Source: Paenibacillus sp. yr247 (lineage in GTDB: Bacteria; Bacillota; Bacilli; Paenibacillales; NBRC-103111). From it: a DNA stretch of 64,000 bases. The stretch spans positions 620,001 through 684,000 of the forward strand of contig NZ_FNIF01000001.1 of the NCBI RefSeq assembly GCF_900103825.1. Direction: 5' to 3'. Position numbers and translations under genes: made by a program. The notes below the pieces were generated by a model, which was not told where the DNA came from, made no database searches, and was given only the letters and a program-made list of their open reading frames with translations. The first letter of the stretch is position 1. Every line of letters starts with the position of its first letter. This document shows, piece by piece, positions 1-64,000 of the stretch.

Positions 1-750
1 CGCTTGACCAAAGAAAGTATTTTCCGTGCCTGGGAACAGGGGGAAAGCAGTGAAGAGATCACTCGGATTTTGAAAGAGAATGCCTATTATGAAGTTCCCG
101 AGCATATAACGGTTACCTTACAGCATTGGGGTGAGCAGGCGGGGAAGCTGCATTTTGAAGAAGTAACGCTGCTTCGCTGTAGATCCAATGATATTGCGGA
201 TGCCCTGCTGAGAAACGAGAAATGCCTTCCATTTCTTAAGTGCCGCATAGGCGGCTCAGATTTTATAGTATTGCGAGAACATCTTACCGTGCTAACAAAG
301 TGTTTAGAGAATATGGGTTTCAATCCGAAAAGCCGCCGAAAAGTCGAAAATTCGGCAGTTTCCAAATCATTAAGTTCTTCTGGGAATCAGACAGGTGGCC
401 TGTGTTATTCTCGGGATACCATACAGCTCTATGAAATGGATGCCCAACTGCCTGAGCGGGATGATTTGTATCCGGAAATGAAGGATATACCTTTAAGTTG
501 GCTTCAAGAATTCCGAGCGTATCACGGCTCTACTCGTAAGGAAATGATTCGCAAAGCGATCGAATGGAAAAGCTGTTTGCAGCTTCGCAAGGAAGGACGG
601 AGCCGTTTTATTATCCCCAGAATCCTCCGCGAAGAACGGTCGGGCTGGATACTGGAAGGGCTGGAAGAATACGAGGAGATTTCTTTGTCAAGTGAGGATT
701 GGGAGGAAATGAAGCTTATATTGCCTGGTATAAACGACGAAGGTGTTTAA
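1..750 (+). CDS. Helicase-associated (XPB/Ssl2-like N-terminal) domain protein, 3' part
   Basis: The frame is open from the first base of the window, so this is the C-terminal part of a longer gene. Residues about 30-110 resemble the helicase C-terminal-like domain found in bacterial XPB-type helicases and stand-alone helicase-associated proteins: a Trp-containing helix, then an LLRC segment, then LPFL and a segment ending in MGFNP. A WYL-like basic tail follows. No Walker motifs are visible in this part, so ATPase activity cannot be judged. It lies just upstream of ylbF and has no visible terminator behind it. Its exact role is unknown; a nucleic-acid-related function is inferred from the domain only. 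Confidence 0.6.
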   Translation, partial: RLTKESIFRAWEQGESSEEITRILKENAYYEVPEHITVTLQHWGEQAGKLHFEEVTLLRCRSNDIADALLRNEKCLPFLKCRIGGSDFIVLREHLTVLTKCLENMGFNPKSRRKVENSAVSKSLSSSGNQTGGLCYSRDTIQLYEMDAQLPERDDLYPEMKDIPLSWLQEFRAYHGSTRKEMIRKAIEWKSCLQLRKEGRSRFIIPRILREERSGWILEGLEEYEEISLSSEDWEEMKLILPGINDEGV

Positions 751-870
751 ATGTAGGTTTTGATGATAAAGGTAGGAAATGGACAGAGGATTTCGTAGTA
801 AAGAGAAAAGGAAGAAACTCTTGGAGAACTGTGGTATAGTAGAGATGTTATATACTCTTTGAGGGGAAGG

Positions 871-1335
871 ATGTTGATTGTAGTAATGTTACAGACAATG
901 GAAGCAGAAACAATAGATATGTCAGCCATTCTTATGCAGGCCTATGACATGGGTGATATGATTAATTCCTCTGCAGAAGTGGCAGATTATTTATATTGGA
1001 AGAACGCTGTGGATAACAGTGTAGAAGTTAAGAATCTTAAAGCTGTTTTCGCTAGAAAGAAAGATGCTTTTGAAGAGTGCGAACGCTTCGGGCATTACCA
1101 TCCAAGCTATCATGAAGCGTTAGCTGCAGTGAATGAGATTCAGGATAAGCTGCATGCTGTTGAAGCGGTTCGTAAGTTTAAAGAAGCAGAGGACCGTTTG
1201 GACGACTTACTGTTTACCGTATCCACAACGATCGCTCATGCTGTTTCCGATTCGATTAAAGTCCCAAGCAATAATCCGCTGCCAACTGGTAAAGGCTGCA
1301 GTTCCGGTGGAAGCTGCAGCGGAAATTGCGGGTAA
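871..1335 (+). CDS. ylbF: YlbF/RicF family regulator
   Basis: A protein of about 154 residues with the alpha-helical YlbF/YmcA fold and a Cys-rich tail (four Cys in the last 14 residues, CSSGGSCSGNCG). In B. subtilis YlbF (RicF) joins RicA and RicT in an Fe-S-carrying complex that stimulates RNase Y mRNA maturation and affects sporulation, competence and biofilm; the Cys tail here fits cluster binding. The start is set at ATG 871 behind GAGGGGAAGG (861-870); TTG 874 gives better spacing and cannot be excluded. It converges on the asparaginase gene with only 3 bp between the stops, so the two transcripts probably overlap at their ends. Confidence 0.85.
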   Translation: MLIVVMLQTMEAETIDMSAILMQAYDMGDMINSSAEVADYLYWKNAVDNSVEVKNLKAVFARKKDAFEECERFGHYHPSYHEALAAVNEIQDKLHAVEAVRKFKEAEDRLDDLLFTVSTTIAHAVSDSIKVPSNNPLPTGKGCSSGGSCSGNCG

Positions 1336-1338
1336 ATG

Positions 1339-2343
1339 TTAAAGCTGGAAATCGGGGCGGATGATTCCGACCTCGGTTCCCTGCCAGTTATGAACGGTAG
1401 GGGTATGAAAGGATGCAAGTGCGCTTACTTCGTATTCTGAAAGCAGTCTTAGCTGCTTCAAAGCTTCAACGACTGCTGGATACATGGCTCGTTGATTGCC
1501 GTCCTCGATTTTTAGGACAAAGCCTAAGCCCTGTTCAGGAATTGTTAGTGCGAAAATCCCTTCAGCTCCCATCTTGCCGATGATTCGGCCATTAGTTACC
1601 TCGATTAATCGCGTATCGAAGCGGTCGCTTCCCGCGAGGAATTGAGGATATTTTCGCACCGCGGCGACAATTCTCTGGCAAGCGTTTGCACGTGCTTGAG
1701 GTAATCCGTCAGGGCTGCCTAATCTGGCGAATGCAAGAGCCAAATGGTTAATCGGCATGCCGAATACGGGTACCCCACAACCATCAATCCCGAGCTGCAT
1801 CTGTGATTTATGTATACCGGACATAGCGCATACAGCATCCAGCATAAGCTGCTGAACAGGATGTTGGTTGCTCATGTAGGTTTCCGGTGATGCTCCGAGG
1901 TGTGCGCATAGGGCTAGCATGCCCGAATGTTTGCCCGAGCAATTGTTGTGCAAGGTGGTCGGGGCTTCACCTCGCTCGCGCATCGCCTGTGCGGTCGGCG
2001 CGTGGTACGGTTCATGCGCACCGCACTGCAGGTGCGCAAGATGGAAACCGAGCTTGCCCAGGATGCTCTGGGCCGTGCTCACATGCTCAGCTTCCCCGTT
2101 GTGGGAAGCACAGCATAGGGCGATTTCGGCTTCACTGAGGCCGAAACGATCCGCCGCGCCGGATTCAATAACCGGCAGCGCTTGAATGAGCTTCGCGGTC
2201 GAACGGGCGAAGGTAAGGAGCTGTGGGTCGCCTGCTTGTTGCAGCAGCGCCCCTTTGGCATTAACGACCGCGAGGTGGACGCGGTGAACACTTTCCGTTA
2301 TGTTTCCGCGGTATACGCGGACGATGGTGTTAGAAGGCTTCAT
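1339..2343 (-). CDS. L-asparaginase II family protein
   Basis: A 334-residue protein of the asparaginase II family, which hydrolyses L-asparagine to aspartate and ammonia and is unrelated to the AnsA type. Family hallmarks seen include CCASHNGE (residues about 77-84), NNCSGKHSGML (about 133-143) and GIDGCGVPVFG (about 185-195), which hold the conserved Ser, Lys and Cys. No signal peptide is apparent, so it should be cytoplasmic. It sits between ylbF and ylbG on the opposite strand, an insertion relative to the B. subtilis order, where those two genes are neighbours. Confidence 0.85.
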   Translation of the reverse strand: MKPSNTIVRVYRGNITESVHRVHLAVVNAKGALLQQAGDPQLLTFARSTAKLIQALPVIESGAADRFGLSEAEIALCCASHNGEAEHVSTAQSILGKLGFHLAHLQCGAHEPYHAPTAQAMRERGEAPTTLHNNCSGKHSGMLALCAHLGASPETYMSNQHPVQQLMLDAVCAMSGIHKSQMQLGIDGCGVPVFGMPINHLALAFARLGSPDGLPQARANACQRIVAAVRKYPQFLAGSDRFDTRLIEVTNGRIIGKMGAEGIFALTIPEQGLGFVLKIEDGNQRAMYPAVVEALKQLRLLSEYEVSALASFHTPTVHNWQGTEVGIIRPDFQL

Positions 2344-2390
2344 GTAGCGGTATCACTCCATACTAGGATTATTGAAAAGAGGTAGCAATC

Positions 2391-2654
2391 ATGATGATCG
2401 AGCGCAGCGGATTAATCATTTGGGTAAACGATATCAAAGCCGCCAGAAACTTGGATCGGTTCGGTTCTCTCCATTACATTTCAAAGAAAATGAATTATGC
2501 CGTTCTTTATATACATGCCAGCAAATTGGACGAGACCACACGAAGCCTTTTGAAGCTCCCGTACGTCAAAAAGGTTGAGAAGTCTTACCGTAACGAAATC
2601 AAAACTGAATACAGTAGTGATGTGCCGGACAAAACTAGATTTTACACCCTTTGA
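2391..2654 (+). CDS. ylbG: YlbG family (DUF2129) protein
   Basis: An 87-residue protein matching the small YlbG/UPF0298 family of Bacillales: an N-terminal RSGLIIWVND strand, a middle AVLYIHASKLD segment and a C-terminal KKVEKSYRNEIKTEY segment. Its function is unknown; the family resembles a small ferredoxin-like fold. The start is ATG 2391 or ATG 2394, both behind AAGAGGTAG. A strong terminator follows directly, so it is probably transcribed as a short unit. Its usual neighbour ylbF lies about 1 kb upstream. Confidence 0.85.
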   Translation: MMIERSGLIIWVNDIKAARNLDRFGSLHYISKKMNYAVLYIHASKLDETTRSLLKLPYVKKVEKSYRNEIKTEYSSDVPDKTRFYTL

Positions 2655-2670
2655 GGCTGCAGTGCAAAAC

Positions 2671-2700
2671 AAAAGCTTCGTAAGAAGCTTTTTTTATTTT
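2671..2700 (+). terminator. Intrinsic terminator after ylbG
   Basis: A 9-bp perfect stem with a GTAA loop is followed by a run of T with one interruption. It ends the ylbG transcript. Confidence 0.9.
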
Positions 2701-2865
2701 TTGAATTTTTAGAAAATAAGCATTTTTTCATGATTTCACAAATATTTATTAATAATTTTATATATTCTTCCATGGGAAAAAACGTTATAATCAAGTAAAA
2801 TATAACTTACATAGAGGTAAGGAATAGGTACACGGTCTCATTTTAGTAGGAAAGGGGATGTGATC

Positions 2866-3303
2866 ATGAAAGACAAGGTGATGGGGAGATGGAGTACTTA
2901 TGAACCATTCTTCGTACAGCTAGGTGACAAGAAAGTGGCGGATATCGTGATCACGAATCATGCGAAGCTGAGATGGAGTGATCGTGTTTCAAGCGAAAAC
3001 AATTCACTCGAGGAAATTTGCGCTTTTCTGTGGGAAAAGCTTAAAAATGATAGCATGGTCCCTTATTATCGCAATGAAGAAGACGTATACCTCATTGATG
3101 ATGACCTTGTCGTTGTTGCCGAATTTTCCCATTTGGAACATGAGACTGATCTGGTGGGCAACCCGCTGCACAAAATGATCATTGTTACGTTCCTCGGAAG
3201 AATGTCCGAAACGATGGAGCTTCGTGATTTGAAATCTTATTATTCTTGGCTTAGACACTCACGCCGCATGACGCTGATCAAGAACAGCCGTAAGCGTCGA
3301 TAA
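2866..3303 (+). CDS. Conserved hypothetical protein
   Basis: A soluble-looking protein of about 145 residues that I do not recognise. It has a short acidic-basic mix, an ITNHAKLRWSDRV motif near residue 30 and a very basic C-terminus (SRRMTLIKNSRKRR), which could contact nucleic acid; that is only inference. The ITNHA-R-R pattern resembles small toxin-like or DUF4258-type folds but is not enough for an assignment. ATG 2866 is chosen because AGGAAAGGGG (2848-2857) lies 8 nt upstream; GTG 2860 is the alternative. It stands alone between the ylbG terminator and a LysR gene. Confidence 0.65.
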   Translation: MKDKVMGRWSTYEPFFVQLGDKKVADIVITNHAKLRWSDRVSSENNSLEEICAFLWEKLKNDSMVPYYRNEEDVYLIDDDLVVVAEFSHLEHETDLVGNPLHKMIIVTFLGRMSETMELRDLKSYYSWLRHSRRMTLIKNSRKRR

Positions 3304-3362
3304 ACGGATAAGTTTCATGTAAAGAGTGTGTCGGTTGCGGCATACTCTTTTTTGCGTCTCAA

Positions 3363-3391
3363 TGGACTGTCTGCGTTCAATTTCATATAAT
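3363..3391 (+). promoter_or_regulatory. Promoter for the LysR gene
   Basis: TGGACT (3363-3368), a 17-bp spacer and a perfect TATAAT (3386-3391) lie 25 bp upstream of the chosen ATG. This fits a sigma-A promoter. Confidence 0.6.
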
Positions 3392-3415
3392 GGATACAAA
3401 GAGAGGCGGGTTTAC

Positions 3416-4327
3416 ATGGCACTTAATTTTCATCAACTGCATATTTTCTATACAGTGGCGGAGAAAGGCAGTTTCTCTCATGCAGCTGGGGCCCTACATA
3501 TGACACAGCCTGCTGTGACCATGCAAGTTCAATCGCTGGAAGATTATTTCGGTGTGAAGCTATTTCATCGCAGCACCAAAAAGATTGAGCTATCCGAAGC
3601 CGGACGAGCCCTGTTACCGTTCGCTAAGAACAGCATTGAGCTTATCCGCGAAACGGACGTTGCCATGTCTAAATTCACTAAGATGATTGAAGGTCGGCTG
3701 CAGTTGGGCGCTAGCTTGACGATGGGGGAATACATTTTACCGCGTCTTCTGGGACCATTCAGCAAGGACTACCCCAACATCTCTGTCTCGATGAAAGTGA
3801 TGAATACGACTCAGATACTGGACGAGGTTCTTGGTCATCAGCTCAATTTCGGGCTTGTAGAAGCGCCAATTCATCATCCGGATGTCCATACTGAAGCTAT
3901 TCTTAGCGATGAGCTTAAACTCATTGTCCCAGCCGATCATCCGTTAGCGGACATGGACGTCATAACACTGGAAGAGCTGTTGAAATATCCGTTCGTTCTT
4001 CGTGAGCAAGGCTCTGGGACCAGAAGGGTGATGGAAGAGGAATTCGCCCGCTGCAACATGGATTGTTCATCGATGAAGATTGTGATGGAGCTAGGCAGCA
4101 CAGGGGCTATTAAATCGGCTGTTGAAGCGGGTCTTGGGATTTCAATTCTTTCCCAGTCGTCCGTGAAGCATGAAGTGACGCTAGGTCTGTTTAAAGTGAA
4201 GACGATTGAAAACATTACCTTCGAACGCAGCTTCTATGCCATCTACTTGAACTCTACGCTGCTGCCCATATCGGCAGTAAGCTTCATGACCTTCTTGCGG
4301 CAAGAAGATTTGAGCCGCTTTCTTTAA
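3416..4327 (+). CDS. LysR-family transcriptional regulator
   Basis: A 303-residue LysR-type regulator. The N-terminal winged HTH (residues about 1-60, including FYTVAEKGSFSHAA and TQPAVTMQVQSLE) is followed by a type 2 periplasmic-binding-like effector domain (about 90-295). The effector domain has the GAS-TMGEYILPRLL and GSTGAIKSAVEAGLGI segments seen in the CysL/CbbR branch. Its ligand is unknown. ATG 3416 has GAGAGGCGG upstream and begins right at the HTH. No divergently transcribed target gene adjoins it, so its regulon cannot be inferred from context. Confidence 0.9.
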   Translation: MALNFHQLHIFYTVAEKGSFSHAAGALHMTQPAVTMQVQSLEDYFGVKLFHRSTKKIELSEAGRALLPFAKNSIELIRETDVAMSKFTKMIEGRLQLGASLTMGEYILPRLLGPFSKDYPNISVSMKVMNTTQILDEVLGHQLNFGLVEAPIHHPDVHTEAILSDELKLIVPADHPLADMDVITLEELLKYPFVLREQGSGTRRVMEEEFARCNMDCSSMKIVMELGSTGAIKSAVEAGLGISILSQSSVKHEVTLGLFKVKTIENITFERSFYAIYLNSTLLPISAVSFMTFLRQEDLSRFL

Positions 4328-4387
4328 ACATACAATTCGCTTCAGAACTGTTCATAGATGTCCTACAATGAAGGAAGGGGAAAGAAA

Positions 4388-5257
4388 ATGTCAGCAAGAA
4401 TGGAAGCGGATTTACATACACATACGACAGCTTCGGATGGGACCCAGCGCCCTGCAGCTAACGTTCAGATGGCCTTCGAGGCTGGTCTAGGGGCTATAGC
4501 GATAACCGATCATGATACAGTCTCAGGGGTAGCGGAGGCGCTTACAGCGGGCCTGAAGCTCGGTATTGAGGTCGTACCAGGGGTCGAGATTTCAACCGTT
4601 GCCTGTGGGCAGGATATTCACGTACTTGGGTACTATATACAAATTGATGATACGCAATTTCTTCAGAGACTGGCGTCTTTGCGTGAAACGAGAGATACCC
4701 GCAATAACATGATTGTTGATCGTTTGCAGCAGCTGGGTCTGGACGTTACGATGGCGGAGGTGCTGCGGGAAGTAGAGAATATCAAGCGCAAAGGCGATAC
4801 GGTCGGGAGGCCTCACATTGCTGCTGTACTGCTGAAAAAAGGCTATGTATCGTCGATCAGCGAGGCGTTTGACCGATATTTAGGATCTGGAGCTGCCGCC
4901 TATGCCAACCCACCAAGAATTGAGCCTGCTACAGCGATTGAGTGGATCCATGATGCAGGAGGGAAGGCCGTCCTTGCACATCCAGGTATTTACCATGACG
5001 ATGCACTCGTAGACACAATTACCCAACAAGGCTTGGACGGTATCGAAGTCTATCACTCTGATCACACACCGGAAGATGAGGCGAAATACCTCCTCCTTGC
5101 ACAGCGCACAGGACTTCTCATAACAGCTGGTTCCGATTTCCATGGTGAACGGGGCGGTGTAGTATTCCACGCACCAATCGGTTCGAAGCGAATAGGGATC
5201 GATGTCTTACAAAGCCTACAACTGGGAAGGAGCAGCGTTCATGAAAAAGATTCGTAA
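4388..5257 (+). CDS. PHP-domain phosphoesterase
   Basis: A 289-residue PHP-domain protein. The metal-binding motifs are all visible: DLHTHTTASDG (start), ITDHDT (about 45), PGVEIS, a VLAHPG stretch and GSDFHG near the C-terminus. It resembles YciV/RNase AM-type enzymes, which hydrolyse 3',5'-nucleoside bisphosphates or trim RNA 5' ends, using two or three metal ions. ATG 4388 is preceded by GAAGGAAGGGG. Its 3' end overlaps the start of gtaB by 17 bp, implying translational coupling. The exact substrate is not shown by sequence. Confidence 0.85.
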   Translation: MSARMEADLHTHTTASDGTQRPAANVQMAFEAGLGAIAITDHDTVSGVAEALTAGLKLGIEVVPGVEISTVACGQDIHVLGYYIQIDDTQFLQRLASLRETRDTRNNMIVDRLQQLGLDVTMAEVLREVENIKRKGDTVGRPHIAAVLLKKGYVSSISEAFDRYLGSGAAAYANPPRIEPATAIEWIHDAGGKAVLAHPGIYHDDALVDTITQQGLDGIEVYHSDHTPEDEAKYLLLAQRTGLLITAGSDFHGERGGVVFHAPIGSKRIGIDVLQSLQLGRSSVHEKDS

Positions 5258-6122
5258 AGCGATTATCCCGGCAGCTGGTTTAGGCACTCGATTCCTGCCA
5301 GCTACCAAAGCGCAGCCCAAAGAAATGCTGCCTATCGTTGATAAGCCCGCCATTCAATATATTGTGGAAGAAGCGATAGAATCTGGCATTGAAGATATTA
5401 TTATTGTTACCGGACGCAACAAGCGTGCGATTGAGGATCATTTTGACAAATCGGTTGAGCTTGAAATGATGTTGGAGGAAAAAGGAAACACAAAGCTGCT
5501 TAAAATGGTGCAATCCGTTTCCAATCTGGCAGATGTTCATTACATTCGGCAGAAGCAGCCCTTAGGACTCGGTCATGCTATCCTGTGCGCTCGCAAATTT
5601 ATCGGAGATGAGCCATTTGCAGTTCTACTTGGGGATGATATTCTCCAATCGTCGCCGCCTGGACTTAAGCAAATGATGGATATTTACGAGCAAACAGAAA
5701 CGTCTGTTATTGCTGTCCAAGAAGTGCCATGGGAGGATGTAAGTAAGTATGGAATCGTATCTCCGGCAAATAACTGTGATAGCTACCGGTTGATTGAAGA
5801 TCTGGTTGAGAAACCAGACCGTGATCAGGCGCCTTCGAATTTAGCGGTTATCGGTCGATATATCATCATGCCGGAAATTTTCGGTATCTTGGAGAGACAA
5901 GAGCCTGGCCGCGGCGGCGAAATTCAATTGACCGACGCTTTACGTGTGCTCAATAGACAGCAGCAAATGGCCGCTTATCTGATGCAAGCTAAACGTTACG
6001 ACGTTGGCGACAAGATGGGGTACATTGAAGCGACCATCGAGATGGCCTTACAGCGTCCGGATTTACAGGAACAAGTGAAATCATATCTATTATCTTTGAT
6101 TCAACAGCTGGAACTGAAATAG
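5241..6122 (+). CDS. gtaB: UTP-glucose-1-phosphate uridylyltransferase
   Basis: A 293-residue GalU/GtaB-type enzyme that makes UDP-glucose from UTP and glucose-1-phosphate, used for glycolipids, teichoic acid glucosylation and exopolysaccharide. The nucleotidyltransferase signature PAAGLGTRFLPATKAQPKEM is at the N-terminus, followed by GLGHAI (about 104) and a GDD motif (about 127). ATG 5241 has GGAAGGAG 8 nt upstream, inside the PHP gene. A bidirectional terminator follows. Confidence 0.95.
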   Translation: MKKIRKAIIPAAGLGTRFLPATKAQPKEMLPIVDKPAIQYIVEEAIESGIEDIIIVTGRNKRAIEDHFDKSVELEMMLEEKGNTKLLKMVQSVSNLADVHYIRQKQPLGLGHAILCARKFIGDEPFAVLLGDDILQSSPPGLKQMMDIYEQTETSVIAVQEVPWEDVSKYGIVSPANNCDSYRLIEDLVEKPDRDQAPSNLAVIGRYIIMPEIFGILERQEPGRGGEIQLTDALRVLNRQQQMAAYLMQAKRYDVGDKMGYIEATIEMALQRPDLQEQVKSYLLSLIQQLELK

Positions 6123-6162
6123 TGACAAGCGATTGAACTTGGGGGAGTACCCACTACACAGC

Positions 6163-6204
6163 AAAGAACCTGGCGTTTAATTACGACGCTAGGTTCTTTA
6201 TTTT
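6163..6204 (+). terminator. Bidirectional terminator between gtaB and rqcH
   Basis: A long stem (AAAGAACC and its complement plus five further pairs, one wobble) is flanked by A-rich and T-rich sides. It can end both converging transcripts. Confidence 0.85.
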
Positions 6205-6210
6205 CCTCTG

Positions 6211-7968
6211 TTATTTTATCGTTACATTCATCTGTTTGATCATGTTCTCATCCGGCGTAACGAACAACGTTTTTTGATTGACATAGATCACGAATCCGGG
6301 CTTGGAGCCATTCGGTTTGTGGACATGTTTAATGGTTGTATAGTCAACAGGGACTTGGCTGGAGTGTTTCGCTTGACTGAAATATGCAGCCAATTGCGCA
6401 GCCTCCAGTAGGGTGGACTCTGAAAAGCTGTCGCTCCGAATAACGACGTGAGAGCCGGGAATATCCTTCGTATGCAGCCAAGTATCCATCGAAGCAGCAA
6501 GTCGGTTCGTTAAATATTCGTTCTGCGTATTATTTTTACCAACATAGATTGGGACACCTTCACTGGATAGGTAGCAGGCCAATGCGGGCTTGTCTTTTTT
6601 CTTCTTTTTGCGCTGCTTTTTGTTGCGGTCACGTACATAACCTTGCTCCATTAGCTCGTCGCGGATCTCTTCGATATCGGTTAATGAAGCGACGCTAAGC
6701 TGCTGCAGCAGGGAGTTCAAGTACGTAATCTCTTGATGGGTTTGTTCGATTTGTTCCTCTACAATCGCCGTACTATTTTTCATTTTTGTGTATTTTTTAA
6801 AATACCGCTGAGCATTTTCGGAAGGACCCAGCAGCGGGTCCAGCTTAATTTTGATCATTGCTTGATGCTCATCATAGTAGTTTACGGTCTCGACTTCTTG
6901 ATCCCCTCTTTTAAACTTGTGGAGGGAGGCGGTCAACAGCTCACCGAAAATCCGAAATTTGTCGGCATCTTTCGAGTCATCGACGGTTTCCTGCAGTTTT
7001 TCCAGTTTTTTAACATTTTTATTCGATTCATTATGCAAAAAACGGAGCAAATCAGCCACACGCTGTTTAACGGTATCTCTTTCAGCCTTATCGCCATAAA
7101 ATTGCTCCAAACAGGCACTGGGCGTTGAATACGTTGTTGACTGACCGGCAATATGCGATAAATGCGTCATGGCAAAGAATAATTTGCCTGTGCCCTCTTG
7201 CTCTACAATGAATGGTTCGTAGCTATGATGGCGTACAGCCGTCATGACACCGTCAAAAGCTTTCCACAATGCTGCAGGGTTTACCTCTTGCTCGGTGTTC
7301 CCGTCTTGGCGGCTGCGGAATACAATTTCTTTGGCAATCAAAGGACTTAACCCACTAAATGCTGCGACAAGCCTTTGTTCAGGTTTATCTTTGGACTCTT
7401 CACCAGACACCTGGTCAATAGCATGAAAGAACGCGAAGGCATCGACCTCAAGTGGATTTTGTTTATCCTGCTCGGGAGGTGTAACATATTTGCTTCCCGG
7501 CATGACAATCCGATAGGAACTGATGGCTGGCGTTACGTGGTGAATACCGTCCAGAATCGTTTCATTTTCCGGATCCAGAAGAATGATATTGCTGTGTCTA
7601 CCCATAATTTCCACAATAATGTGTTTGGTGCTCATATCTCCTAATTCATCACGATGACGAATTTGCATGCGGATCACTCGTTCCATGGCAATTTGTTCCA
7701 CAGCTTCAATAACGCCGCTCTCACAGTGCTTACGAAGCAGCATGCAGAACATTGGGGCATCCATTGGATTTACCTGCGACTGCTCGGTGATTTGAACCCT
7801 AGGATAGGTTGGATTCGCTGAAAGAAGAAGCTTAACATTTTGCCCTTGTGCTCTAATGTGCAGGATAACGTCATTTTCGCTGGGCTGATGAATTTTATTA
7901 ATTCGGCCTCCTACACATGCCTGCAATTCGTGAACAATTGCATGAAGGACTAGTCCGTCTAAAGCCAT
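6211..7968 (-). CDS. rqcH: Rqc2 homologue RqcH (NFACT family)
   Basis: A 585-residue NFACT protein (YloA/FpbA type). In B. subtilis RqcH binds stalled 50S subunits with tRNA-Ala and adds C-terminal alanine tails that mark nascent chains for ClpXP. Visible parts are the NFACT-N domain beginning MALDGLVLHAIVHEL with GGRINKIHQP, a central coiled-coil region (about 280-430) and a basic KKQRKKKKKDK linker. The NFACT-R domain follows, with HTKDIPGSHVVIRS. It converges on gtaB and starts 183 bp from the divergent ATPase gene. Confidence 0.95.
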   Translation of the reverse strand: MALDGLVLHAIVHELQACVGGRINKIHQPSENDVILHIRAQGQNVKLLLSANPTYPRVQITEQSQVNPMDAPMFCMLLRKHCESGVIEAVEQIAMERVIRMQIRHRDELGDMSTKHIIVEIMGRHSNIILLDPENETILDGIHHVTPAISSYRIVMPGSKYVTPPEQDKQNPLEVDAFAFFHAIDQVSGEESKDKPEQRLVAAFSGLSPLIAKEIVFRSRQDGNTEQEVNPAALWKAFDGVMTAVRHHSYEPFIVEQEGTGKLFFAMTHLSHIAGQSTTYSTPSACLEQFYGDKAERDTVKQRVADLLRFLHNESNKNVKKLEKLQETVDDSKDADKFRIFGELLTASLHKFKRGDQEVETVNYYDEHQAMIKIKLDPLLGPSENAQRYFKKYTKMKNSTAIVEEQIEQTHQEITYLNSLLQQLSVASLTDIEEIRDELMEQGYVRDRNKKQRKKKKKDKPALACYLSSEGVPIYVGKNNTQNEYLTNRLAASMDTWLHTKDIPGSHVVIRSDSFSESTLLEAAQLAAYFSQAKHSSQVPVDYTTIKHVHKPNGSKPGFVIYVNQKTLFVTPDENMIKQMNVTIK

Positions 7969-8151
7969 GATACATACAACTCCATTCTAGGTTGAAAACT
8001 TTGCTAACCTCTATGATGCCATACTTTTCACAAAAACTTAAGCGTTAGTCGGCAGGAAAGATGATTTCAGGGATATTTTCCGGCTTGTCTGAATACATTT
8101 ACGTATGAGTTAAAGGCGAGATTAAGTGGGAAGTGGGAGGGAGAAGGGCAG

Positions 8152-10944
8152 ATGAGTCAGAATAAGTGGTACCAGTTGACATCGGAGGAAGTCCTGCAGT
8201 CACAGCAGGTAAGCGCGCAGCAAGGATTGCCCTGGGAAGAAGCTTGGAAACGGCAGGCTGAAGTAGGTCGAAACGAGCTGTCAGAAGGGCAACGTGTCTC
8301 TCCGATTACGCTGCTTTTAAACCAATTTAAAGATTTCATGGTGCTGGTCTTATTGGGGGCGACCCTGATTTCCGGCTTGTTGGGCGAATATTTAGACGCA
8401 ATTACGATTGTCGTCATTATTGTGATGAATGGCATTCTTGGCTTTACACAGGAATTTCGTGCAGAGCGCTCCTTACGTGCACTTAAAGAACTGTCTGCTC
8501 CAAACGCGAACGTATGGAGAGAAGGCGCAGTTCATCAAATACCGGCTCGTGATTTGGTCCCAGGTGATATTATTTTACTCGAGAGCGGCGACCGGGTACC
8601 TGCAGATGTGCGGTTTCTGGAGACGAATGGCATATATATCGAGGAGTCAGCCCTTACAGGGGAATCTGTTGCTGTTAGTAAACAAACATCGGTCATCCCG
8701 AACGATGAAGTACCGCTAGGGGATCAGCGTAATTTAGGCTTCATGGGTACGATGGTATCGCGTGGAACGGCTAAAGCCGTTGTTGTTCGTATCGGGATGA
8801 GCACCGAGATGGGGAAAATCGCCGACCTAATCCAAAACACAGAATCCATGGAAACGCCATTGCAGCATCGCTTGGAGCAGCTTGGGAAGATTTTGATCAT
8901 TGTAGCCATTGCGCTAACGATTCTCGTTGTTGTCGCAGGTATTATGCATGGACAACCGCCTTATGCCATGTTCCTTGCAGGTGTCAGTTTAGCTGTTGCG
9001 GCTATTCCTGAAGGACTTCCGGCCATCGTAACCATTGCGCTCGCACTCGGCGTACAGCGAATGATTAAGCGCAAAGCCATTGTTAGAAAGCTGCCCTCAG
9101 TGGAGACTCTAGGATGCGCCTCTGTCATCTGCTCCGATAAAACAGGAACTCTGACTCAGAACAAAATGACAGTTACTCACCTATGGGTGGGCGGTGACGT
9201 TTTGGAAGTGACGGGAGACGGTTATGCACCGGTTGGAAATATTCAACTAGGCGGTCAAAACGCCGACATTCTCAAAAACCCGTCCCTAAGTAGACTGCTG
9301 CAGGTGTCCGTGCTTTGTAATAACGCGACTTTGTATGAAGAGAAGCAGGAGTTGAAACGGAAGAAGGGCAAGGATGGCAAAGAGGGCATCGTTTCTGTTT
9401 GGAACATCAAAGGGGATCCGACCGAAGGGGCTTTAGTTGTCCTCAGTGCGAAGAGTGGAATTACCCAGGAATCGCTTAGCGAGAAATATAAACGAATTGC
9501 CGAGTTTCCTTTTGATTCTGAGCGTAAACGGATGTCCGTACTTGTAACTTCGGAGAATGGGCGTATGGCTTGTACGAAGGGAGCCCCTGACGTTCTACTT
9601 CAGCACTGCAGCTATATTCTATGGGATGGAAAGGTGATTCCTTTCACACCTACCCTTAAGCAGAAAGTGATTTCTGCCAATGAAGGTATGGCTAAATCCG
9701 CCTTACGGGTCCTAGGGATTGCTTACAAAGAGCTTAAGAGCAGTGACCGCTATGATGATTATGAAGATGTGGAAAATGGTTTGATCTTTGTCGGATTAAC
9801 TGGCATGATCGATCCGCCACGCAAAGAAGTGCGTGAAGCCATCTCGAAGTGCCGTAAAGCAGGCATCAAAACCGTCATGATTACAGGCGACCATCAGACG
9901 ACAGCCGAGGCTATTGCGAAGCAGCTTGGCATGATTCCATCAAACGGGGTCAGCATGAGTGGGCAGCAGATTACGGGACTGTCGGACGATGAGCTGGATG
10001 CAAAAGTCAATGATACCTACGTTTATGCAAGGGTATCCCCTGAACATAAGCTGCGAATTGTCAAAGCTTTGCAGCGCAAAGGACATGTCGTCGCCATGAC
10101 GGGGGATGGGGTGAACGACGCGCCAGCCATTAAAGCTGCTGATATTGGTATTGCGATGGGGATCACAGGGACGGATGTGTCGAAGGAAGCTTCTTCTTTA
10201 ATTCTCAGCGACGATAACTTCTCAACCATTGTTGCAGCGATTGAAGAGGGACGAGGTATTTATGAAAATATTCGTAAATTCATCCGGTATCTGCTTGCCT
10301 CCAATGTGGGCGAGATTATGACGATGTTCATTGCGATGATGGCAGGTCTTCCCTTGCCGCTTGTACCTATTCAAATTTTGTGGGTGAATCTGGTTACTGA
10401 TGGCCTTCCTGCAATGGCGTTAGGTGTGGATCAAGCGGAGAAGGACTTGATGCAGCACAAGCCGCGCTCGGCGAAGGAAAATATTTTCGCAAGACGTTTA
10501 GGTTGGAAAATCATTTCCCGGGGGATTCTTATCGGCGTTTGCACATTGGGGGCTTTTTGGCTCGTATTACGAGTCAATCCTACCGATGCCAATACCTTAC
10601 TGAAAGCGCAAAGCGTCGCATTCGCCACACTGGTTATGGCTCAGCTCATTCATGTGTTCGATTGCCGCAGCTCACGCTCTATTTTTCACCGAAATCCTTT
10701 GCAAAATCGTTACCTTGTTTTCGCTGTGTTATCCTCGCTCGTGTTGATGCTGGCCGTTATGTATGTGGAAGCTCTTCAACCGATCTTCAAAACCGTTCCC
10801 CTCGGTTGGAAGGATTGGATTCTGGTCCTGATAGCTGCAGGCATTCCGACCTTCTTAATGGGGCTGGGCAGTGTGTTGTCGCCTAAACGTAACAAGGGTC
10901 AAGGCTCTGTTTCTTATAATTCTTCGAAGCCGAGTTTTAGATGA
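8152..10944 (+). CDS. P-type Ca2+-transporting ATPase (type IIA)
   Basis: A 930-residue P-type ATPase, B. subtilis YloB type, expected to pump Ca2+ out of the cytoplasm. Seen in order: N-terminal cation-ATPase domain, actuator TGES (about 170), M4 PEGLP motif typical of Ca2+ pumps, phosphorylation site [11 protein letters not shown] (Asp about 330), KGAPD in the nucleotide domain, [12 protein letters not shown], the hinge GDGVNDAPA and M6 NLVTDGLPA. All catalytic motifs are intact. A B. subtilis homologue affects spore germination and heat resistance. ATG 8152 follows GTGGGAGGGAGAAGG. A terminator closes the unit. Confidence 0.93.
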
Positions 10945-10959
10945 ATATGAAATGCGTAA

Positions 10960-10983
10960 AAGCTGCCAAGAGGCGGCTTTTTG
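10960..10983 (+). terminator. Terminator after the Ca2+ ATPase gene
   Basis: A 9-bp stem (one G-T wobble) with an AAGA loop is followed by five T. Confidence 0.85.
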
Positions 10984-11120
10984 CCTGTAAATGGGGGGGA
11001 TGATACTCATGAAATGGCGTAAAAGGGAGATAATCGTCAAGAAACGGGTAAAGGGCTATGCATTTGAGCATTTTTACGCTATGATAATGGCTAAAACACT
11101 TACTTGGAGTGCTGTAAACA

Positions 11121-11960
11121 ATGAATTTCACGAAAATGCATGGTCTAGGCAACGATTTTATTATAGTTGCTAGTGAGAAAGAACTTCCTTTTGGTGTGGA
11201 TCAGCTTGCTATCCAGTTGTGCAATCGTTTTTTTGGTATTGGTGCTGACGGCCTAGTCTATATTCTTCCTTCTAAGAATGCTGATTTCAAGATGCGCATT
11301 ATTAACTCCGACGGAACCGAAGCCGAGCAGTGTGGCAATGCGATCCGCTGCGTTTCTAAATATGTCTACGATCATAAAATGATCGACAAAACAGAGATTT
11401 CCGTTGAAACTGTAGGCGCAGGCGTCCAAAAGGTACAACTAAATGTGCAGGATGGTAAAGTTGTGACTGCTCGTGTGGATATGGGTCAACCGATCTTGAA
11501 TGGCCTTGAGGTCCCTACGACGGTAGATGAGGCTAAAGTCATTAACCATCCGATCGAAGTAGACGGGAAAGAATTTCGTTTTACGGCTGTTTCCATGGGC
11601 AACCCACACTGTGTCATTTATGTGGATGATGCTGTGAATTTCGATCTTGCTACATGGGGGCCGAAGCTTGAAGTACATCCGATGTTCCCGCGAAAAATTA
11701 ATGTTGAATTCGTAACTGTGAAAAATCGTGCACACACCGATATGCGTGTATGGGAAAGAGGCGCAGGTCCGACGCTTGCTTGTGGAACTGGCGCTTGTGC
11801 AACGCTCGTATCTTCCGTATTGAATGGTTTGACTGACCGCCAAGCAACTGTTTCTCTTAAAGGTGGAGATCTGTTCATCGAGTGGAATGAAGATGACAAC
11901 CATGTGTATATGACTGGACCTGCGGAAGAAGTGTTTGAAGGAACGTATCAGAATTATTGA
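11121..11960 (+). CDS. dapF: Diaminopimelate epimerase
   Basis: A 279-residue enzyme converting LL- to meso-diaminopimelate for lysine and peptidoglycan synthesis. Both catalytic cysteines lie in their family contexts: AEQCGNAIRC (about 72-81) and ACGTGACAT (about 220-228). The N-terminal MNFTKMHGLGNDFI is the usual start. ATG 11121 follows TTGGAGTG. It is separated by only 76 bp from the methionine gene downstream, with no obvious terminator between them. Confidence 0.97.
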   Translation: MNFTKMHGLGNDFIIVASEKELPFGVDQLAIQLCNRFFGIGADGLVYILPSKNADFKMRIINSDGTEAEQCGNAIRCVSKYVYDHKMIDKTEISVETVGAGVQKVQLNVQDGKVVTARVDMGQPILNGLEVPTTVDEAKVINHPIEVDGKEFRFTAVSMGNPHCVIYVDDAVNFDLATWGPKLEVHPMFPRKINVEFVTVKNRAHTDMRVWERGAGPTLACGTGACATLVSSVLNGLTDRQATVSLKGGDLFIEWNEDDNHVYMTGPAEEVFEGTYQNY

Positions 11961-12036
11961 TAAACGTTTTTCTTAATATCTCCCTTAATTTGTGTTACAG
12001 TATAACTACATTTTTTTAGTAAATGGGGATTTTATC

Positions 12037-13908
12037 ATGAAATTGGATCTTCGCGCGGCGCTGAAGCGGGACATTTTGACCGGTGACGGCGCTATGGGGA
12101 CTTATTTATATCAGATGGGATTTCCGGTTGGCATTTCGTATGAAGAACTGAATTTGCTTCGGCCTGAAACGGTTGCTGACGTGCACCGCCGCTATTTTGA
12201 GGCAGGTGCTCGTCTTATTGAGACGAATACATTCTCGGCCAACCGTGAAAAACTATCGAAGTACGGACTAGAAGGCGACGTAGAGGCAATTAACCGCGCA
12301 GGAGTAGAGCTAGCCAGGAACGCTGTCGGGAACGATGCGTATGTCGTTGGGGCAATTGGTTCTATTCGTGCAGGTAAGCGTAAAAACGTTCGCACAGTCG
12401 ATGTTGAGGAAGCACTGCGAGAACAGATCGGCATCCTTCTGGATTCGCCTGTGGACGGACTATTGCTGGAGACCTTCTACGATTTGGAGGAACTGCAGCT
12501 AGCGCTGCGGATCATTCGCAGCATGAGCGAATTGCCCGTCATTTGTCAGTTTGCGAACGAAGGAACCGGAAGCACACAGGACGGCGTTCCGCTTCAAGAA
12601 GCGTTCAAACGGTTACGCGACGACGGAGCTGACGTCATCGGCTTTAACTGCCGCGTTGGCCCGAATGGGATTCTCCGTTCGCTGGAGAAGTTGGCTCCGC
12701 TCGCCGGCATACCATTCTCCGCGTTCCCTAACGCGGGGCTGCCCGACTACGTCGACGGGCACTACACTTACGCGGCGACGCCTCAGTACTTCGCCGAGAG
12801 CGCGATGCGCTTGGCCGATCTCGGCGCACGCATCATCGGCGGCTGCTGCGGCACCACGCCGGAGCATATCGCCGCTGTCGCTAACGCGCTTCAAGGCTAC
12901 GTCCCGGCTGCGCCGGGAACGGCCTCCGCGCAAGCTGTGCGCGTGATTGAGCCCGCGCCGGCGAAGCCTGCGCCGCCGGCAGTCAAACCCTCGCTGCTGG
13001 AAATCGTGAAGCAGCGCAAAACCGTCATTGTCGAGCTGGATCCCCCACGGGATCTCGACATTGAGAAATTTATGCAGGGGTCGAAGGCCCTGCAGGATGC
13101 ACATGTCGACGCCATTACGATGGCCGACAATTCACTGGCGGTGACGCGCATGAGCAATCTAGCTCTCGGCTACCTCGTACAGGAACGCTTAAGCGCGCGT
13201 CCACTGGTTCATATCGCGTGCCGCGACCGCAACATGATTGGGACGCAGTCCCATCTGATGGGTCTTCACGCGCTCGGCATCGACCATGTGCTGGCTGTGA
13301 CCGGCGATCCTGCCAAATTCGGCGATCTTCCCGGGTCCAGCTCAGTTTACGATCTGACCTCATTCGAGATTATACGTATGATTAAACAGCTAAACGAAGG
13401 TATTGCCTTCTCTGGTAAACCCTTGAAGCAAAAGGCCAACTTCGTTGTCGGCGCTGCTTTTAACCCGAATGTCAAGCATTTGGATAAAGCAATTCAGCGT
13501 TTGGAACGCAAAATCGAGGCTGGCGCTGATTACATCATGACGCAGCCGGTTTACGACACTAAACTTATTGAACAAATTTATGAATCAACCAAGCACCTAA
13601 ATATACCGATTTTCATAGGCCTTGCACCGCTAGCCAGCGGAGGGAACGCCGAATATCTTCATAATGAAGTTCCTGGTATTCGGTTGTCCGACGCAATTAG
13701 AGCACGCATGAATGGACTCAAGGGTCCAGAAGGGCGGGCAATGGGCGTTGAGATTGCCAAAGAGCTGCTGGATGCGGCGATGCCTTACTTTAATGGCATT
13801 TATCTCATGACTCCCTTTTTGGCATACGAGATGTGCGTAGACCTGACAAAGTATGTTTGGGAAAAGTCAAATCGACATGATTTCCACTTGTACCCACTTT
13901 CAAAATGA
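12037..13908 (+). CDS. yitJ: Bifunctional homocysteine S-methyltransferase / methylenetetrahydrofolate reductase
   Basis: A fused protein of about 623 residues. The N-terminal half (about 1-290) is a homocysteine methyltransferase with DGAMGTYLYQMG, ETNTFSANR and the zinc-binding GGCCGTTP. After an Ala/Pro-rich linker (about 290-320), the C-terminal half is a MetF-like TIM barrel (VELDPPRDLD, ADNSLAVTRMSN, TQPVYD). It is expected to reduce methylene-THF and methylate homocysteine to methionine, as YitJ. ATG 12037 follows TGGGGA. No SAM riboswitch fits in the 76-bp upstream gap, unlike B. subtilis yitJ. The middle of the gene (about 12.6-13.0 kb) is markedly GC-rich. Confidence 0.93.
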   Translation: MKLDLRAALKRDILTGDGAMGTYLYQMGFPVGISYEELNLLRPETVADVHRRYFEAGARLIETNTFSANREKLSKYGLEGDVEAINRAGVELARNAVGNDAYVVGAIGSIRAGKRKNVRTVDVEEALREQIGILLDSPVDGLLLETFYDLEELQLALRIIRSMSELPVICQFANEGTGSTQDGVPLQEAFKRLRDDGADVIGFNCRVGPNGILRSLEKLAPLAGIPFSAFPNAGLPDYVDGHYTYAATPQYFAESAMRLADLGARIIGGCCGTTPEHIAAVANALQGYVPAAPGTASAQAVRVIEPAPAKPAPPAVKPSLLEIVKQRKTVIVELDPPRDLDIEKFMQGSKALQDAHVDAITMADNSLAVTRMSNLALGYLVQERLSARPLVHIACRDRNMIGTQSHLMGLHALGIDHVLAVTGDPAKFGDLPGSSSVYDLTSFEIIRMIKQLNEGIAFSGKPLKQKANFVVGAAFNPNVKHLDKAIQRLERKIEAGADYIMTQPVYDTKLIEQIYESTKHLNIPIFIGLAPLASGGNAEYLHNEVPGIRLSDAIRARMNGLKGPEGRAMGVEIAKELLDAAMPYFNGIYLMTPFLAYEMCVDLTKYVWEKSNRHDFHLYPLSK

Positions 13909-13937
13909 ATTAAAATAGGGTAATGGATGTGATTAGG

Positions 13938-14822
13938 ATGATTTGCAGTATGACCGGATTCGGACAAGCGAATCGTTCTTTTGCGGGATACAAAGTGTTT
14001 ATCGATGTGAAATCGGTCAATCATAGGTATAGTGAAGTGTCGATTCGATTGCCTAAGGAATGGGCGGTTTTTGAAGATGCTTTGAAGAAAACGGTACTGC
14101 AAGCAGTGAAGAGGGGACGCGTTGACGTCTTCGTCACAGCGGAACGTGAAGCGGCTTCCTCTAAGAGCGTAACGGTTGACTTTGCTTTGGCAGATGCCTA
14201 TTTGCAGGCTGCGGAGCAGTTGAAGGAACGCTATGGATATGCCGAGCAGGTCGGGCTCAAAGAGTTATTGAAAATTCCTGATCTCGTTCAGATGAAGGAG
14301 TCGCGGAAAGAACCTGATGAAGAGATTGAACAGGAATTGTGCGCCTGCTTGCAGGAGGCCGTTGCCAGGTTATCCGATATGCGACTGCGGGAAGGAGCAT
14401 TTCTGGAGCAAGATATTCGTGAACGCTTGGCAGAACTGAAGCGGATCCATGTTGAACTGGAAGCTTTAGCGCCTCAAGTGGTTCAAGATTACGCTGCTAA
14501 GATGACCAGTAGAATTCAGTCTCTTCTGCAGGATCAAACGCCTGTGGATGAGCAGCGCTTAGCAACAGAAATTGCGATATTCGCAGATCGTTCGAATGTG
14601 GATGAGGAATTGACTAGACTGAAAAGTCATTTTGGGCAATGTGACCAATTGCTAACAGAGAAAGAGCCTGTTGGACGAAAACTGGACTTCTTGATTCAAG
14701 AAATGAATCGAGAGGTGAACACGATCGGATCCAAGTCAAATCACTCGGAGCCTACGGCTAGAGTAATTACGATGAAAGCAGAGCTTGAGAAGATGCGCGA
14801 ACAAATACAGAATATCGAGTGA
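13938..14822 (+). CDS. yloC: YicC/YloC family endoribonuclease
   Basis: A protein of about 294 residues of the YicC/YloC family, whose members cleave RNA; E. coli YicC promotes decay of the small RNA RyhB. The N-terminal SMTGFGQ and the C-terminal LDFLIQEMNREVNTIGSKS are the conserved ends. Start choice is uncertain: ATG 13938 matches the usual family start (MI-SMTGFG), while GTG 13929 and ATG 13923 lie in frame behind TAGGG. It heads the yloC-remA-gmk-rpoZ cluster as in B. subtilis. Confidence 0.9.
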   Translation: MICSMTGFGQANRSFAGYKVFIDVKSVNHRYSEVSIRLPKEWAVFEDALKKTVLQAVKRGRVDVFVTAEREAASSKSVTVDFALADAYLQAAEQLKERYGYAEQVGLKELLKIPDLVQMKESRKEPDEEIEQELCACLQEAVARLSDMRLREGAFLEQDIRERLAELKRIHVELEALAPQVVQDYAAKMTSRIQSLLQDQTPVDEQRLATEIAIFADRSNVDEELTRLKSHFGQCDQLLTEKEPVGRKLDFLIQEMNREVNTIGSKSNHSEPTARVITMKAELEKMREQIQNIE

Positions 14823-14855
14823 AGCGGCATGGAGCTTTGCGAGGAGGAAGTCCTA

Positions 14856-15116
14856 ATGGCTATCAAATTAATTAATATCGGGTTCGGCAACATCGTATCG
14901 GCGAACCGTATTATCTCGATCGTAAGTCCGGAATCGGCTCCGATCAAGAGGATCATTCAAGAAGCGCGTGATCGTCACATGCTGATTGACGCTACATATG
15001 GTAGAAGAACCCGTGCTGTTATTATCACTGACAGCGATCATGTGATATTATCAGCAGTACAACCAGAGACGGTAGCGCATAGACTTTCCAACAAGGACGA
15101 TGATCATGACGAGTAA
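14856..15116 (+). CDS. remA: Biofilm/matrix regulator RemA (DUF370)
   Basis: An 86-residue RemA homologue. In B. subtilis RemA binds repeated sites in matrix and osmoprotection promoters and forms rings that wrap DNA. The protein starts [19 protein letters not shown], with [22 protein letters not shown] in the middle; the Arg-rich patch is the DNA contact. ATG 14856 sits 8 nt after a strong GAGGAGG. It overlaps gmk by 11 bp. Confidence 0.95.
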
Positions 15117-15744
15117 TACGAATACCCTTGAGCGTGAGAGAGGCATTTTAATTGTTTTATCCGGTCCATCCGGTGTTGGCAAGGGAACCGTTTGTGCTGC
15201 GCTGCGCAAGTGCTCACCGGATATCGTGTACTCCGTATCGGCGACAACCCGTTCTCCTAGACAAGGGGAAGTGGATGGTGTGAACTATTTCTTCAAAACG
15301 CGGGAGCAATTTCAGCATTTGATTGAGACGGATGAAGTGTTGGAATGGGCTGAATACGTAGGTAATTTCTACGGTACTCCGAAACGTTTTGTTGAAGAAA
15401 CGCTGCGCTCCGGCAAAGATGTCATCTTGGAGATTGAAGTGCAGGGGGCTCTGCAGGTCAAACAAAAGTTTTCCGAAGGTGTTTTCATCTTCTTATTGCC
15501 GCCTTCCCTAGATGAGCTTGAGAATCGCATTGTAACGCGTGGTACTGAAACGGATGAAGTTATTCGCAGCCGCATGTCGGTCGCTATGGACGAAATTCGC
15601 TTGATGGAGCACTATGACTATGCGATTGTAAATGATCATGTAGATACGGCTTGCTCCAAGATACAAGCGATTCTTACGGCTGAACATTGCAAAAAAGATC
15701 GGATGTATCCAAAAATCGTACAATGGATGGATGAGGTGAATTGA
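15106..15744 (+). CDS. gmk: Guanylate kinase
   Basis: A 212-residue GMP kinase forming GDP from GMP and ATP. The P-loop GPSGVGKGT (about 21-29), the GMP-binding [17 protein letters not shown] segment and the lid with TRGTETDE are all intact. ATG 15106 is preferred over ATG 15100 because AAGGA (15093-15097) is 8 nt upstream. Its stop codon is immediately followed by the rpoZ start, so the two are tightly coupled. Confidence 0.95.
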
Positions 15745-15969
15745 ATGTTATACCCTTCAATTGATAAACTGCTTGATATCGTGGATAGCAAGTATTCGCT
15801 CGTTGTAGCTGCTTCCAAAAGAGCACGCTCCCTGCGTGACGGCGCTAAATCAGATTTGAAAAACCAAAAGGCCCACAAACATGTTGGTGTTGCTTTAGAA
15901 GAACTTTACGGCAACTATATCAGCTATGAGAAAATTGAGTCGACAGAGACGGAGAAATATCAGAAATAA
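15745..15969 (+). CDS. rpoZ: RNA polymerase omega subunit
   Basis: A 74-residue omega subunit that helps fold beta' and assemble RNA polymerase. The MLYPSIDKLLDIVDSKYSLVVAASKRAR start and the VALEEL helix are characteristic. Its ATG follows the gmk stop with no gap, and an intrinsic terminator lies 12 bp after its stop. Confidence 0.95.
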   Translation: MLYPSIDKLLDIVDSKYSLVVAASKRARSLRDGAKSDLKNQKAHKHVGVALEELYGNYISYEKIESTETEKYQK

Positions 15970-15981
15970 ACTGGTTTACCC

Positions 15982-16008
15982 AACAACCCTAGTGGTTGTT
16001 ATTTTTTT
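15982..16008 (+). terminator. Terminator or partial terminator between rpoZ and coaBC
   Basis: A 7-bp stem (AACAACC/GGTTGTT) is followed by ATTTTTTT. It sits only 30 bp before the coaBC start, so it may let some transcription through. Confidence 0.75.
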
Positions 16009-16037
16009 CTCAGATGGCGCTAAGAAAGGGGATACCT

Positions 16038-17258
16038 ATGAGTGTACTGCATGGTAAAACGATTGTGCTCGGCGTATGCGGAGGTATTGCCGCTTATAAG
16101 GCTGCTGCGCTGACAAGTAAATTGACACAGGCTGGTGCGACGGTACGTGTCATTATGACTGAATCCGCTGTTCAATTCGTAGCGCCGTTAACGTTCCAAA
16201 CACTTTCTCGTCATCATGTTTTTGTAGATACCTTTGATGAGAAGGACCCTTCTGTTGTTTCGCATATCAATTTGGCGGATAGCGCCGACCTTGTGGTTAT
16301 TGCGCCTGCAACGGCGAATACCATTGGCAAATTTGCGCTTGGTCTTGGCGATGATATGTTGAGTACCACGCTGCTTGCAACTATGGCACCGATTTGGGTT
16401 GCGCCTGCGATGAACGTGCATATGTACGCTAATCCGGCTGTGCAGCATAATATGCAGACGCTCTTAAGCCGTGGGGTGCGTTTTATTGAACCGGGAGAAG
16501 GGCAGCTGGCTTGCGGTTATGTCGGGAAAGGACGGCTTGCTGAACCTGAGGAGATTTTTGCTGCGATTGAGCAGTATTTTAAGGGAGATGCTAAGCGCTT
16601 GGAAGGACAACGTGTTCTTGTGACTGCCGGAGGCACAGTAGAACGCATTGATCCAGTTCGCTACATTACGAATGACTCTTCTGGCAAAATGGGATACGCC
16701 ATCGCCGACGAAGCGGTACGTATGGGAGCTAAGGTGACTCTAGTATCGGGGCCCTCCTCTTTAACAGCGCCTGATGGCGTGGAGCTTGTCCGCGTTCAGT
16801 CCGCTTTGGACATGAGAGAGGCAGTTTTAGCTCGTTTGGACGCAAGTCATCTTGTTATTAAGGCAGCTGCGGTTACAGATTACCGTCCTGCTGTTGTTGC
16901 TCAGCAAAAGATAAAAAAGAAGTCGGACTCGCTCACGCTTGAGCTGATTAAAAATCCGGATATTTTACAGGAAATCGGAATGCTTAAAAAGCATCAGTTC
17001 GTCATTGGATTTGCTGCGGAGACTGAGCGATTAGATGAGCAAGCGATGGACAAGCTGAAGCGCAAAAATTGCGATCTTATCGTCGGCAATGATGTGACGC
17101 AGGAGGGTGCAGGCTTTAGCGGTGATACGAATGTGGTGCGCTTTTATGATCGGAACGGGCTCGTAGAGGCCCTGCCTATACAGAGTAAGAAAGAAGTGGC
17201 ACGTAAGCTGCTTGCACTGGCAGCGGATCGCATGTATACCTTAGCGGGGGAATCCTGA
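16038..17258 (+). CDS. coaBC: Bifunctional phosphopantothenoylcysteine decarboxylase / phosphopantothenate-cysteine ligase
   Basis: A 406-residue Dfp protein of CoA synthesis. The N-terminal flavin decarboxylase domain (LGVCGGIAAYKA; PAMNVHMYANPAVQHN; the catalytic-Cys loop ACGYVGKGRL) is followed by the CoaB ligase domain (TAGGTVERIDPVRYITNDSSG, IKKKS near 300). ATG 16038 follows AAAGGGG. Its stop overlaps the priA start by one base (TGATG). Confidence 0.95.
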   Translation: MSVLHGKTIVLGVCGGIAAYKAAALTSKLTQAGATVRVIMTESAVQFVAPLTFQTLSRHHVFVDTFDEKDPSVVSHINLADSADLVVIAPATANTIGKFALGLGDDMLSTTLLATMAPIWVAPAMNVHMYANPAVQHNMQTLLSRGVRFIEPGEGQLACGYVGKGRLAEPEEIFAAIEQYFKGDAKRLEGQRVLVTAGGTVERIDPVRYITNDSSGKMGYAIADEAVRMGAKVTLVSGPSSLTAPDGVELVRVQSALDMREAVLARLDASHLVIKAAAVTDYRPAVVAQQKIKKKSDSLTLELIKNPDILQEIGMLKKHQFVIGFAAETERLDEQAMDKLKRKNCDLIVGNDVTQEGAGFSGDTNVVRFYDRNGLVEALPIQSKKEVARKLLALAADRMYTLAGES

Positions 17259-19771
17259 TGTACGCAAAAGTCATTGTCGATGTCCCTGCAAAACAAACAA
17301 ACCGGGCGTTCGACTATGAAGTACCCGCATCCTTAAGCAAGTGGGTTGAAGTAGGCAGTCGTGTTGGCGTGCCTTTCGGTCCTCGGGTGCTGCAAGGCTT
17401 TGTCGTAGAACTACATCAGGATACACAGGTGGATGTTAAACGCATTAAGCCAATTATGAACGTCCTGGATTTGGTGCCTCCTCTGACGGAAGAACTCGTG
17501 ATGCTGGGCAGGTGGGTCAGCCGCATGTACTTGTGCCATGAAGTTACGGCGCTCCAAGCGATGCTGCCCGCTGCTCTCAAAGCGAAATATGAGCGAGCTA
17601 TACAAGTCGGGGAGGAGTCCGCTGAGCAATCGCTGCTGGACATGTCTGATCTACAAGAGATTGTTAGCTTTGTTAAGTACAAAGGATCGGTCACGATGAA
17701 CGCTTTGATGGAGCGTTTTGCAAGTGATGGTTCCCTAATTAAACAACTGCTTAGCGCAGGCATCTTAACGGAAGTACAGATGGTCAAAGACCGCATGAAT
17801 ACCAAGAAGGCGTTGACCGTTTTTCCTCCGGCTGAAGGAAACGGATTGGAAGAGGCTTTGGCCGAGCTTCCTGCCAGAGCTAACAAGCAGCAGGACGTGC
17901 TGCGTTATTTGATTGAGCATCCACTCGCCATTCGGCTAACGGAGCTGATGGAGACAGTTGAAGTGGGTGCTAGCACGGTCAAAAGCCTGGCGGATCGTGG
18001 GTGGATTGAACTGCGTGAAGTCGAAGTGATGCGCGACCCCTATGCGGGTCGTGCTTTTGCGCGGACTAAGCCGCTTCCTTTAACGGAAGAACAGAGCAAT
18101 GTCTTCGCGGAAATCCGGGATGCCGTTGCGGAGGAGCGGCACGAGGTATTTCTGCTGCACGGGGTTACAGGAAGCGGTAAAACCGAAGTTTATTTGCAAT
18201 CGATTCAGCAATGCTTGGATATGGATAAAGAAGCGATTGTGCTCGTTCCCGAAATTTCGCTGACGCCACAAATGGTTGAACGGTTTAAAGGACGATTTGG
18301 CGATTTGGTCGCCGTCCTCCACAGTCGGTTATCGAATGGCGAACGGTACGACGAATGGCGTAAAATTATGCGCAAGCAAGTGAAGGTTGTTATAGGCGCT
18401 CGTTCGGCGATTTTTGCCCCATTTACCAAAATTGGACTTATTATCATTGATGAAGAACACGAGTCCTCCTACAAGCAGGAGGAAAGCCCTAAATATCACA
18501 CCCGTGATGTCGCAGTTCAAAGAGCAAAGCAGCAAAACGCCGTCGTTGTGCTCGGCTCGGCAACTCCATCTCTCGAAAGTATCGAGAAGACGAGACGACG
18601 TCGTGATAGGGATAAGCCTCCTTTTCGGCTGTTGACGATGCGGGAACGAGTGGCTAGCAGACCGATGCCGCCTGTCGCCATTGTCGATATGCGTGAGGAA
18701 CTTAAGAACGGAAATCGGTCTATGTTCAGTAGGTCGCTGTATAAAGCGATCGAAGATCGGTTACAAAAGAAGGAACAGATTGTTTTACTGCTGAATCGGC
18801 GTGGGTATGCTACGTTCGTCATGTGCCGCACATGCGGATTCGTCTCGACATGCCCGCATTGTGACATTTCACTTACCTATCATCAAAGCTCGCGCATGCT
18901 GCGCTGCCATTATTGCGGCTATGCGGAACGTGAGGTTACGCAGTGTCCAAGCTGCCAATCGGAGCATATTCGTCATTTTGGGACGGGAACACAGCGTGTC
19001 GAAGAGGAGCTTAGTAAGATTTTCCCTGGTATTCGCGTCATCCGCATGGATGTCGATACCACGACGGAAAAAGGCTCACATGAGAAATGGTTGACGATGT
19101 TTCGCGAGAAGCAGGCCGATGTGCTGCTTGGCACGCAGATGGTGGCGAAAGGGCTTGATTTTCCAGATGTGACCTTAGTTGGGGTTATTGCGGCGGATAC
19201 CGTGCTCAATCTCCCGGATTTCCGCTCAGCGGAGCGGACCTTTCAGCTACTAACACAGGTTGCAGGTCGGGCGGGTCGTCACGAAAAGCAGGGGGAAGTG
19301 TTCGTTCAGACGTACACACCCGAACATTACAGTGTGCAGTATGCTAGTCAGCATGATTATATTGCTTTTGCGAACCATGAGCTTGATATACGCGCGAATT
19401 TAGGCTATCCGCCTTATCAGCGGTTGATTTTGGTCACTTTTTCGCATGAGCAGGTACCGCTATTGGTGCGTTCAGCGGAAGCTTTTGTAACGAGGCTTAA
19501 AGAGATTGCCCTCGAGTATTCAACTAAACAGGCTGACCTGTTTACAAACGCAGCATCCATGGATCATTCCTTTCATATGGACGTGTTAGGACCTGTTGCA
19601 TCGCCTATTTCCCGAATCAAGGATAGATATCGATTCCAATGCGTGGTAAAATATCGGGGGGAAGATCAGGCTGCTCAGATCGTTGGTCGAACGGTAGCGT
19701 GGTTTGAAGAGCGCTCAACGAAGGAAAAACTGCTGATCAGCGTGGATGTTGACCCGCAATATTTGATGTAA
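17258..19771 (+). CDS. priA: Primosomal protein N', replication restart helicase
   Basis: An 837-residue superfamily 2 helicase that reloads the replisome at collapsed forks. Seen are the N-terminal 3'-DNA-binding domain, Walker A GVTGSGKTEVY (about 303), the DEEH box (about 395), two Zn-binding Cys clusters (CRTCGFVSTCPHC and CHYCGYAEREVTQCPSC, about 525-570) and the QVAGRAGR motif VI. All elements are intact. It overlaps the coaBC stop by one base, so translation is likely coupled. Confidence 0.95.
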   Translation: MYAKVIVDVPAKQTNRAFDYEVPASLSKWVEVGSRVGVPFGPRVLQGFVVELHQDTQVDVKRIKPIMNVLDLVPPLTEELVMLGRWVSRMYLCHEVTALQAMLPAALKAKYERAIQVGEESAEQSLLDMSDLQEIVSFVKYKGSVTMNALMERFASDGSLIKQLLSAGILTEVQMVKDRMNTKKALTVFPPAEGNGLEEALAELPARANKQQDVLRYLIEHPLAIRLTELMETVEVGASTVKSLADRGWIELREVEVMRDPYAGRAFARTKPLPLTEEQSNVFAEIRDAVAEERHEVFLLHGVTGSGKTEVYLQSIQQCLDMDKEAIVLVPEISLTPQMVERFKGRFGDLVAVLHSRLSNGERYDEWRKIMRKQVKVVIGARSAIFAPFTKIGLIIIDEEHESSYKQEESPKYHTRDVAVQRAKQQNAVVVLGSATPSLESIEKTRRRRDRDKPPFRLLTMRERVASRPMPPVAIVDMREELKNGNRSMFSRSLYKAIEDRLQKKEQIVLLLNRRGYATFVMCRTCGFVSTCPHCDISLTYHQSSRMLRCHYCGYAEREVTQCPSCQSEHIRHFGTGTQRVEEELSKIFPGIRVIRMDVDTTTEKGSHEKWLTMFREKQADVLLGTQMVAKGLDFPDVTLVGVIAADTVLNLPDFRSAERTFQLLTQVAGRAGRHEKQGEVFVQTYTPEHYSVQYASQHDYIAFANHELDIRANLGYPPYQRLILVTFSHEQVPLLVRSAEAFVTRLKEIALEYSTKQADLFTNAASMDHSFHMDVLGPVASPISRIKDRYRFQCVVKYRGEDQAAQIVGRTVAWFEERSTKEKLLISVDVDPQYLM

Positions 19772-19811
19772 TAAACCCAAATAGAGAAGACTTCAAAGGT
19801 AGGTGCACGTT

Positions 19812-20294
19812 ATGGCTATTCGTATTATTGTTAAAGATCCAGATCCTGTGCTGCGTGAAAAAGCGATCACAGTTACAAAATTTAATTCCAATCTGCATAA
19901 ATTGCTCGATGATATGGCAGACACGATGTATGAAGCTGAGGGCGTTGGCCTGGCTGCTCCGCAAATCGGTATTCTTAAACGTGTCATCGTCATGGATTGT
20001 GGAGAAGAGCACGGCGGATTGATTGAAATGGTAAATCCGGAAGTAGTTGCTTCTAGTGGTGAACAAACAGGGCCGGAAGGCTGCTTGAGTATACCCGGTC
20101 TTCGCGGCGATGTGACGCGGGCGCTCCATGTAACGGCCAAAGGCCAAGATCGTAATGGGAATCCAATTGAAATAACCGGTACAGAGCTGCTCGCTCGCTG
20201 CATTTTCCATGAAATTGATCACTTGAATGGTATTTTGTTTACGGATCTTGCAACTAAAACGTATACTAGCGAAGAAGAGGAAGATTCTGAGTGA
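19812..20294 (+). CDS. def: Peptide deformylase
   Basis: A 160-residue metalloenzyme removing the formyl group from nascent N-termini. The three motifs are [11 protein letters not shown] (about 43-53), EGCLSIPG (about 90) and HEIDHLNG (about 133), supplying the Cys and two His metal ligands and the catalytic Glu. ATG 19812 follows AGGTAGG; an in-frame GTG at 19803 is less likely. Its stop overlaps the GTG start of fmt (GTGA), which matches their linked roles. Confidence 0.96.
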
Positions 20295-21268
20295 ACATCA
20301 TTTTCATGGGCACGCCAGATTTTGCAGTACCGTCCTTGCGTCTACTCTTGGAGGAAGGCTATAACGTGACGACGGTCGTCACACAGCCGGATCGGCCGAA
20401 AGGACGTAAACGCATCCTGACGCCGCCACCGGTTAAGGTGGAAGCGGAAAAGCACGGTATTCCTGTGCTTCAGCCAGAGAAATTGCGTCAAGCCGATTCT
20501 GTAGAGCTTTTGCGACAATTGAAGCCTGATTTGATTGTGACAGCCGCTTACGGTCAGATCTTGCCTAAAGCGGTTTTGGATCTACCTCGGTATGGGTGTA
20601 TTAACATTCATGCATCACTGCTGCCTAAGTATCGTGGCGGAGCACCTATTCACCATGCCGTGCTTCGTGGTGAATCCGTAACAGGCGTTACGATTATGTA
20701 TATGGCCGTAGGTCTTGATACGGGTGACATGATTGCCAAAGTAGAGCTTCCGATTGAAGATTCCGATACAACTGGATCTTTGTTCGAGAAATTAAGCATC
20801 GCAGGTGCTGATCTACTAAAGCGTACATTGCCGGATTTACTGGCAGGACGTATCGAGGCTGTTGTACAAAATGAGGCTGATGCGATCTATTCTCCGAATA
20901 TCCGCAGGGAGGACGAGTTGATCGATTGGTCGCGTTCTGCCGTTGAGCTTTGGAATCAAGTGCGTGGTTTGAACCCTTTCCCAGGCGCTTATACGCTCTG
21001 GAATGGGGAAGTTATGAAAGTGTGGGCCAGCGCGAATCCGAAGAGTTCTTCGGAGCCTAGAAGCCGTAGCTTCGCTGAAAAAAGCGGAGACGCTCCTGCT
21101 CCTGGGACTGTTCTTGGCTGCAGTGAGCATGGCATCGAAGTGATGACGGGGGAAGGTACGCTGTGGCTGACGGAGATTCAACCTTCAGGCAAAAAGGCGA
21201 TGCCCGTGTCAGAATTCATTCGAGGCGTGCAAATCGCAGCGGGTACGCAATTCGGCAGCGTTAACTAA
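20291..21268 (+). CDS. fmt: Methionyl-tRNA formyltransferase
   Basis: A 325-residue enzyme formylating initiator Met-tRNA from 10-formyl-THF. It starts [16 protein letters not shown] from a GTG codon. The catalytic loop holds [16 protein letters not shown] (about 107-122) and the C-terminal OB-fold domain follows from about residue 205, including [10 protein letters not shown]. There is a short low-complexity insert near residues 250-275. It is coupled to def by overlap, the standard def-fmt pair. Confidence 0.96.
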
Positions 21269-21304
21269 CCGCAGCTACTACTTAACAAAAATGAGGTATT
21301 CGAT

Positions 21305-22762
21305 TTGTCGACGCACAAACCCAATCGTACGCAACACGGATCTACAAATTCGCAGGGGGCTGGTAAGCCCTCTGCTCCAAAATCATCCTCAGGCGCTGCG
21401 AAGAGCAGCGCTGTTAAGCATTCTGCCCGAGATGCGGCGCTGGATGTGTTGATTCGGGTTGAAGAGAATCAATCGTACAGCAATTTGCTGCTGAATCAGA
21501 TTCTGCAAAAGCATGCGCTCGAACGGGCCGATGCGGGACTTGCGACGGAGCTTGTTTATGGCACAATCGGACGGAAAAATACGATCGATTTCTTCTTGGA
21601 GCGCTTTGTAAGTAAAGGGCTCTCAAAGCTAGAGCCGTGGGTTAGATGCTTGCTGCGGCTGAGCTTCTATCAGCTGCACTATTTGGACCGCATCCCCGAC
21701 CATGCGGTCGTAAGCGAAGCGGTCAATATCGCGAAGCGCCGAGGCCATCAAGGCATCTCGGGGATGGTCAACGGCGTGCTGCGCGCGATCATCCGCAGCA
21801 AAGCCGAGCTTACACTGCCGGCTGCGCTCGGCGACGTGAAGCGTATCGCGCTGAGCCACTCCCATCCGGAATGGCTCGTGCGCAGGTGGATTCGTCAGCT
21901 GGGCCCAGAGCTGACGGAACTGATCTGTGCGGCGAACAATGAGCCGCCGCACGTCAGTATCCGCGCGAACGCGAGGCGACACAGTCGCCTGGAGCTGCTG
22001 GAGCAGCTCCAGGGCAGCGGCCTCAACGCGGAAGCGTCAGGGCTGGCCCCGGCCGGCATCCTTGTGCAGGGGGCCGGGAACATGGCATTAGCCCCCGGCT
22101 TCCAGCAGGGGGACTACTCGATTCAAGACGAGAGCTCTATGCTCGTCGCCGAAGCTCTGGATCCGCGTCCAGGCATGACCGTGCTGGACTGCTGCGCCGC
22201 CCCTGGCGGCAAGACCGCGCACATCGCCGAGAAGATGGACGATGTGGGCAAGATCTGGGCTTGTGATCTGCACGAGCACAAGCAGAAGCTGATCGCAGAT
22301 CAAGCGGAGCGTCTGGGACTCTCGTCCATCCAGACGCTGGTGATGGATGCTGCGAATCTGGACGAACATTTTGCGGCGGAGTCGTTTGACCGCATCCTGC
22401 TGGATGCGCCCTGCTCGGGCCTAGGGGTCATTCGCCGCAAGCCTGACCTCAAATGGGCGAAGCAGGAGTCTGAAATTGATGCGATTAGCGAGCTGCAGCA
22501 TGTTATTCTGAGCAGAGTACACTCACTGCTTAAGCCTGGCGGCTTGCTGATCTACAGCACGTGCACGATCGAGCACTCGGAGAATGCGGGCATGGTCGAG
22601 CGCTTCCTCGCCGAGCATAGCGAATTCGAGCTCGAGCCGCTGCCAGCCGATGTTTTCGCGAGCATTGACTCTGCTGCCGCTGCAACAGGCATGGTGCAAA
22701 TCTTGCCGCAGCAGTACCACTCCGATGGCTTCTTCATCGCACGGCTGCGCAAGCATACTTAG
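21305..22762 (+). CDS. rsmB: 16S rRNA (cytosine-967-C5)-methyltransferase RsmB
   Basis: A 485-residue RsmB/Sun protein. A Ser/Lys/Ala-rich N-terminal extension of about 35 residues precedes a NusB-like RNA-binding domain (about 38-170). The SAM-dependent methyltransferase domain follows, with VLDCCAAPGGKTAH (about 295-308), DAPCSGLGVIRRKPD and STCTIEHSEN, the latter two holding the catalytic and release cysteines. It begins with TTG 21305 after TGAGGTA. The coding region from about 21.6 to 22.7 kb is much richer in G+C than its neighbours. Confidence 0.93.
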   Translation: MSTHKPNRTQHGSTNSQGAGKPSAPKSSSGAAKSSAVKHSARDAALDVLIRVEENQSYSNLLLNQILQKHALERADAGLATELVYGTIGRKNTIDFFLERFVSKGLSKLEPWVRCLLRLSFYQLHYLDRIPDHAVVSEAVNIAKRRGHQGISGMVNGVLRAIIRSKAELTLPAALGDVKRIALSHSHPEWLVRRWIRQLGPELTELICAANNEPPHVSIRANARRHSRLELLEQLQGSGLNAEASGLAPAGILVQGAGNMALAPGFQQGDYSIQDESSMLVAEALDPRPGMTVLDCCAAPGGKTAHIAEKMDDVGKIWACDLHEHKQKLIADQAERLGLSSIQTLVMDAANLDEHFAAESFDRILLDAPCSGLGVIRRKPDLKWAKQESEIDAISELQHVILSRVHSLLKPGGLLIYSTCTIEHSENAGMVERFLAEHSEFELEPLPADVFASIDSAAAATGMVQILPQQYHSDGFFIARLRKHT

Positions 22763-23117
22763 CGGGTCGGCCTGCCGGTGGTTTGGACAAATCCATATGT
22801 ACACGGAGGCAATCCGTGCTTTAATAAAACACGCTAGTTACGGGTATGAACCGAACCGCATGTCGTTCATGGAAAAGAGCCTAACTAGTCAAATTTAGCT
22901 GTTTTCAAGCTAATAACCTGCATTTTTTGCAGGTTATTACCTTAAATGGGGCTTTTAAAGCCCAGTTTCCTGCACTTTTTTACAGGTAATCTTTAAGTTA
23001 TAAGCTTTTGAATTTACTGTACCAACAGCCTACTACCCAACGGGGATGTGTGTTCGTCCCCGCTTTGTGATAAAATACATAGGATTAGCAAAAAAATAGA
23101 CCAAAAAACAACAGGTT
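22763..23117 (+). other. Intergenic region with three hairpins before rlmN
   Basis: A 355-bp gap without a credible gene. It holds a perfect 10-bp stem with a T-rich loop (22912-22938), a smaller CCTG/CAGG hairpin near 22970-22986, and a CGGGGA/TCCCCG hairpin (23041-23062). The first could act as a terminator for rsmB although it lacks a clear T run after the stem. The rlmN promoter probably lies after the last hairpin (TAAAAT-like -10 near 23072). Confidence 0.55.
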
Positions 23118-24194
23118 GTGATAAATGTGACTAGTAAAGCAAATGAAAATGTGAAACCATTTGTGTATGATTTAAATTGGGATGAGTGGCAGAGTTGGGT
23201 GAAAGAGAACGGCGAGTCCTCGTTTCGTGCTGGGCAAATTTTTGACTGGCTTTATATTAAGCGGGTATTCAGCTTCGATGAGATGTCGAACTTGCCGAAG
23301 TCGCTGCGCGACAAACTGAAGGATCAGTTTGAGTTTGTTACACTGACAGAGATTGCGAAGTATCAGTCGCAGGACGGTACCGTCAAGTTCTTATTTGAGT
23401 TGGAAGATAAGAATGCCATTGAAACGGTTGTTATGAAGCACAACTATGGCAATAGTATTTGCGTAACCACGCAGGTAGGCTGCCGGGTAGGTTGTACGTT
23501 CTGTGCATCGACGTTGGGCGGTCTTAAGCGGGATTTGAGACCGGGTGAGATTGTGGCCCAAGTTGTTAAAGCCCAGAAATTGCTGGATGACACGGAAGAG
23601 CGAATTTCTTCAATCGTCATTATGGGCATCGGCGAGCCTTTTGAAAATTATGAAGCGACGATGAATTTCCTGCGCGTAATGATTCATCCAAAGGGTTTGA
23701 ACATCGGACAGCGTCATATTACGGTATCGACGAGTGGGATTGTACCGAACATTTATAAGTTCGCTGATGAAAATTTACAAGTGAATTTGGCGATTTCAAT
23801 TCATGCGCCGAACGATAAGCTCCGTTCTAAGCTGATGCCGGTCAACCGCAGATTTCCTTTCGTTGACTTGATTGAAGCTTGTAAGTATTATATTGCCAAA
23901 ACCGGCAGACGAATTACGTTTGAATATGCCCTCATGGGGGAAGTGAATGACCAGCCTGAACATGCAGAAGAATTGGCGCAAGTGCTGAAGGATATGCCTC
24001 TTAGCCACGTAAACCTGATTCCTGTGAATTTCGTGGCAGAGCGGGATTTCAAACGTACGCCTAGGGATGATATTTTCACCTTCCAACGTATTCTTGAGAA
24101 GGGCAAAATTAATGCCACCATACGCCGTGAACAAGGCAGTGACATTGCTGCTGCTTGCGGACAACTGCGCGCGAAGCATATGGAGAGCAAGTAA
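23118..24194 (+). CDS. rlmN: 23S rRNA (adenine-2503-C2)-methyltransferase RlmN
   Basis: A 358-residue radical-SAM enzyme methylating A2503 of 23S rRNA (and A37 in some tRNAs), which tunes the peptidyl transferase exit region. The radical-SAM motif [12 protein letters not shown] (about 122-133) holds the CxxxCxxC cluster ligands, and a conserved Cys in AACGQLR near the C-terminus is the mechanistic Cys. GTG 23118 is taken; GTG 23127 is also possible. It opens the rlmN-prpC-prkC-rsgA-rpe cluster as in B. subtilis. Confidence 0.95.
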
Positions 24195-24209
24195 TGAGGT
24201 GAAATCCGG

Positions 24210-24974
24210 ATGAAGATGGTAAGCCGTACTGATATCGGCAAAGTCCGTTTAGTGAATGAGGACCGCGCCGCCATACAGCATGAGCTGAATGGCCTTTCTC
24301 TGGCTATTGTTGCTGATGGTATGGGGGGACATCAGGCTGGTGATATCGCCAGCCAAATGGCAATCGATATGATTAAAGATCAGCTGCAATTGATCCATTG
24401 GGGAATGTCTGTGGAAGCTTGTAAGCAAGTGCTAAAGGAAGCGATTGAGAAGGCGAATGAGAAAATTTATGAATTCGCCTCAGGGCAGGAAAATTACCAT
24501 GGTATGGGTACGACGGTTGTTGCCATTATTGCATCGCAAGAGCTTCTTATTATCGGACATATCGGCGACAGCCGCGCTTACAAAATTACAGGTGAATCGA
24601 TCACTCAGCTAACGGAAGATCATTCTTTGGTTTATGAGCTTGTGAAGAACGGGCAGATCACCCTCGAAGAGGCCGATCATCACCCTAGACGTAATTGGAT
24701 TACGCGTGCACTCGGCACAGAGCCCGGTGTTGAGGTGGATCTCTATGAGTTCGCGTGGCGTCCGGGAGATATCATTCTGATCTGCACCGATGGTCTGAGC
24801 GGGTTAGTAGATTCCGGTGACATTTTACGAATTGTCAAATCACATGAGCATATTGATGATGCAGCGAAACAGTTGATTCAAAGCGCACTTGATGAAGGTG
24901 GAGACGATAATGTAACTGTCGTTTTAATTGCGCACGATAATGATTCGGACGAAAAAAGGGGTGATGGGAATTGA
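24210..24974 (+). CDS. prpC: PP2C-family protein phosphatase PrpC/Stp
   Basis: A 254-residue metal-dependent Ser/Thr phosphatase, partner of the PASTA kinase encoded next. The metal-binding motifs are DGMGGH (about 34-39), HIGDSRAY (about 119), TDGLSG (about 190) and DNVTVVL (about 233). ATG 24210 follows GAGGTGAAATCC. The stop overlaps the TTG start of prkC, so kinase and phosphatase are co-translated and probably balanced. Confidence 0.95.
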   Translation: MKMVSRTDIGKVRLVNEDRAAIQHELNGLSLAIVADGMGGHQAGDIASQMAIDMIKDQLQLIHWGMSVEACKQVLKEAIEKANEKIYEFASGQENYHGMGTTVVAIIASQELLIIGHIGDSRAYKITGESITQLTEDHSLVYELVKNGQITLEEADHHPRRNWITRALGTEPGVEVDLYEFAWRPGDIILICTDGLSGLVDSGDILRIVKSHEHIDDAAKQLIQSALDEGGDDNVTVVLIAHDNDSDEKRGDGN

Positions 24975-27091
24975 TCGGTAGAAAGCTTGGAGGCCGCTAT
25001 GAAATCTTAGATCGCATTGGCGGAGGCGGCATGGCTTTAGTCTATAAAGGGCATGATCTATTATTAAATCGTAAAGTGGCTGTGAAAGTATTGCGTCAGC
25101 AGTATGTGCATGATGAAGAGTTCATTCGTCGTTTCCGCAGAGAAGCTCAAGCAGCCGCTTCACTTTCTCATCCTAATGTCGTCAGTATTTATGACGTGGG
25201 ACAAGAAGAAGACGTACATTACATTGTTATGGAATACATCGAAGGCACAACTTTGAATGATTTAATCAAGGAGAAAGCGCCGCTTCAGGTCGAAGATGCC
25301 GTTCATTACGCGAGCCAAATTGCGGATGCACTCGACCACGCCCATCACAATGAAATCATTCACCGGGATATCAAACCGCATAATATTTTGATCGGTAAAA
25401 ACGGCCGCGTCAAAGTAACCGATTTCGGCATTGCTCGTGCCGCTACTTCTTCCACCATTACACAGACCGGATCCGTTGTCGGTTCCGTGCACTATTTCTC
25501 TCCGGAACATGCCAAAGGTACGAATACAGGAGAGAAATCCGACTTGTACTCCCTGGGTATCGTGATGTATCAAATGCTGACGGCCCGACTGCCTTTCCTT
25601 GGTGAAAGTCCGATTTCCGTTGCTTTGAAGCATTTGCAGGAAGATGTGGAAGATCCTCGTAAAGCGAATCCCCTCATTCCGCAAAGCGTGGAAAATATTA
25701 TCTTGAAAGCCATGCGTAAAAAACCCGAAGAACGCTACCAGTCTGCAAAGCTAATGATGGCAGATCTCGATACCTGTTTGAATCCGGATCGTAGGAATGA
25801 AGCCAAGGTTGTTTTCTGGGATGCAGATGGGATGGACGAAGAGCGTACCTTAGTGATGCCGGCGATTCGCGCCGATCAGCTCGGAAAGTTCGATGATGAT
25901 GATGATGATGAGCCGGAGAAGTCTTCCTGGCGTGAAGACCCTGTCCCTTCAAAGGGGAAGGGGTGGATTAAGCCGCTAGTATGGATCGTTATTTTGCTAA
26001 TGATACTCGGTGCTATGTGGTACATGGTTGGTTATGTGAAAGGGATGTTCGCGATTGAAACGGTCGAGGTTCCAAACGTGGTTAACAAACCTTTGATTCA
26101 GGCGCAGGCCGAATTAACCGCAGTTAAACTCGGTTCGACCGTTGAATATGACACGGATAGCAAAGTGGCTAAGGACACTGTCATTCGTCAAAATCCTAGC
26201 GGAATGAGAATGAATGTAGGCACTAAAGTGACGCTGTACGTCAGTAAGGGTGCGCCTAAAATCAAGATGGACAATTATGCTGGGCAACAGCTCAAGGATG
26301 TTAAGCTAAAGCTGCAAGCTCTTGGGATCAAGGACGAGCAGATTACGATTACACAAGTGACGACCGATGATCCGCCAGATACGATTCTAAAGCAGTCCCC
26401 TCTGGCTGGCGAAGAGTTCGAACTTGATAAAGCGGCCATCGCATTTACGGTCAGCAAAGCGAAAGAAACGTTCAAAATGCCGGATCTCGTCGGAATGACC
26501 GAAGCAGATGCCAAGGCTCAGATCACAAAGCTGAATCTTAAGCTTCCTGTGAACGGCATCACGCGTGAGAAAAGCTATAAGATAGCTAAAGGCAGGGTCG
26601 TTAAGCAGTTTCCTTTTGATAAAAACCAAGATGTATCCGTTGGTTCTGAGATTTCTTTGATTATTAGCGACGGGTTGCCGGAAGATGCCGGACAATTAAC
26701 GGTTAGCATTGCTGTGAAACCGACGACCGAGGGCAAGGATTCCGAGTTCAAAATTGTCGTAAGTGACGCACAGTATGAGAACTTCGAATACAAAACGGAA
26801 AAAGTGTCGAAGCCTCAAAATTTGGATGTTAAAGTCATAGTTTCTCCGGATAAGAAAGCGGTCATTTTGATTAAAGAAGGCGATAACTTAGTCAACTCCA
26901 TTACTCGCACGTATCAAGATTATTTGGATCAAAAAAGTGGGAAGACGACATCGCCGAGTCCTGCAACATCGCCTGCTTCTTCGCCCAAACAACAAAACAG
27001 CGGACCGGCTATTCCGGTTGGCGGCACTGGGAATGGGCAAGGTCAAACAGGCGGTGCTGTCTCTAAACCACCTACTGGAGGCACAAATTAA
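24971..27091 (+). CDS. prkC: PASTA-domain Ser/Thr protein kinase PrkC
   Basis: A 706-residue membrane kinase sensing muropeptides or lipid II and phosphorylating cell-wall, division and dormancy targets. The kinase domain (about 10-270) has GGGGMALVYKG, VAVKVL, HRDIKPHN and DFGIARA. A short acidic stretch (several Asp) precedes one transmembrane helix (about 332-355). Three PASTA domains follow (about 365-427, 430-497, 498-567), then an Ig-like region and a Ser/Pro/Gly-rich tail. Translation starts at TTG 24971. Its TAA stop shares a base with the rsgA ATG. Confidence 0.95.
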   Translation: MIGRKLGGRYEILDRIGGGGMALVYKGHDLLLNRKVAVKVLRQQYVHDEEFIRRFRREAQAAASLSHPNVVSIYDVGQEEDVHYIVMEYIEGTTLNDLIKEKAPLQVEDAVHYASQIADALDHAHHNEIIHRDIKPHNILIGKNGRVKVTDFGIARAATSSTITQTGSVVGSVHYFSPEHAKGTNTGEKSDLYSLGIVMYQMLTARLPFLGESPISVALKHLQEDVEDPRKANPLIPQSVENIILKAMRKKPEERYQSAKLMMADLDTCLNPDRRNEAKVVFWDADGMDEERTLVMPAIRADQLGKFDDDDDDEPEKSSWREDPVPSKGKGWIKPLVWIVILLMILGAMWYMVGYVKGMFAIETVEVPNVVNKPLIQAQAELTAVKLGSTVEYDTDSKVAKDTVIRQNPSGMRMNVGTKVTLYVSKGAPKIKMDNYAGQQLKDVKLKLQALGIKDEQITITQVTTDDPPDTILKQSPLAGEEFELDKAAIAFTVSKAKETFKMPDLVGMTEADAKAQITKLNLKLPVNGITREKSYKIAKGRVVKQFPFDKNQDVSVGSEISLIISDGLPEDAGQLTVSIAVKPTTEGKDSEFKIVVSDAQYENFEYKTEKVSKPQNLDVKVIVSPDKKAVILIKEGDNLVNSITRTYQDYLDQKSGKTTSPSPATSPASSPKQQNSGPAIPVGGTGNGQGQTGGAVSKPPTGGTN

Positions 27092-28020
27092 TGCCGCAAG
27101 GATATATAGTTAAAGCTTTGAGCGGTTACTACTATGTGCTGCCTGAAGGGGCGGACCTCCGTGAGGCAAATACGATTACTTGCCGAGGAAGAGGCGTGTT
27201 CAAGAACAGGAATATAACCCCCCTTGTCGGGGATCGTGTTATGTTCGAGGAGACTGAGAATGGGGAAGGAACGGTTACCGAAATCCTTCCTCGCACTTCG
27301 GAGCTTATTCGCCCTCCGATTGCCAATGTGAACGTGGTTGTCCTCGTATTTTCGGTTACAGAACCTGTCTTGAATTTACAATTATTAGATAAATTTCTTG
27401 TCCATATTGAAAATACGGGCATTGATGTTTTGTTATGTTTCACCAAAAGTGATTTGCTGACAGAGGATGACGATGCATCTGCATCCAAAGAAATGACGGT
27501 TTCTGAGTTGGTGCGGATTACAAAGCTGTATGAGGAGATCGGCTACACAATAGTGAAGACGAGCTCAAGGCTGCAGGAGGGTGTGGAAGCGATTCTGCAT
27601 CATTTGGACGGAGCAGTCAGCGTGTTCGCTGGCCAGTCTGGTGTAGGCAAGTCTTCCTTGTTAAATGAAATGATTAGAGGTCTTAATTTGGAGACGAATG
27701 CGATCTCTCAGAGATTGGGTAGAGGAAAGCATACAACACGCCATGTTGAGCTGCTTCCTTTAACAAATGGAGGCCTTGTAGCAGATACGCCAGGATTCAG
27801 CCAATTAGATTTCATGGAAGTTGAAGCGGATGGGCTTGGCAGCTGTTTCAAGGAGTTCGCCGCGGTAGCGGAGGGCTGCAGGTTTAGAGGTTGTTTGCAT
27901 CTGCATGAGCCAGATTGCAAGGTTCGTGATGCGGTAGCCGAGGGAACGATCGCAGCTTCCCGTTACGATCATTACTTGCTGTTTTTAGCTGAAATCAAGG
28001 ATCGGAAGAGGAGGTATTAA
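27091..28020 (+). CDS. rsgA: Ribosome small-subunit-dependent GTPase A
   Basis: A 309-residue circularly permuted GTPase (YloQ/CpgA) acting in late 30S assembly. An N-terminal OB fold is followed by the permuted G motifs: TKSD (G4, about 115), the P-loop [12 protein letters not shown] (about 184-195) and DTPGF (G3). A C-terminal zinc site carries C-x(4)-C-x-H-x(5)-C-like residues ([15 protein letters not shown]). The kinase upstream phosphorylates this protein in B. subtilis. Confidence 0.96.
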
Positions 28021-28025
28021 GGCGG

Positions 28026-28676
28026 ATGGTATACGTAGCACCTTCTATTTTATCAGCCAACTTCGCTAAACTTGGTGAAGAGATTAAGGAAGCTGAGCTT
28101 GGCGGAGCAGACTGGATTCATGTGGATGTCATGGATGGCCATTTTGTGCCGAATATCACGATTGGTCCACTTGTTGTTGAAGCGATACGTCCGATGACTA
28201 AGCTGCCGCTTGACGTCCATTTAATGATTGAGCAGCCTGACCGCTATATCCCTGATTTCGTCAAAGCGGGCGCGGATCTGATTTCCGTTCATGTGGAAGC
28301 TTGTACCCATCTGCATCGAACGCTTCATCTGATTAAGCAAAGCGGTGTCAAAGCAGGGGTTGTGCTTAATCCTGCAACCCCGATTTCTTTGATTGAACAT
28401 GTGCTGGACGAGCAGCTGGATCTCGTGCTCATTATGACGGTCAATCCTGGCTTCGGCGGGCAAGCGTTCATTCCTGGTATGCTGAACAAAATTCGCGCCT
28501 TGCGTGAGCAAGCGAACGCCAAGGGGCTCAGCGGGCTTCATATTGAAGTGGACGGCGGTATTAACGAGGTGACGGCTCGCCAGGTGGCGGAAGCTGGAGC
28601 CGATGTGTTGGTTGCCGGGAATGCCGTATTCGGGCAGTCTGATCGTGCTGAGGCTATCAAGCGAATTCGCGGGTAG
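28026..28676 (+). CDS. rpe: Ribulose-phosphate 3-epimerase
   Basis: A 216-residue TIM-barrel enzyme interconverting ribulose-5-phosphate and xylulose-5-phosphate in the pentose phosphate pathway. Recognised by [48 protein letters not shown] and EVDGGI, which together supply the metal ligands and phosphate site. It begins 5 bp after rsgA and belongs to the same operon. Confidence 0.96.
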
Positions 28677-28690
28677 AGGGGGCGAGGACG

Positions 28691-28936
28691 ATGAGATTTC
28701 TCTGGTTATTTATGTATAGTGTTCTTTGTGGAGTGCTGTTGACATGCTTTTCCAATATACACGATATTTCGAAGTACATATTCTCACTTGGCGCCTTGTA
28801 TGTCGGGATACGATTCTTCCGCCGGTTTGAGCAAGTTGGATATCGCGTTTGGTTCATCATTGCTGCCGTGCTCTTATATTTTATATTCAGCTTAAGTGTT
28901 GCGCTTTACACCCAGATGGGCATAACTACAACCTAG
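28691..28936 (+). CDS. Small hypothetical membrane protein
   Basis: An 81-residue protein with three hydrophobic segments (about 3-20, 28-43, 54-75) and no recognised family. GAGGGGGCGAGG precedes ATG 28691. It is the last gene of the prpC-prkC-rsgA-rpe operon and lies where B. subtilis has thiN, which is absent here. A strong terminator follows. Confidence 0.65.
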   Translation: MRFLWLFMYSVLCGVLLTCFSNIHDISKYIFSLGALYVGIRFFRRFEQVGYRVWFIIAAVLLYFIFSLSVALYTQMGITTT

Positions 28937-28948
28937 CCGCATACATAT

Positions 28949-28984
28949 AGTTACAAGAGTGAAGCGCTCTTGTAACTTTTTTTG
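28949..28984 (+). terminator. Terminator closing the rlmN-rpe operon
   Basis: An 11-bp perfect stem (AGTTACAAGAG and its complement) with a 7-nt loop and a seven-T run. Confidence 0.92.
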
Positions 28985-29085
28985 CTTTCTGGAAGCGAAT
29001 TTATGGGAGAAAGTAAATTAGAAGGTACTTTTTTACGGTCGGGGCATATACTGTTGTAACAATGCTAACGACAGTTATACAACTA

Positions 29086-29210
29086 GTGAAGCTTACGACG
29101 AAGTTTTCTCCGAAAACTCTAAGCCTAATGCTCACGAAGTCAGTTTTCTGACGAAAACTCGAAGCGAATGCTTACGAAGTCAGTTTTCTGACGAAAACTA
29201 TAAGGAGGGG
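29086..29210 (+). repeat. Tandem hairpin repeats upstream of spoVM
   Basis: Three related units lie directly before the spoVM ribosome binding site. Units 2 and 3 are about 40 bp apart and nearly identical (each with CGAAGTCAGTTTTCTGACG). All three contain a 7-bp AGTTTTC/GAAAACT hairpin (29102-29118, 29142-29159, 29182-29199). The last unit abuts TAAGGAGGGG. A related pair precedes asp23 (29829-29905). Confidence 0.85.
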
Positions 29211-29216
29211 TAGAGA

Positions 29217-29297
29217 ATGAAGTTCTACACAATCAAACTACCAAGATTTTTGGGTGGATTCGTGAAAGCCGTACTTAATACCTTTAGTAAAAACTAG
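29217..29297 (+). CDS. spoVM: Stage V sporulation protein SpoVM
   Basis: A 26-codon gene whose product begins MKFYTIKLPRFLGG and ends TFSKN, matching the tiny amphipathic SpoVM peptide of B. subtilis almost position by position, including the helix-breaking Pro-9. SpoVM senses the convex forespore membrane and anchors the SpoIVA ATPase to start coat assembly. AAGGAGGGG lies 6 nt upstream of the ATG. Its place between rpe and rpmB is the same as in Bacillus. Confidence 0.95.
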   Translation: MKFYTIKLPRFLGGFVKAVLNTFSKN

Positions 29298-29333
29298 GCA
29301 AACACATATTTATTCCATTTCCCCCAGAAATGC

Positions 29334-29360
29334 AAAAAAAGCACCGGTAAGGTGCTTTTT
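29334..29360 (+). terminator. Bidirectional terminator between spoVM and rpmB
   Basis: A 10-bp perfect stem, AAAAAGCACC and its complement, with a GGTAA loop and A/T runs on both sides. It serves both converging genes. Confidence 0.9.
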
Positions 29361-29394
29361 GTCTTTCTAATAATAAAATGTAAGTGTTCGAAAA

Positions 29395-29583
29395 TTAAAC
29401 GCGAGCCACTTTACCGGATTTCAACGCACGAGTACTTACGTAAACCCGTTTTGGTTTACCATCAACGAGGATGCGAACCTTTTGAACGTTAACTCCCCAA
29501 GTACGCTTGTTTTTATTGTTAGCGTGGGACACGTGATTTCCTGAACCTGGACTTTTACCTGTAATGAAACATTTGCGGGACAT
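29395..29583 (-). CDS. rpmB: 50S ribosomal protein L28
   Basis: A 62-residue L28 ([20 protein letters not shown]..., ending SGKVARV). It contains only one Cys, so it is the zinc-free form. GGAGGTG lies 7 nt upstream of the ATG at 29583. Longer in-frame extensions upstream do not resemble L28 and are excluded. Confidence 0.96.
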
Positions 29584-29713
29584 GTTTGACACCTCCTTCG
29601 GCAGTATACAAAGCAGCCTGGGTGGCAAGCCTAAGCTTGACATGACAGCTTTCCTCAAATTTAGACTTTGCTTCTTGCGATTCATGTTATAACCAGCAAA
29701 AACACACTTAGAT

Positions 29714-29743
29714 ATAATAGCATAGCAAAAGGAGCCTAGTCAA
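29714..29743 (-). promoter_or_regulatory. rpmB promoter
   Basis: Read on the minus strand: TTGACT (29743-29738), an 18-bp spacer and TATTAT (29719-29714). It leaves a 5' leader of about 120 nt before rpmB. Confidence 0.65.
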
Positions 29744-29828
29744 CGAATTACCTTCATTTTTGTCGTTTATTTATTCAGTATGTTATAGTACAATGAAGAT
29801 TAGCCCACATTCCAAGTACATAGTAAAT

Positions 29829-29905
29829 GACGATAAGAAGTCGATTTTGCTAAAGCAAAGCAGGAACGGGAATGCTTACAAAGTTAGTCTTGCTAAAGCG
29901 AAACT
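29829..29905 (+). repeat. Hairpin repeats upstream of asp23
   Basis: Two units related to those before spoVM: one around TTTTGCTAAAGCAAA (about 29843-29859) and one with AATGCTTACAAAGT followed by a TTGCTAAAGCGAA hairpin (29871-29905). The second abuts GAAGGAG, the asp23 ribosome binding site. The remaining gap between the rpmB promoter and this repeat shows no gene. Confidence 0.75.
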
Positions 29906-29923
29906 TGAAGGAGTTGTTAGATA

Positions 29924-30283
29924 ATGCCAATTGAACTCACAACCGAGTATGGAAAAGTGTATATTACCAATGAAGTGATTTCAACTCTGGCGGGATCCGC
30001 TGCGTTAGATTGTTATGGACTTGTTGGCATGGCATCCAGAAAGCAACTGAAAGACGGTATAGCTGAATTGCTAGGCCGGGACAATTTAAGCCGCGGTGTC
30101 GAAGTTCGTCGAGAGAATGAGCGACTCGAAATTGATCTTTATATTATTGTCAGCTATGGAACCAAAATATCCGTAGTCGCAGGTAATGTCCAAACGAAAG
30201 TCAAATATATTTTAAATGAAGTTGTAGGGCTTCACGTGGACGATGTGAACATCTTTGTTCAGGGCGTTCGTGTAGCCAAATAA
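29924..30283 (+). CDS. yloU: Asp23/Gls24 family envelope stress protein
   Basis: A 119-residue Asp23-family protein (YloU). Staphylococcal Asp23 sits at the membrane and is among the most abundant alkaline-stress proteins. Family features are the YGKVYITNEVISTLAG start, the CYGLVGMAS segment and the VDDVNIFVQGVRV end. It precedes the fatty acid kinase gene fakA, as in most Firmicutes, pointing to a role in the membrane or lipid state. Confidence 0.93.
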   Translation: MPIELTTEYGKVYITNEVISTLAGSAALDCYGLVGMASRKQLKDGIAELLGRDNLSRGVEVRRENERLEIDLYIIVSYGTKISVVAGNVQTKVKYILNEVVGLHVDDVNIFVQGVRVAK

Positions 30284-30313
30284 GAGCCCGTATAACCAGG
30301 AAGGGGAATCACT

Positions 30314-32050
30314 TTGAGTAAGCGCTTTATTTCAATAAATGGAAATGACTTCACTGCCATGGTCTTGGCGGGTGCGGATAGCCTTCGCAGAAATGTAGAT
30401 AAGGTTAATGGATTGAACGTTTTCCCTGTACCCGACGGAGATACCGGCACCAACATGAATTTAACACTCACGGCAGGTTGTGAGGAACTGAAAAAGAAGC
30501 CATCCTCTCATATTGGGAAAGCAGCTGATGCATTGTCCAAAGGGTTACTGATGGGCGCCAGAGGCAACTCGGGGGTTATTCTGTCACAGCTGTTTCGCGG
30601 ATTCGCGAAGCATGTGCATGATCTCGAGAATGTAAATGTACAGCAATTTGCAGCAGCGCTGCAGCAAGGTGTAGAGACAGCTTACAAAGCTGTTGTGAAA
30701 CCGGTAGAAGGCACGATTTTGACAGTGTCTAAAGAAGCAGCTAAGCATGCCACACAGTATAGACGCGGAGGCGATCTGCTCGATCTCATGCAGGAGGTTT
30801 TGAGCAAAGCGAAGGAAGCCCTCGCCAGAACGCCTGAGCAGCTTGCTGTGCTTAAGCAGGTCGGTGTGGTAGATGCGGGCGGTCAAGGACTAGTATGCGT
30901 CTATGAAGGCTTTGTAACGGCGTTAAACGGTGGTCTGGTTCAAGTAGATGATGACTATGCTACGATGGATACGAGACTGGATGCGGTTTCCCTCGTTCCC
31001 GGCATGAATCTGGCAAAGGAAGTGCATGCACATCTTCCAGCACAAGCACATTTGGCTACGGAAGATATTGAATTCGGATATTGCACAGAATTTATGCTGA
31101 CTATTGCTCCAGGCAAGGTCAAAGGACTTATTTTTGATGAGGGCACGTTCCGGGATCAACTGAGCAAGTTGGGGGATTCTCTGCTTGTTGTAGCCGATGA
31201 CGAGCTGGTGAAGGTACATATTCACGCCGAATACCCTGGTGAAGTTATGAACCAAGCGATGAATTACGGTGCTCTGAGCCGTATCAAAATTGAAAATATG
31301 CGCGATCAGCATTCACATATATTGGAAGATATGACCGTAGGGTACGAAGCTCCTGTTTCCATTGCTGCCACAGAGGCATCTGCACCGAGCAAACCTTATG
31401 GCTTTGTTGCGGTCGCACTGGGTGATGGCATTACGGATATTTTTTCCAGTGTGGGCGTCGATGTCGTTTTGTCCGGTGGTCAGACGATGAATCCAAGCAC
31501 AGAGGATATTGTGAATGCCGTTAACCGCATTGATGCGGAAACGATATATGTACTGCCGAACAATTCCAATATTATTTTGGCGGCGCAGCAAGCTGTTGAG
31601 CTAGTAGACAATAAAACGCTTATTGTGATCCCATCCAAATCGATTCCGCAAGGTCTTGCAGCCATTCTGGCTTTCCAAGAAAAGGCGGATGCCAAGGCAA
31701 ATACGGAAGCCATGAATGAATCACTTCGACGTGTGAAATCCGGCCAAGTTACTTACGCTGTGCGTGATACGAACATGGACGGTATCGACATCAAGCAGGG
31801 GCATTTTATTGGCATCCAAGATGGTCGTATTGTTTCTTCGCAGCCGAGTCTAATGGACGCTTGTAAGAAGCTGCTGGAGGAAATGATTGAAGAAAGCAGC
31901 GAAATCGTCACCATACTCACAGGAGCAGATGCCAAAGAGGAAGAGACGGAGGAGCTGGAAGCTTTCATTCAGGCAATCTATCCCGAAATGGAAGTCGAGC
32001 TTCATCCTGGTGGACAGCCTTTGTATGCGTACCTGTTCTCTGTTGAGTAA
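30314..32050 (+). CDS. fakA: Fatty acid kinase FakA (DAK2-domain, YloV)
   Basis: A 578-residue protein. An N-terminal DhaL/DAK2 ATP-binding domain (about 1-205) carries NVFPVPDGDTGTNMNLT with the Mg-binding Asp residues and GARGNSGVILSQ. A DegV-like C-terminal part (about 310-578) follows. FakA phosphorylates exogenous fatty acid held by a FakB (DegV) carrier, feeding acyl-phosphate to PlsY/PlsX. It starts at TTG 30314 after GGAAGGGGAATC. The next gene encodes a candidate FakB. Confidence 0.93.
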   Translation: MSKRFISINGNDFTAMVLAGADSLRRNVDKVNGLNVFPVPDGDTGTNMNLTLTAGCEELKKKPSSHIGKAADALSKGLLMGARGNSGVILSQLFRGFAKHVHDLENVNVQQFAAALQQGVETAYKAVVKPVEGTILTVSKEAAKHATQYRRGGDLLDLMQEVLSKAKEALARTPEQLAVLKQVGVVDAGGQGLVCVYEGFVTALNGGLVQVDDDYATMDTRLDAVSLVPGMNLAKEVHAHLPAQAHLATEDIEFGYCTEFMLTIAPGKVKGLIFDEGTFRDQLSKLGDSLLVVADDELVKVHIHAEYPGEVMNQAMNYGALSRIKIENMRDQHSHILEDMTVGYEAPVSIAATEASAPSKPYGFVAVALGDGITDIFSSVGVDVVLSGGQTMNPSTEDIVNAVNRIDAETIYVLPNNSNIILAAQQAVELVDNKTLIVIPSKSIPQGLAAILAFQEKADAKANTEAMNESLRRVKSGQVTYAVRDTNMDGIDIKQGHFIGIQDGRIVSSQPSLMDACKKLLEEMIEESSEIVTILTGADAKEEETEELEAFIQAIYPEMEVELHPGGQPLYAYLFSVE

Positions 32051-32097
32051 ATGCTAGCATCGCAGTCTAGTAAATTCGGGAAATGGAGTGAGCCCTG

Positions 32098-32955
32098 TTG
32101 ACAAACATTCGTATCGTAACGGACAGCACGGCCGACATACCTTTGGCACTTAGGCAAGAGCTTAATATCGAGATGGTGCCCCTTAAGATACATTTTGGAG
32201 ATGAAGAATATTTAGATACGGTGACGCTGCAGTCCGAGGAGTTTTATCCGAAGTTGACCTCGTCACCTCATTTCCCCAGAACTTCACAGCCGTCTCCTGC
32301 GGAGTTTCTGGACTTATATCAGAGCCTGCTAGAAGAGCCGAATACGGAGATTATCTCGATTCATTTGGCTTCAGTGCTAAGCGGAACGTACCAGTCAGCC
32401 CTGCTGGCCTCCACGATGCTGGAGGACTTGTCAGACAAGGTTCATGTGTTCGATTCCCGCTCGGCTTCTTATGGGATTGGCGCTCTTGCTGTAGCTGCTG
32501 CGCAAGCAGCTAAGGCGGGGCAAAGTGTAGATGAGATTTTAGAGTTAGTACGAAAGATGAGAGAGAACTTTTACATATACTTCCTCGTAGATACGCTAGA
32601 ATTTCTGCAAAAAGGCGGAAGAATCGGCAAAGCATCGGCTCTTTTCGGTTCTCTACTGAACATTAAGCCCATTCTTTCTTTGGATCGAGAGGGTGAAGTA
32701 GTTGCCATCGATAAGGTTCGCGGTCACAAAAAAGCGATTGCGCGAATTCTAGAGCTGTTGGCTGCGGATGTATCGGGCCGCAGTATCCGCAGTTTACATA
32801 TTGCTCATGCAAACAATTTGGAAGGCGCGGAGCTGTTGCGTGAGGCCATCGTGCAGCAATTTGTTGTGCAGCATGTGGACTATATCACACTCGGGCCTGT
32901 GATTGGCGCACACGCCGGACCAGGGACGATCGCAGCGTTCGTTAATACGGTATAA
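32098..32955 (+). CDS. DegV family fatty-acid-binding protein (candidate FakB)
   Basis: A 285-residue DegV protein. DSTADIP near the N-terminus, SVLSGTYQSA (about 95), DSRSAS and the FLQKGGRIGKA stretch are family hallmarks; the Thr/Ser residues hold the fatty acid carboxylate. DegV proteins present fatty acid to FakA. Start TTG 32098 follows TGGAGTGAG. It lies between fakA and recG with short gaps, so it is probably in the fakA operon. Which chain length it binds cannot be read from sequence. Confidence 0.9.
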   Translation: MTNIRIVTDSTADIPLALRQELNIEMVPLKIHFGDEEYLDTVTLQSEEFYPKLTSSPHFPRTSQPSPAEFLDLYQSLLEEPNTEIISIHLASVLSGTYQSALLASTMLEDLSDKVHVFDSRSASYGIGALAVAAAQAAKAGQSVDEILELVRKMRENFYIYFLVDTLEFLQKGGRIGKASALFGSLLNIKPILSLDREGEVVAIDKVRGHKKAIARILELLAADVSGRSIRSLHIAHANNLEGAELLREAIVQQFVVQHVDYITLGPVIGAHAGPGTIAAFVNTV

Positions 32956-32959
32956 GGGT

Positions 32960-35005
32960 ATGGATTTGAATCAATTCGAAGTACGCGAAGTCCATGGAGT
33001 TGGCGCTCAGAAGGCACTTGAGCTGAACTCCATGGGCATTTTTACGGTTATGGATTTACTGGAATATGTGCCGTTCCGTTATGAAGATTACACGGTACGT
33101 GATCTAGCTAGCGTGAAGGACGGCGACCGCGTCACGGTGAAGGGATACATCATCGGTGAGCCGGTGCTGCAGCGCTACAGCGGCAAGTCTCGGCTATCCT
33201 GCAAGGTGATGGTCGATGAATTCCTGCTGACGGCGGTGTGGTTTAACCGCCACTTCTTGAAGGACCGCTTGCGGCCGCAGCAGGAGATTATACTGACCGG
33301 CAAATGGGATGGCAAACGTAGGCAAATGAGCGTGTCCGATTCCGAGTTTCCCGGACAAGGCGATTCGAATACCGGCACCATACAGCCGGTTTATTCGGTT
33401 GCAGGCTCCATTACGCAAAAGTGGATGCGTAAGGTCATTCAGCAGGCGCTGACGCAGTACAGCGCCATGATCAGTGAAGTGCTGCCGGCTGGTCTTACCG
33501 GCAGATATGGGTTTATGCCGCGCAGCAAGGCGCTGGCTGTCATCCACACGCCGAGCGGTGTGGAGGAAGGCGCGCAGGCGCGCAGGCGCATGGTGTATGA
33601 GGAGCTGTTCCTTTTCCAGCTCAAGCTCCAGGCTTACCGCGCCGTGACGCGCAGCCGCGCAGACGGGCTGAAGCAGCAGGTGGATTTGCCTGCTGTCCGC
33701 GCCTTCGTGCGCGCACTCCCCTTCCAGCTGACGGAGTCGCAGAAGAAGGTCGTGGGCGAGCTCCTGCACGATATGCAGGAGCCGTACAGTATGAACCGAC
33801 TGCTGCAAGGAGATGTCGGTGCAGGAAAGACGATCGTCGCGGCCATAGGTCTGTATGCGACAGTAAAGGCCGGCTACCAAGGCGCGTTGATGGTGCCGAC
33901 GGAGATTCTGGCCGAGCAGCACAAGCGCTCGCTCGACAGCTTGTTCGAGCCCTACGGGCTGCAGGTTGCGCTGCTGACAGGCAGCTCAACCGACCGCCAG
34001 CGGCGGGATTTACTCGCCTCCTTGCAGATGGGAATGATCGACGTGCTTGTCGGCACGCATGCTCTCATCCAAGAGGACGTCTACTTCCGCCAGCTGGGCC
34101 TGGTGGTGACAGACGAGCAGCACCGCTTCGGGGTGAACCAGCGCAGCATTCTGCGGCGCAAGGGCATGAACCCTGACGTGCTTACGATGACGGCGACGCC
34201 GATCCCGCGCACGCTGGCGATTACAGCCTTCGGCGACATGGACGTTTCGACGCTGCGTGAGCTGCCGAAGGGGCGCAAGCCGATCAAGACGTACGCGGTC
34301 CAGCATTCCATGCTGGAGCGTGTGCTCGGCTTCATCCAGCGCGAGGTCGCGGCTGGTCGGCAGGCGTATGTCATTTGTCCGCTCATCGAAGAGTCGGACA
34401 AGCTGGACGTGCAGAATGCCATCGACGTCCACATTCAGCTGCAGCAGCATTTTCCGCAAATGCGAATCGGCCTGCTGCACGGGCGAATGAGCGCGCAGGA
34501 GAAGGAAGCGATCATGCGCGCATTCAAGGAAGGGACCGTGGAGGCGCTCGTGTCAACCACGGTGATCGAAGTTGGCGTGGACGTGCCGAACGCCACGCTG
34601 ATGGTGATCTACGACGCCGACCGCTTCGGCCTATCGCAGCTTCATCAGCTGCGTGGGCGGGTTGGCCGCGGCGAGCACCAGTCCTTCTGCGTGCTCATCG
34701 CCGACCCCAAGACCGAGGTCGGCAAGGAGCGCATGAAGGCGATGACAGACACGACCGACGGCTTCGAGATTGCCCGGCGCGATCTAGAACTGCGCGGGCC
34801 GGGGGACTTTTTCGGCACGAAGCAGAGCGGGCTTCCTGAGTTCCGAATCGCAGACATGATGGCGGACTTCGAAGTCATGGAGCAGGCGCGCGATGACGTG
34901 GCTGAGCTCGTCGGCGATTCCTCCTTTTGGACGGGCGCCGCATTCATACCGCTGAGAGCCTACTTGCAGCGTTCCCATATTTTTGATAGCGAAGTGCTAG
35001 ACTAG
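32960..35005 (+). CDS. recG: ATP-dependent DNA helicase RecG
   Basis: A 681-residue RecG that reverses stalled forks and unwinds branched DNA and R-loops. It has an N-terminal wedge/OB domain (about 1-170), Walker A GDVGAGKTIVA (about 284), DEQHRFG box (about 384), TATPIPRTLA and the QLRGRVGRG motif VI. ATG 32960 is preceded by AAGGG right after the degV stop. The stretch 33.5-34.95 kb is roughly 60% G+C in lines counted by hand, well above nearby genes. Confidence 0.95.
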   Translation: MDLNQFEVREVHGVGAQKALELNSMGIFTVMDLLEYVPFRYEDYTVRDLASVKDGDRVTVKGYIIGEPVLQRYSGKSRLSCKVMVDEFLLTAVWFNRHFLKDRLRPQQEIILTGKWDGKRRQMSVSDSEFPGQGDSNTGTIQPVYSVAGSITQKWMRKVIQQALTQYSAMISEVLPAGLTGRYGFMPRSKALAVIHTPSGVEEGAQARRRMVYEELFLFQLKLQAYRAVTRSRADGLKQQVDLPAVRAFVRALPFQLTESQKKVVGELLHDMQEPYSMNRLLQGDVGAGKTIVAAIGLYATVKAGYQGALMVPTEILAEQHKRSLDSLFEPYGLQVALLTGSSTDRQRRDLLASLQMGMIDVLVGTHALIQEDVYFRQLGLVVTDEQHRFGVNQRSILRRKGMNPDVLTMTATPIPRTLAITAFGDMDVSTLRELPKGRKPIKTYAVQHSMLERVLGFIQREVAAGRQAYVICPLIEESDKLDVQNAIDVHIQLQQHFPQMRIGLLHGRMSAQEKEAIMRAFKEGTVEALVSTTVIEVGVDVPNATLMVIYDADRFGLSQLHQLRGRVGRGEHQSFCVLIADPKTEVGKERMKAMTDTTDGFEIARRDLELRGPGDFFGTKQSGLPEFRIADMMADFEVMEQARDDVAELVGDSSFWTGAAFIPLRAYLQRSHIFDSEVLD

Positions 35006-35142
35006 TAGGCAGCTATCTACGATGCTTTGATACATATTGACCACATGCCCGTTCGCTTTTAAGATTGATAGTAGAATTTACAAACGCGCTCGTCCTTAAA
35101 GACGGGGTAGCCGTTTATCCTTGGAAACGAGGTGTGCCGAAT

Positions 35143-35409
35143 TTGACTTATTTTCTGGTTTATTTACTGCTGATGAATATCGCTACGTTCATAGAAATGG
35201 GACATGACAAGGGACAAGCCAAAAAAGGCGGCCGCAGAGTGCCTGAGAAACGGCTCTTTATACTGGCTGCTCTCGGTGGCGGGATTGGCGGTTGGCTCGG
35301 TATGCGGGTATGGCGTCATAAGACGAAACATACCTCATTCGTCATTGGCATGCCGCTGCTTGTTGCGCTAAATAGCCTATGCGTCATCATGATCGCGATT
35401 TATATGTAG
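35143..35409 (+). CDS. DUF1294 membrane protein
   Basis: A protein of about 88 residues: a first hydrophobic helix (YFLVYLLLMNIATFIEM), a DKGQAKKGGRRVPEKRLF linker, then LGGGIGGWLGMRVWRHKTKH and a last helix. This is the DUF1294 pattern; the function is unknown. TTG 35143 is preferred because CGAGGTG (35129-35135) lies just upstream and the family normally begins here. An in-frame extension upstream lacks a ribosome site. Confidence 0.8.
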   Translation: MTYFLVYLLLMNIATFIEMGHDKGQAKKGGRRVPEKRLFILAALGGGIGGWLGMRVWRHKTKHTSFVIGMPLLVALNSLCVIMIAIYM

Positions 35410-35539
35410 TCATAGCAAAATGGACAGGAGACAGTTACCGACAGCGGTAGCTGTTTCTTGTTTTATACAGGGGCTCGAGTCAAGTTTGCGTACGTTCAGT
35501 CATATGATAGATGCATGACGTGTTATCGGAGGTACGAAC

Positions 35540-35827
35540 ATGAGTTATCAACAATATGGCATCGATCCTGCGTTGGTAGAGCGCGTAAAGTTCAAGATGA
35601 AAAATCCAGAGATCAAAGAACGCATTAAAATGCTGCTGCAGGGCGTTACGAAGGCTGATTTACAAAATCATACGAAGGTTGCGCGCTTAATAGGGCTTGC
35701 CGCTGGCATTTTCGGTGAGAAGCTGAGTGGGAGCCAAACCACCCAAATCCTGGAGTTTATTCTTGCACAAAAGATTGATCCTTCCAACACCTTTCACTTG
35801 ATCAAACTATGGTCCATGTTTCGATAA
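35540..35827 (+). CDS. spoVIF: Probable stage VI sporulation protein F
   Basis: A 95-residue soluble helical protein. The middle (TKVARLIGLAAGIFGEKLSGSQTTQILEFILAQKIDP) resembles the SpoVIF family, which helps assemble GerE-dependent coat proteins in late sporulation. The N-terminus differs from the B. subtilis protein. ATG 35540 follows ATCGGAGG. It is monocistronic, with a terminator after it. The match is by remembered pattern only. Confidence 0.6.
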   Translation: MSYQQYGIDPALVERVKFKMKNPEIKERIKMLLQGVTKADLQNHTKVARLIGLAAGIFGEKLSGSQTTQILEFILAQKIDPSNTFHLIKLWSMFR

Positions 35828-35836
35828 GGTAAACAG

Positions 35837-35886
35837 AAAGCGCCACTTATAGGGCCGGAGATGCCCTGTTAGGTGGCGTTTTTTTT
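35837..35886 (+). terminator. Terminator after the spoVIF-like gene
   Basis: An imperfect long hairpin closed by CGCCAC/GTGGCG, followed by a nine-T run. Confidence 0.85.
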
Positions 35887-35989
35887 GAATGCTAGGCATC
35901 TATCATTCAACCGGACCTTCAGAAATACGACTACCCCATCGAGTTCCTTCATGAAAGGAGCCCATTTTTTTGTTTCCAAAAAAATTCAC

Positions 35990-36042
35990 TTGCATAACGA
36001 ATACGTGTTCGGTATATAATAAGTAACACGAATATATGTTCG
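35990..36042 (+). promoter_or_regulatory. SOS promoter with two LexA boxes
   Basis: TTGCAT (35990-35995), a 17-bp spacer and TATATA (36013-36018) form the promoter. LexA box 1, CGAATACGTGTTCG (35998-36011), fills the spacer; box 2, CGAATATATGTTCG (36029-36042), covers the start region. Each differs from the Firmicute consensus CGAACATATGTTCG mainly at one core base. Bound LexA would block both RNA polymerase binding and escape, so the downstream operon should be damage-inducible. Confidence 0.85.
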
Positions 36043-36059
36043 CATATGGTGGTGGGAAT

Positions 36060-36431
36060 ATGAGTGTTAGTTCAAGAATTGAGACAGAAGAGGATGTTCA
36101 AATTATCAAAGAATACACGCTGCTGCCCATTTTGCTCGATATGCTGGCAAGGGATATGGAGGAGCTCAAGGTTTATAAGGATAAGATCGTGTACAATCAT
36201 ATTCTTTTTTATCTCAGAGAGGTTGAGACCGCAATTTATCCCCAATTACAAAGTATTAAGAGCAAGATGAAGCAACGAGATATTAAAGTCATCCATACTG
36301 AAATGAATGCATTAGGTATTAACGTAGAGTATAAAGTTCGAGGCTACATCCATCATTTCACGATGCTTCGCAGCTTGGTCAAGGCTGAGCTTATGACCAC
36401 GCTTATGAATATGCGGGGGGGATTACGGTGA
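36060..36431 (+). CDS. SOS operon protein 1, polymerase-associated helical protein
   Basis: A 123-residue, mostly helical protein of unknown function. From residue about 15 it aligns with the third gene of this operon: EYTLLPILLDML against DYVLLPLMHGMI, KSKMKQRDI against KTKMMQRRI, VEYKVRGY against YRYACRGH, then KAELM against RAEIS. ATG 36060 follows GGTGGTGGG, and its stop overlaps the polymerase start (GTGA). The LexA promoter lies just upstream. A role as polymerase cofactor or regulator is inferred from context. Confidence 0.8.
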   Translation: MSVSSRIETEEDVQIIKEYTLLPILLDMLARDMEELKVYKDKIVYNHILFYLREVETAIYPQLQSIKSKMKQRDIKVIHTEMNALGINVEYKVRGYIHHFTMLRSLVKAELMTTLMNMRGGLR

Positions 36432-37696
36432 GCCAAGGAAAGGAACGAACGATCTTCCTAGCGGACTGTCAGAGCTTCTATGCAAGCGTGGAGAAGGCTG
36501 CTCATCCGGGCTTGGAGGATAAACCGGTCGCTGTTGCAGGAGACCCTGCGCTAAGATCGGGTATCATTCTAGCAGCCTGCCCCGTGGCCAAGAAATACGG
36601 CGTATCCACAGCCGAACGGTTGGGTGAAGCGCTTAAGAAGTGCCCTGAGTTGATCGTGATGCGCCCGCACATGCAGCATTACATTGATGTTTCGCTGCTG
36701 ATTACCAAGATTTACGAAGAGTTTACCGATCTCGTTGAAATTTTTAGTATTGATGAGCAGTTTCTTGATGTTACGGCGAGTTTAGCGATATTCGGAGACC
36801 CTATAACGATTGCGAAAACCATTCAACGAAAGGTGTTCAGTCAAACGGGGGTAAAAGTTCGAATTGGGATTAGCTCTAATAAAATACTAGCGAAGATCGC
36901 GACAGATATTTGGGCCAAAAAGAATGAAAGTGGCATCTTCACGCTGCTCCCATCAGACGTCGAGAAATACTTGTGGGAACAACCTGTAAGTAAGATGTTT
37001 GGTGTCGGTTCGCGGATGACCGCGCATTTTGCCCGACTAGGTATGTATTCGATCGGCGATGTGGCGAGAACACCGCTGCCGCTGCTCAAGAATAAATTCC
37101 GCGCACGCTTCGGCAAGCAGTCAGATATTCACGCTGAAGTGATGTGGCGAACAGCGAACGGGCTGGATGATAGTCCGGTTACGCCGGGGACTTTCGATAC
37201 GCCTCCGAAGTCTGTAGGGCATATGATGACTTTGCCGAGGGACTATGCGGAATCCTCTGAAGTAGATACCATCCTACTCGAGCTTACGGAAGAGGTGTGC
37301 CGCGACTGCAGGCGCAAAGGCTATATGGCTTCAATTGTTACCGTAAGCTGTATGTGCAGCCCTTTCGACGCACCGACAGGCTTTTCGCGTCAAATGAGGA
37401 TGCCCGACCCTACGAATCATACAAGTACGGTTTTTCAAGCTGTGAAAAAGCTATTATACAAGTTCTGGGATACCATGCCGGTGCGCCGCGCCGGTGTCAT
37501 GTTGAGTCAGTTAGTGGATGATGATACCTATCAGCTGACGCTCTTCGAGGATCAGATCAAGGCGCGAGCGCTTGAGAAAGTGACGGACAGCATTAAGGAT
37601 CGATTCGGCAACGCGGCGATTGTTCGTGCTTCCTCGGTCACGACCGCCGGTCAAGCGCAGAACAGAGCGCTCAAAATCGGGGGGCACTATAAATGA
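36428..37696 (+). CDS. Y-family DNA polymerase (UvrX/DinB type)
   Basis: A 422-residue translesion polymerase. The catalytic acidic residues are in FLADCQSFYASVE (about 10-22) and FSIDEQFLDVT (about 104-114). The palm, fingers, a GVGSRMTAHFARLG thumb helix-hairpin-helix (about 197) and the little-finger domain follow. A beta-clamp motif QLTLF lies at about 366-370. It is closer to the UvrX/YqjW branch than to DinB, judging from the CPVAKKYGVSTAE segment. It overlaps both neighbours by 4 bp, so all three are co-translated, under the LexA-box promoter. Confidence 0.9.
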   Translation: MSQGKERTIFLADCQSFYASVEKAAHPGLEDKPVAVAGDPALRSGIILAACPVAKKYGVSTAERLGEALKKCPELIVMRPHMQHYIDVSLLITKIYEEFTDLVEIFSIDEQFLDVTASLAIFGDPITIAKTIQRKVFSQTGVKVRIGISSNKILAKIATDIWAKKNESGIFTLLPSDVEKYLWEQPVSKMFGVGSRMTAHFARLGMYSIGDVARTPLPLLKNKFRARFGKQSDIHAEVMWRTANGLDDSPVTPGTFDTPPKSVGHMMTLPRDYAESSEVDTILLELTEEVCRDCRRKGYMASIVTVSCMCSPFDAPTGFSRQMRMPDPTNHTSTVFQAVKKLLYKFWDTMPVRRAGVMLSQLVDDDTYQLTLFEDQIKARALEKVTDSIKDRFGNAAIVRASSVTTAGQAQNRALKIGGHYK

Positions 37697-38196
37697 GCAA
37701 AAAACTGGAAAAGAACGGCCTGTGGGAATCCAGCAGAATGATGCTGCCCCAGCACCGAGAGGCCTTGCAAAACCAGCGCAGCGATAGACCTGCTCCGGCA
37801 AGTCGTCCCACAGCGGAAGACATTGGGGTCATGCGAGACTATGTCCTGTTGCCTCTCATGCACGGGATGATTAAGAAAAAAGCCAGTGAAATCGAAAGAT
37901 CCTCCGAAACGCTTAGACTGCTTTATGCCCGTGTTGCGCATGCGCTTGCTGCCCAAATACAAGCCGATTTAAGTGAAACCAAAACGAAGATGATGCAGAG
38001 GCGCATTCAATTATTTGAAGAGGAAAAGAATGACCGCGAGATTCACTATCGTTATGCTTGCCGTGGGCATGAAGATGCGCTTATCATTGCTAAAGACTAC
38101 ATGCGTGCCGAAATAAGCGTACGAACGGCCCGATACATTGATCATCTGGTTGCAAGCGTGTATAACGCTGGGAAGGCTGATGAACAGAAAGCGTAG
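37693..38196 (+). CDS. YolD-like N-terminus plus helical domain, SOS operon protein 3
   Basis: A 167-residue protein. Its first 30 residues (GLWESSRMMLPQHRE) carry the YolD-like signature found next to UvrX in Bacillus and its phages. After a short disordered link, residues about 45-155 are homologous to the first protein of the operon. The polymerase is thus bracketed by two paralogues, one with an added YolD segment. ATG 37693 overlaps the polymerase stop (ATGA). Function unknown; YolD proteins are thought to assist Y-family polymerases. Confidence 0.8.
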   Translation: MSKKLEKNGLWESSRMMLPQHREALQNQRSDRPAPASRPTAEDIGVMRDYVLLPLMHGMIKKKASEIERSSETLRLLYARVAHALAAQIQADLSETKTKMMQRRIQLFEEEKNDREIHYRYACRGHEDALIIAKDYMRAEISVRTARYIDHLVASVYNAGKADEQKA

Positions 38197-38240
38197 AACG
38201 AGAGAATCTTGAGACAGAAAAGAAGACTTAGCCGACCAGC

Positions 38241-38268
38241 AGCCCGATGAAGCAATCTTCATCGGGCT
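38241..38268 (+). terminator. Perfect 12-bp hairpin after the SOS operon
   Basis: AGCCCGATGAAG, a CAAT loop and the exact complement. No T run follows, so termination is not certain; it may instead protect the transcript 3' end. Confidence 0.5.
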
Positions 38269-38275
38269 ACGCGAA

Positions 38276-38304
38276 TTGACGTGAGTATTTCTTTTTCTCA
38301 TAAT
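38276..38304 (+). promoter_or_regulatory. Promoter for the SRAP gene
   Basis: TTGACG (38276-38281), a 17-bp spacer and CATAAT (38299-38304). No LexA box was found in or near it. Confidence 0.6.
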
Positions 38305-38378
38305 GGAGGGAGAGTGCTGTAGTAATTCGGATAGATTTAGTTTTCTTGCGGAAAAAACCATGCAAAGGATGTGCACCG

Positions 38379-39059
38379 ATGTGCGGACGCTATACGATCA
38401 CTGTGACGTTAGAGGAGCTGATGCTTCGTTATGATATTTATTACAAATATCCTGCGAGATATAGCCCCAAATATAATGTGGCACCGGGACAGCAAGTAAT
38501 GGCCATCGTCCATGACGGGGAAAAGAATAAGCTTGGCGAGCTGCGCTGGGGGCTCATTCCAGAATGGGCGAAGGATGAGAAGCTAGGCTATCAGATGCTC
38601 AATGCACGGGCTGAAACGCTTGCGGACAAGCCTGCCTTCCGCAAGCCGTTTGAGCGTAAACGCTGCCTGATTCCAGCGGATTCCTTCTACGACTGGAAAG
38701 GGACAGGAAAACATAAGCAACCAATGCGTGTTATGCTGCGCACCAAAGACGTCTTTAGCATGGCCGGGCTATACGATACATGGACATCTCCGGATGGCAC
38801 GCGGATATCCACCTGCACCGTCGTTACCACGGAAGCGAACGAACTGATGGCGGATATTCATGAGCGTATGCCGGTCATTTTACCGAGGGAGGCGGAGGGG
38901 GTTTGGTTGAATCGCAGCATAACCAACACCGACACGTTGCGCCCGCTATTGCAACCGTATCCGGGGGACCAAATGTTTGCGTACCCCGTGTCTAGTCGAG
39001 TAGGTAATGTGCGCAACGACGATGAGTTATGTATAGAGCCGTTAAGCCTGCTGCTGTAA
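38379..39059 (+). CDS. yedK: SRAP/HMCES-type abasic-site crosslinking protein (YedK-like)
   Basis: A 226-residue SOS response-associated peptidase family protein. Mature Cys-2 (MCGRYT) forms a thiazolidine link with abasic sites in single-stranded DNA and so shields them. Other hallmarks are the YNVAPGQ segment, LRWGLIPEWAKD, NARAET, RCLIPADSFYDWK and HERMPVIL with the active-site His. ATG 38379 with AAAGGA upstream exposes Cys-2; a longer in-frame reading would bury it. It sits 180 bp after the SOS polymerase operon. Confidence 0.93.
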   Translation: MCGRYTITVTLEELMLRYDIYYKYPARYSPKYNVAPGQQVMAIVHDGEKNKLGELRWGLIPEWAKDEKLGYQMLNARAETLADKPAFRKPFERKRCLIPADSFYDWKGTGKHKQPMRVMLRTKDVFSMAGLYDTWTSPDGTRISTCTVVTTEANELMADIHERMPVILPREAEGVWLNRSITNTDTLRPLLQPYPGDQMFAYPVSSRVGNVRNDDELCIEPLSLLL

Positions 39060-39093
39060 AGTATTGGAAGAACAGAATGGGAGAGTTAACGAC

Positions 39094-40257
39094 ATGAAAA
39101 CACGCACGGTAATAAGCATCGCACTCATTTTCGCTATTGTGTTTGGTGTGAATGGCTACATTGGTTGGCACGGTCAAGTCTTTCTATCGGACCAACTAGG
39201 TACTTGGTTTCACCCTGCATTATACTGGATTGGCTTCTGGATCGTCGCTTTGTCGTATCTATTAGCATGGGTTGGCTCACGGGTGTTATCTGCCAGCTTA
39301 TCCCGACTATTGAAAATTATCGGCTCCTACTGGTTTGCCGTCATGCAATTTGGTATCCTATTACTGCCGTTGACAGATTTGGCTATAGGAGTGCTCCATC
39401 TGGCATCCGTATCTTCCGATACGTACATTCCGATTCTCGGATGGATCAATATAGGGACTATACTCATCTTGATGATTCGCGGCTCTTACAATGCAAGGAA
39501 CCCTGTCATACGCAAGTATGAGATTACTATTCCTAAAAAAGCGTTAGACTGGAAGCAGCTTCGCATCGTCGTTGCCTCCGACATCCATCTAGGCTCAATT
39601 GTCGGGAACCGCCATCTGCGTAAGCTTGTAGAGAAGGTCAATGGCTTAAAGCCAGATTTGATCCTCTTGCCTGGGGATGTAATTGACGATGATATTAAGC
39701 CGTTTATCCGTTATGATATGGGTAAAACAATGCGACAACTCCAAGCTCCGCTTGGGATTTATGCCGTACTTGGTAATCATGAATACATTGGCGGACATAT
39801 TCCGGTCTTCGTGGAACAAATGAGGCAGATCGGTATTCACGTGCTCATGGATGAAACTGTTCATATCAAGGAACGGATGTACATCGTAGGCAGAAAAGAC
39901 AAGGCAGCCGAGCGAACGGCCGAAGGACGTAAAGCATTGGTTACATTGCTGGAGGGAATAGATCCCGGACAACCTATTATTGTCATGGACCATCAACCCT
40001 ACCACCTAGATAAAGCAGCTGACGCTGGCGCGGATGTGATGCTGTCAGGACATACACACAGAGGCCAAATGGCCCCGAACCACCTCATAACAAGAAGGCT
40101 CTTTGAACTAGACTGGGGCTACTTGCGAAAAGGTAACCTTCACGCTATCGTTTCCTCCGGCTTTGGTACGTGGGGACCGCCAATTCGTCTAGGCAGCCGA
40201 TCGGAAATTATAGAATTAACCATTCATTTTAAAAGTAACGAGAGAGAAGTGAGGTAA
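39094..40257 (+). CDS. Membrane-anchored calcineurin-like metallophosphoesterase
   Basis: A 387-residue protein of the YkuE/YaeI type. Four hydrophobic segments occupy residues about 5-140. The metallophosphoesterase domain follows: SDIHLGS (about 168), PGDVIDDD (about 193), GNHEY (about 227), a VMDHQP stretch and SGHTHRGQ (about 320), together giving the complete two-metal site. Substrates of this family may include lipid phosphates such as UDP-linked lipid A precursors in Gram-negatives; the target here is unknown. ATG 39094 follows GGGAGAG. Confidence 0.88.
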   Translation: MKTRTVISIALIFAIVFGVNGYIGWHGQVFLSDQLGTWFHPALYWIGFWIVALSYLLAWVGSRVLSASLSRLLKIIGSYWFAVMQFGILLLPLTDLAIGVLHLASVSSDTYIPILGWINIGTILILMIRGSYNARNPVIRKYEITIPKKALDWKQLRIVVASDIHLGSIVGNRHLRKLVEKVNGLKPDLILLPGDVIDDDIKPFIRYDMGKTMRQLQAPLGIYAVLGNHEYIGGHIPVFVEQMRQIGIHVLMDETVHIKERMYIVGRKDKAAERTAEGRKALVTLLEGIDPGQPIIVMDHQPYHLDKAADAGADVMLSGHTHRGQMAPNHLITRRLFELDWGYLRKGNLHAIVSSGFGTWGPPIRLGSRSEIIELTIHFKSNEREVR

Positions 40258-40263
40258 GCCGCA

Positions 40264-40821
40264 ATGCAAGAGGCAGACAAAAAACAAATTACACCTATAG
40301 AACTAGCTGCAGCAATGATGCAGTTTACTATGAAAAGCATAGAAAATAGCTGGGATACAATCAAACCGGCCGTTACCGTTTATTTAAAAGACCCCGTATT
40401 ATCGGAAGATAAAGAAGACGAGTTATTAAGAGAGATTTATGTAGCAGCTTTAGCGCTGGAAATTTACTGCATTCCTCACGCCTTCGTTGCAGACATTGCT
40501 CGTCTTGTCAGCTTAGGAATGGGGGAAGTGATGGCTTCAGACAACTTGTCCGATCATCAATTATCAGAATCCATTAGCCAGCACTACCTCCCGCGTTTGG
40601 AAGCAGTATACTCAGCAGCTCCCACGGACCTGGCGCTGGCGCTAGTAGAAGAAGCTGCCACTATCCTCTACGATCGCCTAGAGCTTCCGCTCAAGCCAAC
40701 CAATCCCGTAAACAGCCTGTTGTGGACCAAGCTATTTCCTTTTCTCGTCCAGCTTGTTGGGAAATGGCCGATCCTTTTGACTAAATTCGAAGTTAAGCAA
40801 GAGTCAACAGAATTAACATAA
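40264..40821 (+). CDS. Hypothetical protein
   Basis: A 185-residue helical protein I do not recognise. It is acidic in the first half and ends in a hydrophobic stretch (LFPFLVQLVGKWPILL) that could contact the membrane. It starts 6 bp after the phosphoesterase gene, so the two are probably co-transcribed. Its stop codon lies at the start of a 15-bp tandem repeat. Confidence 0.6.
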   Translation: MQEADKKQITPIELAAAMMQFTMKSIENSWDTIKPAVTVYLKDPVLSEDKEDELLREIYVAALALEIYCIPHAFVADIARLVSLGMGEVMASDNLSDHQLSESISQHYLPRLEAVYSAAPTDLALALVEEAATILYDRLELPLKPTNPVNSLLWTKLFPFLVQLVGKWPILLTKFEVKQESTELT

Positions 40822-40856
40822 ACATAATTAACATAAACATAATTAACATAAACATA
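40812..40856 (+). repeat. Three tandem copies of a 15-bp repeat
   Basis: ATTAACATAAACATA is repeated three times without change and is followed by ATTAA. The first copy contains the stop codon of the upstream gene, so copy number changes would leave the protein intact. Confidence 0.95.
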
Positions 40857-40901
40857 ATTAAGGAAACAACATGCTCAAGTCTACGGAAGTGTTGTACTCT
40901 C

Positions 40902-40930
40902 TTGATTTAAAGGTAATAATTACGAATAAT
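40902..40930 (+). promoter_or_regulatory. Zur-box promoter of the first COG0523 gene
   Basis: TTGATT (40902-40907), a 17-bp spacer and AATAAT (40925-40930). The spacer contains AGGTAATAATTACGA (40911-40925), which matches 13 of 15 positions of the Zur consensus TCGTAATNATTACGA. Zinc-loaded Zur should block the promoter. Confidence 0.75.
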
Positions 40931-40995
40931 AGAAGTGGAATCAATCATGAGCAGGATAGAAGCATAAGCTATCAAAATGCTTGGCGGAGGTAGAA

Positions 40996-42060
40996 ATGAG
41001 TATGGTTAACAAACGAGTTACCGTGTATATATTATCCGGGTTCCTTGGAAGCGGCAAAACGACCTTATTAACAAAGGCGATTGATCATTTTACCGAAGCG
41101 GGACGTAAACCCGCAGTCATAATGAACGAGATTGGTGAAGTTAATCTGGACGGGCAGTTGGTTGCGGGAGAAGTGCCAATGTCCGAGCTGCTTGGTGGAT
41201 GTATTTGTTGTTCGAGTCGAGGTGATCTAGCGACGGCCCTCAAAGAACTTGTAACCGAGGAACAACCAGACCTGATTTTCATTGAATCGACGGGTATCGC
41301 AAATCCGATGGAAATCATTGATGAAGTAACAGATGCTTCACTTATACTCCCAGTGGAGTTGAAAGCTGTCATAACCGTCGTTGATGCACCACAGCTGCTG
41401 GAGCTGAGCCGGACAAGCCGAGGCAAGACATACCGGCTTATGCAGGAACAAATCCGTTGTGCCAACTTACTTCTGCTGAATAAGACAGACTTGTTGCAGG
41501 AAGTGGCGCTTCAGGAAGTGGATACTCTCGTACGTGAATGGAATCAATATGCCTCTGTACACTACACAGTCTTCAGCCAAATCGATATAAGGCTCATAGA
41601 AGTGCTGGAAGAAGAGAAGGGGCTAGAAAAGCTTGCAAATGCAGCTCATAATAGCGCCCACCACGCAGTTCATTTCACTAAGGATCATGATCATCATGAA
41701 TCTCACGATGATCTGAATCACGACCATGACCATGAGCAGGGCAATCACCACCATCATTCTCACAGTCATGTGATGGCGTATACACACTTTTTTGAGCGAG
41801 CAGTAGACAGCAACGCATTCGAACAATTTGTCAGTAAGCTACCGCAAGAGGTATACCGTGCTAAAGGGATTCTCAGTTTTTCCGATACGTCAAGCCGTTT
41901 CTTATTTCAGTACGCCTACAGAGAAATGGATTTCGTCAAAATTACTCCCAAAGGTGAAGTGCCCGACGTTGCTGTATTTATCGGGGAAAACTTCTCCAAA
42001 GACGCTGTTCGGATAGAATTGCTCAAACTGGAATCCTTATCAGATACGGCGGTAAAATAA
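40996..42060 (+). CDS. COG0523 GTPase with His-rich metal-binding segment
   Basis: A 354-residue G3E-type GTPase (YciC/ZigA/ZNG1-like), a zinc metallochaperone candidate. It has Walker A GFLGSGKTTLL (about 12-22), the metal-binding GGCICC (about 68-73), ESTGIANP (about 96) and NKTDLL (about 159). A loop of residues about 220-260 is packed with His and Asp (HDHHESHDDLNHDHDH and HHHHSHSH), followed by the CobW C-terminal domain. ATG 40996 follows GGAGG. The Zur-box promoter upstream predicts expression in zinc shortage. A terminator follows. Confidence 0.9.
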   Translation: MSMVNKRVTVYILSGFLGSGKTTLLTKAIDHFTEAGRKPAVIMNEIGEVNLDGQLVAGEVPMSELLGGCICCSSRGDLATALKELVTEEQPDLIFIESTGIANPMEIIDEVTDASLILPVELKAVITVVDAPQLLELSRTSRGKTYRLMQEQIRCANLLLLNKTDLLQEVALQEVDTLVREWNQYASVHYTVFSQIDIRLIEVLEEEKGLEKLANAAHNSAHHAVHFTKDHDHHESHDDLNHDHDHEQGNHHHHSHSHVMAYTHFFERAVDSNAFEQFVSKLPQEVYRAKGILSFSDTSSRFLFQYAYREMDFVKITPKGEVPDVAVFIGENFSKDAVRIELLKLESLSDTAVK

Positions 42061-42072
42061 GCAATTCAATTC

Positions 42073-42114
42073 AAAAGGAGTCCCCCAGCAAGCATGCTGC
42101 GGACTCTTTTTTTT
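42073..42114 (+). terminator. Terminator after the first COG0523 gene
   Basis: A long hairpin (GAGTCC/GGACTC plus an inner AGCA/TGCT stem) with an eight-T run. Confidence 0.88.
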
Positions 42115-42141
42115 GCAGGAATAGCTCACTGAATATACCGC

Positions 42142-42278
42142 TAACGAAGCACTTTGGCCGCTATCCTATTCCATTGGTTCAGGTTTGAAGGAAAAAAGTA
42201 TGATTTAGGCCACCTGTTTACTCATCTTTAACTATCGTTTAACGCAGCACTATGACCACTATCCCTTTGACTCAGGTT
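42142..42278 (+). repeat. Two diverged direct repeats
   Basis: 42142-42185 and 42240-42278 share TAACG-AGCACT, CTATCC and TCAGGTT in the same order, with scattered changes and a small gap. No open frame covers them. They lie between the COG0523 gene and the transposase relic. Confidence 0.6.
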
Positions 42279-42330
42279 GCTCGGTGATGAGTAATATAAG
42301 TAGTTATATTACATGGCTATATTCTTGGTA

Positions 42331-43227
42331 TTAGGCACAGATGGACGTATTTTGGGGATTGAAAAAATTGAGTTTGGCATGAGGTGCCGTACATAAGTGG
42401 GTCAAATGCTGAAAGATGGATGCTTCGCGTAAAGTAAGGTTTACCTTAAAGCAAAACTCATCAAGGTAACTTTGTAGATACTTTTGTCCAATGCCATAGA
42501 ATGTGTTGTTGATTGATTTGCCGGCTTGTACTGCGAGTGCAAGGAGAGAACGAAAGCGCTTTGGACTAAAGCGCCCAGTATTGAATTCGATGCTGCTTGT
42601 CTGCGATTCGATATGTTGTTGGGTAAAGTCCATTGTTGTAGATCGTTGAAAAAGCTTGTTTTTTATATGCATTTTGGAGACTAGTTTGAGTTTGATATAG
42701 GCTGGTTCGCCCAGAAAGTTGAGGGAGGAGCCTGCTAGAAGGTAGTGCTCCTGTGGATGGTTGCGGTAGTAAGGATTGTAGGGTTTTCCATAGACAGCTG
42801 AGTTTACTTGGACAATACCAGAAAGCAGAGTGCTTTGGTCAGCTGCACTTATGGCGTGACGAATTTTGTGAAGGATGAGCCAGGCTGTCTTGTAGGTGAC
42901 GCTAATAATCTTGGAGAGCGTAACGGCATTCGTACCCTGCTCCGTGCGACATATCAGAAAAATAGCGGTGAGCCATTTATGTAAAGAGGTGCGACTGCCT
43001 GCCATTATAGTCCCGGCAGTGAGGGATGTTTGGTGTTGACATTGAAGACACTCATAGAGAGGAAGCCTCCTCGTACGGGTTATATAGGCATGTGAGTGCC
43101 CGCATTGTGGGCATGAAAATCCAAAGGGCCATTTCGTCGAAAACAATTAATTTATACAAGTCTCTTCAGTGGGAAATTGCTGTTGAAACTGCTCAAGAGT
43201 GCTCGGTAAATGATAGTTTTTTTCCAT
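42331..43227 (-). pseudogene. IS1595-type transposase relic under SOS control
   Basis: Read from ATG 43227 the frame gives MEKNYHLPSTLEQFQQQFPT..., the usual N-terminus of IS1595-family transposases. It then meets TAA (43149-43147) where the family has Tyr (C-I-x-Y-L-F), and continues open to 42331. The rest shows the zinc ribbon (CPQCGH and CLQCQH), TAWLILHKIR and the conserved C-terminal YLDEFC. In the catalytic strand the first Asp is Asn (IVQVNSA where active proteins have V-x-V/M-D-E/D), so it should be inactive even if the TAA were read through. Restart at TTG 43146 could give a 271-residue product. No terminal inverted repeats were found. GAGGTG precedes ATG 43227. Confidence 0.75.
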
Positions 43228-43253
43228 TATGACACCTCACAGGAATTTCCAAA

Positions 43254-43301
43254 AGAACACTTGTTCTTATTTATTATACCGAATATTTGTTCTTATATCA
43301 A
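43254..43301 (-). promoter_or_regulatory. SOS promoter with two LexA boxes before the transposase relic
   Basis: On the minus strand: TTGATA (43301-43296), a 17-bp spacer and TATAAT (43278-43273). LexA-like box AGAACAAATATTCG (43293-43280) fills the spacer and AGAACAAGTGTTCT (43267-43254) follows the -10. The positions relative to the promoter copy those of the polymerase operon at 36.0 kb. Confidence 0.8.
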
Positions 43302-43637
43302 TTATTAACTGATACTTATTAAGGTGGATTGATTTGTATTAATTAAATACTTAGGTGATTCCCAGGAGCTTTAAACATTAACTATGAGTCATGATAAGTT
43401 ATTTCAAAAAAGTAATAGAGTAAGAGGGGGAATGGGAGTTTTTGGGGCGACGCCATCGGGGATCAAAGCATGAAATCATGAATTGCTGGGAAACAAAGGT
43501 GTGGAGTGAAGTTGTGGATATGTAACGATCAAACCTTAATGAGTCTTGGGGATAGTGTCCATATGCGAGTCACAGTTGAAGTAATAGTTGTTTTATTATC
43601 TATTTGATGGAAAAATATGAACTCAGGATAAAGACAA
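43302..43637 (+). other. Non-coding stretch
   Basis: About 335 bp of AT-rich DNA between the relic's promoter and a terminator. No gene, known motif or insertion-sequence end was found. Confidence 0.5.
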
Positions 43638-43674
43638 AACAACCGCCAAGGATCATGAGTTCCTTGCGGTTGTT
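43638..43674 (-). terminator. Terminator after the TIGR03943 gene
   Basis: A long hairpin (AACAACCGC and complement, plus AAGGA/TCCTT) ends the reverse-strand membrane operon. The T-rich side is on the minus strand. Confidence 0.8.
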
Positions 43675-43700
43675 GGTTCGGCTATCGTGAAATTGACTTA

Positions 43701-44699
43701 TTAATCAAGTTGTTTGAGCGGTTCAAAATTTGGATAAATATACGGTGATTCGGGAGCAGCGATTTTATCGATCTGGGTTGCTTTGATGGTGAAGATGTCG
43801 TTTCCATTGTAGCTGCCGTTTTGGATGGTGCCTGTGACTTTGACCCACATGTCTTTGGGATAGGTCTGAGCCGTTGGGAAGTCAATCATGACTCCGTAAG
43901 GGGTAGCATCGGCAGAACAACAGCTTACAGCAAAACGACCAACGACGAATTGATTTTTTTGCATGTTATCTTCGCGGTAGACGAAGCCGGAGAGCTCAAT
44001 TTTTTTGCCAATGAAATTGTTTTTGAATAGGTCGATGGATGAAAGGATTTCCATGTATATTTCTGGTTTTACGACGATGGTGTCTTTTTTGTAAAGAATC
44101 ATACCGATTTTGGAGAAGTCTTCATCCCATTCGTTATCGGCATGGAATAATTTTTGAAGTTCTGCATCGGATTTTGGAGCAGAGCTGATAGCGGCGCTAG
44201 AGTCAACAGGTGGAACGGTAATGGGGCTCGGAACAGCAGCAGTTGTCTGCTTGGGAGCATCCACGCTTGTTTGGGCACCATTTTCAGTGATAAGGTCTGT
44301 AGTTTGTTTGGCTATACTTGATTTGGCAGCGGAAAGATTCATCCCTTTGGCTGCTGCCATCGAACTGCCTAGGGCTGTATTAGGCATCATAAAGCCGATT
44401 AACAGTGGTAGAAGGAGCAGTCCATAAGCAACCGTATTGCGTACGGATGAGCGAGAAACAGGTTGCTCGCATTCACAGGCTACTGGTTTGCCCCAATAAG
44501 CACGCAGTGCCATGTAGCCTTGAAAGCAGGCGATTATGTACAGGACAACAGAGGCAATTTTGACATAAATCATCATGCGCGGGGCTATGTAGTATTGAAG
44601 GGCATCTGTCTTGGTAAGAATCACGATATAGCTGGAAAAACCAAGTAAAATAAGTGTGCGAAAGAAATAATGAAAGCTCAATAACCGAATTTCACTCAT
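43701..44699 (-). CDS. TIGR03943 (DUF1980) membrane protein, YcgQ-like
   Basis: A 332-residue protein. Two or more hydrophobic segments fill residues about 8-125, followed by a Ser/Ala-rich low-complexity stretch (about 130-190). A soluble C-terminal domain has FIGKKIELSGFVYRED, VGRFAVSCCSADATPYGVMI and WVKVTG. This two-Cys domain typifies TIGR03943, always paired with a YcgR-like permease. The start is ATG 44699 with ACAGGAGG upstream. It lies 33 bp after the permease gene in one operon with a Zur-type box. Zinc-related transport is inferred from regulation. Confidence 0.85.
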   Translation of the reverse strand: MSEIRLLSFHYFFRTLILLGFSSYIVILTKTDALQYYIAPRMMIYVKIASVVLYIIACFQGYMALRAYWGKPVACECEQPVSRSSVRNTVAYGLLLLPLLIGFMMPNTALGSSMAAAKGMNLSAAKSSIAKQTTDLITENGAQTSVDAPKQTTAAVPSPITVPPVDSSAAISSAPKSDAELQKLFHADNEWDEDFSKIGMILYKKDTIVVKPEIYMEILSSIDLFKNNFIGKKIELSGFVYREDNMQKNQFVVGRFAVSCCSADATPYGVMIDFPTAQTYPKDMWVKVTGTIQNGSYNGNDIFTIKATQIDKIAAPESPYIYPNFEPLKQLD

Positions 44700-44732
44700 G
44701 TAAGTTCCTCCTGTTTTGTATGATTGCAAAAG

Positions 44733-45746
44733 TTAGAAAAAGCGTTCGAAAAGCAGTGAACAGGATAATACGGTGACGGCAATCAACGCCGAGAGAACGA
44801 GTACGAATTTGGATTTGAATACGGAAAGCAGCATCAGTGTACTTTTGAAATCAAGCATTGGGCCGAACACAAGGAATGTAAGCAGCGAGCCGGACGTAAA
44901 TGACGTTTGAAAAGATGAAGCGACAAAAGCGTCTGAAGTGGAGCATAGGGAGAGGATATAGGCGAAGCCCATCATAAACAAATGAGAACTGATTGGACCC
45001 TGACCAATGGCAAGTAAGCTTTCACGCTGCATAAAAACTTGGATTAATGCGGTGAGCAGAGAGCCAAAAACGAGATATTTACCCATTTCAAAAAACTCAT
45101 CAGAAGCATGAACGAAAAATGTATTCAACTTGCTGGAGATGCCACCGCCTTGATGCTGATGACCTTCCAACGCTTCTTGATTGGAAAAGTTGGCGCGGCT
45201 GATACGCAGCGGATTACTTTTGATAAAACGGTAGAGGATCAGTCCGATTACAATAGCAACAGCAAAAGCAAGCCCCATGCGGGTGTATGCGATAGCTGGA
45301 TGATTACGGAATGCCATGAAAGTAGCTGCGAATACGATGGGATTAATGATTGGTCCGGTTACGATGAAAACTACTGCGATATAGACGGGCATCCCTTTGA
45401 GAATGAGTCTTCGAACAACAGGAATCATACCACATTCGCACATCGGAAATAGGATGCCTAAAACGCAAGCAAACAAGATACCAAGAAAAGGGTTCCTCGG
45501 AATGAAACGGCGAATGGTTTGCTCTGATACAAACGTTTGGAGCAAGGAAGAGAGCAATACACCTAATAAAATGAAGGGAATAGCTTCTAATAAAATGCTG
45601 ATGAACATGGTTTTGAAAGCTTGCATGTGTTCTGTTGTAAGTAAGGATATCGAAGGCATACCTTTATTTAACAGGATGAGCATAATTAAGAGGAAGCAGA
45701 TGGCCGCGATGGCATGCATGCTCGCTCGAAACATAGTAGTTGGCAT
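44733..45746 (-). CDS. YcgR-like permease (DUF318 / UPF0718)
   Basis: A 337-residue integral membrane protein with about eight hydrophobic helices. It has the permease motifs LFPMCECGMIPVVRRLI (about 106-122) and SLCSTSDAFVA (about 270-280), whose Cys residues could handle metal. There is a His/Gln-rich cytoplasmic loop (EGHQHQGGG). ATG 45746 is chosen because AAGGAG lies 8 nt upstream; this puts the Zur-type box in the leader rather than in the coding region. It forms an operon with the TIGR03943 gene. Its substrate is unknown. Confidence 0.88.
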   Translation of the reverse strand: MPTTMFRASMHAIAAICFLLIMLILLNKGMPSISLLTTEHMQAFKTMFISILLEAIPFILLGVLLSSLLQTFVSEQTIRRFIPRNPFLGILFACVLGILFPMCECGMIPVVRRLILKGMPVYIAVVFIVTGPIINPIVFAATFMAFRNHPAIAYTRMGLAFAVAIVIGLILYRFIKSNPLRISRANFSNQEALEGHQHQGGGISSKLNTFFVHASDEFFEMGKYLVFGSLLTALIQVFMQRESLLAIGQGPISSHLFMMGFAYILSLCSTSDAFVASSFQTSFTSGSLLTFLVFGPMLDFKSTLMLLSVFKSKFVLVLSALIAVTVLSCSLLFERFF

Positions 45747-45763
45747 TGGTTTAGACTCCTTAA

Positions 45764-45778
45764 TCATAATTATTACTA
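45764..45778 (-). promoter_or_regulatory. Zur box before the permease operon
   Basis: On the minus strand TAGTAATAATTATGA matches 13 of 15 positions of TCGTAATNATTACGA. It lies 18 bp upstream of the permease start. Confidence 0.7.
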
Positions 45779-45910
45779 GTTTAACCTATGATGAATGAAA
45801 GGGGAATAGGATAATGTTTGTTACGTACAAAAACGGTCATCTACTTGACGCAAGAGGTCAATTTGCTGCACTATGTTAGTAGAACAATTCATGACAGAGG
45901 GGTAATGTAA

Positions 45911-46363
45911 GTGGGCAATCATACAGATACGTTTGACGTGATGCTAAGAGCCATGGCTCAGCAAGGCTGGAGAATTACAGAGCAGCGCAGAAGTATGGCA
46001 AAGTTATTCGCTGAATCGGGAAGTTATTTGTCGCCGAAAGACGTTTATGAATACATGAAACTTAAATATCCCGGTGTGAGCTTTGATACGGTCTACCGTA
46101 ATCTTCGATTGTTAAGCGAGATGGGGGTTCTGGAGCAGTTTCATTTGGCCGATGGATTGAAGTTCAAGGCAAGTTGTTTGTCGCATCATCATCATCATAT
46201 GATTTGCGTTAGTTGTGAAAAGACAGTAACCTTTGAGTTCTGTCCGATGAAGCTTGTGAAGGATTTGCCGGAAAGTTTTGAAATTCAGAGTCATCGGTTT
46301 GAGATATTTGGTTACTGCTCAGATTGTAAATCAGGCACATCCGTCTCTCCGGTGGGTCATTAA
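45911..46363 (+). CDS. zur: Zinc uptake regulator Zur (Fur family)
   Basis: A 150-residue Fur-family repressor most like Zur. An N-terminal winged helix has GWRITEQRRSMAKLF and GVSFDTVYRNLRLLSEMG. The dimer domain has the HHHHHMICVSCEK metal region and a second YCSDCK pair; the two CxxC pairs make the structural zinc site. It begins with GTG 45911 after AGAGGGG. A TTGACG -35 at 45845 suggests its own promoter. The three Zur boxes around it make this its likely local regulon. Confidence 0.88.
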   Translation: MGNHTDTFDVMLRAMAQQGWRITEQRRSMAKLFAESGSYLSPKDVYEYMKLKYPGVSFDTVYRNLRLLSEMGVLEQFHLADGLKFKASCLSHHHHHMICVSCEKTVTFEFCPMKLVKDLPESFEIQSHRFEIFGYCSDCKSGTSVSPVGH

Positions 46364-46647
46364 AAATCGTGGAACTTCATGTTCAGCGATTTTTTTATGT
46401 AAAATGTTAAAAAAATAGATTATTTTGAAAACTACAGCAACATTCTTAATTTCAAACGATTCATTATGCCATTCCATGAAATCATTGGACAAATGCGAGA
46501 AGGGACGTTCGGCGAATTCGAGCAGGAGATCATTTCTATATATTAACCCTCATGACATTGGGAGCCCGCTCGTTAAGGTGGGGAATGCATTTGTGGATTG
46601 GAGTAAGGAAAGGAATGTTCAGATTCAATCAATTCTAGCATGAAAAA
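46364..46647 (+). other. Gap with possible gene remnant
   Basis: A 26-codon frame (46466-46546) and a second open frame ending 46643 (with VGNAFVDWSKERNVQIQS) lie in different frames without ribosome sites. They may be a frameshifted remnant; no family was recognised. Confidence 0.35.
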
Positions 46648-46693
46648 ACAAAAGCAGTCTGCTTGAGGTGAACTCAGCGGAACTGCTTTTTTT
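46648..46693 (-). terminator. Bidirectional terminator after the second COG0523 gene
   Basis: AAAGCAGT/ACTGCTTT and an inner stem form a long hairpin with A and T runs on both sides. Confidence 0.85.
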
Positions 46694-46707
46694 GATGCGG
46701 GTTGTTG

Positions 46708-47724
46708 TTATACTTGGGTTTCGGCTAGTCGTTTTTGCCAGTCCTCTTCAAGTGCAGTAGCATCAAGGTCCAAGCCTATGAGGACGAGATAAGGCGTCCC
46801 TTGGAAAGCGGTTGGCTGCCAATTCGTACGTTTGCCTGCGAATTGCATAAGAAAGAGCTCGCGTTTAGCGCCAATAATCAAATAACCTTTTCCGCGAAGC
46901 AGCTTGGATCCCCATTTTGCTAAATAACGTTCCACAGTGCGTTGTGTCAAGTAGAGGTTATCATCGATGGGAATTGTAATAGTGTGAATACGTGAGAAGG
47001 ATGCGGTATGTTTGGATGACTCTCTTGGTGGCTGGACGGCTTTGATAGCTTGAAATCGCAAGTTTTTATTAAAGGTCGATGAAACAATGGATTGCGATTC
47101 TTGCGGTCCAAGAGCGCCGAAAATAAGTTCCAAATCAAAATGGCTATGTGTAGTTGGCAGCAGCAAGGAGCGTTCATTGGATTTGCGAATTGTTTTTTCA
47201 ATGGACTTTAATTGTTTGTCAGAGACTAAGTCAACTTTGTTCAAAAGAAGTAGATCAGCAACCTCTATTTGTCTGCGCAGTGTATGGACAAGCTCACGGT
47301 CCGAGGCGAAAATGCTGTTATATTCAAGCACGTTCTCGGCATCAAGTATGGTGATTACTTTGTGTAGTTTCACATGAGGAAGCAGCGCGGGTTCGGTCAG
47401 CGCATCGACGATTTCCTCTGGGTTCGCAACGCCGGTTAATTCAATGAGAATCACATCGGGCTTGCGAATCAGCAGTTGTTTAACTGAATCACTGATATCA
47501 CTTTTCTTACTGCAGCAGATGCAGCCATCAAGTAGTTTGGCCATGTTCACATCAGGTGAGGCTGCTTGGAGGAGATGTCCATCAACATCTTGTTTTCCTA
47601 GCTCATTCATAAGAACGGCAGGGTTGAGGTTAAAGAAGGCTGCTTCTTGAAGCATTCGGATGAGCAGTGTTGTTTTGCCGCTGCCTAAAAATCCACTCAG
47701 TACGATAACGGGAACTTTGCTCAA
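46708..47724 (-). CDS. COG0523 GTPase, second copy without His-rich loop
   Basis: A 338-residue G3E GTPase with GFLGSGKTTLL (about 11-21), GCICC (about 67-71), ELTGVANP (about 97) and NKVDLV (about 161), plus the C-terminal CobW domain. Unlike the copy at 41 kb it has no His-rich loop, so the two may serve different clients. A Zur box lies 29 bp upstream of the ATG at 47724, with TTGCAG and TACAAT promoter elements before it. YciC of B. subtilis is a Zur-controlled relative. Confidence 0.9.
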   Translation of the reverse strand: MSKVPVIVLSGFLGSGKTTLLIRMLQEAAFFNLNPAVLMNELGKQDVDGHLLQAASPDVNMAKLLDGCICCSKKSDISDSVKQLLIRKPDVILIELTGVANPEEIVDALTEPALLPHVKLHKVITILDAENVLEYNSIFASDRELVHTLRRQIEVADLLLLNKVDLVSDKQLKSIEKTIRKSNERSLLLPTTHSHFDLELIFGALGPQESQSIVSSTFNKNLRFQAIKAVQPPRESSKHTASFSRIHTITIPIDDNLYLTQRTVERYLAKWGSKLLRGKGYLIIGAKRELFLMQFAGKRTNWQPTAFQGTPYLVLIGLDLDATALEEDWQKRLAETQV

Positions 47725-47753
47725 AAGGAGGACTCCTTTATCATTGAATTAAA

Positions 47754-47768
47754 AAGTAATTATTACGA
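47754..47768 (-). promoter_or_regulatory. Zur box before the second COG0523 gene
   Basis: AAGTAATTATTACGA (plus strand) matches 13 of 15 positions of the Zur consensus. It lies downstream of a minus-strand TTGCAG-17 bp-TACAAT promoter. Confidence 0.78.
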
Positions 47769-47875
47769 ATTGAATTGTAGTATAAAAAAGGGTAGGCTGC
47801 AAGGACTTAATTCAGAAAAAAACGTGTGATGCTATTTGAACACATTGGATATTATAGTTATAGTGATTCTTCCCC

Positions 47876-47903
47876 TTGAGAGTTAGAGGGGTTATGTTAC
47901 AAT
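47876..47903 (+). promoter_or_regulatory. Promoter of the ABC-F leader
   Basis: TTGAGA (47876-47881), a 16-bp spacer and TACAAT (47898-47903). A second candidate, TTGAAC with TATAGT 17 bp on, lies about 40 bp upstream. Transcription from here makes a leader of about 250 nt. Confidence 0.6.
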
Positions 47904-47909
47904 GAAAGA

Positions 47910-48153
47910 ATCTTGAAGAATTCGGAGGTACCTTTAGAGCGATGAAGTATGTAGCCTAACTTTTCTGCTAAAACGAAATGTTTCGTTGAAGGGCAGACTC
48001 TACGATTGTGCAGGTAGAGCGAGTGGGATACGTATGTCTAAAGGGGCTGACTCCTTCAGGAGGGTGCTGTTCTTTGCATACCCAATTCATGACTTGTTCT
48101 TCCTGACCGTAGGCGATTGCTTGCGGTTTTTTGTATTTGATTTTCAAAGGAGG
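47910..48153 (+). promoter_or_regulatory. Attenuator leader of the ABC-F gene
   Basis: The leader carries a GGAGG (47924-47928) and a minimal reading frame, MKYVA-stop (47942-47959). Other short frames overlap, including one starting ATG 48034. CTCC-TTCA-GGAG (48051-48062) competes with a TCAGGA/TCCTGA pairing (48056-48061 with 48101-48106) that reaches the base of the terminator. This looks like ribosome-dependent attenuation, as known for several antibiotic-induced ABC-F genes. Confidence 0.6.
48106..48132 (+). terminator. Leader terminator before the ABC-F gene
   Basis: ACCGTAGGC, a GATT loop and GCTTGCGGT (two G-T wobbles) are followed by six T. It lies only 14 nt before the ABC-F ribosome site. 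Confidence 0.8.
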
Positions 48154-48163
48154 AAACGTGTCT

Positions 48164-50011
<1,848 letters not shown>

Positions 50012-50022
50012 GCATGTAAAAG

Positions 50023-50064
50023 AATAAGCCGGGTGCGCACATACAGATGTGCTCCGGCTTATTT
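50023..50064 (+). terminator. Bidirectional terminator between the ABC-F and deacetylase genes
   Basis: A 10-bp stem AATAAGCCGG/CCGGCTTATT plus an inner GTGC pairing. It overlaps the deacetylase stop codon. Confidence 0.85.
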
Positions 50065-51087
50065 GCTTTTTGCAACATGAAGCAGCTCAGGCACAGTTAC
50101 AAACGTGTAACCAGCTGCTTTGAGATTACTGATCAGGGGTCCAATGGCCTGTACCGTTCCTGACAAATCCTGACTGTCTGCACCTCCGGAATGCTGGAGG
50201 ATAATGGAGCCGGGCTTCGTTTGCTGCATAATATTATGCAGCACCTGATCCGAATTCAGCGATCTCCAGTCGAGTGAATCGACATTCCAGTTCACAATCA
50301 AATAATGGTGATCAGCGATCCATCTGACCTGCTCCTCATTAATCGCACCGTACGGCGGACGGATTAGCTTAGGAGCGTAGCCAATCAAGCCTTGCAGTAC
50401 ATTTTCCGTGCTCATGATCTGACTTTGAAATTTGTCCACCGTCAGCTTCGGTAGATTCGCATGACTGTAGGAATGATTGCCAATGACATGACCTTCTCTG
50501 ACAATACGCCTAACGATATCGGGATGAGTGCTGGCCTTAGCACCAAGTACGAAAAAGGTTGCCTTCACTTGGTTAGCCTTGAGGGCATCAAGAACTTTTG
50601 GTGTAAATCTAGTATCAGGTCCGTCATCGAAGGTTAGCGCCACTTTCTTCTCCTGAGCAGAGCCTCGCAGCTTGAAAGTATCCGGGTATTTCATAGCCAG
50701 TTGAGATAGCGTAAGCTTTTTCTGAGAAATCCTGACTTGGCCCTGATTTATTTGAACAGGGACGGAAGGCTTCTTGGAACCTTCAGGATGTGCTTTCTTG
50801 GTATTCGTTTTGGGCGACGGACTTGGCGTTAAATCAGTTGGTGTTGTTTCATGTTGATTCATTGTCGTGGGCGTTCCTGTAGGTGTTGGAGTGACCATTC
50901 TTTTCGGACTTGACAGAGGCTCAATATGAAGCCGACTTTTGTCCAAAATGGACTCTGTTTTTAGGTCTTGGTCATAAACATGAGAATTTTGTTCTGAGCG
51001 CTGATCGTGATAAGGCTTGTTATTAGACACACCGCAGCCTGCTGCTAACAGGAATACGATAGTGACGGACCAAACCCATTTGGTCAT
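50059..51087 (-). CDS. Polysaccharide deacetylase lipoprotein
   Basis: A 342-residue exported protein. The N-terminal signal has the lipobox LAAGC (Cys about 18), so it is membrane-anchored outside the cell. A Thr/Pro-rich linker follows, then the NodB domain (about 145-335) with TFDDGPD (about 152), a HSYSHANL metal motif, RPPYGA and a terminal ILQHSGG. Family members remove N-acetyl groups from peptidoglycan or other glycans, sometimes in spore cortex making. The active-site Asp and His residues are intact. Confidence 0.9.
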   Translation of the reverse strand: MTKWVWSVTIVFLLAAGCGVSNNKPYHDQRSEQNSHVYDQDLKTESILDKSRLHIEPLSSPKRMVTPTPTGTPTTMNQHETTPTDLTPSPSPKTNTKKAHPEGSKKPSVPVQINQGQVRISQKKLTLSQLAMKYPDTFKLRGSAQEKKVALTFDDGPDTRFTPKVLDALKANQVKATFFVLGAKASTHPDIVRRIVREGHVIGNHSYSHANLPKLTVDKFQSQIMSTENVLQGLIGYAPKLIRPPYGAINEEQVRWIADHHYLIVNWNVDSLDWRSLNSDQVLHNIMQQTKPGSIILQHSGGADSQDLSGTVQAIGPLISNLKAAGYTFVTVPELLHVAKSK

Positions 51088-51258
51088 GGCAATCCCCTCC
51101 GAGCAATATGAATATGCTCTAGCTTTTGTAAAGAAGGGACATCCTATCCAGTGAAAATAAAGGAATCAACCGCAAGGGGTGGACATGAACTATTCTTGAT
51201 CATGGACCGTCATTACATATACCCAAAGCAGAATTGCAAAAGTGAGAGGAGTGAGGTC

Positions 51259-52302
51259 ATGACAGTCCTGATAAGCAACAAAAAATTAGTTGTTTTGGCG
51301 ATTTTTCTGCTATGTGCAGGCTGTTTTTATGGAAAATCCTCGACTCCGTCTCCTAACGAAAGGTCTTCGTCACAAGAAACGCGTGACTCCGGTTTTTCAA
51401 TTGTTTCGGGTGAGAATATCCGTGTTAATGCGCAAGTAACACCCATGCGCCTCACCCCAACCAAAGCACTCTCGTTCGTGGATGAGCTACATGGATATGG
51501 CCTCGCTTCCGGCATCGGAGATCTACCATTTGTGCAAACTAGCGACGGCGGGGTGACCTGGCAGGCTCTGAGCAGATTGGCTTACACAACTGAACCAAAC
51601 GCGATTTCTTTTCTTGATTCTCAAACAGGTTGGTTGTTCACTAATGAGTCTTATGGTCAAAAATCGGAACTTCGACTAACCTCAGACGGTGGTCAAACTT
51701 GGGAGGTCATTGCGCAGGACTTACCAGGACTAGAGGCGAGGAGAGAAACACCTTTTTTCCGATTCTTTGATCGGCAAAAAGGGTTGGTTGCTGCCAAAAA
51801 TGACAAAGACATGATACTGCTTCGAACGCAGGATGGGGGATTAACTTGGTCGGCATCAAGCCGTATCCCAATGCCTTTGAAAGAGGAGGGCGTGTTTACG
51901 TTCCTCTCATCCACCGAGGGTTGGTTCATTGGCCCCAGTAAAAAGGACAAGGACATAACGATTCTTTATCACATGACGGATGGAGAGACGTGGCACGAAG
52001 CAGGCAAGCTGCCGAGCCTCCTTGCGCCGCAGGCTATTTCTTTTGCTGATGCACAAAAAGGGTTCATTCTGTTGCATGCGAATCCGCAAAGTCGTGAACA
52101 AACATGGCGATTGCTCCGGACAATGGATGCAGGCAAGACGTGGAGCCAACATGAGTTTCCTAACACATTCCAGCCGCTAGATCCAAATTTACAATTAAGT
52201 TTTCCTACATCGAGTAGTGGCTGGCTTTTGGATACTAGAGACTTGTGGCGAACGACGGATGGAGGTTTGAGCTGGAGTTACTTACGCCGTAAACCTTATT
52301 AA
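51259..52302 (+). CDS. YCF48/BNR-repeat lipoprotein
   Basis: A 347-residue protein with a lipoprotein signal (lipobox LLCAGC) and then repeated Trp-rich blades. TSDGGVTWQAL, TSDGGQTWEVI, TQDGGLTWSAS and TTDGGLSWSYL are Asp-box (BNR/YCF48) repeats that form a beta propeller. The function in Firmicutes is unknown. ATG 51259 follows GAGAGGAGTGAGG. Its last bases overlap the converging acetyltransferase gene by 4 bp. Confidence 0.85.
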   Translation: MTVLISNKKLVVLAIFLLCAGCFYGKSSTPSPNERSSSQETRDSGFSIVSGENIRVNAQVTPMRLTPTKALSFVDELHGYGLASGIGDLPFVQTSDGGVTWQALSRLAYTTEPNAISFLDSQTGWLFTNESYGQKSELRLTSDGGQTWEVIAQDLPGLEARRETPFFRFFDRQKGLVAAKNDKDMILLRTQDGGLTWSASSRIPMPLKEEGVFTFLSSTEGWFIGPSKKDKDITILYHMTDGETWHEAGKLPSLLAPQAISFADAQKGFILLHANPQSREQTWRLLRTMDAGKTWSQHEFPNTFQPLDPNLQLSFPTSSSGWLLDTRDLWRTTDGGLSWSYLRRKPY

Positions 52303-52793
52303 ATGATTTTCTGATAGGTAACAATATCGAGGAATTTGCCCCATTTGAAGCCAACCTCACGGAAATGTGCGCACTGCGTATACCCATTTTTCGTAAACGT
52401 ATGAATACTAAGTTTGTTATCCGCGCAAATCGTTGAGATCAGCGAGTGGAAGCCACGCTCTTTCGCGACCGCTTCAATATAATGAATGGCTGCCGAGCCA
52501 ATTCCTTTGCCTACGCATTCCGGATGCAAATATATCGTCACTTCCCCTGTGGTATCATAGGCTTGTTTTTTTTTGTGCGGCATAACTTGAACGTACCCTT
52601 GCAGGTTCCCATCCAATGTGATCACGTAAGTTTGGTAACGCGGGTTTGGATGGATAACACTCTCCGTAAATTCCAAAAGCCCTACGGGCTCCGTGTGAAA
52701 AGAAACGGTCGTATGCAAGACGAAATGGTTGTAAATATCCATTAAATAGGAAATATCAGATTCTTCTAATGGTTTAAATAAAATCGTAGACAT
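52299..52793 (-). CDS. GNAT-family N-acetyltransferase
   Basis: A 164-residue GNAT protein of the phosphinothricin acetyltransferase-like group. It has a YLMDIYNHFVLHTTVSFHTE N-terminus, a VTIYLHPECVGKGIGSAAIHYI acetyl-CoA loop (about 88-109) and the FTKNGYTQCAHFREVGFKWGKFLD end. It is expected to acetylate a small amine or amino-acid analogue using acetyl-CoA; the substrate is unknown. Confidence 0.9.
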   Translation of the reverse strand: MSTILFKPLEESDISYLMDIYNHFVLHTTVSFHTEPVGLLEFTESVIHPNPRYQTYVITLDGNLQGYVQVMPHKKKQAYDTTGEVTIYLHPECVGKGIGSAAIHYIEAVAKERGFHSLISTICADNKLSIHTFTKNGYTQCAHFREVGFKWGKFLDIVTYQKII

Positions 52794-52963
52794 CGGACTA
52801 GCTCCTTATGATTGATTTCGTTTTATCTTCCAAAAACAGATTCCACAGGAGAAGTCAAACTCCTTTTTCAAATAGACATCTAGTCATATTCCATGTATCT
52901 TAGATATAAAGTCTTACTATTATATACAGATAAAGTTGATACATTAGAAATAGGGGGAATCAC

Positions 52964-53248
52964 ATGTCGGGCAATTCAGGTTACATTATCGTGATCGTTA
53001 TTGGAGTAATCGTTCTCGCTGGTCTTACATTCATGAATCTTCGCAAAATTAGTAAATCCACCGCGGATTTGAGCCCGCTCAAAAAAAGAACACTTCTATG
53101 GAGCGAAATATCACTAGCGCTTTTTGTTCTACAATTGTTCTTCCGTGATCGCCAAGGCGGTTTCCTGCTGTTTTTTGGAATTCTCACGTTATTTACAGGT
53201 GCTCACTACCTAGGTGTGTTGTATTATTCGAAAAAAAGAGGGAAGTAA
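52964..53248 (+). CDS. Small hypothetical membrane protein
   Basis: A 94-residue protein with three hydrophobic helices (about 6-24, 45-60, 66-87). No family was recognised. ATG 52964 follows AGGGGGAATC. It appears monocistronic, with a weak terminator-like hairpin near 53255-53305. Confidence 0.65.
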   Translation: MSGNSGYIIVIVIGVIVLAGLTFMNLRKISKSTADLSPLKKRTLLWSEISLALFVLQLFFRDRQGGFLLFFGILTLFTGAHYLGVLYYSKKRGK

Positions 53249-53351
53249 ATAAGCGAAGAGGCTTTCCCTGATAAGTAGTAATCGGGAGGCTTCATTTTAT
53301 TTGCTTGGCCGATTAGTCTACTTTGATTTGGTTGGTGCTGTTTCCGGATTG

Positions 53352-53522
53352 TTATTCATTCCAGCTAGCAGGTTTCGTTTTGGTTGGTGTTTTCCACTTC
53401 TGGTACCACTTCTTCTTTTTCTTTTGTTCCATTAAAGTTCTTAACTGCAGCATAATAAGTTTAGCCCGATCTTCGTCGGCATACTTGATTCGTAAACGTT
53501 CAAAAATAGTGTGATCTTGCAT
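53352..53522 (-). CDS. Small basic hypothetical protein
   Basis: A 56-residue protein beginning MQDHTIFERLRIKYADEDRAKL and ending in a very Lys-rich KKKKKWYQKWKTPTKTKP tail. No family was recognised. AGAAGG lies upstream of the ATG at 53522. The longer upstream frame looks non-coding. It might bind nucleic acid, judging only from charge. Confidence 0.45.
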   Translation of the reverse strand: MQDHTIFERLRIKYADEDRAKLIMLQLRTLMEQKKKKKWYQKWKTPTKTKPASWNE

Positions 53523-53857
53523 AGAATACCTTCTTCTCTGACTGTTATCGTGAGTTTGTATATAAATGGAAACGTATGTTCCGTTAATGATTATAACACA
53601 ATGCCAAGGGTCAGGGAATAGGAGTTTTAAATGGGCTGGATTTAGCAGGTACGAAGTCATTTCATAGCGAGCTAAAGGAGAAGAAAAGGAGCCATTCAGT
53701 GAATGTGCTCCTTTATCTTTAAAATCCAATTTTGTTGGAAGCAGGCTTACTCTCATTTTTTAATACGATATTTCTAATGGATAAGATGTGGATGATGTAA
53801 TCCTAATGATATCATTTAATCTATTTTTCCGTACTCGTGAAGCATGGAAAAAGTGTG
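53523..53857 (+). other. Non-coding stretch before the RNA candidate
   Basis: About 335 bp of AT-rich sequence with no supported gene on either strand. It leads into the promoter-like TAGAAT at about 53858. Confidence 0.4.
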
Positions 53858-53863
53858 ATAGAA

Positions 53864-54038
53864 TATATTCCTAGTATACAAGCTATCCGAATTGTTCTGC
53901 TGTGAGGCAGCAGGTAAGGCTCCTCTTCATAGAGGGGATCCTGATATAGTAGTAAATTAGATAGGATAATGATGGCGTGGCCTGTGAATAGGAATATTTT
54001 CTTCGAAACTAAAAAGCTGCATAGTAGCGGCTTTTTTT
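53864..54038 (+). ncRNA. Candidate structured small RNA
   Basis: A GTGAAG and TAGAAT promoter-like pair precedes a stretch whose ends can pair (ATATTCCTA near 53867 with TAGGAATAT near 53988). Inside are a CTGCTG/CAGCAG hairpin (about 53898-53914) and a CCTCT/AGAGG hairpin (about 53922-53936). A clear terminator closes it at 54011-54038. No RNA family was recognised. Confidence 0.45.
54011..54038 (+). terminator. Terminator of the RNA candidate
   Basis: AAAAAGCTGC and GCGGCTTTTT pair with one wobble and an ATAGTA loop; the T run follows. Confidence 0.85.
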
Positions 54039-54139
54039 CGTTGTTCAAGTAAATATTTACGAATAAATAGTAACGGCGACTAGCGCATCATCACATGTTA
54101 GTATTCCTAGCATAATATGTGGCAAGGTGGTGATGATAA

Positions 54140-54430
54140 ATGACATTTACACTTGCAGATTGGATGATCTACACAATGTGGGCCATATTTGGATTAATGA
54201 GCATTGATTTTCTTATCGCTTTTTTCCAATCATTTTGGAAAGGTTCTTTTGATCCAACTTTTGTATTAGGTTATTTAAAGGATGTCCTATACTATGTCCT
54301 GCCATTGAAGATCGTTATATCCATGATTCCAATTGATCCTACGGGGTGGATTCTTGTGATTTTTTATTTCGTGGGCGGTATCGCTGTAATTCTCAAATAT
54401 TTATGGGACATTAAAAGAAAATTCCAATAA
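54140..54430 (+). CDS. Hypothetical membrane protein
   Basis: A 96-residue protein with three predicted membrane helices (about 8-28, 44-62, 68-88). It resembles holin-like or phage-lysis-associated small proteins in topology but lacks a clear match. ATG 54140 follows AAGGTGGTG. It lies 80 bp before the FtsH-like gene on the same strand and may be co-transcribed. Confidence 0.65.
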   Translation: MTFTLADWMIYTMWAIFGLMSIDFLIAFFQSFWKGSFDPTFVLGYLKDVLYYVLPLKIVISMIPIDPTGWILVIFYFVGGIAVILKYLWDIKRKFQ

Positions 54431-54509
54431 ATAAGTTTTTGGCCTTCCTTCATGGAGGACCTAGGGTTTTCATAGAGTAATCGAAACCGTATGTAAAGGA
54501 AGTGAGGTC

Positions 54510-56162
54510 ATGAGGAGATATCAGTGGATAAAGTGGCGTACATTTATCCTCTGGCTCGCAGCCCTCGTCTTCACCGGCGTGCTGTTGTGGGTAGGAGGGC
54601 CGACATACTGGGAGATCGCATTAGGTATTGTAGGTGTTGTGATGCAGCTGCTCTTCGCCATAATGTTCATGATCATTCAGTTCGTTGCCCTCTTTTGGTT
54701 CCTAGCCCGGGGACGTACGTATTGGATTCTGCCTGGAGAGACTGGCTCCACCTGGGACGATTACCGGGGTAACCCCGAGATCGTTGAGAATGCCAAGCGA
54801 ATCGTCACCCTGCTCAAAGGTGTCAAGGAGTTCAAGGAGATGGGTGGCGAGGCGATCCGGGGGTTGCTGCTCTGTGGGCCCCCAGGCACCGGCAAGTCTT
54901 ACCTGGCTCAGGTGATCGCCAACGAAGCGCAGGTGCCCTTTGCTTACGCCTCGGCCCCCAGCTTTCAAAACATGTTCTTCGGCGTAGGGAACCTGAAGGT
55001 GATGGGCCTCTACAAGAAGGCCCGGAAGTTAGCGAATGTATACGGTGCCTGCATCATCTTCATCGATGAGATCGACGCCATCGGTATGAGTCGGCAGGCA
55101 GGGAGTGGAGGAGGAGGGATGTTCGGTATGGGCGGCGGCTCTGGCCTGCTCAACGAGCTGCTCTTGCAGATGGATCCGCCGAACATCGACAACTCCCGGT
55201 TTGCTAAGCTGCTTCGCTCGCTCGGGCTGCGGCGCAAGAAAGCAGAGCGTCCGCCAGTGCTGACGGTCGCAGCGACAAACCTGCCTGACGTACTCGACTC
55301 CGCGCTGCTCCGACCCGGCCGCTTCGACCGGCAGCTCTGGGTCGATGCCCCCGACTATGATGGACGGGTGGACGTCTTCCAATATTACCTCCAGAAGGTG
55401 AAGCTTGAGTCTACGCTAACTCCAGAGCGGGCGGCGCTCGATACGGTGGGCTACAGCCCAGCGCAGATCAAACACATCGTCAACGAGTCGGTTGTGATCG
55501 CCCACCAGCGGGGCGCACAGGTTGCCAGTTACGAGGACTTTCGGGCCGCCATGGAGACCTATGAGTGGGGCCTCAAACAGCCGCTCCGCTCCATGAGAGC
55601 GGACGAGAAAAGGAACATCGCCTACCATGAGGCCGGCCATGCGGTAGCGCAGTACCTGCTGAAGCCCCATGACCGGATCTGGAAGGTGACTATCATCCGT
55701 AGGGGCGGCGCGCTTGGTCTCGCTGCCACAAAGCCGATGCATGAGCGGTATAACCGAAGCGACAGCGAGATCTTGGCGGAGATCCAAGTCTGTCTGGCAG
55801 CCCGAGCGGTGGAAGAGGAGTTCCTGGGGAAGAAATTAAACGGTGTCACCTCCGATCTGCAGCAGGCTACAGAGATGGCCGGGGCCTACCTTGGTATGGT
55901 CGGTATGGGCGATGAACTCTTCAGTTGGCTTGCGTTAGGCTCTCGGGCTGATGGACTCAAGGCGCTCCGGCCAAAGATCAACGAGCTGCTGAGGGACCAG
56001 ATGCTCCAAGTGAAGAAGCTAGTACGGGAACGCGCCGACTTCGTTCACGCCATTGCGGAGGAGTTGCTGAAGCGTGGCGATCTGACTGGCGAGGAAATTG
56101 AGCAGATCTATGTGCGGCTGTATGGTCATAGTCGGCCAGAACCGCCTAAGATAAAACCTTGA
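54510..56162 (+). CDS. FtsH-like membrane AAA+ zinc protease
   Basis: A 550-residue protein. Two N-terminal membrane helices (about 10-30 and 38-68) are joined by a short loop, unlike FtsH, which has a folded external domain. The AAA+ module has GPPGTGKS (about 123-130), pore loop MFFGVGN, IFIDEIDA (about 180) and RPGRFDR. The M41 peptidase follows with HEAGH (about 373-377) and the third ligand in TSDLQQAT (about 448). All catalytic residues are present. The gene is roughly 60% G+C or higher in lines counted, in AT-rich surroundings, which suggests acquisition. Its substrates are unknown. Confidence 0.88.
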   Translation: MRRYQWIKWRTFILWLAALVFTGVLLWVGGPTYWEIALGIVGVVMQLLFAIMFMIIQFVALFWFLARGRTYWILPGETGSTWDDYRGNPEIVENAKRIVTLLKGVKEFKEMGGEAIRGLLLCGPPGTGKSYLAQVIANEAQVPFAYASAPSFQNMFFGVGNLKVMGLYKKARKLANVYGACIIFIDEIDAIGMSRQAGSGGGGMFGMGGGSGLLNELLLQMDPPNIDNSRFAKLLRSLGLRRKKAERPPVLTVAATNLPDVLDSALLRPGRFDRQLWVDAPDYDGRVDVFQYYLQKVKLESTLTPERAALDTVGYSPAQIKHIVNESVVIAHQRGAQVASYEDFRAAMETYEWGLKQPLRSMRADEKRNIAYHEAGHAVAQYLLKPHDRIWKVTIIRRGGALGLAATKPMHERYNRSDSEILAEIQVCLAARAVEEEFLGKKLNGVTSDLQQATEMAGAYLGMVGMGDELFSWLALGSRADGLKALRPKINELLRDQMLQVKKLVRERADFVHAIAEELLKRGDLTGEEIEQIYVRLYGHSRPEPPKIKP

Positions 56163-56473
56163 GTGAGGTATAGCCAATAAGGATTTAGCATAAAGAACCT
56201 TATAAAATTCACCGTTGAAAGGGCTCCCAAAGGGGTCTTTTTTCTTTGCGCTAATAGCTTAACACGCTACACAATGTGCAGACTTCGGTACTGGTGAAAC
56301 ATGGATCGACGAGGTTATTCCTAAGATGAGAGGTTGAACTTTGGGGAGCATGCGACTCCTCTCCCTGTACGTATTTTTTAGTTCATTATTCATTTTTTCT
56401 AGGTTTTTGTTAGAACAATATATTTCTGTTTTGCATTTAATATAGAGAATTTAACAGAAAAGAGGTGATTGCA
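56163..56473 (+). other. Intergenic stretch
   Basis: About 310 bp. A weak hairpin with a T run (56214-56244) may end the protease transcript. The rest shows no gene; the ribosome site AGAGGTGATT precedes the next ATG. Confidence 0.45.
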
Positions 56474-56737
56474 ATGGCTCGAACAAAAGCTGTTCGTCAG
56501 CCTGATTTAATACTGATCAGTTGGACAAGAGATCCGCTTCGTCCAGGTTCTGCACGTAGGATTATTGCCTCTCGTGTTATCGGAAGTGCTCAACCATGTA
56601 CCTTTACATTAGCTCCCAACAGATTGCTTATCAATGCCTTAAACTGCTTATTAGACGCAGACATTGGTTTTAAAGTGGTAATTAATAGAAAGACTTCAAG
56701 TATTAGCGGATTTGTGTTATTACAGCGTAACCACTAA
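56474..56737 (+). CDS. Small hypothetical protein
   Basis: An 87-residue, basic N-terminus protein (MARTKAVRQPDLILISWTRD...) with two hydrophobic strands and no recognised family. ATG 56474 follows AGAGGTGATTGCA. It stands alone, with a terminator 130 bp downstream. Nothing in its surroundings hints at function. Confidence 0.55.
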   Translation: MARTKAVRQPDLILISWTRDPLRPGSARRIIASRVIGSAQPCTFTLAPNRLLINALNCLLDADIGFKVVINRKTSSISGFVLLQRNH

Positions 56738-56867
56738 TTTATTCCGTTGAAATTTCATTTTGGTTTACTTTTATCTGAATTATTCCTTAAATTTTCGTCC
56801 CCGAATCGTCCCCGGCGCTAGTAATATGGATCTGTATTATATGATAAATCTAACCTGTTATACACAA

Positions 56868-56894
56868 ATAAACCCTTATTTAATAAGGGTTTTC
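56868..56894 (+). terminator. Terminator upstream of the rsmD leader
   Basis: AAACCCTTA and its complement with a TTTA-centred loop and a short T run; it is nearly symmetrical. Confidence 0.8.
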
Positions 56895-56917
56895 TTTAAC
56901 TATAATATAAAAATAAT

Positions 56918-57083
56918 AACGGCGACTGCTTGCGCAGCCGCCTCATGGGAGAGGAGAAACCGGACGAAGAGCTTATGGGGAAACGTAAGTCTTCTCCGCG
57001 GTTGTCTACGACATTCTCTGATGTCGATAGTTCAAGGATGACCGTTTTACGGGAAATTTATACATTGTAGGTATAAAATTTTT
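56918..57083 (+). ncRNA. Structured leader before rsmD, candidate ylbH leader
   Basis: Hairpin 1 (56921-56942) has two 4-bp blocks around one A-C mismatch and a TTGC loop. Next, GGAGAA (56953-56958) can pair with TTCTCC (56992-56997) around an inner GAAGA/TCTTC stem with a GGGGAAA loop. AACCG (about 56958-56962) could pair with CGGTT past it, which would make a pseudoknot or an alternative fold. A GACAT/ATGTC hairpin follows. A terminator-like hairpin (57057-57083) ends it. The Rfam ylbH leader lies in this position in Bacilli; identity is not verified. Confidence 0.45.
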
Positions 57084-57147
57084 GTGTCCGATTAGAGCTT
57101 GTGGTACGATAGCAAAAGAATGAGCCAGCTAGAAGGGGAAACGCAAG

Positions 57148-57705
57148 ATGAGAGTGATTTCAGGCACTGCCAAAGGCAGGTCGTTAAAAGCTGTACCTGG
57201 TATCAGCACGCGACCGACAACGGATAAAGTGAAAGAAGCGATCTTCAGTATGATCGGTCCTTATTTTGACGGAGGACAGGTACTCGATCTTTTCGCAGGC
57301 ACAGGCGGATTAGGGATTGAAGCGCTGAGCCGCGGGATGGATAAGGCTGTCTTCATTGATATCGAGAAGAATAGCATCGACACGATCCAGCACAATTTAC
57401 AAACAGCCGGACTCAAGGACCAGGCTGAGGTTTACCGAACAGATGCCACTCGGGCACTGAAAGCGTTAGCAAAGCGGGAACAGCAATTTGAGCTGGTTTT
57501 CCTGGACCCTCCGTATAAAATGAAATTTATAACGGAGCTGATAAGTGCAATGGAAGAGCAAGCGATCGTAGAATCCAATGCCACGATAGTTGTGGAGCAC
57601 GATGCTAAGGATATTCTGCAAGATGCCATCGGCGGTTTCAAGCAACAACGAAGAGCAGATTACGGAGATACCGCAGTTACGATCTACAAGCGATCCATGG
57701 AATAA
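57148..57705 (+). CDS. rsmD: 16S rRNA (guanine-966-N2)-methyltransferase RsmD
   Basis: A 185-residue SAM-dependent methyltransferase (B. subtilis YlbH). It has MRVISGTAKGRSLKAVPG, TRPTTDKVKEAIF, the SAM-binding VLDLFAGTGGLGIEAL (about 46-61) and the catalytic LDPPY (about 119-123). A TTGTGT-17 bp-TACGAT promoter-like pair lies just upstream at about 57083-57111. It is followed 28 bp later by coaD, as in most Firmicutes. Confidence 0.95.
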   Translation: MRVISGTAKGRSLKAVPGISTRPTTDKVKEAIFSMIGPYFDGGQVLDLFAGTGGLGIEALSRGMDKAVFIDIEKNSIDTIQHNLQTAGLKDQAEVYRTDATRALKALAKREQQFELVFLDPPYKMKFITELISAMEEQAIVESNATIVVEHDAKDILQDAIGGFKQQRRADYGDTAVTIYKRSME

Positions 57706-57733
57706 TGGCAAAATCTTTAAAAGGAGATGACAG

Positions 57734-58246
57734 ATGAAGCAGGAACACGGAATTACAGTAGCCGTTTATCCGGGCAGTTTCGACCCGGTTACATATGGCC
57801 ATCTTGACATTATACATAGAGCGGCAAAAGTGTTTGATAAGCTGATTGTAGCAGTTCTCAATAACACTTCCAAAAACCCTTTGTTCTCATTGGAAGAACG
57901 AATGGAGCTCATCCGCAAAGTTACGAAGGATCTGCCTAATGTAGAAGTGGATGGTTTTCGTGATTTGATGGTGAATTACATGAAAGCCCGCAATGTGCGC
58001 CTGATCGTTCGCGGACTACGGGCTGTTTCTGATTTTGAATATGAGCTGCAGATGGCTTCTACGAATCATAAGCTAAACTCGGATGTGGAGACTTTCTTCA
58101 TGACCTCAAAGCCCAAGTTTTCCTACTTGAGCTCCAGTATCGTGAAAGAAATTGCTCGGTTTCATGGTCCAGTTGTAGATTTAGTTCCTGCCGAGGTTGA
58201 AGAAGCACTCAAAAAGAAATTTCCTAAGGTTAATAAAATTGACTAA
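57734..58246 (+). CDS. coaD: Phosphopantetheine adenylyltransferase
   Basis: A 170-residue enzyme making dephospho-CoA from phosphopantetheine and ATP. PGSFDPVTYGHLDII (about 13-27) is the nucleotidyltransferase T/HxGH motif, followed by RGLRAVSDFEYE (about 96-107) and YLSSSIVKEIA. ATG 57734 follows AAAGGAG. Its end overlaps the converging ylbJ gene by 4 bp. Confidence 0.96.
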   Translation: MKQEHGITVAVYPGSFDPVTYGHLDIIHRAAKVFDKLIVAVLNNTSKNPLFSLEERMELIRKVTKDLPNVEVDGFRDLMVNYMKARNVRLIVRGLRAVSDFEYELQMASTNHKLNSDVETFFMTSKPKFSYLSSSIVKEIARFHGPVVDLVPAEVEEALKKKFPKVNKID

Positions 58247-59535
58247 TGAACTTTCTTTCGGAAAGCTCTTATGAGTGTTGAGATGGTTAGCATTATAATA
58301 AGTAAAAGAAGAAATTGGGCCAGCATGGGTCCCCATAAACTCCATGCGGATCCGCCGTTCAGTGGAAAAGAAGCTTCAGAGTATTCGCTTGTTGCTTTGT
58401 CCAACCAGAGAAAGCTCGGTTCTGTATCCATTAAAAGTAACTGCATAGGTTCCCAAAGAAGAATGGTAAATACCAATGCAAGCACAGCATGCAAGGCACG
58501 GGACTGAAAGAAAAACCTATAGCGTGCGCCTGTTTTTTGATGAAAGCCAGCTACTTGCGCGTGGGCAGACAAGCCACCCCAAGCGAGAAATGCGCTAATG
58601 AGCGCCATTTGCGGAAGTAGGGAGAGACCTTGAGCTTGGCTCCAAGCATAAGCACCTAGATGAACCTCCAGAATACCAATGATCCACTGAGGGGTGGTAT
58701 CAGTGTGGGTATTCATAAAACGGAGTAAGAAATGAGTAACAGGTTGAAGTGCATCCGTGAGATGAGTAATGTTAATGACATTAATCAGTACGGAAAAGAT
58801 CATCATATACCCACCGATCAGCATCAAGGTTTGCACGGAAGAGGTTACTGAATCTCCGAGGAGCTTGCCGAAGGCGCGTCCATCATGTAAATAAGCTTGT
58901 CGCATCGTAGATAGGGCGAGTTTCCAAATGGAAATGGATGGATTTTTTTTTGGCTTTACATTTGAGGAGTTGAGTTCGGAAGAGGCAGCCAAGGGTTGCT
59001 GTGGTTCCTTGGAAAATCTCATCAAAATTCCTGTTAAGATTGCCGTTACATAATGGACCACTGCAAGCACGATGCCGAGCTTTGCGCTGTGCAGAAACCC
59101 GACGCCTATGACCATAATCAGAAATAAGGGGCTGCACAAATGGGACAGTGCCGTTAATCGTTCTGTTTCTGTTCGAGAGATGAGGTTTTTTTCACTCAGG
59201 GTAGCAGTAATTTTGGCTCCGGTAGGAAATCCTATAATAAGACCTGATGCTAGCGCCCACCCGCTTACACCCGGAAGACGGAATACAACCCTCATCAACG
59301 GTTCTAAAAGAACGCCTGTCCCTTGAATAACACCAAAACCGACTAACAGCTCGGTCATAATGAGAAAAGGCATCAGCGCCGGAAATACGATCTTCCACCA
59401 AATCGTAAGTCCCTCAAGCGAAGACTGAAATGCCTTATCAGGGAATAGAATGATAGACACGACTACAAGGGCAGCCAAAGACCCCAGTACCAGTGTTGTA
59501 AGTTTGGAGTTGGATCTTGCTTTCATAGGCTGCAT
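58243..59535 (-). CDS. ylbJ: Sporulation integral membrane protein YlbJ
   Basis: A 430-residue polytopic membrane protein with two nucleoside-recognition (Gate) domains. Signs are WWKIVFPALMPFLIMTELLVG, SGWALASGLIIGFPTGAKI and LCSPLFLIMVIGVGFLH. YlbJ is made under sigma-E and helps heat resistance of spores; it is also tied to germination in some species. It is reversed relative to coaD as in B. subtilis. Confidence 0.93.
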   Translation of the reverse strand: MQPMKARSNSKLTTLVLGSLAALVVVSIILFPDKAFQSSLEGLTIWWKIVFPALMPFLIMTELLVGFGVIQGTGVLLEPLMRVVFRLPGVSGWALASGLIIGFPTGAKITATLSEKNLISRTETERLTALSHLCSPLFLIMVIGVGFLHSAKLGIVLAVVHYVTAILTGILMRFSKEPQQPLAASSELNSSNVKPKKNPSISIWKLALSTMRQAYLHDGRAFGKLLGDSVTSSVQTLMLIGGYMMIFSVLINVINITHLTDALQPVTHFLLRFMNTHTDTTPQWIIGILEVHLGAYAWSQAQGLSLLPQMALISAFLAWGGLSAHAQVAGFHQKTGARYRFFFQSRALHAVLALVFTILLWEPMQLLLMDTEPSFLWLDKATSEYSEASFPLNGGSAWSLWGPMLAQFLLLLIIMLTISTLIRAFRKKVH

Positions 59536-59659
59536 AGTATCACCTCATCCTTTAAACATGCTTCATTTGTACGCAAGAGGATGCGGGTTTAGACCAAGCT
59601 TTGCTTGGCCGATGGACGAGAGTTATAACTAGTTTATGGCATCAGGAGGGGGAACCTGC

Positions 59660-60784
59660 ATGGAGAACGAAGAAGAGACCTCGATTCGTACGTGGTCAAA
59701 TGATTCCTATCGATATCCGAGAAGATCTGCGACTAGGCGATATTTAATATCGGCAATCGTCGGAGTTAGCATTATTTATTTGTTGTTTTTTGTACGACTT
59801 CCTTTTTTTATTTTCATGCCGGGAACGGCTGAAGAAATTAAACCGATGGTGTCGATTCCCAGAGGTTCGGATACGGAAAAAGGGACACTGATGTTGACAA
59901 CGGTACGCGTTGCCGATGCTAATATGATCAATTATTTAATTGGTCTCGTTCATCCTTATGAGGAGATTCAGCCCAAAACGAGTGTTTTGCGCAAGGGCGA
60001 GTCCGAGCAAGAATATTCTCAGCGCCAAGAATACGTCATGTTGACTTCACAGGCGAGCGCTATACAAGCGGCCTATACACAAGCTAAAATCCCTTTTCAT
60101 ATCAACCATGAGGGAGTTATGGTACTCCAGACGCTACCAGGCTTATCGGGAGAGAAGGTTCTCAAACCCGGAGATGTACTTTTGAAAGCTGGAGATAAAG
60201 AAGTAAAGGTTGCACAGGATTTATTGGACACGCTTAAGGGTAAAAAAGCTGGGGAATCGATTACGATCACGTATTCGAGGAAAAACGTCGAACAGCAAGC
60301 TATACTGACGCTGGGGGCGCTCCCTCAACAGGATGGGGAGAAAGGTGAGCCACGGGCAGGCATCGGTGTTGTTCCGGCCGAGATGCAGGCTGTTAAAGCG
60401 AACCAAGAGGATCAACAGGTATCCATTAAGGCTGGTGAAATTGGCGGCCCCTCAGCTGGATTAATGTTCTCCTTAGAGATATATAATCAGCTCGTTCCCG
60501 AGGATATTACCAAGGGTTACCGTATCGCAGGAACAGGCACCATTGATACCGATGGCACCGTAGGTCCAATAGGCGGTATTCAGCATAAGATCATTGCCGC
60601 GGATCACGAAAAGGCAGAGTATTTCTTTGCGCCCAAAGATGTGACGTTAAAAGACGGCACTAAAATTGAAAATTACTCGGTCGCTGTCAAAAGAGCCAAT
60701 CAAATTAAAACGAAGATGAAAATTGTTGAAATCGGTACTATGGAAGATGCACTCAAATTTCTAGCAGCATTGCCTCCGAAATAA
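59660..60784 (+). CDS. ylbL: YlbL, PDZ-domain Lon-like (S16) protease
   Basis: A 374-residue membrane-anchored protease. A single N-terminal helix (about 28-48, RYLISAIVGVSIIYLLFF) precedes a PDZ domain (about 125-210) and an S16 catalytic domain with the Ser in GGPSAGL (about 267) and the Lys in GGIQHKI (about 309). In Bacillus it degrades the SOS division inhibitor YneA together with CtpA. ATG 59660 follows CAGGAGGGGG; an in-frame upstream start lacks a ribosome site. Confidence 0.93.
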   Translation: MENEEETSIRTWSNDSYRYPRRSATRRYLISAIVGVSIIYLLFFVRLPFFIFMPGTAEEIKPMVSIPRGSDTEKGTLMLTTVRVADANMINYLIGLVHPYEEIQPKTSVLRKGESEQEYSQRQEYVMLTSQASAIQAAYTQAKIPFHINHEGVMVLQTLPGLSGEKVLKPGDVLLKAGDKEVKVAQDLLDTLKGKKAGESITITYSRKNVEQQAILTLGALPQQDGEKGEPRAGIGVVPAEMQAVKANQEDQQVSIKAGEIGGPSAGLMFSLEIYNQLVPEDITKGYRIAGTGTIDTDGTVGPIGGIQHKIIAADHEKAEYFFAPKDVTLKDGTKIENYSVAVKRANQIKTKMKIVEIGTMEDALKFLAALPPK

Positions 60785-60816
60785 GCTTGCAGGATTAAAA
60801 TTAAATAGATTTATAA

Positions 60817-60846
60817 TTGACAAAAGGTAATCAAACTGGATATAAT
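60817..60846 (+). promoter_or_regulatory. Promoter of ylbN-rpmF
   Basis: A perfect TTGACA (60817-60822), an 18-bp spacer and a perfect TATAAT (60841-60846), 28 bp before the ylbN start. This should be a strong sigma-A promoter. Confidence 0.85.
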
Positions 60847-60874
60847 AATCTTTGTTTGTTTGGGGTGAAAAAAC

Positions 60875-61384
60875 ATGCAAATTCGTTTTAGAGAGCTAGC
60901 TCTTAAGGGGCAGCCGGTTCATATGACTGAAGAGTTGAATTTGACGGCTCCTTTTGAAGGGCGTCAAGATATCCTTGGTCATGGTCCTGTACATGTCGAT
61001 CTTCATGCTGTGTATGAAGAGGGAGTAGCAAAAGTTAACGGTACGTTAACGCTAGACTTGGAGTTAAGTTGTTCACGATGCTTATCGCACACTAATCAAA
61101 CAATCGAGCTTCCTTTCGAGGAAGTCTTCATGCAAAAACCAGAAGAAGAAGATCCGGAACTAGACGAGGATATTCATTTGGTAGTTGGAGATAAAGTCGA
61201 TTTGGAGCCTTACGTTGTAGAAAATGTAGTGGTCGGTTTACCATACATACCACTTTGTGACGAAGCGTGCAAAGGTCTCTGTCCCGTGTGCGGAGAGAAT
61301 CGCAATCTACGTGATTGCGGCTGTAAACAGGAGAACATTGATCCTAGGCTTGCAGGTCTCGCGGACTTTTTTAACAAAGAATAA
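60875..61384 (+). CDS. ylbN: YceD/YlbN (DUF177) family protein
   Basis: A 169-residue protein of the YceD family, always found before rpmF and linked to 23S rRNA processing and ribosome assembly. Two Cys pairs are visible: CSRC (about 67-70) and CPVCGENRNLRDCGC near the end, suggesting metal binding. ATG 60875 follows TTGGGGTG. Translation runs into rpmF after a 38-bp gap with AAGGAGG. Confidence 0.93.
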   Translation: MQIRFRELALKGQPVHMTEELNLTAPFEGRQDILGHGPVHVDLHAVYEEGVAKVNGTLTLDLELSCSRCLSHTNQTIELPFEEVFMQKPEEEDPELDEDIHLVVGDKVDLEPYVVENVVVGLPYIPLCDEACKGLCPVCGENRNLRDCGCKQENIDPRLAGLADFFNKE

Positions 61385-61422
61385 GGCAACGCCCGAAATT
61401 CGTATAAGGAGGTGTTTTGAAT

Positions 61423-61596
61423 ATGGCAGTACCTCAAAGAAGAACGTCCAAAACTCGTCGCGACAAGCGCCGTACTCACTTTAAATTGGAAGTTCCAGGC
61501 ATGGTGAAATGTGAACAATGTGGAGAACTGAAGCTAGCACACCGTGTGTGCAAGTCTTGCGGAACTTACAAAGGTAGAGAGATCGTAAAAGCATAA
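61423..61596 (+). CDS. rpmF: 50S ribosomal protein L32
   Basis: A 57-residue L32: [20 protein letters not shown], then CEQC and CKSCG. The four Cys show that this is the zinc-binding form, in contrast to the zinc-free L28 in this window. AAGGAGG lies upstream of ATG 61423. A terminator follows. Confidence 0.97.
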
Positions 61597-61605
61597 GATT
61601 GGACA

Positions 61606-61641
61606 TAGTACTTCATCCTAGTGTGAGGTGCTATTTTTTTT
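61606..61641 (+). terminator. Terminator after rpmF
   Basis: TAGTACTTCA pairs with TGAGGTGCTA (wobbles included) and an eight-T run follows. Confidence 0.85.
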
Positions 61642-61677
61642 GCTTTCTTTTTGGTTCTAAATTTAATATACTACAGT

Positions 61678-61694
61678 TTAGTATCTGGTAATAA
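61678..61694 (+). promoter_or_regulatory. FapR operator upstream of fapR
   Basis: TTAGTATCTGGTAATAA matches 15 of 17 positions of the FapR consensus TTAGTACCTGGTACTAA. It lies 22 bp before fapR, giving autoregulation that malonyl-CoA relieves. Confidence 0.8.
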
Positions 61695-61715
61695 GATGAG
61701 ATCTCACGAGATAAG

Positions 61716-62330
61716 GTGGTGCTCGCCATCGAACGCCTTCCTAAACGACAAAGGCAGCAGCAATTGCTCAAAGCGATTGAAGCCAATCCTTTTATGACCG
61801 ACGAGGAACTGATGCGAACATTTCAAGTTAGCATCCAAACCGTCCGATTAGACCGATTGGAACTCGGAATTCCTGAGCTGCGGGAACGGATGAAGCATAT
61901 GGCGGTCAAAACGTACGATCAAGTACGATCGCTGTCCATTGATGAAGTTATTGGAGAAGTGATCGATTTACAGCTGGATCAAAGCGGTATCTCGATTTTT
62001 GAAATTAAAGAAGATCATGTTTTCTCAAGAACCAAGATTGCAAGAGGACATCATATATTCTCACAAGCGAACTCCCTGGCGGTTGCCGTCATCGACGATC
62101 CAATAGCCTTGACTGCATCAGCAGATATCCGCTTTATACGTTCTGTAAAGCTAGGAGAGAAATGTATCGCCAAAGCCTATGTGCGTTCCGTTTCCAAAGG
62201 GAAAGCAAGAGTTGAGGTGTCTTCATATGTTGGCGATGAGGCTGTTTTCCGAGGCAATTTCGTGATCTTTCATTCGAAGAAAGAGCAACATCAAGATAGG
62301 GAGGGCAAGCTGCATGCGGATCGCGATTGA
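61716..62330 (+). CDS. fapR: FapR, malonyl-CoA-sensing lipid repressor
   Basis: A 204-residue repressor of fatty acid and phospholipid genes. The N-terminal HTH ([25 protein letters not shown], about 27-52) is joined to a hot-dog thioesterase-like ligand domain ([25 protein letters not shown], about 105-130) that binds malonyl-CoA. It starts at GTG 61716 or 61719 behind ATAAGG. The gene overlaps plsX by 17 bp, so the operon fapR-plsX-fabH is translationally coupled and FapR-controlled. Confidence 0.95.
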
Positions 62331-63318
62331 TGCAATGGGCGGCGATAATGCCCCTAAGATCGTAGTAGAAGGTGCACTCTCAGCGGCCAAAGAGTGGAAA
62401 GACGTACATATCATTCTGGTCGGCAACAGCGCTGCGATTGAAGCCCACCTCACAGAGAGGCCGGCAAATCTTAGTATCCGACACACGGAAGAAGTCATTG
62501 AAGCGGATGACGAACCTGTAAAAGCTGTAAGACGCAAAAAAGACGCTTCCATGGTCGTGGCCGGAAGACTAGTGCGTGAGAAAGAAGCGGAAGCCATGAT
62601 TTCCGCAGGAAATACAGGTGCTTTGATGACGACAGGATTGCTTGTCGTAGGAAGAATTCCCGGGATTGAACGTCCTGCCCTTGCACCGATGATTCCAACT
62701 ATGGATGGTAACGGTGTGCTTGCACTGGATTTGGGAGCTAATATGGATGCCACGGCTGAGCAGCTGATTCAATATGCCATTATGGGCAGTATTTACCGCT
62801 CCAAAGTGCATGGTCTATCCAAGCCTCGTGTAGGTCTGCTGAACGTTGGAACGGAAGCGACCAAAGGGAATGAATTAACGAAAACAGCATATCCTTTAAT
62901 GGAACAAGCCCCAATACATTTTGTAGGGAATGTCGAATCCTCCCAAGTGCTTCGTGCCAAATGTGATGTTATCGTGTGTGATGGTTTCGCTGGAAACATT
63001 ATGCTGAAATCATTGGAGGGCGCGGCGTCAACCATTTTCTCAGCACTTAAACAAGAGTTTACCAAAACTATATTTACCAAACTTGCAGCTGCCGTCTTGA
63101 AACCAGGGCTTACCCAATTCCGCAAAAAGTTGGATTATAATGAGCATGGGGCTGCGCCATTTTTGGGTATTAATGGTTTAGTCCTGAAAAGCCATGGCTC
63201 CTCTGATGCAATAGCCATTAAGAATGCAGTTCGTCAAGCCAGAATTGCCTTGCAAAATGATTTGGTTGGCACGATATCTGCCGAAATTAGCCATGGGAAG
63301 AGAGATATAACAACATGA
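62314..63318 (+). CDS. plsX: Phosphate acyltransferase PlsX
   Basis: A 334-residue enzyme making acyl-phosphate from acyl-ACP for PlsY-dependent phosphatidic acid synthesis. Family hallmarks are [34 protein letters not shown] and [15 protein letters not shown] 62314 follows AGGGAGG inside fapR. The stop overlaps the fabH ATG (ATGA). Confidence 0.96.
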
Positions 63319-64000
63319 ACCTAATACCAGTTGGGGTACTCGGAACAGGTAAGTATGTACCAGAACGTATTTTAACGAATCAAGAATTGGAAACGATGGT
63401 TGAAACAAATGATGAATGGATCGTGTCCAGAACGGGCATTCGTGAAAGAAGAATTGTGGCTGAAGGACAAGTTACCTCCGATTTATGTTACGAGGCTTCC
63501 ATGATTGCTCTGTCCAACGCCGGAATTACGGCGGACCAACTCGATTTGATCATTGTCGCAACGGTCACACCGGATATGACATTCCCATCAACGGCATGTG
63601 TGCTTCAAGAAAAGCTAGGAGCTATGAAAGCAGCTGCATTTGATTTATCGGCAGCTTGCTCGGGTTTCGTTTATGGACTAGCTAATGCATCTAATTTCAT
63701 TGCTACAGGAACTTATAAATATGCCCTCGTCATCGGCGCGGATAGTTTATCCAAAATAACGGATTATACAGACCGTAACACATGTATCCTTTTTGGTGAT
63801 GGTGCCGGAGCTGTTGTTATTGGTGAAGTACCTGAACATAGAGGTTTCAAATCATTTGAGCTGGGTGCCGACGGGACAGGTGGGCCCCTTCTCAAAATTG
63901 AAGGTGGCGGATCACGTAATCCTGCATCGCAAGCAACCATCGACCAGCGTTTGCACTATATTTACATGGCCGGAGCAGAAGTTTTCAAATTCGCCGTTCG
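63315..64000 (+). CDS. fabH: Beta-ketoacyl-ACP synthase III, 5' part
   Basis: The frame is open to the window end (about 228 codons seen). It begins [17 protein letters not shown], then SRTGIRERR, the active-site Cys in SAACSGFVYGL (about 113) and ILFGDGAGAVVIGE. FabH condenses acetyl- or branched acyl-CoA with malonyl-ACP to start fatty acid synthesis. The remaining third, with the His and Asn of the triad, is outside the window. Confidence 0.95.
   Translation, partial: MNLIPVGVLGTGKYVPERILTNQELETMVETNDEWIVSRTGIRERRIVAEGQVTSDLCYEASMIALSNAGITADQLDLIIVATVTPDMTFPSTACVLQEKLGAMKAAAFDLSAACSGFVYGLANASNFIATGTYKYALVIGADSLSKITDYTDRNTCILFGDGAGAVVIGEVPEHRGFKSFELGADGTGGPLLKIEGGGSRNPASQATIDQRLHYIYMAGAEVFKFAV

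Follow-up and report, generated by a model that had tools for sequence, protein, structure and literature searches.

The window, a stretch of 64,000 nucleotides from Paenibacillus sp. yr247, contains what is probably an interrupted copy of a gene for a conserved DNA-binding protein family descended from a LexA-controlled IS1595-type transposase; the protein would be induced in the SOS response and would pair repeats without cutting them. Loss of the catalytic triad, selection on the protein, conserved LexA-type boxes and conserved inward-facing repeats are read directly in the sequences of the window and its relatives, and from them we infer LexA control in the cell, binding, pairing and a pay-off. 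The repeats are a feature absent from an earlier note on this DNA, which had drawn attention to the gene and its promoter.

The gene, identified by sequence reading and family matches, runs on the minus strand from an ATG at 43227-43225 to a final stop at 42333-42331 (42331..43227). It is interrupted at codon 27 by an in-frame TAA (43147..43149, minus strand), directly followed by a TTG at 43146 from which a frame of 271 codons remains open (42331..43146, minus strand; frame list and family match) and retains the zinc ribbon. Family models match this remainder to the IS1595 zinc ribbon and, as regards the IS1595 DDE domain, to its tail alone; the transposase zinc ribbon PF12760 is likewise matched in the window frame, as it is in 57 of 57 relatives devoid of the triad. 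The earlier note had reported that the first catalytic Asp is lost in the motif VQVNSA. The motif is indeed present in the product, and the loss extends to the second and third catalytic residues, the triad positions being occupied by N, none and Q, respectively.

Upstream of the ATG, on the same strand, sequence reading reveals a -35-like TTGATA (43296..43301) and a -10-like TATAAT (43273..43278) separated by 17 nt, with one LexA-type box, GAACAAATATTC, inside the spacer (43281..43292) and a second, GAACAAGTGTTC, after the -10 (43255..43266), which agrees with the earlier description. The first box departs from GAACN4GTTC by one mismatch, and the second is the window's only exact match to it. 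GAGGTG at 43233..43238 (minus strand) is, by eye, the likely ribosome-binding site. The promoter near 36.0 kb, that of the translesion polymerase operon, has an identical layout, as had been claimed; it lies about 7 kb away. In that operon-like row the polymerase is flanked by two small genes (36036-36431 and 37693-38196) that have no significant Pfam or NCBIfam match.

Boxes of this kind are common by chance. The window holds 23 with at most one mismatch, compared to 22.4 expected, that is, no excess, and the exact GAACN4GTTC occurs 108 times per strand in the whole yr247 genome against 145 in a reversed control, so that it is not enriched either; single-genome evidence is therefore weak, and the claim for the boxes rests on their conservation across relatives. 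Among the genes listed in two of seven host stretches around exact boxes, no recognised SOS gene was found. The gene divergent from lexA in the same genome (L312) has a promoter, TTGACT-17-TATTCT, with one box inside the spacer and a second beyond it, which is the layout of the window gene; lexA's own promoter, TTGTAC-17-TATACT, has a box in the spacer and another just upstream. Four LexA-type boxes lie between the two genes (L312:1300-1520). The promoter with the window-like layout is that of the divergent gene and not that of lexA itself.

A search of 99 genomes yielded eight orthologs of the window gene, at 69-86% identity, and these share everything that the earlier note had proposed to look for in relatives. 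All eight lie between a CobW gene and fur, all have Asn in place of the first catalytic Asp and all carry both LexA-type boxes; a TIGR03943-type gene and the adjacent permease are also kept at seven. The TAA had been described as standing where the family has Tyr. The codon is indeed open in seven of the eight orthologs, with Tyr or Phe, so the interruption itself is no family trait; the TAA was seen in the window copy only. In another ortholog, L008, the N-terminal part is frameshifted, which brings to two of nine, window gene included, the orthologs damaged in this part. Six of the nine were intact and were used to estimate selection (separate comparisons were made for the window gene, L008 and L010): their median dN/dS is 0.24, with the lowest value, 0.16, in the part comprising the zinc ribbon and the HTH. 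For the part of the window frame that follows the TAA, comparison to the same six yields 0.12-0.15; the stop is therefore recent, or a shortened protein is still in use. The TAA has probably either silenced the yr247 copy or shortened its protein; restart at TTG 43146 or readthrough may bypass it, as the earlier note proposed.

An ordinary decaying insertion sequence, a dead pseudogene with a leftover promoter and leftover ends, would account for the TAA in the window gene, the frameshift in L008 and the in-frame stops present in a few further relatives. This reading is largely refuted for the family, and we consider it very improbable: six orthologs are open with the dN/dS given above, the window frame after the TAA has an even lower ratio, and the place, the boxes and the inward repeats are all conserved. 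Stability of position is seen at a second locus as well, whose proteins are 54-58% like the window gene product: of 22 loci compared, 15, in as many genomes, share their surroundings. A role in regulating fixed neighbours was considered and appears unlikely, as the window locus, the second locus and the dispersed copies do not have the same genes next to them.

Loss of the triad is general in the family. We collected 169 loci and dropped 19 with identical protein ends, leaving 150 unique members, the window's counted; 133 of them lack the triad and 17 keep it, sixteen as D-D-N and one more that keeps D-D but is truncated. The second Asp is absent from every one of the 133 triad-less members, in which its segment is missing, while the first Asp is retained in 12 and an Asn occupies the third position in three. 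A tree of 87 rows (70 triad-less and all 17 triad-keeping members, the other 63 of the 150 not included), computed without the catalytic region, separates the two sets by a single branch (SH-aLRT 99). A single loss of catalysis would be the simplest reading of this tree, which is unrooted and thus gives no proof of it.

In 57 triad-less members, the invariant columns fall in the zinc ribbon, in a segment around YKTxW and in a C-terminal motif, and no acidic residue is among them; two Glu are nearly invariant, one before and one within the zinc ribbon. A triad merely displaced in the alignment was considered and rejected, given the complete absence of the second-position Asp among the 133, the missing segment and the lack of an invariant acidic column. 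The same observations bear on the possibility of a working nuclease with an unrecognised active site: dispersed copies do exist in a genome where no intact relative was detected (see below), but the two nearly invariant Glu lie before and within the zinc ribbon and the segment of the second Asp is gone from all 133 triad-less members, and we regard this possibility as barely credible. The catalytic site of IS1595 elements is treated in PMC12561309. Triad-less members match the IS1595 profile at both ends and not in the middle, and many still exceed its cut-off; because of this, they may be filed as ordinary transposases by automatic annotation. In further searches, a scan of viral contigs gave relatives of 23-39% identity only, a profile search of solved structures with the family gave no match, and the PADLOC anti-phage defence models had no match for two Paenibacillus members and, for one member from genome G060, a single weak match (E 0.0034) to a type I specificity subunit.

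The boxes are conserved in the family as well. Within 300 nt around the start, a box with at most one mismatch is present in 128 of the 133 triad-less genes and a strict one in 116 (five have none), compared to 9 and 0, respectively, of 130 control stretches located 200-500 nt downstream of the stop. When the upstream stretch is narrowed, a strict box is found at 100 of 133, against 1.8 expected from shuffles. One finding that the earlier note had named as contrary to its view, relatives that all keep the triad and lack the boxes, is thus not what this family presents. Its proposal of a tamed, SOS-promoted protein derived from a transposase fits well with the shared position, the loss of Asp, the boxes and the purifying selection. 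Its other suggestion, a relic of an SOS-triggered mobile element, was also partly right, since a box with at most one mismatch is present at 16 of the 17 triad-keeping relatives. Because these relatives also have boxes, SOS control is probably older than the loss of catalysis. The conserved, promoter-overlapping LexA-type box by which SOS regulons are recognised is present, and LexA would be expected to control the gene in the cell.

One triad-keeping IS1595-type element, with an apparently broken N-terminal frame, lies on the window's own contig about 190 kb away (L310:990-2070). It appears to have inserted into a LexA-type box, GAACAAATGTTC, that precedes an MFS transporter gene; in combination with the element ends, its 8-bp duplication, ACAAATGT, restores a box on either side.

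The window gene is also bracketed by a 24-nt inverted repeat pair, found by inverted repeat and motif search, whose two copies both point at the gene: one on its 3' side (42251..42274, plus strand) and one on its 5' side (43540..43563, minus strand). A degenerate extra copy, with two mismatches to the search pattern, lies 93 nt outside the 3'-side copy (42159..42182, plus strand). A stricter form of the motif has three copies in the yr247 genome, two of which are those at the window gene. Within 1 kb of the 133 triad-less genes, the motif ATCCC-N5-nTCAG occurs 378 times facing inward and twice facing outward; the pattern was derived from the same loci, and its abundance is therefore partly given by construction, while its orientation is not. 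It stands on both sides at 98 of the 133 loci and is doubled or more on a side at 66, and the strict motif is absent from both sides at 10. Spacing is regular within many of these arrays and different between loci. At the 98 loci that have both arms, the outer 8 nt of the two arms agree at 0.741, compared to 0.444 for shuffled loci (sd 0.016), and more than they agree with the nearest relative below 80% identity (0.643; Wilcoxon p 2e-7).

Such repeats resemble transposon ends. The intact relative L073 carries TCATCCCTTTGGCTCAG at its end, and L074 and L070 have ends of similar layout; 8-bp target site duplications are visible by eye at all three. This is the length typical of the IS1595 family. 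None was seen around the window repeat pair. The strict motif is found at only one of the 17 triad-keeping loci.

Motif copies are also dispersed in genomes, and there are more of them where the family is present. YTATCCCN6TCAG has a median of 22 matches in the genomes where the family is matched at 1e-45 or better (48 of 99; in three of these, G030, G044 and G089, the best match is a triad-keeping copy), 5 in the 11 genomes with weaker family matches and 3 in the 40 without the family; a control pattern averages 1.6, 2.4 and 1.1, respectively. Exceptions exist on both sides, with fewer than 8 matches in five of the 48 and at least 8 in three of the 40. The yr247 genome is among the five, having 5 matches (control 2), and this low count, together with the interrupted gene, suggests that the system is fading in this strain.

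In genomes that carry the gene, some arrays lie elsewhere and have none. Thirteen, picked as lying away from known genes, were read, and none encodes a relative. Those at L292 (4 and 11 copies) and L299 (7 and 9) face inward from both sides, and L295 and L298 resemble gene-bearing units minus the gene. In G060, the arrays L292, L293 and L299 hold 15 to 17 motif copies, and the spacer sequences of their left and right halves differ. The spelling of gene-less arrays matches that of gene-flanking motifs of the same genome at eight of eight loci in G060, each above every foreign sample, and at none of five in G003 or G021.

Gene-bearing copies can also be numerous: 15 were read in G060, nine of which form one subfamily, 82-93% alike, and Cohnella silvisoli has seven that are 88-94% alike. 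Homology of the dispersed copies extends beyond the motif copies. Beyond their right ends, an A-run and a hairpin, resembling a convergent gene's terminator, were seen by eye, with no control for intergenic frequency, at eight of the nine G060 copies and likewise at the seven of C. silvisoli, L145 being the least clear. The copies next to this feature belong to the sets L055-L058, L060, L064, L066, L067 and L069 (G060) and L143-L148 and L150 (C. silvisoli). In Cohnella xylanilytica, L163 and L166 are 98% alike over the coding part only; their promoters and 3' flanks are unrelated, a pattern suggestive of gene conversion.

Dispersal raises the possibility that the family is a non-autonomous mobile unit, for which an intact relative or another recombinase would provide the catalytic enzyme in trans, the triad-less protein at most choosing or pairing the ends. 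The dispersed copies in G060 and C. silvisoli, the gene-deleted aspect of L295 and L298, the A-run and hairpin adjoining the right ends, and one strong full-length IS1595-profile match in C. silvisoli (214 bits, residues not read) all speak for it. Yet no intact relative was found in G060, where none of 21 IS1595-profile matches exceeds the family cut-off, no match to an intact query is obtained at 1e-60 and none of the copies read keeps the triad. Moreover, the two loci stayed put across 9 and 15 genomes, and the protein is under selection even though it would not be needed for cutting. We hold this reading to be rather unlikely.

A second possibility is that the triad-less protein and the arrays block transposition, by occupying or titrating ends against SOS-induced intact relatives. 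LexA-type boxes occur at 16 of 17 intact relatives, and the ends of at least one of them, L073, agree with the motif, so the two kinds of protein could be induced together and act on similar ends. However, an intact query is matched at 1e-60 in only 11 of 99 genomes, compared to 48 for the family, and the rarity of the strict motif at intact loci argues in the same direction; such a blocking role seems to us quite improbable.

We return to the damage-induced, non-cutting, end-binding protein, towards which the retention of recognition parts, the loss of cutting parts, the matching inward ends and the LexA-type boxes point. The ancestor would have combined a zinc ribbon and an HTH-like segment with a D-D-N triad, and its terminal repeats would have measured about 24 bp. 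Its descendants would then have dropped the triad while retaining the parts likely to recognise ends, along with the SOS-type promoter and the end repeats on both sides, the latter often multiplied into inward tandem arrays. Upon DNA damage, LexA repression would be lifted and the protein made; it would bind arrays on either side of its own gene as well as elsewhere in the genome, and the bound arrays would be paired without being cut. As for the pay-off, the likeliest, held with well under even confidence, would be that the repeat family itself persists, in the manner of RAYT/REPIN systems; the benefit may instead lie in the blocking of active relatives or in assistance to spread in trans. 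More speculatively, and doubtful in our view, pairing, without cutting, of the inward arrays by the induced triad-less protein may let new copies arise beside terminators, via another recombinase or repair at the paired sites.

Several known systems share part of these features. The family has the zinc ribbon and C-terminal part of IS1595 elements, according to family models, and repeats like those at the ends of L073 and other intact relatives; it differs from IS1595 elements by its missing triad, its repeats multiplied into arrays, its LexA-type promoter and its fixed place across species. CENP-B, which likewise descends from a transposase and is dead as one, binds a short motif arrayed in tandem, but it is eukaryotic, of the pogo type and not controlled by damage, and the likeness is an analogy only. 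RAYT (TnpAREP), associated with REP/REPIN repeats (PMC8266576; PMC3116915), is a domesticated transposase (PMC8266576); both cases involve a transposase-derived gene kept beside a population of short repeats, with gene and repeats appearing to change together. The RAYT/REPIN-like association of dispersed repeats with the presence of the gene is seen in the median of 22 against 3 motif matches reported above. RAYTs, however, are HuH enzymes that process single-stranded REP DNA, whereas the present family is of the DDE type, lacks the triad and has double-stranded inward arrays and SOS-type control; with family models, no HuH (Y1) transposase domain was found in the window frame or in members, the matches being to IS1595 models. 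The ISCR transposase promoter is, on the account in PMC13393415, under LexA control, to which the LexA-type boxes seen here in sequence can be compared, but ISCR is an active mobile element with an enzyme of another class. Bacterial MITEs (PMC10969869) are gene-less units with inverted ends, and the gene-less units seen here resemble them, some (L295, L298) apparently having arisen by internal deletion; the present family is set apart by the long tandem arrays on each side, and no active partner was found in G060.

In the open-licence full-text literature, subscription papers being mostly outside the scope of the search, we found no report of the triad-less family, its arrays or its boxes. If our reading is true, this would be a bacterial DDE transposase kept after the loss of its active site and linked with both the DNA-damage response and a repeat family spread over the genome. 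Three questions would become open to test: by what means dead transposases are retained, whether SOS control is ancestral in this insertion-sequence group, and whether repeat arrays can spread without the ancestral enzyme.
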